This document shows positions 1-29,572 of a stretch of DNA of 29,572 nucleotides, piece after piece. The translations under genes were made by a program, and so were the position numbers. Location of the stretch: positions 1-29,572 of the IMG/VR virus record IMGVR_UViG_3300032213_002106; one strand, given 5' to 3'. Source of the DNA: a virus. The notes under the pieces were generated by a model. The model was not told where the DNA came from. It worked only from the letters and a program-made list of their open reading frames with translations, and made no database searches. The number at the start of each line of letters is the position of its first letter. The stretch's first letter is position 1.

Positions 1-158
1 TTGATTTGGTTATTGATTTCTGTTGTATCTAAACCAAGTTTTAACCTATCAAGTTTAACCTTTGACAGTTCTTTTATATCAAACTCAACCTCTTGGATTT
101 TCTTTTGAAAGTCCGTAATGTCTGCTCCAATCTCAACTGATAATTTACCTCCTGCCAT
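1..158 (-). CDS. Tape measure protein, N-terminal fragment
   Basis: This reading frame starts at 158 and runs off the window edge, so only the first 52 residues are visible. They begin MAGGKLSVEIGADITDFQKK and continue as a charged helix. That opening (a short basic segment, a 'VEIGAD' strand, then a long amphipathic helix) is typical of phage tape measure proteins, which set tail length and are ejected with the DNA. It follows the two tail assembly chaperone frames with a TAATG overlap, which is the canonical position. The matching C-terminus appears to be the fragment at 29483-29572. If the two belong to one gene, the missing middle must have a length of 3n+1 bases. The identity rests mainly on position and on the N-terminal pattern. 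Confidence 0.8.
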   Translation of the reverse strand, partial: MAGGKLSVEIGADITDFQKKIQEVEFDIKELSKVKLDRLKLGLDTTEINNQI

Positions 159-436
159 TATGCTTTTATTTTTTCTTGATACTTTCTAAATTCATTCATA
201 AATCTCTCTCTCATTTCATCCGTTACACCTACTTTAACTTTTTTATCATTATTCAAAGGTAAAAACGCTTCTTTGCGTTTAACCATCTTTTTAGGATCTT
301 GATGCGGTGCAATGTAACTGGTCCACATTAACTCCCTTAACTTTTGCCAATCGTATAAATCAATCCTTTTATATGCAAAAAGTCGAATTTGAAACTCCGC
401 CCACGTCATATCGTAAACCGCTTCCAAACTCGACAT
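158..436 (-). CDS. Tail assembly chaperone, downstream frame (gpT-like extension)
   Basis: This 92-residue frame lies between the upstream chaperone (481-831) and the tape measure gene, and ends with a TAATG overlap on the latter. Its open frame extends upstream past the ATG at 436, with no stop, to a run of ten A on the coding strand (498-507). The extension reads INWSEDVISFAIGELR and then MSSLEAVYDMTWAEFQ, which resembles the familiar 'W..ii..aigelg.s...f..lt..eF' pattern of GT chaperone extensions. I infer that it is made mainly as a -1 frameshift fusion with the upstream protein, as lambda gpG-gpT is, and that it serves the tape measure during tail assembly. Independent initiation at 436 cannot be excluded. 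Confidence 0.75.
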   Translation of the reverse strand: MSSLEAVYDMTWAEFQIRLFAYKRIDLYDWQKLRELMWTSYIAPHQDPKKMVKRKEAFLPLNNDKKVKVGVTDEMRERFMNEFRKYQEKIKA

Positions 437-480
437 TCTTAATTCACCAATGGCAAAAGAAATTACATCCTCGCTCCAGT

Positions 481-831
481 TTATTTTTTCGTTACTATTT
501 TTTTTTTGCTTTTATCTTCCGGAACATCTTTTGTTAATGACTCCATAAAGGCTTGAAAAAACGATGTAACAACTTCGCTATCCATTCCAACCTCATCAAT
601 CCAATCAGCAAAAGAATAAGCATCAAATGGAGCGAATTGCCCTTTACGCTTAAACCCATAAGCACAACTGTGAAACATAATTAACGGAATCCATTTAAAT
701 GGATTTTCGGCAAGTTTAGCATCGATTTCAGTCATTGCTATTTTTTCGCTTTCGAGTAAGTTTCCTAAAAAACCTAATCCAAAATAGAAATCTCTATATT
801 CACCGCCTATTTTTAGGTTGATTTTTTTCAT
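481..831 (-). CDS. Tail assembly chaperone, upstream frame (gpG-like)
   Basis: A 116-residue protein opening MKKINLKIGGEYRDFYFGLG, a typical start for small tail assembly chaperones of Gram-negative siphophages, and ending in a lysine-rich tail. It sits between a fiber-like structural gene (835) and the tape measure gene, the classic place. Its 3' end contains a run of ten A (coding strand, 498-507) eleven codons or fewer before the stop. Slipping back one base there opens the 158-436 frame. It probably binds the tape measure protein and recruits tail tube subunits. The family assignment is by pattern and context. Confidence 0.75.
   Translation of the reverse strand: MKKINLKIGGEYRDFYFGLGFLGNLLESEKIAMTEIDAKLAENPFKWIPLIMFHSCAYGFKRKGQFAPFDAYSFADWIDEVGMDSEVVTSFFQAFMESLTKDVPEDKSKKKIVTKK
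498..507 (-). promoter_or_regulatory. Programmed -1 frameshift slippery run (A10)
   Basis: The coding strand shows AGC, then ten A, then TAGTAACG. In frame 0 this reads K-K-K-I-V-T-K-K-stop. A -1 slip gives K-K-K-N-S-N-E-K-I-N-W and joins the downstream chaperone frame without any stop (the codon starting at 499 is in phase with the ATG at 436). A homopolymer of A is an efficient slippery sequence, and this is the conserved position for the G/GT frameshift. Confidence 0.75.
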
Positions 832-834
832 AAA

Positions 835-1296
835 TTATTTATAAATTCTTATCTCAACAGTTACGTTACCGCTTGGAGTTGATGACTGACCTCCTGCCAT
901 ATCATAAATATTTACTTGAAATTGATTGTTTGGATTAACTCCATCACTTTGATTTGCCAATGTTACAAATACAACTCCTGAATTATCTAAATTAGTACTA
1001 ATAAATTCTAATTTATTTGAATCTAAAGATGTAAAAAATCCTGTTTTTGTAACATAAACAACACCATTAAAAGGATTTGAAATTGTTGGTGATGTAAATC
1101 CTATTCCATCATGCAAAACTCTTACAACCGAAGTTTTATTTATTATTGCTCTCCAAAAACTATAAGGAGTTTCTTGGTCAACATAATCAACGATATCTTT
1201 TAAATTTGTTCCTACATCAGTAGGTGTTATGGCATTAGCCGTCGTTTCGTTAGTAATTTGGCTATCAATTTGCGCCTTTAATTCTGTACTTGTCAT
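835..1296 (-). CDS. Unknown tail or virion protein with Bacteroidetes-phage N-terminal motif
   Basis: A 153-residue protein. The first 40 residues (TELKAQIDSQITNETTANAI, then TPTDVGTNLKDIVDYVD) form a helical segment that recurs at the start of structural or fiber proteins in Flavobacterium-type phages. The rest is rich in Asn, Thr, Val and Gly with alternating hydrophobics, suggesting a beta-rich domain that ends NVTVEIRIYK. It lies between the tail tube gene and the tail chaperones, so a tail or head decoration role is possible. I do not recognise a defined family. No transmembrane or signal segment is visible. Confidence 0.6.
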   Translation of the reverse strand: MTSTELKAQIDSQITNETTANAITPTDVGTNLKDIVDYVDQETPYSFWRAIINKTSVVRVLHDGIGFTSPTISNPFNGVVYVTKTGFFTSLDSNKLEFISTNLDNSGVVFVTLANQSDGVNPNNQFQVNIYDMAGGQSSTPSGNVTVEIRIYK

Positions 1297-1313
1297 TTTA
1301 TTGATTGTTAAGG

Positions 1314-1355
1314 TTAAGCAAATTCACTGCTAAAAACTTCATCGAAAACGTTAGT
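1314..1355 (-). other. In-frame 13-codon extension beyond the tail tube stop
   Basis: Directly after the TGA of the tail tube gene the same frame continues as TNVFDEVFSSEFA and then TAA. The peptide looks protein-like. Counting it would shrink the gap to the next gene from 59 to 17 bases, which is more in line with this compact operon. It may be a readthrough extension or the severed end of a longer tube protein. Confidence 0.45.
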
Positions 1356-1799
1356 TCAATCGTTAGGATCTGTTAATACTATTGCACCATCACCATCTAA
1401 AGTAAGTGAGAAAGTTGTAACCTCATCACCACTTCCAAAAGTAGCACTTAAATCAGTAATGTAAGCATCACCATAATATTTAACAGAAGTAGCATCATCA
1501 ACATTTGTATCAAGTTTCCAAGTTACTAATGTTTTGTTTTGTTGCAATAAAAACAAAGCATCATGTGAAGCTTTTGCATCATCACCTCCAGCAGTAGTAG
1601 TGTCGATATATTCGCCTTCAGCATCTACTGAATAACTAAATGTACCTGGCGTTTTTTTAATTACACCCGGAAAGCATTTAGTTGTGCTTTCAATCATTGC
1701 TAATGTTGTGTTTAATCCATTTGAAGTAAGACAAGCAACAGGCTTATAGGCTGCTGTGTCCCAAATGTAAAGTATTCCTTTTTCGCCTCTTATTGACAT
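1356..1799 (-). CDS. Major tail tube protein
   Basis: A 147-residue protein lying between the tail completion protein and the tail chaperones. The pattern ILYIWD...KPVACLTSN (residues about 9-28) and the later strands (TWKLDT, YGDAYITDL, TTFSLTLDGDG) fit the TP901-1/lambda-V type tail tube fold used in siphophages. A paralogue with the same ILYI/CLTSN core lies at 24550-25062. It has its own promoter at 1835-1842, consistent with high expression. Oddly, the TGA stop at 1356-1358 is followed in frame by 13 sense codons (TNVFDEVFSSEFA) and a TAA at 1314. This suggests either readthrough or a recently acquired stop. Confidence 0.8.
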   Translation of the reverse strand: MSIRGEKGILYIWDTAAYKPVACLTSNGLNTTLAMIESTTKCFPGVIKKTPGTFSYSVDAEGEYIDTTTAGGDDAKASHDALFLLQQNKTLVTWKLDTNVDDATSVKYYGDAYITDLSATFGSGDEVTTFSLTLDGDGAIVLTDPND

Positions 1800-1834
1800 A
1801 ATATTTATTTTTTATAAATTAATGATTTCAAATT

Positions 1835-1842
1835 CAAAGATA
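1835..1842 (-). promoter_or_regulatory. Promoter -7 box (TATCTTTG) before the tail tube gene
   Basis: On the minus strand TATCTTTG matches the Bacteroidetes TAnnTTTG box and lies about 35 bases before the ATG at 1799. Upstream is a TAAATAAAATT-like stretch shared with the promoters at 5575 and 25136, rather than a clear TTTG -33 box. This probably marks a late-phase phage promoter within the structural operon. Confidence 0.6.
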
Positions 1843-1880
1843 ATAATTTTATTTATATTTATTCTAAATAATTATAAAAT

Positions 1881-2282
1881 TTATTCTAATGTTAAAATTA
1901 CTCGAATAAAGCTACGATAAACCGTTTGTGTTGCTGTACTGCTGTCTAAATTACTTGGAAACTCATATCTCCGATTAACAACTGTAAATCCATCAATAGT
2001 AACGTTTTCAATTAATGATAATATATTGTTTTCCATGTCATCGTTAACCAATCTACTTCCAACATTACCGGCACCATTATATATTTTTACAATATCCAAA
2101 AGTGTGTATGAAATCCATTGATAATTGCATTTAGTAGCTTTGTCAATCTCTTTGTCCTGTGTTGAAATAATAACGTATTCAGTTGGATTATTGTTGCCTG
2201 TTACTTGCATATCATAACAATCATAATCGCCTATTATGGCATCGTATAAAGCTTTCCTAACGTATTTATTTGGATTTACCAT
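1881..2282 (-). CDS. Tail terminator / completion-like protein
   Basis: A 133-residue protein placed after the HK97 gp10-like gene and before the tail tube, the usual slot for the tail terminator (lambda gpU / DUF3168 type) that caps the tail and joins it to the head. The sequence fits that size and layout: an N-terminal helix (NKYVRKALYDAI), a strand pair (EYVIISTQDKE), a middle helix (NDDMENNILSLIENV) and C-terminal strands (RSFIRVILTLE). It overlaps the upstream gene by 17 bases. The assignment is from context and overall shape; no diagnostic motif is visible. Confidence 0.6.
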   Translation of the reverse strand: MVNPNKYVRKALYDAIIGDYDCYDMQVTGNNNPTEYVIISTQDKEIDKATKCNYQWISYTLLDIVKIYNGAGNVGSRLVNDDMENNILSLIENVTIDGFTVVNRRYEFPSNLDSSTATQTVYRSFIRVILTLE

Positions 2283-2694
2283 ATTTGTCTAATACTTTTT
2301 TTAACTTCTCTAAATATTCTGTTCTACCTTGCAATAATGCCGGATATAAATAAGGTCTTGGCCTTAAATTAACTTGCTTTATTCCTTTACCTTTAAACTT
2401 AATCGCCTGGTCCTTTAGTTCGTTTGGAACATCAACTAAACCGCCTGTTCCAAATTCAACGAATGGAGCATAAGGCGCAATAACTCCTCCAGCTTCAACT
2501 TTCCAATTTAATGGAGTATCTTTGATGGCCTGTATAGATTGTCCTAATTTACCAAAGTTAGCAGGAGCATAATTTTTAGCATTCTTTTCAATATTACGAG
2601 CAACCAATTCAGTAACTCCTTCAATATCCTTTTCAGCTTCTTTGCCATACTTTCGTATATTAGCCAAAACAGTATTTAAGCCTTTTATTTCCAT
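2266..2694 (-). CDS. HK97 gp10-like head-tail / minor tail protein
   Basis: A 142-residue protein with the hallmarks of the HK97 gp10 family: an N-terminal helix (LNTVLANIRKYGKEAEKDIE), an 'AKNYAPANFGKLGQSI' segment and the conserved 'APYAPFVEFGTGG' signature near residues 74-86. Members sit in the neck and help complete the connector or tail attachment. Its start shares bases with the stop of the upstream joining protein (TAATG-type overlap at 2694). Small size and gene order support the call. Confidence 0.85.
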   Translation of the reverse strand: MEIKGLNTVLANIRKYGKEAEKDIEGVTELVARNIEKNAKNYAPANFGKLGQSIQAIKDTPLNWKVEAGGVIAPYAPFVEFGTGGLVDVPNELKDQAIKFKGKGIKQVNLRPRPYLYPALLQGRTEYLEKLKKVLDKYGKSK

Positions 2695-3020
2695 TAGGTT
2701 CTTTGTGTGGCTTGTATTTGAATATCAATATTATCCAGGTCAATATTTAAAACGCTATCGATATTGTAAATAACACTATTATAAACAATGAAGTTATCTT
2801 TTATAGAAATATTTAAATTTGGATTATTACGAACGGTAAAAACTACCTGAACAAAATTATCGTTTTGTCCGTTCTCGTTTGTTCTTGAAGCATTGTTTGT
2901 AGTTACGTTTGTCCAAAGAGTATAATCTAAAGCAGTTGTTACGGTATTTCCACCGAATCCATCGGAAACAGTTGTAGTAATCCACATTTCAATAATCCTA
3001 TCGTATTTTCTTGCAATCAT
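2694..3020 (-). CDS. Head-tail joining (adaptor) protein
   Basis: A 108-residue beta-rich protein beginning MIARKYDRIIEMW and containing the 'DGFGGNTVTTALDYTLWTNV' segment. This resembles the pattern of phage head-tail joining proteins (SPP1 gp16 / PF05521 type), which have 'D.fGg......w.....w'. It lies exactly between the gp6-like connector and the gp10-like protein. Neighbouring genes touch by one base, implying translational coupling. The role is to extend the portal-connector channel before tail docking. Confidence 0.8.
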   Translation of the reverse strand: MIARKYDRIIEMWITTTVSDGFGGNTVTTALDYTLWTNVTTNNASRTNENGQNDNFVQVVFTVRNNPNLNISIKDNFIVYNSVIYNIDSVLNIDLDNIDIQIQATQRT

Positions 3021-3481
3021 TATAAGAATCGTCTGTTAGCATCAATATTAGATAAGACAAAGTCAGGAACGCTATTCATTGCGTTTTTAGTTTCTGAATT
3101 GTAAAACCAAAAGTTTATCAATTGCAAAGCACTATCAATTAACTCCGAAGGAATATCCTCAACAGAAGTATATCCAATTGTTAAAGTAACCATATTATTG
3201 ACAGTTGGAACAATAGCAAATAAAGGTCTGTAAATTATATCTAATTCGGTTTCGGTATTGTCTATTGGATAATCGTAAACTTTAACTTGTTGCACTAAAG
3301 CGCAATCTTTAAAATATACTTTATCACGTGTTTTGAATATATGATTTGTACGTTTCTCAATAAAAGAAAGTGCAGAGTTTATCATTCCGGTTATTTCATC
3401 ATCGGTAACGGTTTGCCCCTCATCGATTTTAAGATATAACTTGGCTTGTTCTAAAGAAATAACATCGGTATAATTAGTCAT
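3020..3481 (-). CDS. gp6-like head-tail connector protein
   Basis: A 153-residue, mainly helical protein. The N-terminal pattern VISLEQAKLYLKIDEGQTVT and then DDEITGMINSALSFIEKRTN is the recognisable signature of the HK97 gp6 / 'phage gp6-like head-tail connector' family, which forms the ring beneath the portal. A C-terminal helix (ELIDSALQLINFWFYN) is also typical. It follows a small capsid-adjacent gene and precedes the adaptor, in canonical order. Confidence 0.85.
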   Translation of the reverse strand: MTNYTDVISLEQAKLYLKIDEGQTVTDDEITGMINSALSFIEKRTNHIFKTRDKVYFKDCALVQQVKVYDYPIDNTETELDIIYRPLFAIVPTVNNMVTLTIGYTSVEDIPSELIDSALQLINFWFYNSETKNAMNSVPDFVLSNIDANRRFL

Positions 3482-3651
3482 TATTTTTTGGTTTTAGTTT
3501 CTTTAACTTCTTTAACTTCTTTCACTTCCTCTATATAACCATCATTAAGCATTCCTAAAGCTTGTTCTTTAGTCAACTCAATAGTTTCATTTACTTTATA
3601 GTTTTGTTTATTGGAATGAGTGTAAAATGGTTTTAATACTTTAAATGTCAT
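3481..3651 (-). CDS. Small head-region protein of unknown function
   Basis: I place the start at 3651 (MTFKVLKPFYTHSNKQNYKV), giving 56 residues. A longer frame from 3699 would begin inside a transcription terminator, and its first 16 residues look unlike protein. The sequence resembles small phage proteins with a 'F...Y..ge.i.l...qa..ll..GyIe' layout, often found between capsid and connector genes. The C-terminus is a run of Val-Lys-Glu repeats (EVKEVKEVKETKTKK). No enzymatic motif is present. The stop overlaps the next start as TAATG. Confidence 0.6.
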   Translation of the reverse strand: MTFKVLKPFYTHSNKQNYKVNETIELTKEQALGMLNDGYIEEVKEVKEVKETKTKK

Positions 3652-3678
3652 GTGGAGTTTATTAATGTTAATTCTAAT

Positions 3679-3710
3679 AAAAAAAGCCACCACAATCAAG
3701 CAGTGGCTTT
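3679..3710 (-). terminator. Rho-independent terminator after the capsid gene
   Basis: On the minus strand AAAGCCAC (3710-3703) pairs with GTGGCTTT (3690-3683) around a 12-base loop, followed by a run of T. It lies 20 bases after the major capsid stop. It would let the protease-capsid transcript be far more abundant than the connector genes downstream. Confidence 0.8.
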
Positions 3711-3730
3711 AGTTTAAAAAATCTTAACGA

Positions 3731-4882
3731 TTATGCAGTAGCAGTGAAATCACCGTAAACAATTGCTAATGGTTGCTCAACAGCCAAAGCAACTTGCGCC
3801 TCAATACGAGCAGTGATGTTGTTGTTCACAAAGTTTGTTCCTTCTGTTTCAGAAAACTCTAAAGACAATCCTTCAGTAGTTACTTTGTTTACTCTTGTCC
3901 AATCACCTACATAGTATTTGTTAGCAGCTAACCAAGTAGCTTTAAATACTTGAACTCCTGCAACTCTTAAAACTCCACCTTCGTAAGTAACGGCAGACTC
4001 TAAATCCATTTTCGCAGTTTTCAAGATATCTAAATAATCAGTTGGTCTGATAACGATACCATTTACAGTATAGTTTGCATCTTCTAATTTACCAATCTCA
4101 TTGATAAGCATTTCAGATTTAGAACTTCCTGTTATGATTTCAGTTGAATCTGTAGCATCAGCAGCTAATATTGTATTGAATGCAGCGTTTTCAGCTTTTA
4201 AGTAATCTCTTCTCAATAAATCAGGAATAGCTGAAGTAATGTAAGATAAGTTGTTACGCATTTTTTTAGAGTAACGAGCAAAACCAGCAATAAAGTTTGT
4301 TGAAACATCAACAGCAGTAAAGTCGTAATCTCTTTGATTTTTAGCAGTATTTTCAGAATTTGCTCCGATTGATCCTTCTCCAGCACCTTCTACTGTATAC
4401 GTATAAGTTCCACCATTGATGTTAATGTTACCTGTTAAGTCAGCAACGTTTAACATTTGTGAAGGGAATTTAACAATGTCAAAGTTATAATCTCTTGGCT
4501 GATCACCAGTCAAGTTTGCAGTAGTCATATTTCCTACAGCTTTCAATCTTACTTTGTTGTTCTCACCAACAGATGCAATTCTTTCAGCGTTATCTTTGAT
4601 TACAGATTTGATTGCATCAACATTTGTGTTAGCATCAGCTTTTGCTTTCTCTTGAAGTTTTACATCCAATTTGTCAGCGTGATCCTGTACAGCTTTTAAG
4701 TCAGCAGCAAATTTTACTTCAAGTGAATTTTTTACATTTTGCAATTCAGCATCGAAAGTAGATACGATTTCTGAAGTTAATTTTTTTTCAAAAGCATCGA
4801 TTGCGCTTTTTACTTCTGAAGCGGTTTTAGTTTCTAATCCGCTTTTAATGTTTGCCAATTCGGCTAATAATTTTTCGTCCAT
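3731..4882 (-). CDS. Major capsid protein (HK97 fold)
   Basis: A 383-residue protein directly after the prohead protease. Residues 1 to about 110 are a charged, helical coiled-coil region (repeated Leu, Lys, Glu and Ala), matching the delta/scaffold domain that the protease removes in HK97-like phages. The mature part begins around residues 110-115 and shows the expected features: an N-arm, an 'FTAVDVSTNFIAGFARYSKK' segment, an E-loop-like insert, 'GIVIRPTDYLDIL' and the P-domain end 'ITARIEAQVALAVEQPLAIV'. It is followed by a strong terminator, as expected for the most abundant virion protein. Confidence 0.9.
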   Translation of the reverse strand: MDEKLLAELANIKSGLETKTASEVKSAIDAFEKKLTSEIVSTFDAELQNVKNSLEVKFAADLKAVQDHADKLDVKLQEKAKADANTNVDAIKSVIKDNAERIASVGENNKVRLKAVGNMTTANLTGDQPRDYNFDIVKFPSQMLNVADLTGNININGGTYTYTVEGAGEGSIGANSENTAKNQRDYDFTAVDVSTNFIAGFARYSKKMRNNLSYITSAIPDLLRRDYLKAENAAFNTILAADATDSTEIITGSSKSEMLINEIGKLEDANYTVNGIVIRPTDYLDILKTAKMDLESAVTYEGGVLRVAGVQVFKATWLAANKYYVGDWTRVNKVTTEGLSLEFSETEGTNFVNNNITARIEAQVALAVEQPLAIVYGDFTATA

Positions 4883-4884
4883 TT

Positions 4885-5553
4885 TTATTTAATTTTTAAC
4901 GAGTTTGTAAATGATTTTAACGTGTCTAATATAAGCGGCTCATTTGTAAAAGTGTCAGGTTCTGACGGCTCATCTGTAAGTGCTTTTAATAATGTTTCGA
5001 TTTGTTTTAACCTGGCATCAGAATAATCCAAATCATATGCTTTTGTTATCAATTCCATTAAACCGTAATGCGATTTAATAGCTTTTATATTTTGAACTGT
5101 ACTTAATTCGTTAGCTGCCCAACTTGACAGGAATGAATATTCAGCAAGTTTATACTCGGTAATTTTGGCTTTCTCTTTTGCATCTCTACTCATTACTTTA
5201 TATCCAATACTTAACTCTGCATTTAGATTGCTATCATGCATAAGTTTAACATCAGTAAACATATCACGACCTAAATCCTTTTTCATATTGAATTGGGTTG
5301 TAGTTAGTAAACCATAAGTATCTTTAGTATCAATATTCAAAGGAACACCAATCATCATTGTAGGATTGTGATCCTTTAATACTCTAATACGTTTGAAGTT
5401 CTCTGCAACCGTTTTGTTAAACGATCCATAAGCGGAAATATCACCATCGCTATCTTTAACATTGTAAACGTTAGCATAAGCAGTAACAACGCCTTTGCTT
5501 TCGTCTAACTCTTTTAAGTCGTATGCTAATTGTTTGAACTCTATTCTATCCAT
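4885..5553 (-). CDS. Prohead maturation protease (HK97/S78 type)
   Basis: A 222-residue serine protease of the herpes/HK97 prohead fold. Likely catalytic residues are His62 in 'LKDHNP' and Ser115 in 'NAELSIGY', with the opening 'GVVTAYANVYNVKDSDGDI' forming the first strands. The last 50 residues are a polar tail. It cleaves the scaffold region of the capsid protein during head maturation. It is the first gene after a TATCTTTG promoter (5575-5582) and precedes the capsid gene by two bases. The portal, which usually precedes the protease, is instead at 25162 on the other strand. Confidence 0.88.
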   Translation of the reverse strand: MDRIEFKQLAYDLKELDESKGVVTAYANVYNVKDSDGDISAYGSFNKTVAENFKRIRVLKDHNPTMMIGVPLNIDTKDTYGLLTTTQFNMKKDLGRDMFTDVKLMHDSNLNAELSIGYKVMSRDAKEKAKITEYKLAEYSFLSSWAANELSTVQNIKAIKSHYGLMELITKAYDLDYSDARLKQIETLLKALTDEPSEPDTFTNEPLILDTLKSFTNSLKIK

Positions 5554-5574
5554 TAAAATTAGTGTTTATAGATA

Positions 5575-5582
5575 CAAAGATA
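5575..5582 (-). promoter_or_regulatory. Promoter -7 box (TATCTTTG) before protease and capsid
   Basis: TATCTTTG on the minus strand, 21 bases before the ATG at 5553. Upstream is TCTAAATAAAATTTATA, closely matching the stretch before the portal promoter at 25136. Together they suggest a phage late-promoter type. Confidence 0.65.
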
Positions 5583-5623
5583 TAAATTTTATTTAGACTA
5601 AATATAAATAGTATATATTTTTT

Positions 5624-6922
5624 TTAGAAGATAAAGAAAGTTTGTTTTAAATCAAAATAAAATCGCATTGCTAAAGCATCCGAGTAATCTGGTGAATGCC
5701 CAATTAACTCTTTTACTTTCTCTTTTGGCAATATTCTCAACTTACCATCTTGATCAATCTTATCTCTTTTAACCTGTTCTAATTCTTTAGTTATTATATC
5801 TTGTACATCGGCATTATTGCAATCGATAAATAGTTTATTTGATTGGATTAGTTCAGCAAGTTTATAATAGCATTGGGTTTTTAAGTTTTGATACTCTACA
5901 TTATTGTTTTCCTCTTTCATTGCTTTTGAATTGTTTACAAATCCTTTGCAACGTACAATGTCAACAACACCACCACCAACACCATCCTCATCTGCAATAA
6001 CATTAGACAATGGCACCCGATGTTTATTCATTAGTAATTTTATTGCCTCAGCTGTTTCGGTAATACTTGATTTGTCTAAAGTAAATATTTCAATAACCCT
6101 GAATCCACTCCAAACAAGTATAACCATCTTATCGCTTCCATATCGAGCAATATCCGCACTAATATACATATCACCGGCATCAACAAAGTCGTTAGTAAAT
6201 ATGTTCTGAATCTTATCAAAATCGATAAGCCTTGCAGGATCATTGTCGAATTCCCAATTACCATAATACAACCTTTGTTTACTATTCTCATCCAAAGCGA
6301 GTAAACTATCTAAATATGATAATGGTAAGTTAGGATTGTCAGTTGGCAATGATTGTATAAACTTTCTCGTTTCGTTTATAGTTCCGGCAGCAGTTGGAAT
6401 GTAAAACTTTGAATAGGTCCAATTCTTTGCGGGGTTGCATGTTCCTAATATCTTTGGGGTTAAGTTATATTCATTTAGTTTATATCTTATTCTGGATGTA
6501 ACTATTTGCCATGCCTTAAATGAAATTTGATTGCACTCATCTATAAACGCTCCGGTTATCTCTAACGAACCTAAACTATCAAAGTTTGGATCAGCGGGAT
6601 AGGAATATAAATCCTTTAAAAGTATTTCACTTCCATTGGTCCAGGTGATCACTCCAGTTTGACTATTATAGTTATAGGAATTAGATAGCTTTAAATTGGA
6701 TGTAAGTTCAAAGAAAGTATTTAAAGTCGTTTCTTTTAATGTCTTTAGCTTTGACCTTCCCATTAGCCAACGAGTGCCAGGATAGGCTTGACATTGTTCG
6801 ATAAGCCACAAAACACCGAGAGCGGATTTGCCACCTCCCGCAGCTCCACCGTATAATATTTCCTTTGTTACATTATCCTTAAGATAATAAACAGCGTGTT
6901 CTTGCTTAATTAATAGTTTCAT
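5624..6922 (-). CDS. terL: Terminase large subunit
   Basis: A 432-residue packaging motor and nuclease. The ATPase shows Walker A GGAAGGGKS (residues 25-33) and Walker B GAFIDE (124-129), followed by the coupling segment 'ILGTCNPAKNW'. The nuclease domain has the acidic residues in 'ADIARYGSD' (Asp257), 'ADEDGVGGG' (Asp311) and 'SPDYSDALAMR' near the C-terminus. It drives DNA into the prohead through the portal and cuts concatemers. It overlaps the small subunit by 17 bases. Length and motifs are normal for the family. Confidence 0.95.
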   Translation of the reverse strand: MKLLIKQEHAVYYLKDNVTKEILYGGAAGGGKSALGVLWLIEQCQAYPGTRWLMGRSKLKTLKETTLNTFFELTSNLKLSNSYNYNSQTGVITWTNGSEILLKDLYSYPADPNFDSLGSLEITGAFIDECNQISFKAWQIVTSRIRYKLNEYNLTPKILGTCNPAKNWTYSKFYIPTAAGTINETRKFIQSLPTDNPNLPLSYLDSLLALDENSKQRLYYGNWEFDNDPARLIDFDKIQNIFTNDFVDAGDMYISADIARYGSDKMVILVWSGFRVIEIFTLDKSSITETAEAIKLLMNKHRVPLSNVIADEDGVGGGVVDIVRCKGFVNNSKAMKEENNNVEYQNLKTQCYYKLAELIQSNKLFIDCNNADVQDIITKELEQVKRDKIDQDGKLRILPKEKVKELIGHSPDYSDALAMRFYFDLKQTFFIF

Positions 6923-7328
6923 TTGGTTTTATTCCACTACCTAAACTTATAACGTTTGTAGTGATTTCCCCAGAGTGTTCTGTTTGTACTTTATCGCCAA
7001 ACATTTTAGGATAAAATTTAGCAGCTTTCCATTTCAAAGTTTGAATAATAACATTAGCACTTGATGCGTCTAATAAACCATTTTTTAAATCTAATATAGT
7101 TTGGTCTATTTCTTCTAATATTAAATCTCCCCTATCTTGTTGTATCTTTACGTACAAGTCTAATAATTCGGAATAATCTCTTTTCCAATTATAAAACGTA
7201 GCTCTTGATGGATATTTTTCTGTTTTATCCGCATCTATAACTTGACCTACGTTTTTAAAGCCAGTATCATAAAGCTTTAAACATATTTCTTTTGCTATTT
7301 CAAAATTATATTCGCTTGGTCTTGCCAT
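6906..7328 (-). CDS. terS: Terminase small subunit
   Basis: A 140-residue protein with an N-terminal helix-turn-helix (YNFEIAKEICLKLYDTGF, then 'YPSRATFYNWKRDY') and a helical oligomerisation region ending 'KWKAAKFYPKMFGDKVQ'. This is the pattern of small terminase subunits that also act as MARPSEY-type DNA binders in Gram-negative phages. It recognises the packaging site and hands DNA to the large subunit, which it precedes and overlaps. Confidence 0.88.
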   Translation of the reverse strand: MARPSEYNFEIAKEICLKLYDTGFKNVGQVIDADKTEKYPSRATFYNWKRDYSELLDLYVKIQQDRGDLILEEIDQTILDLKNGLLDASSANVIIQTLKWKAAKFYPKMFGDKVQTEHSGEITTNVISLGSGIKPNETIN

Positions 7329-7330
7329 AT

Positions 7331-7765
7331 TTATATTAATTTACCAATTATTCCCAATTCTTTGATCACATCGGGATTATTATCATAATGCTTTGAAATG
7401 CCTAATTCCTTTATTTTTTCAATCTTTTCTTTATTGCTTCCGGTAGCAAATATTTGAGAATGTGGAATATTTAATTTGTCAGCTCTGCTGTACATCATAG
7501 GTTTAAATGAACGAGCTGAAATAATATAAACTATATTTCCTTTATTTATTTCGTCTTGTGCTAACTGCATTCCTTTATCGGTTGACAACGTTTCATCGTA
7601 ATCAAATGAAACTTTTATTTTTTCAGCTTTAGTTTCGGTCCAGGCTGATTGACAAACTGCATATCTTTGCTGTGTATCATATTCATCATTCATTTTTTCA
7701 TCCTCCATACATCTTTGAATGAAATCAGTTCTATTTTCACCTGGAGTTGGGTTTGGTATTGGCAT
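7331..7765 (-). CDS. Fusion of a Cys/Trp phage domain with a HAD-like phosphatase domain
   Basis: This 144-residue protein has two parts. Residues 1-42 (NPTPGENRTDFIQRCMEDEK followed by QQRYAVCQSAW) match a short segment often seen attached to phage head or protease proteins. Residues 50-144 look like a small HAD-superfamily domain: motif I 'FDYDETL' (Asp55, Asp57), motif II 'IISARS' (Ser83), lysines near 112-118 and motif IV 'HYDNNPDV' (Asp128, Asp132). A phosphatase or nucleotidase role is plausible but unproven. It heads the terminase operon, two bases before the small terminase. Confidence 0.7.
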   Translation of the reverse strand: MPIPNPTPGENRTDFIQRCMEDEKMNDEYDTQQRYAVCQSAWTETKAEKIKVSFDYDETLSTDKGMQLAQDEINKGNIVYIISARSFKPMMYSRADKLNIPHSQIFATGSNKEKIEKIKELGISKHYDNNPDVIKELGIIGKLI

Positions 7766-7768
7766 AAT

Positions 7769-7838
7769 AGTTTTTTAAATACGTTAAACCTACTCTATTG
7801 CTAAAGTAGGTAAAGAGTAACTTTAATTTACTACTCCC
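7769..7838 (-). other. Intergenic hairpins upstream of the terminase operon
   Basis: On the minus strand there are two adjacent small hairpins: AGTAA/TTACT around a 7-base loop, then CCTACT/AGTAGG around a 10-base loop, followed by TTTAACG. They lie after the stop of the 7840-8055 gene. They may be a weak terminator or a leader for the terminase operon. The loops are only partly complementary (TAAAG with CTTTA), so I do not place them confidently in the kissing-leader family. Confidence 0.4.
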
Positions 7839-7839
7839 G

Positions 7840-8055
7840 CTAATTTTTATTCATTAAATTTCTAATCGCTATATTCTTTTTAATTTCATCGTATAGTTCG
7901 CCATTGAACTCCAATATGAAATCAGTTCCATTTAAAACCAAACACATTGTTTCGCTATCAATAACATAACAACCATTAACATCAGAGATAACAAAATCAA
8001 AGTTTCGGTATTCCTGATCATGTTCTGTTTCAATTAACACTCTTGGCTGCTTCAT
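7840..8055 (-). CDS. Hypothetical 71-residue protein, probably leaderless
   Basis: A small acidic protein (MKQPRVLIETEHDQEYRNFD, then 'VISDVNGCYVIDSETMCLVL') with alternating strands and no recognised motif, signal or membrane segment. It is the first minus-strand gene next to the divergent early promoter. Its own TATCTTTG box ends only four bases before the ATG, so the transcript probably starts at or next to the start codon. Its position between early and late modules could suit a regulator, but nothing in the sequence shows this. Confidence 0.65.
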   Translation of the reverse strand: MKQPRVLIETEHDQEYRNFDFVISDVNGCYVIDSETMCLVLNGTDFILEFNGELYDEIKKNIAIRNLMNKN

Positions 8056-8059
8056 ATAA

Positions 8060-8067
8060 CAAAGATA
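8060..8067 (-). promoter_or_regulatory. Promoter -7 box (TATCTTTG) for the 7840-8055 gene
   Basis: A TAnnTTTG match on the minus strand, separated from the ATG (8055) by four bases. With the usual spacing of this box to the start site, transcription would begin at about the ATG, giving a leaderless mRNA. Confidence 0.6.
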
Positions 8068-8090
8068 TATAAAAAATAATTACTAAAATG

Positions 8091-8121
8091 TTTGGTGGTT
8101 TATTATAAATAACTATATTTG
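8091..8121 (+). promoter_or_regulatory. Early promoter: TTTG, 19 bases, TATATTTG
   Basis: TTTG at 8091-8094 and TATATTTG at 8114-8121 are separated by exactly 19 bases, the full Bacteroidetes consensus. It drives the first early operon (8150-9651). Its leader is short and unstructured, unlike the other early promoters. Confidence 0.8.
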
Positions 8122-8149
8122 TATATTATTATTTATTAAATCAAAAATT

Positions 8150-8236
8150 ATGAAAAATTTTCTATTAAAACAAAAGTACCAAGTTTATGCAATTGGATTG
8201 ATTGCATTATATTTTTTAACCAGATTTTTATACTAA
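8150..8236 (+). CDS. 28-residue membrane mini-protein
   Basis: This is a very small frame, 28 residues, directly after the early promoter and six bases before the pentapeptide gene. It has a basic N-terminus (MKNFLLKQKYQ) followed by one hydrophobic helix (VYAIGLIALYFLTRFLY). Many early phage genes encode such single-span peptides that modify the host membrane. Position, AT-rich start context and coherent composition support translation; function is unknown. Confidence 0.55.
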   Translation: MKNFLLKQKYQVYAIGLIALYFLTRFLY

Positions 8237-8242
8237 AACATT

Positions 8243-8812
8243 ATGAAAACAAAAATTGAAATTAAAAGTTTTTTTGGCGATTTACTTTTTACTTACGAAG
8301 CACAAAATGCAACTATTAAAGATGCTGTTGAACAAGCAGTAAAAGAAAAAGTTTCTTTACATTCGGCTGACTTACATTCGGCTGACTTATCTTCGGCTGA
8401 CTTACGTTCGGCTGACTTACGTTTTGCTGACTTACATTCGGCTGACTTACGTTCGGCTAACTTACGTTTTGCTAACTTACGTTCGGCTGACTTACGTTTT
8501 GCTGACTTACATTCGGCTGACTTACGTTTTGCTGACTTACATTCGGCTGACTTACATTCGGCTGACTTACGTTCGGCTGACTTATCTTTGGTTGAAAATA
8601 AAGAAAATGCAAAGATGCCATTATTTTGTAAATGGCATTATTCAATTTTAGGAGATAAAATACAAATTGGATGCGAAAAAAGAACTATTGATGAATGGGA
8701 TAAGTTTTTTGCAAGTAAAAAAGTTTTATCTACTGAAAGAGGAACAAAAAATTTTAAACAAATTGAAGCAATTTATAACGCTTGTAAAGCATATTTAAAA
8801 ACATTATCATGA
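8243..8812 (+). CDS. Pentapeptide-repeat protein
   Basis: A 189-residue protein in three parts. Residues 1-39 form a small N-terminal domain (MKTKIEIKSFFGDLLFTYEA). Residues 40-114 are fifteen consecutive A(D/N)L-X-X pentapeptides that would form a right-handed quadrilateral beta-helix. The C-terminal domain (FCKWHYSILGDKIQIGCEKR, then TIDEWDKFF...ERGTKNFKQIEAIYNACKAYL) is one I associate with pentapeptide proteins of Bacteroidetes phages. Some pentapeptide proteins mimic DNA and bind gyrase, but the role here is unknown. The repeats are nearly identical at DNA level. Its stop overlaps the next gene (ATGA). Confidence 0.85.
   Translation: MKTKIEIKSFFGDLLFTYEAQNATIKDAVEQAVKEKVSLHSADLHSADLSSADLRSADLRFADLHSADLRSANLRFANLRSADLRFADLHSADLRFADLHSADLHSADLRSADLSLVENKENAKMPLFCKWHYSILGDKIQIGCEKRTIDEWDKFFASKKVLSTERGTKNFKQIEAIYNACKAYLKTLS
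8360..8584 (+). repeat. Fifteen tandem 15-bp units encoding pentapeptides
   Basis: Units of the type CATTCGGCTGACTTA vary mainly in the first five bases (CATTC, CGTTC, CGTTT, TCTTC). Such homogeneous units suggest recent expansion or ongoing gene conversion. Gain or loss of units keeps the frame, so repeat number could vary between phage isolates. Confidence 0.9.
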
Positions 8813-9039
8813 GCATCAGAGCAAAACAAAAGTTTTATAACAAGGCTAAAAGTTTAGGAATAGACATGGCAAATGTAAACTACGATTTAGTGGATTTATC
8901 AAGTCCAGTTAAACACAAAAGCAGTTTTAAGAAACGTGCTAAAGAAGTGAAAGAAATGTATAACTATCGGTTCCCTTCTTATGTAGAGCCTCGTAGTTTT
9001 GATTTCGGATTGTTTAACATAGAATTTAAAAGAAAATGA
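8809..9039 (+). CDS. Hypothetical 76-residue basic protein
   Basis: A small Lys/Arg-rich protein (MSIRAKQKFYNKAKSLGIDM, then 'KSSFKKRAKEVKEMYNYRFP') coupled to both neighbours by ATGA overlaps. High basic charge and helical segments could fit nucleic-acid binding, but no known motif is evident. It belongs to the first early operon. Confidence 0.65.
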   Translation: MSIRAKQKFYNKAKSLGIDMANVNYDLVDLSSPVKHKSSFKKRAKEVKEMYNYRFPSYVEPRSFDFGLFNIEFKRK

Positions 9040-9134
9040 CAAAAAAGAAAGTAAAAAAATTACTTAAAAAAGGATTAAAGGGATTTCTCTTTATTACTTC
9101 AATGTTTATTTTATTAATATTAATTTTAGAATGA
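9036..9134 (+). CDS. 32-residue membrane mini-protein
   Basis: A very small frame, 32 residues, joined to its neighbours by ATGA overlaps at both ends, which strongly supports translation. A highly basic N-terminus (MTKKKVKKLLKKGLKG) precedes one hydrophobic helix (FLFITSMFILLILILE). This is a classic single-span inner-membrane topology with the N-terminus inside. The role is unknown; early host membrane modulation is one possibility. Confidence 0.65.
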   Translation: MTKKKVKKLLKKGLKGFLFITSMFILLILILE

Positions 9135-9454
9135 AAAAGCTAATATTAGATTCGATAAAGGATTTTTGTAATGATAATTACAATTGGTTTGATTACTATA
9201 TTAACTCCAAAGGCTTTGAAATTTACGATGATGATTTTAATTGCATTGCTATTGTGGATTTTGAAGTAGAGGTTGAAGTATATCGTAAACCTTCTTATGG
9301 AAATTATTTTGATCCGCCTGAATATGGCGAATGTGATTTTATACTTTTCGCAATTACTTTACACGATTTATATAACTCAAAAAATAAACTATTGCCTAAT
9401 TGTAAAGAAAAATTACAAAAATTACTCGAAGATAAAATTGGAAAAAAATTATAA
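9131..9454 (+). CDS. Hypothetical 107-residue acidic protein
   Basis: An Asp/Glu- and Tyr-rich protein (DFCNDNYNWFDYYINSKGFE, then 'DDDFNCIAIVDFEVEVEVYR'), ending with a basic helix (CKEKLQKLLEDKIGKKL). The middle 'PSYGNYFDPPEYGECDFILF' resembles small unknown proteins common in Bacteroidetes phages and plasmids. It is translationally coupled to the 32-residue membrane peptide upstream. No catalytic motif is recognised. Confidence 0.65.
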   Translation: MKKLILDSIKDFCNDNYNWFDYYINSKGFEIYDDDFNCIAIVDFEVEVEVYRKPSYGNYFDPPEYGECDFILFAITLHDLYNSKNKLLPNCKEKLQKLLEDKIGKKL

Positions 9455-9498
9455 ATTAAAACGTCCTAAAAAATCGGACACTTAAAAGGAAAAATAAT

Positions 9499-9651
9499 AT
9501 GAAAAAAGAAAAAAATTTAGGAGGCAGACCTAAAGCATTTATTGACGATGTGGCGGTTGTTTTGCCAATATCAGTTCCAAGTAAAGAGCGTGAAAGATTG
9601 CGGATCAAATGGAACAAAGATTTAGATGAATTTAGAATTAAGAAAAAATAA
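9499..9651 (+). CDS. 50-residue GGRPK-type small DNA-binding-like protein
   Basis: A very small frame, 50 residues. It begins MKKEKNLGGRPKAFIDDVAV; the GRPK opening is frequent in small phage and plasmid ribbon-helix-helix or AT-hook-like proteins. A strand (VVLPISVPS) followed by a basic helix (KERERLRIKWNKDLDEFRIK) fits a compact RHH-like unit. It is the last gene before the promoter at 9653, so it could regulate one of the early promoters. This is inference from pattern only. Confidence 0.55.
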   Translation: MKKEKNLGGRPKAFIDDVAVVLPISVPSKERERLRIKWNKDLDEFRIKKK

Positions 9652-9652
9652 A

Positions 9653-9683
9653 TTTGTTTATTAATTATAAATTACTATATTTG
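9653..9683 (+). promoter_or_regulatory. Early promoter: TTTG, 19 bases, TATATTTG
   Basis: TTTG at 9653-9656 and TATATTTG at 9676-9683 with an exact 19-base spacer. Hairpin 1 of the kissing leader begins five bases after the box, so the transcript would start essentially with that hairpin. Confidence 0.8.
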
Positions 9684-9688
9684 TAACC

Positions 9689-9776
9689 GAGTTGGTCAGA
9701 ACTCTAAACCAAAACATAACTAATTCCCTTCTGACCTTACGACTGACCTCGTTTGAATTGGAAGGGATTTTTTATT
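9689..9776 (+). ncRNA. Kissing-hairpin leader RNA, copy 1
   Basis: Hairpin 1 is GAGTT/AACTC (9689-9693 with 9700-9704) around the six-base loop GGTCAG. After a 20-base linker, hairpin 2 has an outer stem TCCCTTC/GAAGGGA (9725-9731 with 9761-9767) and an inner stem ACGA/TCGT (9739-9742 with 9749-9752). The latter closes the six-base loop CTGACC, exactly complementary to loop 1. TTTTTTATTT follows the outer stem, making it terminator-like. The next ATG is at 9786. It could be a 5' stabiliser, an attenuator, or a short RNA of about 88 nt. Confidence 0.7.
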
Positions 9777-9785
9777 TAAACTATT

Positions 9786-10001
9786 ATGAAAACACTATTT
9801 GAAAATTTAAAAGAAGAACACAAATTGCAGTTGGAAGTGATGAAAGAAATTTATCCAAATTCCCACGCAAGATTGGTAAAAGCATTAGAGGATAATTATT
9901 TGTATTCTCTGCTGACAATATCAGATGCATATACCTTGATTTTAAACACGAGTAACAAAAGTTTTTCAATAACTAATTTATCAGACCTATTTTATGAGTA
10001 A
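9786..10001 (+). CDS. Hypothetical 71-residue protein
   Basis: A small mixed-charge helical protein (MKTLFENLKEEHKLQLEVMK, then 'EIYPNSHARLVKALEDNYLY') with no recognised domain. It is the first gene behind the kissing leader at 9689 and overlaps the next gene by eight bases, suggesting coupling. The middle 'LVKALEDNYLYSLLTISDAY' may form a short helical hairpin. It is placed in the replication region by context only. Confidence 0.65.
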   Translation: MKTLFENLKEEHKLQLEVMKEIYPNSHARLVKALEDNYLYSLLTISDAYTLILNTSNKSFSITNLSDLFYE

Positions 10002-10440
10002 TAAAGATTTATTTCAGATGATGAGAGAGCAGGAGGTTCAAACACAGAACTTCTTGCCAAACAAAAAAGAGATTCAATTCTCTGCGACCAAATTTATAAA
10101 TGATGTTATAGATGGAGGCGAGGTTGACAAGTACGAACTATTAGCACAAGCTAAAAGAATGCAAGAAGCACTCGATGTAATTACTGCTAAAATATTAGAA
10201 GTAGTGCCACAGGAAAACTTTGAGGCATTTGGCCTTAAAGGAACGTTTAGAAATGGTGGTGAAACCATAAACTATAAGGATGATTTTAAATGGTCTGAAT
10301 TAAAAGAAAAACTAACCGAAAGAGAAATGCTCCTGAAGGTAGCTTTAAAGTCTAATTCAAGTATTTATGATGATGATGGTATTGAAGTAACAAAAGTAAG
10401 TACATCACCACGCAAAGATACTTTAGCAATCTCTTGGTAA
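9994..10440 (+). CDS. Hypothetical early protein, 148 residues
   Basis: The protein has an N-terminal polar part, a central helix (DKYELLAQAKRMQEALDVIT) and a C-terminal strand region (GIEVTKVSTSPRKDTLAISW). It resembles unknown phage proteins found next to single-strand-binding or recombination genes, where the middle 'LKEKLTEREMLLKVAL' forms a second helix. It overlaps the upstream gene by eight bases and precedes the candidate ssDNA-binding gene. I cannot assign a function from motifs. Confidence 0.65.
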   Translation: MSNKDLFQMMREQEVQTQNFLPNKKEIQFSATKFINDVIDGGEVDKYELLAQAKRMQEALDVITAKILEVVPQENFEAFGLKGTFRNGGETINYKDDFKWSELKEKLTEREMLLKVALKSNSSIYDDDGIEVTKVSTSPRKDTLAISW

Positions 10441-10456
10441 TTAGTAAAAAAAATAG

Positions 10457-10464
10457 TATATTAG
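10457..10464 (+). promoter_or_regulatory. Possible promoter -7 box (TATATTAG, variant)
   Basis: TATATTAG differs from TATATTTG by one base and lies 16 bases before the pseudoknot-like element at 10481. No clear -33 box is seen. It may be a weak promoter for the 10532 gene. Confidence 0.35.
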
Positions 10465-10480
10465 CATATCATAATTAACA

Positions 10481-10530
10481 GATGCAAGGTTCGGGCATCT
10501 TAATTCCGGACCATAAACAAATAATAAGAT
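10481..10530 (+). ncRNA. Pseudoknot-forming leader, variant of the kissing-leader family
   Basis: Hairpin GATGC/GCATC (10481-10485 with 10495-10499) has the loop AAGGTTCGG. GGTTCGG (10488-10494) can pair with CCGGACC at 10506-10512 (six Watson-Crick pairs and one G-U), forming an H-type pseudoknot. ATCTTA/TAAGAT (10497-10502 with 10525-10530) could enclose the second partner, though it overlaps the first stem by three bases. The ATG follows at 10532. There is no T-rich tail, so this copy is looser than the other three. Confidence 0.5.
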
Positions 10531-10531
10531 T

Positions 10532-11233
10532 ATGAGTAATCGCAAACAAGCCTTTGCACAACCGCAAAGCAATCCAGCAACAAAGTTTATTGAGTGGAAA
10601 TCAAACGACAAGTGTTTTTCTTACTATGACAAAGAGAAACAAGAGAACGTTCAAATCCATTTACCTTTTAAGTTTTTAGTTCTTGACGAACTACATACAA
10701 TAAAAGGTTGGAATGATGCCACAAGTAGCAGTATTTATTCCAATGAGGTTAAATTCATTTCAAAAGAAGAAATGACTGTTAAGCCATTCAAAGGAAATGA
10801 AATTGCTAAAGGTCTTTATAAAGACATTAAAGATAAAATTGTTGCAGCTGGAGGCCATTATACAAGAAGCATTTATGTTATGCTTGAAGATGGATCATTG
10901 GCAAATATCCAATTAAAAGGAAGTGCCACACAACAATGGGGTGATTTTACACAAAAAACTCGATCCAGGTTAGCTGATGAGTGGATTATTGTTAAAGATA
11001 CCAAAGATGGCAAAAAAGGTGCTGTTAAATATTCAATGCCAAACTTTGTGTTTGAGAAATCATTAACTGATAAAGAATGTAACATGGCCGATGATTGCTT
11101 TGATACATTGGAGGCATACCTTAAAACCTATTTAGTCAAACAAGATGTAAACGATATTGAGGTTGTTTTAAATGGAGACATAGCCAATGACTTTAATGAA
11201 TCGCAAGAATATGAAGATGATTTAGATTTTTAA
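10532..11233 (+). CDS. Candidate single-stranded-DNA-binding protein
   Basis: A 233-residue protein with a flexible N-terminus (MSNRKQAFAQPQSNPATKFI), a beta-rich body ('FSYYDKEKQENVQIHLPFKF', later 'HYTRSIYVMLEDGSLANIQL') and a strongly acidic C-terminal tail ending EYEDDLDF. An acidic tail ending in Phe is the partner-binding hallmark of phage T7 gp2.5 and of bacterial SSBs. It stands alone behind its own structured leader, is followed by a strong terminator, and lies next to the putative origin and primase. It probably coats ssDNA during replication. No family motif is certain. Confidence 0.6.
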   Translation: MSNRKQAFAQPQSNPATKFIEWKSNDKCFSYYDKEKQENVQIHLPFKFLVLDELHTIKGWNDATSSSIYSNEVKFISKEEMTVKPFKGNEIAKGLYKDIKDKIVAAGGHYTRSIYVMLEDGSLANIQLKGSATQQWGDFTQKTRSRLADEWIIVKDTKDGKKGAVKYSMPNFVFEKSLTDKECNMADDCFDTLEAYLKTYLVKQDVNDIEVVLNGDIANDFNESQEYEDDLDF

Positions 11234-11255
11234 ATAGCATTCAACACAACTAATT

Positions 11256-11281
11256 AAACCACCTTAACCGGTGGTTTTTTT
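11256..11281 (+). terminator. Rho-independent terminator
   Basis: AAACCACC (11256-11263), loop TTAACC, GGTGGTTT (11270-11277), then a T run to 11281. It ends the transcript of the candidate ssDNA-binding gene, 22 bases after its stop. Confidence 0.9.
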
Positions 11282-11288
11282 ATTTATT

Positions 11289-11484
11289 AGTACACTTTTT
11301 AAGCTATAAAGTACACATTAATTTTAAAATGTGTACTGTTATTAAAGTCAATAAATATAAGGCTTTACAATAAAATAGTACACATGTACACTTTGATTTG
11401 ACTTTTTTCTAAAAAAAATAAAAAAAATAAAAAAGTTTTTTTTCTATAATATATATAAGGCTCTCAATGTGTACTTGTGTACTT
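11289..11484 (+). other. Putative replication origin with AGTACAC iterons and an AT-rich tract
   Basis: Within 196 bases there are seven copies of AGTACAC, its reverse GTGTACT, or a one-base-shorter form: about 11289, 11310, 11331 (inverted), 11377, 11386, 11469 (inverted) and 11477 (inverted). Copies 2 and 3 form a 10-bp inverted repeat (11310-11319 with 11328-11337). Between the clusters lies an almost pure A/T tract (11401-11460) that could melt easily. The region is non-coding and just upstream of the primase-helicase, which fits an origin. The repeats could alternatively be operators. Confidence 0.55.
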
Positions 11485-11518
11485 TTATAAATAAAGTTTT
11501 TTATATTGATTTATTTGT

Positions 11519-11526
11519 TATATTTG
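11519..11526 (+). promoter_or_regulatory. Early promoter -7 box (TATATTTG)
   Basis: A full TAnnTTTG match, but without a TTTG at the ideal -33 position. Hairpin 1 of the second full kissing leader starts five bases downstream. It drives the primase-helicase operon. Confidence 0.7.
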
Positions 11527-11531
11527 TAATC

Positions 11532-11616
11532 GTTGGAGTGGTAGCCAATTTATAAACTTATTACAAGACCTCATTACCACGCACCTACCACTGCTGGTAA
11601 TGGGGTTTATTTTTTA
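11532..11616 (+). ncRNA. Kissing-hairpin leader RNA, copy 2
   Basis: Hairpin 1 is GTTGG/CCAAT (11532-11536 with 11545-11549, one G-U) with the eight-base loop AGTGGTAG. After an 18-base linker, hairpin 2 has a 12-bp outer stem (11568-11579 with 11595-11606, one G-U) and an inner GCA/TGC that closes the eight-base loop CCTACCAC. Loop 1 is complementary to CTACCACT at 11585-11592 over all eight bases. The T-rich stretch TTTATTTTTT follows. The ATG is at 11633. Confidence 0.75.
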
Positions 11617-11632
11617 ATTAAATTTTATAACT

Positions 11633-11878
11633 ATGAAAATTTTAAGAACAGATGGTGGAGGTGAAAGCTTCACAAATGAAAGATTAAGAACTTTAAGAAA
11701 AATGTTAATACAAGTTGATATTAACAACATTTATTTATTACATGATCACAAAGGAATTTTAACAGTAGTTTGGGATTCTATACCTGATGATTATGATAAA
11801 GCAAAAGTAGAAGATGCCTGGTCCTTTTTAAATGAGTATGAAATCGAACATCAAATTGTAACTTTTGAAAATTTATAA
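11633..11878 (+). CDS. Hypothetical 81-residue protein, first gene of the primase operon
   Basis: A small protein with a helix (NERLRTLRKMLIQVDINNIY), a strand pair (LLHDHKGILTVVWDS) and an acidic helical end (AKVEDAWSFLNEYEIEHQIV). The sequence resembles small accessory proteins encoded next to phage primases in Bacteroidetes, but I cannot name a family. It lies directly behind the kissing leader and two bases before the primase-helicase gene. An accessory replication role is inferred from context. Confidence 0.65.
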   Translation: MKILRTDGGGESFTNERLRTLRKMLIQVDINNIYLLHDHKGILTVVWDSIPDDYDKAKVEDAWSFLNEYEIEHQIVTFENL

Positions 11879-11880
11879 TT

Positions 11881-14259
11881 ATGGAAGTTACTATTTATAG
11901 AAAATCAAACGATACTTCAAATGGATTTTATAAAGATGTATTGTTTTGTCTTGAAAGAATAAGACAAGGTAAATCAAAAGAAATGGTTGAGTGGTTAAGA
12001 ACTTTGCCGAAAATAGATTATGATAAAAATAAAAATCAATTGCCTGGAGTTTGTTTTAATGGTGTTTTTAATTATAGATCAAAGGCAGGAATAAAAGAAC
12101 ATTCAGGTCTTATAATTTTAGATTTTGATAAATTTGAAACTTCCCAAGATGCGATTGATTTTAGAAATTCAATATCTGATGACGATTATATTTTTAGCTG
12201 TTGGATTTCCCCAAGTGGAAAAGGTGTTAAAGCTTTAGTTAAAATTCCAAAAGACATTGATAATCATAGTTTATATTTTAATTCTTTGCGTGAATATTAT
12301 AACCATCCTAAATGGGATAATAGTGGTTCAGACATAAGTAGATTTTGTTTTGAAAGTTATGATCCGGATTTATTTATTAATAAAGATTCTAAAACTTGGG
12401 AAAAAATAGAGATTCCAGAGGTTGAAGATTTAGGAAAAAAAACAGTTTCAATTTCTATAAAATCAGACAATATTATTATTAATAATCTTTTAAAATGGTT
12501 TGAAAAAAAGTACAATCCAAATGAAAGAAATAAAAGCATTTTTAAATTAGCATCCGCTTTAAATGATTTTGGAATTGATAAAAATGTAGCTGAACAAACT
12601 CTTTATCAATTCGAACAAGAAGATTTTGACAGGAAGGAAATTTTAACAACTTTAAACTCTGCATATAAAAAAACTGCAAATTTTAGAACTAAATTTTTTG
12701 AGGATAAATTAGTTAAAGAAAAAATTGAGAAACAAATAAGAAGTGGTAAGAATAAAAAAGAAGTAATTGAAAACTATTCTGAATATAAAAAAGAAGAAAT
12801 TGAAAGCTGTATTGACGATATAAAAGAGGAAATATCTGTTTCAGACTTTTGGTTTTATAATGATAAAGGAAGGATAAATTTAAGTCCACATAAATATAAA
12901 TTTTGGCTTCAACAAAATAACTTTTTTAAATACTTCCCAACTGATGCCAATACTTTTACATTTATTAAAATTGAACAAAATTTAGTTGAGGAAACAAGTG
13001 AAAAGAAAATAAAAGATTTTGTTCTTAACCATTTATTAAGTCGTGATGATATAGGGTTTCAACCTTATGATTTTATGGCATCAAATAATAAATATTTTCA
13101 ATCTGATTTTTTAAGTTTTTTAGAAAGTTCAGAAATAAATATAAAAGAAGATACACAAACTGAATGTTTTTTATATTTCAATAATTGTGTGGTTAAAGTA
13201 ACATCTGAAAATATTGAAACAATTGATTATTTAGATTTAGATGGTTTTGTTTGGAAAAGACAAATTATAAATAGAGAGTATAAAAAATATGACCATCATA
13301 ATGCGGTTTTTAGAAAGTTTTTATGGCTTATATCCGGTAAAAATGTAGAAAAGTATAATTCATTTAAATCTGTAATAGGTTACCTTTTACATTCATTTAA
13401 AACATCAGCAAATAATAAAGCAATTATATTTAATGATGAAACAATAAGCGAAAATCCTAATGGTGGAAGCGGAAAAGGTTTATTTTGGAACGCATTAAGT
13501 CAAACTAAAAAAGTAAGCAGTATTGATGGGAAAACATTTGAATTTACCAAAAGTTTTCCTTATCAAACTGTTAGTACTGATACACAAATATTGGTTTTTG
13601 ATGATGTAAAAAAGAACTTTAATTTTGAAAGCTTGTTTAGTTTAATTACTGAAGGAATTACGCTTGAGTACAAAGGCCAGGATGCTATTAAATTACCAGT
13701 TCAACAAAGTCCTAAAATATTAATAACTACAAATTATACTATTGGAGGAGTTGGTGGATCATTTGAAAGAAGAAAGTTTGAGGTTGAAATGTCAGACTAT
13801 TTTAGTTATAAGCATACGCCTTTAGATGAATTTGGCCATTTGCTTTTTGATGATTGGGATGATAATGAATGGTTAATGTTTGACAATTTTATGATTAATT
13901 GTGTTCAATATTATTTAGAAAATGGATTAACTAAACACGACTTTAAAAATTTAGAAGTTCGTAAATTCATTAAAAATACTTCTTTTGAATTTTATGAGTG
14001 GTCAAAACCAAATAATGAAGGTAAAAATGAGAATATTGAATTTAATACACGATGCATAAAACAAACTTATTATGATAGCTTTATAAATGAATATCCCGAT
14101 TTTAAAACTTATAAGTTAAGTCAAAAGAGATTCACCCAATGGCTTGATCACTATTGCAAATTTTATGGACATACTTATTTAACAGGAAACTCAAATGGTC
14201 AAAGATGGTTTGAGATAAAAAATGATAATGCTCCAATTATTGATGATATAATGTTTTAA
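11881..14259 (+). CDS. Primase-helicase (BT4734/VirE-type primase plus SF3 helicase)
   Basis: A 792-residue replication protein. Residues about 55-165 look like a BT4734/VirE-type archaeo-eukaryotic primase domain: metal-binding 'LDFDK' (80-84), 'SPSGKGVKALVKI' (110-122) and 'SRFCFESYDP' (153-162). A helical linker rich in Lys and Glu follows (about 205-320). The C-terminal part is an SF3-type helicase with Walker A 'GGSGKG' (528-533), Walker B 'LVFDD' (571-575), sensor 'ITTN' (615-618) and arginines in 'ERRKFE' (629-634). It probably opens the origin immediately upstream and primes synthesis. No DNA polymerase is visible, so the host enzyme is presumably used. Confidence 0.88.
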   Translation: MEVTIYRKSNDTSNGFYKDVLFCLERIRQGKSKEMVEWLRTLPKIDYDKNKNQLPGVCFNGVFNYRSKAGIKEHSGLIILDFDKFETSQDAIDFRNSISDDDYIFSCWISPSGKGVKALVKIPKDIDNHSLYFNSLREYYNHPKWDNSGSDISRFCFESYDPDLFINKDSKTWEKIEIPEVEDLGKKTVSISIKSDNIIINNLLKWFEKKYNPNERNKSIFKLASALNDFGIDKNVAEQTLYQFEQEDFDRKEILTTLNSAYKKTANFRTKFFEDKLVKEKIEKQIRSGKNKKEVIENYSEYKKEEIESCIDDIKEEISVSDFWFYNDKGRINLSPHKYKFWLQQNNFFKYFPTDANTFTFIKIEQNLVEETSEKKIKDFVLNHLLSRDDIGFQPYDFMASNNKYFQSDFLSFLESSEINIKEDTQTECFLYFNNCVVKVTSENIETIDYLDLDGFVWKRQIINREYKKYDHHNAVFRKFLWLISGKNVEKYNSFKSVIGYLLHSFKTSANNKAIIFNDETISENPNGGSGKGLFWNALSQTKKVSSIDGKTFEFTKSFPYQTVSTDTQILVFDDVKKNFNFESLFSLITEGITLEYKGQDAIKLPVQQSPKILITTNYTIGGVGGSFERRKFEVEMSDYFSYKHTPLDEFGHLLFDDWDDNEWLMFDNFMINCVQYYLENGLTKHDFKNLEVRKFIKNTSFEFYEWSKPNNEGKNENIEFNTRCIKQTYYDSFINEYPDFKTYKLSQKRFTQWLDHYCKFYGHTYLTGNSNGQRWFEIKNDNAPIIDDIMF

Positions 14260-14261
14260 TT

Positions 14262-14441
14262 ATGGATATAGGTAGTTTTGAAATAATAAGATACCATTTT
14301 GATTTAGTAAATAATGAACCTAAAATTATTATTGAAATGGTTAAAGTATTAGATAAAAATGGTAAATATATAAAGTTTGCAAAATTGAAAGAAGTTTTAC
14401 CATATTTAAGTAAATATCCAGTTAAATTTAAAATGATATGA
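14262..14441 (+). CDS. Hypothetical 59-residue protein between the helicases
   Basis: A small frame two bases after the primase-helicase stop, ending with an ATGA overlap on the SNF2-like helicase gene. The sequence (MDIGSFEIIRYHFDLVNNEP, then 'KIIIEMVKVLDKNGKYIKFA') has an alternating strand-helix layout and a basic end. The tight spacing on both sides argues that it is translated. No family is recognised. Confidence 0.65.
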   Translation: MDIGSFEIIRYHFDLVNNEPKIIIEMVKVLDKNGKYIKFAKLKEVLPYLSKYPVKFKMI

Positions 14442-15712
14442 AATTAAGGAACTATCAAATAAGATTATCAAAAGAAGCAGTTGAAATATTGCAACGTAAA
14501 AAGATTGTTTACCTGGCGATGGAAGTAAGAACAGGCAAAACTATTACAGCTTTGCAAACTGCTGAATTATTTGCAGCAAAGAAAGTATTGTTTTTAACAA
14601 AAAAGAAAGCCATCCCCAGCATTCAAGCGGATTACGACAACTTTGGATTTACTTATGATTTAACAATTGCAAATGATGAAAGTTTACATAAAATTTCATG
14701 CAATTTTGATTTAGTCATTCACGATGAGCATCACCGCTTTGGAGCATTCCCAAAGCCAAACGCAACAGCCAAACTATTTAAAAAAATGTACGGAAATTTG
14801 CCGATGATTTTTTTATCCGGCACTCCAACTGCTGAAAGTTACAGCCAATGGTATCATCAGTTTTGGGTGAGCGATTACAGTCCGTTTACGCAACCAACTT
14901 TTTACAAATGGGCAAATGATTACGTGAATGTAAAAGTGAAGCATTTAGGCCATGGCAAAGTGAATGATTACACAGATGCAAGGAAAAAAGACTTTTGGCA
15001 TTTAATAAGATATTATATCCTAACCTTTACACAAGTTGAAGCGGGATTTAGTACTCAAGTTAATGAGAATGTTTTGTATTGCGATATGGATTCCATTACT
15101 TATAAGGTAATTGATAAGCTAAAAAAAGATTTAGTAGTACAAAACAAAGAAGGTCAACTGATATTAGCTGATACTTCGGTAAAATTACAGCAAAAATTGC
15201 ATCAACTTTATTCTGGAACTTGCAAGTTTGAGGATGGAACGAGTAAAGTGATTGACTTTAGTAAGGCAATGTTTATCGATAATCATTTTAAAGCTCAAAA
15301 GATTGCCATATTTTACAAATTTGTTGAGGAGTTTAACGCACTTAAAATCATTTTTGGCAATAGATTGACAAACGATTTAGAAGAGTTTAACACAACCGAT
15401 AAAAATATTGCTTTACAAATAGTAAGTGGCCGGGAAGGTATTAGTTTGGCAAAGGCAAAATATTTGGTTTACTACAATATTGATTTTAGTGCTGTAAGTT
15501 ATTGGCAATCTCGTGACCGTTTAACCACAATGGATAGAAAAGTAAATGATGTTTATTGGATATTTTCAAAAGATGGAATTGAAAGCAAAATTTACGCATC
15601 AGTAATTAAGAAAAAAGATTATAACAATGAAACATTTAAACGAGATTTCGGAATCAAAAAGGCAGAGCAAAATAATCAACCAACTCACAAAAGAGGGATG
15701 GCTCTGCGTTAA
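14438..15712 (+). CDS. SNF2-like superfamily 2 helicase
   Basis: A 424-residue DNA-dependent ATPase. It opens with a Q-motif-like 'LRNYQIRLSKEAVEIL', then Walker A 'MEVRTGKT' (28-35), the motif II box 'DEHH' (96-99) and motif III 'LSGTPT' (126-131). The second RecA domain has 'IVSGREGISLAKAKYLVYYN' and 'SAVSYWQSRDRL', matching motifs V and VI of SNF2-type enzymes. It is compact, lacking extra domains. Its end overlaps the VRR-NUC nuclease by 86 bases, an arrangement often found in phage replication modules; the two may act together on branched DNA. Confidence 0.88.
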   Translation: MKLRNYQIRLSKEAVEILQRKKIVYLAMEVRTGKTITALQTAELFAAKKVLFLTKKKAIPSIQADYDNFGFTYDLTIANDESLHKISCNFDLVIHDEHHRFGAFPKPNATAKLFKKMYGNLPMIFLSGTPTAESYSQWYHQFWVSDYSPFTQPTFYKWANDYVNVKVKHLGHGKVNDYTDARKKDFWHLIRYYILTFTQVEAGFSTQVNENVLYCDMDSITYKVIDKLKKDLVVQNKEGQLILADTSVKLQQKLHQLYSGTCKFEDGTSKVIDFSKAMFIDNHFKAQKIAIFYKFVEEFNALKIIFGNRLTNDLEEFNTTDKNIALQIVSGREGISLAKAKYLVYYNIDFSAVSYWQSRDRLTTMDRKVNDVYWIFSKDGIESKIYASVIKKKDYNNETFKRDFGIKKAEQNNQPTHKRGMALR

Positions 15713-15899
15713 ACTAATTAAGACAAATAAGAATGGCATCCCGGATTTGATGTGCCTAAAAGATGGCATAACAATGTTCATTGAAGTTAAAAGGCCAAAT
15801 GGAAAATTGAGCGAATTGCAAAAGATAAGAATTAAGCAATTACAAGATTTAGGCTTTGATTGTAAAATTTGGGTTGATTATGATGTAAATTATAATTAA
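15627..15899 (+). CDS. VRR-NUC domain nuclease
   Basis: A 90-residue stand-alone VRR-NUC protein. The core residues of the PD-(D/E)XK fold are visible: an N-terminal helix (ESKRQSKIINQLTKEGW), 'NGIPDLMC' (Asp40), 'FIEVKRP' (Glu53, Lys55) and 'LSELQKIRI' (Gln65). Viral members cut Holliday-type and flap structures. I chose the start at 15627 because the first helix is needed for the fold, although it lies inside the helicase gene in another frame. Confidence 0.85.
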   Translation: MKHLNEISESKRQSKIINQLTKEGWLCVKLIKTNKNGIPDLMCLKDGITMFIEVKRPNGKLSELQKIRIKQLQDLGFDCKIWVDYDVNYN

Positions 15900-15904
15900 T
15901 TGTT

Positions 15905-15912
15905 TATATTTG
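15905..15912 (+). promoter_or_regulatory. Early promoter -7 box (TATATTTG)
   Basis: A full TAnnTTTG match just after the VRR-NUC stop. The -33 region overlaps that gene and is not consensus. The kissing leader starts three bases later. Confidence 0.7.
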
Positions 15913-15915
15913 CAG

Positions 15916-15998
15916 ATGTAGAGTCGTAGCTACATTTAAAAATTTGTTTAATTCCCGCATTGATAAAGACTACGACCTTTTGATTTGCGGGTTTTTAT
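15916..15998 (+). ncRNA. Kissing-hairpin leader RNA, copy 3
   Basis: Hairpin 1 is ATGTAG/CTACAT (15916-15921 with 15930-15935) with the eight-base loop AGTCGTAG. After an 18-base linker, hairpin 2 has an outer stem CCCGCA/TGCGGG (15954-15959 with 15986-15991) and an inner AAAG/CTTT (15965-15968 with 15977-15980) closing the eight-base loop ACTACGAC. GTCGTAG of loop 1 pairs with CTACGAC of loop 2 over seven bases. TTTTTATTT follows. The ATG is at 16008. Confidence 0.75.
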
Positions 15999-16007
15999 TT
16001 AAAAAAT

Positions 16008-16247
16008 ATGAATACAATATCAGTACAGGGTTTTAAAATTGACATTAACCATTTTGATACACAAATATCAAAAAGTGGCAGACCATTCAGGTTGAGTGGT
16101 GTTCAAATAGTAAGAACTAAACCGGCACAATGGGTGAATAAGATGCTATTGCATGGAACGATTTACAGTTTTAGGTATTTAGATGAACAAGATGGTTTTT
16201 TTGCTTTTGAGTTTGATCCGTTTAACAATTTTATTTCAAAAATATGA
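16008..16247 (+). CDS. Hypothetical 79-residue protein
   Basis: A beta-rich small protein (MNTISVQGFKIDINHFDTQI, then 'RPFRLSGVQIVRTKPAQWVN'). The C-terminal part 'GTIYSFRYLDEQDGFFAFEF' suggests a compact barrel-like fold. It is the first gene behind the third kissing leader, and its stop overlaps the next start (ATGA). I do not recognise a family or catalytic residues. Confidence 0.65.
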   Translation: MNTISVQGFKIDINHFDTQISKSGRPFRLSGVQIVRTKPAQWVNKMLLHGTIYSFRYLDEQDGFFAFEFDPFNNFISKI

Positions 16248-16480
16248 TTTATACAGTTAGAAATATAGCAGAGTTTTGCGATGTCGATTATGGATTTATA
16301 AAAAGAATAATTGACGCTAATGAATTAAGACCAAAACTTATTTGCGAAAAAAAAGGATATAACTTTTATCAATTATTTATTATACAGTCTTTTTTAGAAC
16401 AGTTATCTCAAAAAAATTTACATTTTGATTTTGAGAATGAAGAAGTTTATACTATTTATCAATCTAAACTTAATTTTTAA
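16244..16480 (+). CDS. Small helix-turn-helix-like protein
   Basis: A 78-residue protein. The N-terminus (MIYTVRNIAEFCDVDYGFIK, then 'RIIDANELRPKLICEKKGYN') resembles the MerR/excisionase-type winged helix, in which a helix-turn-helix reads DNA and a Lys-rich wing follows. The remaining part is a helix and an acidic end. It could be a phage regulator or DNA-architecture protein. The family resemblance is moderate, not proven. It is coupled to the upstream gene by an ATGA overlap. Confidence 0.6.
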   Translation: MIYTVRNIAEFCDVDYGFIKRIIDANELRPKLICEKKGYNFYQLFIIQSFLEQLSQKNLHFDFENEEVYTIYQSKLNF

Positions 16481-16482
16481 TT

Positions 16483-17140
16483 ATGAAATCTATACGCTTG
16501 TTTAGGTGGAAATAGATACAAATGGAATGAAGTAGCAGAACAAGCTAATATAGAATTAGAAGTTACAGCAGTTGAATGGGATGAAGAATTAGCTAAATTA
16601 TATCAAGAACGTTTTACAAATGATATTGTTATTGTTGCTGATGCACATCAGTACCTATTAGACCATTACAAAGACTTTGATTTTATTTGGAGTTCGCCAC
16701 CTTGCCCAAGTCATTCAAGAGTAAGGTTTAGTCAAAAAAACAGAGAAAATTGCGATGCTGTTTATCCAGATTTTAAACTTTATGAAGAAGTTGTTTTTTT
16801 GGATAATTATTTTGATGGAAAATATGTAGTTGAAAATGTAATACCTTTTTATGAACCATTAATTTCAGCTAAAAAAAGAGGTAGACATTTATATTGGACA
16901 AATTTTTTACTTCCAACAGATATTGGTGAAAGAGATGGTACAGGTATAATTAGCAAAGCTGTTAATGAAGTAGATGTATTATCTAAATTTCACGATTATG
17001 ATTTTAACAAATATAAAGGTAAACAAAGAAGGGATAAAATAGCAAGAAATTTAGTTGATTATGAAGCTGGTAAAACTATATTTCAAATAGCATTAGGATT
17101 ACAAAAAGAAAATAAAACAAATCAATTAGAACTATTATGA
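16483..17140 (+). pseudogene. C5-cytosine DNA methyltransferase with a frameshifted start
   Basis: The open frame from 16487 to 17140 shows C5-cytosine methyltransferase motifs: motif I 'NLYACLGGNRYKW', the catalytic PC motif in 'SSPPCPSHS', motif VI 'VVENV' and 'GRHLYWTNF'. It is short (217 residues) but spans the ordered core. However, the frame has no usable ATG: a TGA precedes the first Asn, and the natural ATG (16483, two bases after the upstream stop) is one frame off. Removing a single A from ATGAAA would give M-N-L-Y-A-C-L-G-G. This is either a real inactivating insertion or a sequencing error. If functional, it would protect phage DNA from host restriction. Confidence 0.75.
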
Positions 17141-17379
17141 ACTACCTATTATCAAAAGAGCATTTCATTGCTCACGACCAATTAATCAATGATTATAAAA
17201 ATTTAATTTGCCACTATGCAGATTTTAAACTTTATCGCAAAGGCACAGCGCAAAATGACAAAGCAAAGCAAAACTGCCATAAGTATTTAATATCAATTAT
17301 TGTCAATAAGAACATATTAAAAATTGATACTACTGCTGATGAGTTAATGTTGGATGAATTGTTTGACAGGATTAAATAA
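17137..17379 (+). CDS. Hypothetical 80-residue protein, last early gene
   Basis: A helical protein (MNYLLSKEHFIAHDQLINDY, then 'KNLICHYADFKLYRKGTAQN') with His- and Cys-containing segments and an acidic end (ADELMLDELFDRIK). It starts with an ATGA overlap on the methyltransferase stop, so coupling ties its expression to that frame. It is the final gene of the plus-strand operon and meets the minus-strand lysis operon end to end. No function is recognised. Confidence 0.6.
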   Translation: MNYLLSKEHFIAHDQLINDYKNLICHYADFKLYRKGTAQNDKAKQNCHKYLISIIVNKNILKIDTTADELMLDELFDRIK

Positions 17380-17410
17380 AAAAAACCCCTCTCAATTTAT
17401 GTGAGAGGGG
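17378..17410 (-). terminator. Terminator of the lysis and fiber operon
   Basis: The stem CCCCTCTCA/TGAGAGGGG (17386-17394 with 17402-17410) has a seven-base loop. On the minus strand it is followed by eight T (17385-17378). On the plus strand no T run follows, so it mainly stops minus-strand transcription arriving from 17462. Confidence 0.85.
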
Positions 17411-17461
17411 AATTCAACCTTAAACCAAATTATTATGAAGCTCAAATATAAACAAAAATGT

Positions 17462-17956
17462 TTATATAACTTTATATTTTTTGTATAAAATGTAAATCGG
17501 TATTAAAAGTAAGAACCAAAGCAGCCACCAATAAGACTCTTTACGTTCAGTTTGTTTTACTTCTATAACTTTGTTTCTTTTAACCATCACTACACCGCTT
17601 TTTTTTGCGTTGTGTTGGATTTTTACATCTTTTGCGATACTTATATTGTTTTTACTTTTTTTGTGTCTTATTTTAACGTTTTTGTACTTTTTACCATTGA
17701 CAGTAAAAGGTAAAGTATTATCAACTGGAACTATCTCTATTTCATCCGTTGTTGAAGTATCAACTATTTTAGTGTTGTTTGTTACCCTCGTTTCAGTTTC
17801 GAGAGTAATTTTTTCAGTTTTTTGCTCTTGTTCTTTAGTTTCAGACTTTTGAACCTTTCGTGATCCGCAAGAAGTCAAAAATATAGCGCCTAATAAGGCC
17901 AATACAATGGCTATTAGTAAAATGTTATTTCCGTTTTGGTTTTCTTTTAGTGTCAT
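17462..17956 (-). CDS. Probable unimolecular spanin (lipoprotein with C-terminal membrane helix)
   Basis: A 164-residue protein with a hydrophobic signal segment (residues 12-29) ending in the lipobox LTSC (Cys30), a long polar Lys/Glu/Thr-rich middle (31-140) and a C-terminal transmembrane helix (about 142-158, YWWLLWFLLLIPIYILY) followed by basic residues. A lipoprotein N-terminus plus a C-terminal membrane anchor is the architecture of u-spanins such as T1 gp11. These bridge outer and inner membranes and fuse them in the last step of lysis. It lies at the end of the lysozyme operon. No sequence homology is claimed. Confidence 0.65.
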   Translation of the reverse strand: MTLKENQNGNNILLIAIVLALLGAIFLTSCGSRKVQKSETKEQEQKTEKITLETETRVTNNTKIVDTSTTDEIEIVPVDNTLPFTVNGKKYKNVKIRHKKSKNNISIAKDVKIQHNAKKSGVVMVKRNKVIEVKQTERKESYWWLLWFLLLIPIYILYKKYKVI

Positions 17957-18045
17957 TCGTTTCCTTTTTTAATTAAATAATACCATAGCCAAATCAATTT
18001 TTCTCTTATAAATTCATAAGCTATTAGTATTAATATATATTTCAT
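17953..18045 (-). CDS. 30-residue membrane mini-protein upstream of the spanin
   Basis: A very small frame, 30 residues (MKYILILIAYEFIREKLIWL, then 'WYYLIKKGNE'), coupled to the spanin gene by an ATGA overlap. It has two short hydrophobic stretches broken by charged residues and a basic end. Given the lysis context, a small holin-like or accessory membrane peptide is possible but unproven. Confidence 0.55.
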   Translation of the reverse strand: MKYILILIAYEFIREKLIWLWYYLIKKGNE

Positions 18046-18068
18046 TCCTTTACCTTTTGTGTCTATTT

Positions 18069-18089
18069 AAACCCTAAAATTTAAGGTTT
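18069..18089 (-). other. Small hairpin in the lysis operon
   Basis: On the minus strand AAACCTTA pairs with TAGGGTTT (one G-U) around a five-base loop, between the 72-residue gene and the 30-residue gene. Only a short T stretch is present, so this could be a weak terminator or an mRNA processing site. Confidence 0.35.
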
Positions 18090-18109
18090 ATATTTAAACG
18101 ATTAGTAAC

Positions 18110-18328
18110 TTATAAATTACGTTCTTCTTTATATATTTCTAATAGTTCTTTTGTATTATCAAAATCATAAGGTCTACCTTTTAGTTTACATACTCTTATC
18201 CAATCTGCAAATCCAATAGCAAATTCATCTGCAATTACTTCACATTGTGCTTCCCTAAGAGTTACAGCATCTCTTAAACTATATGGTTCGGTTCTTAACC
18301 ATTGATGAAACTTTTCTTTTAGTGTCAT
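18110..18328 (-). CDS. Hypothetical 72-residue protein
   Basis: A helical, mixed-charge protein (MTLKEKFHQWLRTEPYSLRD, then 'AVTLREAQCEVIADEFAIGF') with Trp and Arg residues near the ends of helices. The first 14 bases of the gene are identical to those of the spanin gene (17943-17956 and 18315-18328), so both begin MTLKE. No membrane segment or known motif. It lies among small lysis-region genes. Confidence 0.65.
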   Translation of the reverse strand: MTLKEKFHQWLRTEPYSLRDAVTLREAQCEVIADEFAIGFADWIRVCKLKGRPYDFDNTKELLEIYKEERNL

Positions 18329-18378
18329 AAGTTAATTTGAATTTTTCGTGTTTCACATCCCATTTTATGTACTCCATT

Positions 18379-18552
18379 TTATAAACCGCAGTATCTACAT
18401 TTGCCATTACTCCAAAACATATCGCAGTTGTCAGCATCATCTTCACGATTGAAACTTCCCCAACTTTGGTACATTCCTGCTGGAGCAGTAAATCTATGAC
18501 AGTATTTACTTGATGGACATAAACTGTCATTACATTTTGATATATCAGCCAT
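18379..18552 (-). CDS. Small cysteine-rich protein, probable zinc binder
   Basis: A 57-residue frame read as MADISKCNDSLCPSSKYCHR, then 'FTAPAGMYQSWGSF', ending 'NCDMFWSNGKCRYCGL'. Six cysteines in C-x4-C-x5-C and C-x8-C-x2-C spacing suggest a metal-binding fold. I associate the 'Cp...kCyRftap' pattern with small proteins common in Bacteroidetes phages. It starts within an ATGGCTGA overlap on the previous gene's stop. A longer frame (18279-18530) in another phase overlaps it but looks like a shadow. Confidence 0.7.
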   Translation of the reverse strand: MADISKCNDSLCPSSKYCHRFTAPAGMYQSWGSFNREDDADNCDMFWSNGKCRYCGL

Positions 18553-18715
18553 ATTTTTGTTTTATTAAATCTCTATAAATAGTATTTGTTTTTTCGCAAT
18601 TTTGACCTCTTAAATATTGTCTTAAAATTTTATTCGCTACCTTTTCAATTTGCGAATCAAGATTTGGCGGATTTATCAAAACTTTGTTTTCGTGTATTGT
18701 TTTATATTTTTCCAT
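18545..18715 (-). CDS. Hypothetical 56-residue basic protein
   Basis: A short frame (MEKYKTIHENKVLINPPNLD, then 'SQIEKVANKILRQYLRGQNC') that begins with a TAATG overlap on the phosphoesterase stop and ends overlapping the next ATG. Both junctions support translation. It is helical and Lys/Arg-rich, with a single Cys. Function unknown. Confidence 0.65.
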   Translation of the reverse strand: MEKYKTIHENKVLINPPNLDSQIEKVANKILRQYLRGQNCEKTNTIYRDLIKQKYG

Positions 18716-19740
18716 TATACAATTTTATAATTGATAATTCTAATGTTTTTTAATTCATAGTTCCCATCTTGGGAAACTTTAACGTGAGCAAACCCATGAT
18801 TATAATTATTATAAGGCGCATATTCCGGCTCTAAACCGCAAAGGCATCCTGTTGACCAAGTTGTTGTAACTTCACCGCTTAAAGTCTTTTCCGTATGTTC
18901 TGATGTTCTATGATGATGACCTACTATTGCACTTTCTTTAGCTTTCATAAATAAACCCCTTGCAGGATTAACAGGCGGAGCAAATCCTCCAAACCATTCG
19001 TGGCCATGAAGTATTGGAAGCTTACCAGCTAAAGCCATTTGTTTATCCTTAACTAAAGTAACTCCAAACTCTCTAAATCTCAATAGTTGTTCAAGTTTAA
19101 AATCATCAATCCCTAATAATTCAGGTGCTTTAATCATCAAATAATCTTCATACCTTTTTTCGTGATTTCCGATTTTATAGTAAATAGGACATTTGAATAA
19201 ATCTTGCATCATTTTTAGAAACTCCCTAACCATTTCTAACTCTCCCGCCATATCCCTTAATCGTCTATCTTTAGTAAATCGGCTACATTGGTAAAAGTCA
19301 GCGATATCACCATTTAAGTATATTGTATTGACTTTGTTTTCTAAACCATAATTAATTGCCAATTCAAGAGCTTTATTGTCTTGATATGGGAAATGTATAT
19401 CGGATAAAATTAAAATATTATTTTGGCCTTTTGGAATTATAAAAGCTTCACACTTTTCATAATCGCTTTCCGGTAAATCAATAATTCTGCTCATAGATTG
19501 TTTTTTTTGGGTTTCAGTACGCACTCCCGCTTGGGAAATTGGCGAACTATTTTTGCCATTTTCACCCCTATATCTTCTTACGTTTGTTCGTACACTATCA
19601 AATGAACTAAAGTCTAATTTATGTTTATCATAAATCATTCTTGCAATAGCCATCGTTGTTGCATTTGGGAATTGATTTATAAAAGACAATACAATATCTT
19701 TTTTATATGTGGCGGAATTTTGATTGCCTTTATAAGACAT
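18715..19740 (-). CDS. Calcineurin-like metallophosphoesterase with an N-terminal HTH-like domain
   Basis: A 341-residue protein. Residues about 10-60 are helical and resemble a helix-turn-helix (NATTMAIARMIYDKHKLDFS). The enzyme domain shows the metallophosphoesterase signature in order: 'SDIH' (113-116), 'GDIAD' (144-148), 'GNHE' (191-194), 'HGHE' (245-248) and 'GHHH' (273-276), a complete two-metal site. Substrates in phages range from nucleic-acid ends to cyclic nucleotides; none can be fixed here. It lies downstream of the lysozyme terminator, so it is probably expressed at a reduced or separate level. Confidence 0.88.
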   Translation of the reverse strand: MSYKGNQNSATYKKDIVLSFINQFPNATTMAIARMIYDKHKLDFSSFDSVRTNVRRYRGENGKNSSPISQAGVRTETQKKQSMSRIIDLPESDYEKCEAFIIPKGQNNILILSDIHFPYQDNKALELAINYGLENKVNTIYLNGDIADFYQCSRFTKDRRLRDMAGELEMVREFLKMMQDLFKCPIYYKIGNHEKRYEDYLMIKAPELLGIDDFKLEQLLRFREFGVTLVKDKQMALAGKLPILHGHEWFGGFAPPVNPARGLFMKAKESAIVGHHHRTSEHTEKTLSGEVTTTWSTGCLCGLEPEYAPYNNYNHGFAHVKVSQDGNYELKNIRIINYKIV

Positions 19741-19770
19741 AAGTTTATAGTTTGGTTGTTCAAACCTACA

Positions 19771-19796
19771 AAAAAAGTATTGAAAAACAATACTTT
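19771..19796 (-). terminator. Terminator after lysozyme
   Basis: On the minus strand AAAGTATTG (19796-19788), loop TTTTT, CAATACTTT (19782-19774), then further T. The stem overlaps the lysozyme stop codon. It separates the fiber-lysozyme transcript from the phosphoesterase and downstream genes. Confidence 0.8.
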
Positions 19797-20244
19797 AAGG
19801 TAAAAAATATAAATCAGCTTCTTCGATTCTTCTATTGGTTAAGCCATTAATAACTTTACCATTTGCTTTATTCCATTTTAAAAACTCAGCTTTTATTGTT
19901 AAGTCATTTGGATTTTTATTTATTTTTTTTAATAAAGTACTTGAAGAAAAATTACCAGTTCCAACATTATAAGCAAATGAAACTAAAGCGTTAAATTGAT
20001 TTTGATTTATATTTGATGTTACTAATGTATCTACTCTTTTTGCAAATCTATTAGCTATTTCTTTAAACATTTCAAATGCTTCCTGTTTAGTAATATCTTT
20101 ATCTAATAAAGTAACTTTTTTACCATCTGAATAATATGTATTTCCATAACCTATTGTTGGTATTTTAGCTGGACACAAATATGGTTTTAAACTCAATCCT
20201 TCGTGTTTAGTTATAAATAAATAACCTTTATTATCTAAAATCAT
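19795..20244 (-). CDS. GH24 lysozyme-type endolysin
   Basis: A 149-residue T4-type lysozyme that cuts the glycan backbone of peptidoglycan. Residues matching the catalytic triad are Glu15 ('KHEG'), Cys24 ('YLCPAK') and Thr30 ('PTIGYGNT'), the E-C-T variant in which Cys replaces Asp. 'QFNALVSFAYNVG' and the C-terminal 'GLTNRRIEEADLY' are also family signatures. There is no signal peptide, so export would depend on a holin. It starts in an ATGA overlap with the membrane coiled-coil gene. Confidence 0.92.
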   Translation of the reverse strand: MILDNKGYLFITKHEGLSLKPYLCPAKIPTIGYGNTYYSDGKKVTLLDKDITKQEAFEMFKEIANRFAKRVDTLVTSNINQNQFNALVSFAYNVGTGNFSSSTLLKKINKNPNDLTIKAEFLKWNKANGKVINGLTNRRIEEADLYFLP

Positions 20245-20654
20245 CTGTTTGTTTTTTTATAGCTTTCAAATTGTTTTTTCAAAGCTTCGTGGTCTTTTTC
20301 TAATTGCAAATATTTGCCTTCTAAATCATCAAACTTATCCTTCCAATATTTTGAAGCTTCTACTTCTTTTGCATAAGCCAAATAAAGGTCATTAAATTGC
20401 TTTTGTAAACTCCTAACATCATTTCTTAAATCTGCTATATCTTTGCTTTGTTCAACATTACAAGCTCTTAATTCATCCCTATCACTTTTTAAATCTTCAA
20501 CTAAAGCATCATAGATATTTTGAACCTTTGTTAAAAAGTCACCATTGCTATTTTTTAATTCTATTTTTTTAGCTTGTTTACCACCAAATATCCAAGCTAT
20601 TGGAATTGATATTGTACTAACTATTAAAGCCCAATTTTCTAATAACCAAATCAT
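20241..20654 (-). CDS. Membrane-anchored coiled-coil protein, candidate holin or i-spanin
   Basis: A 137-residue protein with one N-terminal transmembrane helix (residues about 5-24, LENWALIVSTISIPIAWIFG) and then a long charged heptad-rich coiled coil (about 40-135). It directly precedes the lysozyme with an ATGA overlap. The topology matches Rz-type inner-membrane spanins and some single-span holins. Since a possible u-spanin exists at 17462, a holin-like role is also plausible. The sequence does not decide between them. Confidence 0.6.
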   Translation of the reverse strand: MIWLLENWALIVSTISIPIAWIFGGKQAKKIELKNSNGDFLTKVQNIYDALVEDLKSDRDELRACNVEQSKDIADLRNDVRSLQKQFNDLYLAYAKEVEASKYWKDKFDDLEGKYLQLEKDHEALKKQFESYKKTNR

Positions 20655-21088
20655 ATCACTATTGCTTCAGCTTGTTGGAATATCTCATCAACTTGGTCAT
20701 CCGTCATTTGTGTAACTGACTGAATGAATAAAACAGTTTGAGAATATCTCTCTACTGTTGTGCCATAATTCCAAACATTTTTTGCTGCTGTTTTATTTGG
20801 TTCAGGTAATTGGTCTAAAGCACTCTCTATTGTAACTATTAAATTCATTAAATTTAAAATAGTTCTCAATCTCCACAATTGTACTTCTGCTGGTGTTTTG
20901 TCTTTAAACGCTTGTTCAATTTCTTCTGGTGTTGCACCCTCGTAAAACTCTCTTGTATCAAAATTAAAATATGGCTTAACCATTTCAACTTGTAAAAGTT
21001 CATCGATTAAAACTTCAGTCTCTAAACATTCATTAGAGTAGGTTGCCCCAATAACTTGATTAGTTGCTATTTCTATTATTGTTTTCAT
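20651..21088 (-). CDS. Possible tail fiber assembly or fiber-linked protein
   Basis: A 145-residue protein following the large fiber gene with a TAATG overlap. It has an N-terminal strand part (MKTIIEIATNQVIGATYSNE), an acidic 'ATPEEIEQAFKDKTPAEVQL' segment and helices toward the end (WRLRTILNLMNLIVTIESAL). Its position after the fiber and the small domain followed by helices resemble tail fiber assembly chaperones. No specific family motif is seen, so this is inference. Confidence 0.5.
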   Translation of the reverse strand: MKTIIEIATNQVIGATYSNECLETEVLIDELLQVEMVKPYFNFDTREFYEGATPEEIEQAFKDKTPAEVQLWRLRTILNLMNLIVTIESALDQLPEPNKTAAKNVWNYGTTVERYSQTVLFIQSVTQMTDDQVDEIFQQAEAIVI

Positions 21089-23976
21089 TAATTTGTAATA
21101 TTTGCTAAAGTTAAAGTCACACTATCACTTGAAGAAACTAATGTTAAAGTAAAAAATACATAAAGTGTATTTGCAGTATTATAAGTTGTGTTTAATGCAG
21201 TAAAATTGTTACTTGAAAAATCTGTAAATGCGTTTTGTATTGGATATCCAATTAAATTACCACCTTGTAAAGTAAATGTTCTAATACCAGTTCCTTGAAA
21301 TGGAAAAGTTGTTAATGTATTTTGAGCTATTGAAGTAGCACCCGTTAAAGTATTTGATGTATTAATTCTTACTCGAATTGTAGCACCACTTGACCCTCCA
21401 CTTGGTCTTATTAATTGCCAAATAACTTTCATAACATCGCTACTATTAAAAGTACCACCAGCAATAGTTGCAGTTGCTAAAATAGTTTCAGCAGTTGTAC
21501 CAGTATGAGCAGTTTGTGAAGTTTGAACAAATCTATAAGGTGTATAACTTAAAGAATTTTGTTTTAAAGCCAAAGCATCAAAAACAGCGTTTTGACTTGG
21601 TGCAATAGTTGTAACTCCATCTGTTATACTATCTGCTACTTTTGCATCAGCATATTCTTTTACTAATCTATTAGTTGGATATTTACTTGTCGAAGTGTCT
21701 AATGTTGTGTTTTCTTTATTAGCTACATTTTCAGCAGTAAAACCTAAAGCATTTTGTTTATTATTAAATGTTGTCCAATCTGTTGAACTTAATGCACCTC
21801 TATTTGATGCACTTGCAGTAGGTAAATTAAATGTATGTGTATCAGTTGATGAACTAATTGCAAAATCAGTTCCACTTGTTCCTACTGCTAAATTTTGTAC
21901 TTGTGTTGTTAATCCATTTAATGCAGTTAAACCTGTTGTAAATGTTGTAAGTACTTCACAAAGATTTCCATTTTCTGTATGTAGTGTTATAGTTCTTCCA
22001 CTTGTAATTACATAAATACGAATTGCTAACCTATCAGTTATAAGTAATGAAGTTTGTGGAACAGAAATTGAAGTAAAGTATTGGTCAATAGTTGTTCCAT
22101 TTGTAATACCTTCAGGATTTGCTGAACCACTTGCTACAAGAGTAAATACATCAGTAGCACTAACTTTATAAATTTCACCATAAAATTGTGGACTTCCACC
22201 TGTTGCACTTGATTGAAAATAAAATTCTAAATTCCAATTACCACCTGGGATATTCAAAAATGAAGGGTCTCCTGCATCAGTTATAAATGATGCTATATAT
22301 CCATTACCTGCTCCATTTGTTCTTGTAAAATTAGTACCTGCCCCAAGTATTGGTGTTTTACTCATTTCATAAAAAGTATCACCCCCAAATGTACCTTGAG
22401 AAACACTACCATTAAGATAATAATTAACTGATGAACCACCACCTGTTGAATTTGGGAAGTTAGCTAATGTGCCATCACCTCTAACATATTGAGAAACTAA
22501 ACCAGCACCTGTAACAGCAATATCACCACTTGATGTAATTGGACTATTTGTAACACTAAAAGCACTTGGCATGGTTAATCCAACAGATGTAACACCACTA
22601 CCTGTAATATCATCTAAAGTTGCTAAAGGACTTGATGCGCCACTTGGGAATGCATAATTAACAGAATTAACGCTAATACCATCTTTATTTATTATAACAT
22701 TGTCAGAACCATCAATAGTCCCTAAATAAACAGCACTTGCTCCAATATTTGTAAGCGTGTCATTAACTACACTTTTTAAAACTATTTGCCCATCTCCAAA
22801 TTCATTAATACTTGTTTCAAAATCATTTGCAGTATTGCTTAAAAAAATCGCACTATCTTCTGCCGAATCTCCTTCATCTAAAACCTCTTGAAGCGTTGGA
22901 GTGGTAATATCAGAAGTTAAAGCCATTGTACCGCCTAATCCTCTTATAAAAACTTCTTGAGCTATTTCTGATGTAGATTCAAATCTTAAAGCTGTATCTC
23001 CACCTAGATTTAAATCTTGAAAAACAATATTTCTATATCCTAATGATACCTTATTTTCGCTATCTTTAACTATTATATCATTTGTAGTTTCATTACCTGC
23101 AGCAGTTACTTGTTGAAGAGTTGGTGTTGTTCCAAAATCTTGCAACTCCCAAACAGCAGCTCCTGTTGTTGCATCAGTACAAACATAAACATTGCCATTA
23201 TCTAAAATCCAACGTGAGTCAATAACAAAGCCTTTATCGTCATCATCTGTTGCAGTTGGTGTTGTTGTAAAGTTATGCGATACCTCACGAATAGTAAAGC
23301 CATCACCACCCATTACATATAATCTACCCGCTTCCCATTTCAATTCGTAATCAACCGCACATCGCAAAGCAATACCTTTAGAACCACCAAGACCTGCATC
23401 GGTTGTGCCTTTTTTTAAGTTTGCACCATTGTCTAAAACGATTTTATCACCATCGGAAATGGATATATCAGTACCACCTGTTTGATTACCATTATCTAAA
23501 GTATCGGATAATGTTTGACTTCCAACTCCTCCTGTTGAATTAATTACCGGATTTAAAGGATCAGTATTATCAACTGCACTTCCGGTTACACTTTGAACTG
23601 TTCCGCTTAATGGGTTTATAGGAATTTCAACAGCCAACTCCCAATGGTCAGTTAAGGACATAACAGCGTTTAAATTCTCGGTGCAAATAACATCGGGATA
23701 GCCATTAATGTTTAAATAAGTACCGGCACCACATAAAAAGAAACTTGGTAATTCTGGAACATCCGGCAATTGTTGGCCATCGGTAACTGATATCGCAATA
23801 TAACCAACACCACCACTCACACCAATAGCAGTAGCAACTAAATCAACTAACTCTTGTATTGTAGCTGATTTCAAATCAGTTCCTACAGTATGTGGAAATA
23901 AATTTGTTAAACTTAAAGTTTCATCAGGAAGTTGGTCAACTCTAATCGTTGTAATTAATTCGGGATTTATTGCCAT
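21088..23976 (-). CDS. Large tail fiber / receptor-binding protein
   Basis: A 962-residue protein. Residues 1 to about 50 form an anchor domain shared with the next gene (MAINPELITTIRVDQLPDET). The middle is a low-complexity, beta-rich shaft with many Gly, Ser and Thr. Residues about 725-815 contain the familiar fiber motifs 'LSSTDWTTFNNKQNALGFTA', 'NRLVKEYADAKV' and 'TTIAPSQNAVFDALALKQ'. The C-terminal 140 residues are beta-rich and probably the receptor-binding tip. It very likely determines host range. Confidence 0.88.
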   Translation of the reverse strand: MAINPELITTIRVDQLPDETLSLTNLFPHTVGTDLKSATIQELVDLVATAIGVSGGVGYIAISVTDGQQLPDVPELPSFFLCGAGTYLNINGYPDVICTENLNAVMSLTDHWELAVEIPINPLSGTVQSVTGSAVDNTDPLNPVINSTGGVGSQTLSDTLDNGNQTGGTDISISDGDKIVLDNGANLKKGTTDAGLGGSKGIALRCAVDYELKWEAGRLYVMGGDGFTIREVSHNFTTTPTATDDDDKGFVIDSRWILDNGNVYVCTDATTGAAVWELQDFGTTPTLQQVTAAGNETTNDIIVKDSENKVSLGYRNIVFQDLNLGGDTALRFESTSEIAQEVFIRGLGGTMALTSDITTPTLQEVLDEGDSAEDSAIFLSNTANDFETSINEFGDGQIVLKSVVNDTLTNIGASAVYLGTIDGSDNVIINKDGISVNSVNYAFPSGASSPLATLDDITGSGVTSVGLTMPSAFSVTNSPITSSGDIAVTGAGLVSQYVRGDGTLANFPNSTGGGSSVNYYLNGSVSQGTFGGDTFYEMSKTPILGAGTNFTRTNGAGNGYIASFITDAGDPSFLNIPGGNWNLEFYFQSSATGGSPQFYGEIYKVSATDVFTLVASGSANPEGITNGTTIDQYFTSISVPQTSLLITDRLAIRIYVITSGRTITLHTENGNLCEVLTTFTTGLTALNGLTTQVQNLAVGTSGTDFAISSSTDTHTFNLPTASASNRGALSSTDWTTFNNKQNALGFTAENVANKENTTLDTSTSKYPTNRLVKEYADAKVADSITDGVTTIAPSQNAVFDALALKQNSLSYTPYRFVQTSQTAHTGTTAETILATATIAGGTFNSSDVMKVIWQLIRPSGGSSGATIRVRINTSNTLTGATSIAQNTLTTFPFQGTGIRTFTLQGGNLIGYPIQNAFTDFSSNNFTALNTTYNTANTLYVFFTLTLVSSSDSVTLTLANITN

Positions 23977-23980
23977 ATTT

Positions 23981-24550
23981 TTATAATTTCATTATTTTTA
24001 ACAATACCATGTAAGGTTGCATATTTTTATTAATTCCACTAACTCCTTCGGTAGCTGTATAACCTGCGGGATTTGATTGTATACCATTTGGCTCTCCATT
24101 ACCTGTTATAATATAAAGTCCAGGATCTCCATTGTCTCGGTTTGATCCGCCTACAAATAAACCTTGATGAGAATGTTCAACTACAACTGCATTTTTACTA
24201 CCTCCAATGGCTTTGATAACATTATAATTATTTCCATAACCTATACTTACTAAACCATCTAAATTTGGAGTTCCGTTTTGACCATTACAAATAGCATAAC
24301 CCTCGCATAAATCAACACCTAATCCTGTTTCAGTAAAATTATCATCAATATAACCTTGTGAAACCCATAAATCTTTAATTTCAAATTGAAAAGCGTTAGC
24401 GTTTATATTTACAAAATCAACTAAATCTTGACCATCTATTTGTTGTAAATCAGTTCCATTTTCAACTGCTATTTTAGAAGTTAATTCTATTGTCCCTGTT
24501 GGTAACTCACCAACACGAATTGTGGTTATTACTGCTGGATTTATTGCCAT
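23981..24550 (-). CDS. Tail collar-domain protein sharing the fiber anchor
   Basis: A 189-residue protein. Its first 50 residues (MAINPAVITTIRVGELPTGT, with 'GTDLQQIDGQDLVDFV') parallel those of the large fiber, implying a common attachment site. Residues about 85-189 look like a phage tail collar domain: 'GYAICNGQNGTPNLDGLVSI', 'GGSKNAVVVEHSHQG' and the end 'NKNMQPYMVLLKIMKL'. Such domains sit at fiber tips or collars. It may be a second, shorter receptor-binding protein using the same socket as the long fiber. Confidence 0.85.
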   Translation of the reverse strand: MAINPAVITTIRVGELPTGTIELTSKIAVENGTDLQQIDGQDLVDFVNINANAFQFEIKDLWVSQGYIDDNFTETGLGVDLCEGYAICNGQNGTPNLDGLVSIGYGNNYNVIKAIGGSKNAVVVEHSHQGLFVGGSNRDNGDPGLYIITGNGEPNGIQSNPAGYTATEGVSGINKNMQPYMVLLKIMKL

Positions 24551-25062
24551 TATTCTGTTGTTTTAATTATATAATTTGCATCTGTATTTGTTGTCAGTAT
24601 TACATCCGGATCACCATCGTTCAATACAAATTCGCCTAAACCTCTTGTTTGTGGAACACCATAACCAACCATTGAACCGCTAAAAGTTAAAAAGTCATCA
24701 ACTGCCGAAGCTTCTGAAATTTCAGTAATATAGCATTTGCCATAATCAACTGTTGGGAATAAAGTGCCTTGTATCTTCCAATCTAATAATATTTTTGAAC
24801 GCTTCAATAATTTCAGCTTATCGTAAGATGCAACCGTAAAAGTTCCACCCGCTACAGCTGAATTGATTTGTATTCCTTCAAATGAAATACTATAACCTTG
24901 CATCATTGGTCTTGAAGTATTCCATCCGTTATTATCTCTTGTAGTTGTAGATAGCATTTCTGCATTTTCAGAAAGCGAATTACTTGTTAAACAGCCAATT
25001 GGTAACCAGTTCCCTTGTTGTTTAATATACAAAATCCTATCGTTGCCATTGTAGAAATCCAT
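24550..25062 (-). CDS. Second tail-tube-like protein (paralogue of the major tail protein)
   Basis: A 170-residue protein resembling the tail tube at 1356-1799: both have 'ILYI', then 'CLTSN' and a 'TTT' segment near residues 38-42, followed by similar strands ('LLDWKIQG', 'YGKCYITEIS', 'LTFSGSMVG'). It leads the fiber operon behind its own promoter, overlapping the collar gene as TAATG. It might form a distal tail ring, a tail-tip adaptor or an alternative tube. The paralogy is seen directly; the role is inferred. Confidence 0.75.
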   Translation of the reverse strand: MDFYNGNDRILYIKQQGNWLPIGCLTSNSLSENAEMLSTTTRDNNGWNTSRPMMQGYSISFEGIQINSAVAGGTFTVASYDKLKLLKRSKILLDWKIQGTLFPTVDYGKCYITEISEASAVDDFLTFSGSMVGYGVPQTRGLGEFVLNDGDPDVILTTNTDANYIIKTTE

Positions 25063-25083
25063 TAAAAGTAGTTTTAATTACTA

Positions 25084-25091
25084 CAAATGTA
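25084..25091 (-). promoter_or_regulatory. Promoter -7 box (TACATTTG) for the fiber operon
   Basis: A TAnnTTTG match on the minus strand, 21 bases before the ATG at 25062. It forms a divergent pair with the portal promoter on the other strand. Confidence 0.6.
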
Positions 25092-25135
25092 CTAAAAAAT
25101 ATTCTTTGTTTATAATCATTCTAAATAAATTTTAT

Positions 25136-25143
25136 TACATTTG
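25136..25143 (+). promoter_or_regulatory. Promoter -7 box (TACATTTG) for portal and MuF
   Basis: A TAnnTTTG match on the plus strand, 18 bases before the ATG at 25162. The upstream TCTAAATAAATTTTATTA is nearly the same as before the protease-capsid promoter at 5575, linking this isolated pair to late timing. Confidence 0.65.
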
Positions 25144-25161
25144 TACATATAAACAATACCA

Positions 25162-26547
25162 ATGGTAAAAAATAGAATCGCTTTAGCTTGGGATGTATTA
25201 ACAGGTGCAAATAAAAACCTATTTAACGAAAGCATTTATAAATTAGTCGGAGGCCTTACTTCCACATATAACACTACTTTAGAAACTTTAATAACAAAAG
25301 GTTATGGAGAGAATCCTGATGTTAATGCAATAGTAAATCAACAAGCCTCAAAAACAACATCAGTTCCTTATTGCGTTAAAAAAATAGATGATAAAGAGGC
25401 TTATAAAAAGTTAAAAAAATATCCTAACAATCCAACTTTTCAACAGAAGTTATCAATTAACAAACTTAAACGCAAAGCTTACGAAACTGATACCGAGTTG
25501 CCAATGCCATTAGAAAGGCCTAATGTCAACCAAACTTGGAACGATATATTTTTCCTTTATAAAGTTTATCTAAAAGTTTGCGGTAATGTTTATCTATATA
25601 AGCAAACAATTAAAGAAGGAGTAAACGCAGGTAATCCATTGCAACTTTATATACTTCCTTCCCATTGGATGCAAATAGTGTTAAAACCAAATGCGGCTTT
25701 AATGAGTATTGAAAACCCAATTGATTATTATATTATGCAACAAGGTAATCAATTAATAAGGTTTGAAGCTGCTGATATAATCCACATTAAACGTTCCAAT
25801 CCTTTTTATAACCAAAGTGGAACACATCTTTATGGTTATAGCGAATTGATGGCCGCCATTAGAAATATAAACAGTTCTAATAATGCAATTGATAACAATT
25901 CTAAAACAATGCTTAACAGCGGAGTTTATGGATTTATTCACGCTGGTGATGGAGCAACACCATTAACAGCAGAGCAAAGCCAATCTTTAAAGGAAAGGCT
26001 TGTTGAAATGGATAATGATAGTACAAGACTTTCAAACATTGCCGGTGCGAGTGCAAAATTAGGATTTACACGTATTTCACTTACTACCGATGAACTTAAG
26101 CCTTTTGACTATTTAAGTTATGATAGACGTACTTTAGCAAATTGCCTTAATTGGAATGTTGATTTGTTAAATGAAGAAAAAAACGGAAGCGGTTTTGGTG
26201 TTGATACTATGAACGAAGCACGAAAGCGAGTTGTAACTGATAATATTAAACCCGATTTAGATTTGTTAGCGGAATACCTTAACCTTGAATTTATTCAAAA
26301 GTTTAAAGGTTATGAAGATGCCGAGATTGAATGGGATATTTCAGAACTACCGGAAATGCAAACAGACATGGAAACAATGTCTAAATGGGTTAACTCTGTT
26401 CCTTTAACATTAAACGAAAGAAGAGAAGTTTTTAACTACGAAGAAATTGACGATGAAATGATGAATGAAATTTATATCCCTACCGGAATAGTCAATTTAA
26501 ACGATCCAACTCTTAATACGTTAATGGATGGACAAACTACGATTTAG
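25162..26547 (+). CDS. Portal protein (HK97 type)
   Basis: A 461-residue portal protein, forming the dodecameric ring through which DNA enters and leaves the head. Typical features are the N-terminal 'YGENPDVNAIVNQQASKTTS', 'LYILPSHWMQIVL', 'DIIHIKRSNPFYNQSGTHLY' with 'GYSELMAAIRNIN', the clip/stem region, and the late 'EARKRVVTDNIKPDLDLLAE'. Length is normal. Unlike most phages, it is on the strand opposite to terminase, protease and capsid, with its own promoter. It overlaps the MuF gene by 20 bases. Confidence 0.9.
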   Translation: MVKNRIALAWDVLTGANKNLFNESIYKLVGGLTSTYNTTLETLITKGYGENPDVNAIVNQQASKTTSVPYCVKKIDDKEAYKKLKKYPNNPTFQQKLSINKLKRKAYETDTELPMPLERPNVNQTWNDIFFLYKVYLKVCGNVYLYKQTIKEGVNAGNPLQLYILPSHWMQIVLKPNAALMSIENPIDYYIMQQGNQLIRFEAADIIHIKRSNPFYNQSGTHLYGYSELMAAIRNINSSNNAIDNNSKTMLNSGVYGFIHAGDGATPLTAEQSQSLKERLVEMDNDSTRLSNIAGASAKLGFTRISLTTDELKPFDYLSYDRRTLANCLNWNVDLLNEEKNGSGFGVDTMNEARKRVVTDNIKPDLDLLAEYLNLEFIQKFKGYEDAEIEWDISELPEMQTDMETMSKWVNSVPLTLNERREVFNYEEIDDEMMNEIYIPTGIVNLNDPTLNTLMDGQTTI

Positions 26548-27271
26548 ACAAGAAGTTCAAGCCTACCGAATAGTTAGAAGAAATGTTATTAAAATAGTTA
26601 ATGCTATTCCTTTTAACAATATGTCTAAAGTAACTTATGAAGCTTTAATTAATTCAAACGTTACCGAAAAACAAATAAAGGATATGTATAAAGAGATTTA
26701 TACTACTTTAGGCAATCCACAATACAAACGTATTAAAAGAAGTATTAAAGTTATTGAATTAGACTTTGAGACAATTATTGCTAATTGGATTAACTCCAAT
26801 ATGGGTTTACGTATTGTTTCAGTACATCAAACATTAATTGATTCAATAATTGCTGTTATTGCTAAAGGATATGAAGATAATATTTCAGTTGCCGATATAA
26901 CAAGAAATCTACAAAATAAATTCGGATGGTATAAAGCACAAGCTTTAAGAATAGCAAGAACTGAAACTACAACTGCAACTAATTTCGCTACTGTTGTAGC
27001 TGCACAAAACTCTGACTTTGTATTAGAGAAAACTTGGATAAGCGTACAAGATAACAGGACCAGGAGACCGCCTAAATCTATTTATGACCATTTAGATATG
27101 AATGGTGTTAAAGTTGATATTAATCAGCCATTTTTTACAAGTGGTGAAGAAATAATGTATCCTGGTGATCCAAATGCAAAGGCAGGAAATGTAATTAACT
27201 GCCGATGCAAAGTGGTGTTTACTGTTAAAGAAGATGAAAACGGATTACCAATAAGAAAAACTATCCTTTAA
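26528..27271 (+). CDS. MuF-like minor head protein
   Basis: A 247-residue protein with the Mu gpF-type C-terminal domain: 'ALRIARTETTTATNFATV', 'KTWISVQDNRTRRPPKSIYD' and 'PGDPNAKAGNVINCRCKV', including the conserved His of 'DHLDMNG' and the Cys pair 'CRC'. Such proteins are minor capsid components that bind near the portal. It begins inside the portal gene, which is normal. Its stop lies in a hairpin shared with the convergent tail gene (11-base overlap). Confidence 0.88.
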   Translation: MDKLRFRQEVQAYRIVRRNVIKIVNAIPFNNMSKVTYEALINSNVTEKQIKDMYKEIYTTLGNPQYKRIKRSIKVIELDFETIIANWINSNMGLRIVSVHQTLIDSIIAVIAKGYEDNISVADITRNLQNKFGWYKAQALRIARTETTTATNFATVVAAQNSDFVLEKTWISVQDNRTRRPPKSIYDHLDMNGVKVDINQPFFTSGEEIMYPGDPNAKAGNVINCRCKVVFTVKEDENGLPIRKTIL

Positions 27272-27276
27272 TAGTT
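27256..27276 (-). terminator. Short terminator hairpin across convergent stops
   Basis: AACTAT/ATAGTT (27259-27264 with 27271-27276) with a six-base loop contains both stop codons (TAA of MuF, TAG of the tail gene). On the minus strand TTTTT follows, so it favours ending the tail transcript. The stem is only six pairs. Confidence 0.5.
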
Positions 27277-29483
27277 GCCTTAACTGTATTATTACCATAA
27301 TCAGGACTTACTGTATATTGAATATCTGATAAATCAGTATTATAAAATTGTAATAATTTTATTTTAGTTATATTATTTTTATAATTATAATCCCATTCAA
27401 TAGGCATAAATAATCCAACTATATTATCGATAGTAACTACTGATAAGTAAGGAATATATCCATAAACATCGCCTGTAAATACTTTAATAGGATTTGATTG
27501 TATTCTTAAATCATCCATTGCTGAAATACCTAATAATGGTAAATTTTCAAATTTATTTTTACGTGTCCAAAATGTTGTTAAAGTGGTTAAATCATCTTTA
27601 AATATAGAACCAATAAAAGATGATATTCCATCACCATTAAATACTTTTTGATTTTCTTTTGTTATTGAGCTTGGAGGTTGTGAACGAGTAACTGTGTGAA
27701 ATTCTCCAACCAAACCTTGTGATTCTAAAATATTGCTAATTAAATCAACAGAATCATATCCTGCTACATCAAAATCACCAAAAGGATTACATAATATGAT
27801 TTCTAAAGTACAATCATTAATTAAAGGAGGTAATGATAATTTAAAATTTCCATACTGTATTCCCCATAGAGTTCCATCAGGATTATATGGAACATTAAAT
27901 ATATAAAGTGTATTATAATTTACCCAAGTATTGTTTTGGTGTAAATAATATCCATCACTTGTTTTTATTTTCATTTTATAAGCTACATTTTTACTTTCAC
28001 CAGGATTTTGCGCAAATAATTTTGCATTAAAATTAAATGATTCTCCTAATTCACCATTTATTGGAGTTGAGGTTATTAATTCAAATACTGTTCCTGTTCT
28101 TGCTACTACCAATCTTGAAGTAGTTGAATTTATAAATGGATATTTTATTAAATTTGCAGGTAATGTAGGACTTGTTGTCCAATTGTAAAAAACTGGATCT
28201 GCTTCCCATTCAGCTACCGGAATAGTTGTATCAAAATTAAAAGTTGGATTTGTTACTAATCCAGCCACTAATCCATATTGATAATTTAATCGATATGCCG
28301 ATATTGCTCCTTTTACTTCGATTTGTTGATTTGCACCTGCATGATGAGGATAAAATCCATTTATTTGACTTCCTAAAACTGCATTTAAATTCTTTGTAAA
28401 AACAGCATCAGTTGTTTGATTAATAAATTCAGTATAACCATTTAACTCTAAATCGTTAGGTCTATATATCCACCATTGGCCATCTTGTTGAGTTATAACT
28501 GCTGAAAATAAATTTAACATCGAAGTTAAAACCTCGTTGCAATCCATTATAATAATATCGTTTTTATCTTTTATAAAACGATCTGAATTAACATAAATGT
28601 CTTTTAAAATATTTGTTCCTGTATAACCAATATATTCAACGTAAACACTTGTATTTATATCTAACGACAAACGTGTTCTGTCTAAACAACCTTTAATAAC
28701 ATCATAAACGGACATTTTACCTGTAAAAGGTAATCCATTAGTTTGAACAAAAGATAAGTCTTTTAAAGCACCTAATATATCATTGCTTTCAATGTTAACA
28801 TACCAAACATCATTAACAAAACTTTGTTGGCATCCATCCGGTTTTATGTATCCTTCAAATATAATTTGACTGCCTTTTAATAATTCAGTTTTATAGGTAA
28901 ACTCATCTTCAAGTAAAAATTCATCAAAGGTTAATGTTTGGTTTGCTTCTAAAGATAAGTCTAATCCTGTACCTCTAATCTGATCCAATATGCTATCAAC
29001 ATTTGATTTTTTAAGTGTAAATGTTCCGTATATTTCAGATGCAGTACCTTGATAATTGCTTTTATAAATATTTAGTGTATAATCATCAAAATATAAATAA
29101 TACTTTAAATTACTTCCAAACGGCTCTACATCTTCAGTAGTTATTGTAATGTTTTCATTTAAATCTTCACCAATGGTAACAACAGCATCAGCTTGGATTA
29201 AAACTTCAATAGTATTATTAACTAAACTATATTGAATTAAATCATTTTGATATGTTTGCCGTAAAAAACTTAACAATATTTGCAAAGTTTCATCAAGCGA
29301 AGTGCCTATTGGAACTTCATAAAATTCTGTCGGTGTTGCACCATTAGCAATAAAATCAACTTTCAATTCAAAATCACCTGTTGGATAATATAAAGGAAAT
29401 GAATTTACAGTTATGGTATAACTATATCCAATTACATTTATAACCGGTTGTGCGCTAAAATCTATTATTATTTTCTTTGCCAT
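27261..29483 (-). CDS. Large tail / baseplate protein
   Basis: A 740-residue protein directly after the tape measure gene (TAATG overlap at 29483), the place of the distal tail and hub proteins. Alternating beta patterns run through the sequence (MAKKIIIDFSAQPVINVIGY, 'YSYTITVNSFPLYYPTGDFE'). Segments such as 'FEGYIKPDGCQQSFVNDVWY', 'VNIESNDILGALKDLSF' and 'YDVIKGCLDRTRL' are like those in large tail proteins of Bacteroidetes siphophages. No peptidase or glycosidase motif is seen. It probably forms the tail tip with the fiber proteins. Confidence 0.75.
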   Translation of the reverse strand: MAKKIIIDFSAQPVINVIGYSYTITVNSFPLYYPTGDFELKVDFIANGATPTEFYEVPIGTSLDETLQILLSFLRQTYQNDLIQYSLVNNTIEVLIQADAVVTIGEDLNENITITTEDVEPFGSNLKYYLYFDDYTLNIYKSNYQGTASEIYGTFTLKKSNVDSILDQIRGTGLDLSLEANQTLTFDEFLLEDEFTYKTELLKGSQIIFEGYIKPDGCQQSFVNDVWYVNIESNDILGALKDLSFVQTNGLPFTGKMSVYDVIKGCLDRTRLSLDINTSVYVEYIGYTGTNILKDIYVNSDRFIKDKNDIIIMDCNEVLTSMLNLFSAVITQQDGQWWIYRPNDLELNGYTEFINQTTDAVFTKNLNAVLGSQINGFYPHHAGANQQIEVKGAISAYRLNYQYGLVAGLVTNPTFNFDTTIPVAEWEADPVFYNWTTSPTLPANLIKYPFINSTTSRLVVARTGTVFELITSTPINGELGESFNFNAKLFAQNPGESKNVAYKMKIKTSDGYYLHQNNTWVNYNTLYIFNVPYNPDGTLWGIQYGNFKLSLPPLINDCTLEIILCNPFGDFDVAGYDSVDLISNILESQGLVGEFHTVTRSQPPSSITKENQKVFNGDGISSFIGSIFKDDLTTLTTFWTRKNKFENLPLLGISAMDDLRIQSNPIKVFTGDVYGYIPYLSVVTIDNIVGLFMPIEWDYNYKNNITKIKLLQFYNTDLSDIQYTVSPDYGNNTVKATIKG

Positions 29484-29572
29484 TATCCTAAACCTAAAGT
29501 TCCTCCTAAACGTTTATTTGAGTTTAAAGTATTATTTAAAACTCCTATTAACTTTTGCCCTGCGATTTCAAA
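29483..29572 (-). CDS. Tape measure protein, C-terminal fragment
   Basis: The last 29 residues of a frame that enters from the right edge (FEIAGQKLIGVLNNTLNSNK, then RLGGTLGLG) and stops as TAA overlapping the start of the 740-residue tail gene. A short amphipathic helix followed by a Gly-rich end is typical of tape measure C-termini, and position supports it. The frame phase differs from the fragment at 1-158 by one base, so the window ends cannot be joined directly. Confidence 0.6.
   Translation of the reverse strand, partial: FEIAGQKLIGVLNNTLNSNKRLGGTLGLG

Follow-up and report, generated by a model that had tools for sequence, protein, structure and literature searches.

A window of 29,572 nucleotides of viral DNA, the whole stretch analysed here, carries three short leaders in which the loop of a first hairpin appears complementary to the loop of a second. 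The question raised by this locus is whether such leaders form a genuine RNA family and, if they do, what an RNA of this kind could do in front of phage genes. Gene regulation by phages is little known in the phylum concerned, the Bacteroidetes. An initial annotation, made from the letters of the window alone, proposed a family of kissing-loop RNAs and listed several possible roles. In the following, the family is described from the window and its relatives, and the roles are weighed against each other.

Three leaders and their common layout

All three copies proposed in the initial annotation were found where it had placed them (Table 1). In each copy, both hairpins fold without a pseudoknot term and the complementary stretches lie in their loops, as it had claimed; z-scores from this thermodynamic folding are -2.7, -4.0 and -2.0 for copies 1, 2 and 3. 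The kissing pairs are GGUCAG/CUGACC in copy 1, AGUGGUAG/CUACCACU in copy 2 and GUCGUAG/CUACGAC in copy 3. In copy 1 the true partner of loop 1 is CUGACC; UUCUGACC, on the 5' side of hairpin 2, is a second stretch with partial complementarity to it. Copy 2 is matched by R1, the covariance model of the copy-3 class (E = 0.0025).

Table 1. Features of the three leaders and of one ordinary terminator in the window.
Feature	Position	Strand	Details
Copy 1 promoter box TATATTTG (-7)	9676..9683	+	predicted +1 ~9688
Copy 1 hairpin 1 GAGUU(GGUCAG)AACUC	9689..9704	+	kissing loop 9694-9699; fold and relatives
Copy 1 hairpin 2, terminator-like	9725..9767	+	outer stem 9725-9734/9758-9767; fold
Copy 1 hairpin 2 inner stem ACGA/UCGU	9739-9742/9749-9752	+	fold
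Copy 1 kissing loop 2 CUGACC	9743-9748	+	fold
Copy 1 U-tract	9768..9777	+	71-aa gene ATG at 9786
Ordinary strong terminator closing the copy-1 operon	11256..11284	+	d = +24.7; kept in relatives
Copy 2 promoter box TATATTTG	11519..11526	+	
Copy 2 hairpin 1 GUUGG(AGUGGUAG)CCAAU	11532..11549	+	kissing loop 11537-11544; fold
Copy 2 hairpin 2	11566..11608	+	outer stem 11566-11579/11595-11608; fold
Copy 2 kissing segment CUACCACU	11585-11592	+	fold
Copy 2 U-tract	11605..11615	+	stem can extend into U-tract
81-aa gene after copy 2	ATG 11633	+	primase next
Copy 3 promoter box TATATTTG	15905..15912	+	
Copy 3 hairpin 1 GUAG(AGUCGUAG)CUAC	15918..15933	+	kissing segment GUCGUAG 15923-15929
Copy 3 hairpin 2	15954..15991	+	outer stem CCCGCA/UGCGGG, inner stem AAAG/CUUU
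Copy 3 hairpin 2 module UGAU/UGAU			tandem G.A, between outer and inner stem
Copy 3 kissing loop 2 CUACGAC	15970-15976	+	
Copy 3 U-tract	15992..16000	+	79-aa gene ATG at 16008

The leaders follow one plan: downstream of a promoter box, TAnnTTTG, a short hairpin 1 sits at the predicted +1, and an A/T linker joins it to hairpin 2, whose GC-rich base runs directly into a U-tract, with an ATG some 7-27 nt further on. Measured from hairpin 2, this ATG lies 7-45 nt downstream, outside the conserved stems. Loop 2 is complementary to the 5' segment or loop 1, and the kissing segment is near the predicted +1 in all classes. Hairpin 1 itself is optional: in some relatives (L006, L030 and L109) the kissing segment lies at the predicted +1 without being part of a hairpin. 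The proposal of an RNA family at the start of early transcripts agrees with this location at predicted 5' ends. In Flavobacterium psychrophilum the sigma-A box lies at -12 to -5 (PMC9723704); a sigma-70 promoter scan is uninformative for this phylum. Hairpin 2 often contains a non-canonical module, and in no class does the inner stem or the kiss clash with the outer stem. Linker length and hairpin length are uncorrelated (rho = -0.04), so a rigid three-dimensional geometry is unsupported, and the idea of a coaxial rod, with linker length tracking hairpin length, was dropped.

Covariation of the kissing pair

Across the leaders, the pairing of the two loops is kept although the loop sequence itself varies. 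A detector run at TAnnTTTG boxes, demanding neither a T-run nor a gene, gave 49 unique matches at 3,116 boxes versus 2 in shuffles. In addition, 72 representatives with <70% identity were picked by box, T-tailed hairpin and ORF only, the kissing pair being ignored. A kissing match of at least 7 nt occurs in 40 of these 72 dissimilar leaders versus 3.9% of mismatched (swapped-loop) pairs, and the maximum in 5,000 permutations of the set was 10. The whole collection was also scanned with loop 2 left as N, counting matches with box and T-run; the partner loop was present in 68/69, 16/16 and 49/49 matches of the three classes (133/134 overall). Distinct loop sequences number 6 in the first class, 1 in the second and 26 in the third, and covariation is seen only in the first and third because the second has a single loop sequence. 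Among 56 aligned relatives of copy 3, all kissing cells (100%) are paired; both-sided (compensatory) changes occur at 3 of the 7 kissing pairs, and register-slid controls collapse. The covariation described in the initial annotation thus holds, but it is the relatives, and not the three copies alone, that rule out chance.

Distribution and novelty

The leaders are a real, widespread RNA family of Bacteroidetes phages, present in 34 cultured Flavobacterium phages. One subclass mostly precedes free-standing homing endonuclease genes, and others precede replication genes. Whole leaders have been replaced by leaders of like architecture but unrelated sequence, with nearly identical flanks. In host genomes, the exact pattern of the copy-3 class gave two chance matches only among 301 Flavobacteriaceae genomes, and model R1 gave no match in 151. 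Runs of the detector on Cellulophaga phi46:1, Nonlabens P12024L, MW202828 (a partial record) and six bacterial contigs with related primases brought up no convincing full leader.

The family is apparently undescribed so far. No Rfam 15 model covers any leader at gathering or relaxed thresholds, in line with the initial annotation, which recognised no described family, and no published description of the motif was found in the open-access literature. Just past one leader, at L143:4872-4904, there is an Rfam match to DUF805b.

Hairpin 2 and its U-tract

The T-rich tail noted at the outset is present but was understated: hairpin 2 and its U-tract together are built like an intrinsic terminator, with U residues immediately after a GC-rich hairpin, and this is a central feature of the leaders. 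The stem base is 78% GC. T frequencies at the four positions that follow the stem are 0.71, 0.91, 0.96 and 0.83, the same for a near or a far ATG, and the tract is anchored to the stem, not to the ATG. At least five T in 9 nt occur in 44 of the 49 unbiased detector matches versus 18% in the background; the tract is often broken by A. By the terminator d-score, an E. coli rule that is blind to tertiary contacts, the median is -5.8 for 97 leaders versus -76 for shuffles, two ordinary terminators reach +25 and +47, and 38% of the leaders score above 0; copies 1 and 2 score +9.1 and +11.6. On these scores, hairpin 2 looks like a borderline or leaky terminator.

A putative attenuator and its alternatives

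Since hairpin 2 resembles a leaky intrinsic terminator, we favour the reading, at a probability of about one half, that the leader would be a transcription attenuator that acts in cis and is locked by the contact between its loops. Attenuation at hairpin 2 is the best fit among the roles first listed because the U-tract is stem-anchored, the base GC-rich and the d-scores borderline. Action in cis with the host machinery is plausible since BLAST of three leader-bearing phages showed no shared phage factor. In the proteomes of the window phage, mumin and elemoF, the primase is the sole protein common to all three; otherwise the sharing is limited to a 59-61-aa ORF and a few further proteins.

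In such an attenuator, host RNA polymerase would start at the TAnnTTTG promoter, at the predicted +1, and the first ~8-25 nt of RNA would expose a segment of 6-11 nt, in most cases in the loop of hairpin 1. Some 80 nt further on, hairpin 2 would fold; it comprises an outer stem with the U-tract behind it, in many cases a non-canonical module, then the inner stem and the complementary loop. Once the polymerase had reached the U-tract, both kissing helix and inner stem would have left it, with much of the outer 3' strand still in the exit channel; because inner stem and kiss emerge first, the kiss could hold the top of hairpin 2 in place before the outer stem had closed. The contact would strengthen and time a leaky terminator. 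Some transcripts would end as ~80-nt RNAs and others would run into the early gene, for a replication protein or homing endonuclease, and the leader probably meters the amount of message passing the stop signal. The anatomy, the placement, the stem-anchored U-tract and the conserved, covarying kiss are observed, whereas we infer the start of transcription, termination and its efficiency, the direction of the kissing effect and any regulating signal. A precedent for a regulatory RNA built into a terminator is the HMP-PP riboswitch, in which ~12 nt are still within the polymerase when the decision falls (PMC6478431). Points against the attenuator are that a search for an alternative antiterminator pairing in the leaders gave none, that the U-tract is often broken by A, and that a terminator of constant, sub-maximal strength would show the same features. 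Tentatively, and with the odds somewhat against it, the leaders may be sequence-agnostic regulators: a terminator hairpin locked by pairing to its own 5' end, in which only the architecture (5' segment, interchangeable G.A, loop-E or U.U module, kissing loop and U-tract) is selected, would serve phages as a plug-in promoter cassette, acquired, lost or exchanged from gene to gene and carried along with homing endonucleases.

The stem-anchored U-tract and the adjoining GC-rich base would be left unexplained by 5'-end protection or insulation, in which the kiss would bury the mRNA 5' end against 5'-dependent decay and keep a short A/U-rich, unstructured start region before the ATG, hairpin 2 being just a stable fold. 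We consider this unlikely, although the kissing segment is at or near the predicted +1 in each class, sometimes exactly at +1 without hairpin 1, the ATG is usually 10-25 nt past the stem, and hosts of this group make no use of Shine-Dalgarno pairing (PMC9976891).

Cis-antitermination like that of HK022 put, in which an RNA of two hairpins attaches to the polymerase during elongation and carries it past terminators, had been suggested from position. The comparison stands for position and size only, with ~80 nt versus ~70 nt, two hairpins just after early promoters and no obvious phage protein (PMC9378689). Less in keeping with it are the U-tract, which the leaders keep and which is not part of the description of put (PMC9378689), and the strong terminator, kept in relatives, that ends the copy-1 operon 1.6 kb downstream and that a processive modification would override; we regard this role as improbable. 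Prospects are similarly slim for a structured translation platform, with hairpin 2 at the site of the Shine-Dalgarno helix, helping or gating 30S loading in non-Shine-Dalgarno hosts. The stem base is commonly 9-17 nt before the ATG, and T4 homing endonucleases are often under 5' hairpin control (PMC2988022), but the ATG spacing varies from 7 to 45 nt and the U-tract position follows the stem rather than the ATG. Very unlikely is a role in trans of the short terminated ~80-nt RNAs on other leaders or host RNAs: the promoter-hairpin-terminator layout would release them, but their recognition loops are already paired intramolecularly, and the leaders analysed directly precede ORFs (the set was selected so). 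Under attenuation, such RNAs would be a necessary by-product.

This large, compact and apparently unannotated family resides in cultured, laboratory-tractable Flavobacterium phages, and because its loops covary, mutations that break and then restore the pairing can put the central claim to a direct test. If the attenuator reading is true, a loop-locked terminator joins the known early phage transcription controls, and the leaders would be natural terminator variants with tunable strength.

Comparison with known systems

The kissing complex of ColE1 RNA I and RNA II and the loop-loop contact of the purine riboswitch have a loop-loop recognition core of 6-8 nt. The leaders have pairing of this size at their core, whereas the contact in those systems is not within a terminator hairpin, and ColE1 pairing joins two RNAs. 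The lambdoid late promoter pR' is constitutive, with a terminator before the genes and 6S RNA made by default, and protein Q gives read-through. The leaders resemble it in constitutive promoter, pre-gene terminator and default short RNA, as predicted here, and differ in that no shared phage factor was found in the phages that carry them.

The HMP-PP (thiS) riboswitch resembles the leaders in having its regulatory structure within the terminator hairpin, a conserved terminator loop, and a decision taken before the 3' arm has left the polymerase (PMC6478431). It is, however, a riboswitch of cellular bacteria that responds to a ligand and has competing stems and conserved residues in its aptamer (PMC6478431), whereas the leader loop is free in sequence yet covaries with the 5' end, and a competing stem was not found. 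Identity with this riboswitch was rejected, there being no Rfam match and the genes after the leaders being for replication and homing endonucleases, not thiamin. Homing endonuclease genes of T4 also have structured 5' leaders, in front of free-standing HNH and GIY-YIG phage genes (PMC2988022). Those hairpins sequester the ribosome-binding site (PMC2988022), whereas ours leave the start region outside the structure and are followed by a U-tract; a T4-type leader was rejected, as the ATG lies 7-45 nt past hairpin 2 and its region is not sequestered.

HK022 putL and putR are ~70-80 nt long, with two hairpins right after early phage promoters and apparently no phage protein, and the leaders are likewise two-hairpin RNAs downstream of early promoters. 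The description of put sets it apart: its stems are V-shaped and bind the beta' zinc-binding domain through stem sequence and triplex and bulge features, with no described U-tract (PMC9378689). In the leaders, by contrast, the two loops pair with each other and hairpin 2 resembles a terminator.

Kissing leaders in the window and its relatives

The window comes from a single IMG/VR virus record, and carries the replication genes (primase, helicase, VRR-NUC) on the + strand and most structural genes, terminase included, on the − strand. The initial annotation had proposed three leader RNAs with mutually complementary loops; all three are present in the sequence, and plain RNA folding recovered the two hairpins of every copy and left the complementary stretches exposed in their loops.

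Relatives were gathered via the primase (80 viral loci), the 79-aa protein (23) and the 148-aa protein (80). A detector requiring only the promoter box, a 5′ segment of at least 8 nt and its complement within a hairpin gave 49 unique matches at 3,116 boxes, versus 2 in shuffled sequence. To guard against circularity, 72 representatives (<70% identity) were selected on box, T-tailed hairpin and ORF alone; a kissing match of at least 7 nt was present in 40, versus 3.9% of mismatched pairs, and a permutation control gave at most 10 matches in any of 5,000 permutations. IMG/VR was also scanned for three hairpin 2 classes with the loop unspecified, and among matches with box and T-run the upstream partner segment was found in 68/69, 16/16 and 49/49, the sole miss (locus L286) pairing through G-U wobble. 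The loop-E class has a single loop sequence, and therefore shows conservation rather than covariation. In 56 sequences of the copy-3 class, pairing is complete in the kissing helix (100%), where 3 of 7 pairs show compensatory changes, and reaches 98% in the outer stem, where 5 of 7 pairs show changes; the covariation score is 0.352, versus ≤0.035 in all slid controls. The loop covariation first noticed among three paralogous copies thus exceeds chance by shuffling, kiss-blind selection, open-loop scans and formal counts in relatives, and the observation extends to a large RNA family. The leader set holds 353 detections, of which 241 are distinct, from 260 loci, some contigs being represented by more than one locus. 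The motif had not been recognised as a described family, and no Rfam family covers a leader.

Features of the window and of related viral loci (L-numbers)
Feature	Position	Strand	Remarks
Leader copy 1	9689-9776		ahead of 71-aa gene
Leader copy 2	11532-11616		ahead of 81-aa gene and primase
Leader copy 3	15916-15998		between VRR-NUC gene and 79-aa gene
Pentapeptide-repeat protein	8243-8812		189 aa; encoded by DNA repeat of TCGGCTGACTTAC units
H-type pseudoknot	10481-10512		stem GAUGC/GCAUC; pseudoknot pairing GGUUCG/CGGACC
233-aa gene	10532-11233		phrog_6706
Candidate origin	11290-11482		GTACAC/GTGTAC cluster
59-aa ORF	14262-14441		after primase
Possible short RNA, or merely late-operon end	17450-17386	−	TATATTTG box, ~40 nt on strong terminator (d = +47), no intervening ORF
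DUF805b RNA (Rfam)	L143:4872-4904		49.5 bits; directly after kissing leader's U-tract
GGGG/CCCC leader	L043:5906, L060:5907, L065:150		at related primases
Third loop-1 copy	L053:5410, L037:4709		AAATGCAG; AACGTCGAA
tRNA beside permuted tmRNA match (RF04321)	L046:13513-13836		phage contig

Architecture and predicted termination

Anatomy was parsed in 54 representatives (<75% identity), which include a few weak or spurious ones. Placing the sigma-A box at −12 to −5 (PMC9723704) makes the fifth base downstream of it the predicted +1; hairpin 1 starts at about this position, as does the kissing segment itself in classes lacking hairpin 1. From base to tip, hairpin 2 has an outer stem, an internal module, an inner stem (about 2-6 bp in most classes) and a loop largely occupied by the kissing pair. 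Inner stems vary compensatorily between classes (AAAG/CUUU, ACAG/CUGU, ACUG/CAGU, ACC/GGU, GUUG/CAAC, GGG/CCC). The internal modules recur and are interchangeable among classes, and, to judge by their sequences, probably form non-canonical pairs: UGAU/UGAU, UGAA/GGAU and related forms (tandem G.A), AGUA/GAA (which reads as a loop-E, or sarcin-ricin, motif), UU/UU and UUU/UUU, and UGC/AAU.

The base of the outer stem is 78% GC, and T frequency after its last G/C pair is 0.71, 0.91, 0.96 and 0.83, a profile that is the same at short and long distances to the ATG. By the d'Aubenton-Carafa rule, which takes no account of the kissing contact, leaders score at threshold: their median is −5.8, with 38% positive, and shuffles give −76. 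Two ordinary terminators in the window score higher (+25 and +47). On these sequence features we read hairpin 2 as a leaky terminator.

Distribution and exchange

Leaders of the copy-3 type are present in 34 records of Flavobacterium phages, with isolates of mumin, snusmum, hattifnatt, hemulen, sniff, snork and mymlan among them, and 20/20 of the matches listed lie in stretches without an annotated feature. The detector found two leaders in mumin9-1, three in snusmum6-1 and one in elemoF. Neither an exact pattern in 301 Flavobacteriaceae genomes nor the covariance model R1 in 151 recovered the copy-3 class, so the leaders, at least of this class, look phage-specific. The window's 59-aa ORF is 63% identical to elemoF gp17 (61 aa), itself directly downstream of a kissing leader.

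Flanking sequence at the copy-2 site is nearly identical in the window and in loci L002 and L004, but the entire block from TATATTTGTAA to the ATG is a different leader of the same architecture. At the copy-3 site, promoter and leader are missing from L092, L101, L103 and L104, where the VRR-NUC gene directly abuts the next gene. The leader thus behaves as an exchangeable promoter-leader cassette. In 58 cases where the inner stem is of copy-3 type (79-aa family excluded), the first gene mostly encodes a free-standing homing endonuclease (domains: 41 HNH_3, 33 NUMOD4, 8 GIY-YIG); leaders of other classes precede genes for primases, helicases, methylases, DUF6291/DUF7833 proteins, VRR-NUC and, here too, endonucleases.

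Proposed function of the leader

Kissing pair and U-tract are both kept while everything else changes, which argues that function needs both. At the U-tract, roughly the last 12 nt of the transcript remain inside the polymerase (PMC6478431). The kissing pair ends about 18 nt ahead of the outer-stem end, so kissing helix and inner stem should be available at the decision. Kissing pair and outer stem can form together, and the leaders showed no competing pairing, which favours the kissing pair as a lock on hairpin 2 that would aid a marginal terminator and meter read-through; we give this reading a probability of about one half. The kissing complex may instead have the opposite sign, hindering hairpin closure. 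A purely translational or stability role is disfavoured, since U-tract placement tracks the stem and not the ATG. Of the roles initially listed, attenuation at hairpin 2 is thus favoured, and processive antitermination like that of the HK022 put RNA seems less likely because the copy-1 operon ends at a strong terminator that is conserved in relatives. By BLAST, the window, mumin and elemoF share no protein besides primase, which gives no sign of a dedicated phage factor. We infer that the leader is a regulatory 5′ leader, or attenuator, new in form.

Other elements

In L053 and L037, the third loop-1 copy lies past the U-tract, near the start codon, and offers loop 2 a possible alternative partner. 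In L043, L060 and L065, a 5′ GGGG pairs with CCCC beside a T-run, with conserved GTTGTCGGAGGCATCC between; this is probably a separate structured leader class. DUF805b-like sequence seemingly also occurs 3′ of the 148-aa gene in L108.

Immediately upstream of leader 2 and primase, adjoining an A/T-rich stretch, 7 of the window's 8 GTACAC/GTGTAC sites fall within 200 bp, a candidate replication origin with iterons. The 233-aa protein has an acidic C-terminus (..EDDLDF) like those of ssDNA-binding proteins. The best structural match of its AlphaFold model (mean pLDDT 68) is a phiC31 integrase-RDF fusion (E = 0.004, TM 0.41), SSB and RPA matches being weaker. Its gene is preceded by a second, different RNA, the pseudoknot, and then an unstructured A-rich start region; across 27 relatives, pairing in the pseudoknot is 99.7%, and 6 of 11 pairs show double changes. 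The layout resembles that of the autoregulatory pseudoknot of T4 gene 32.
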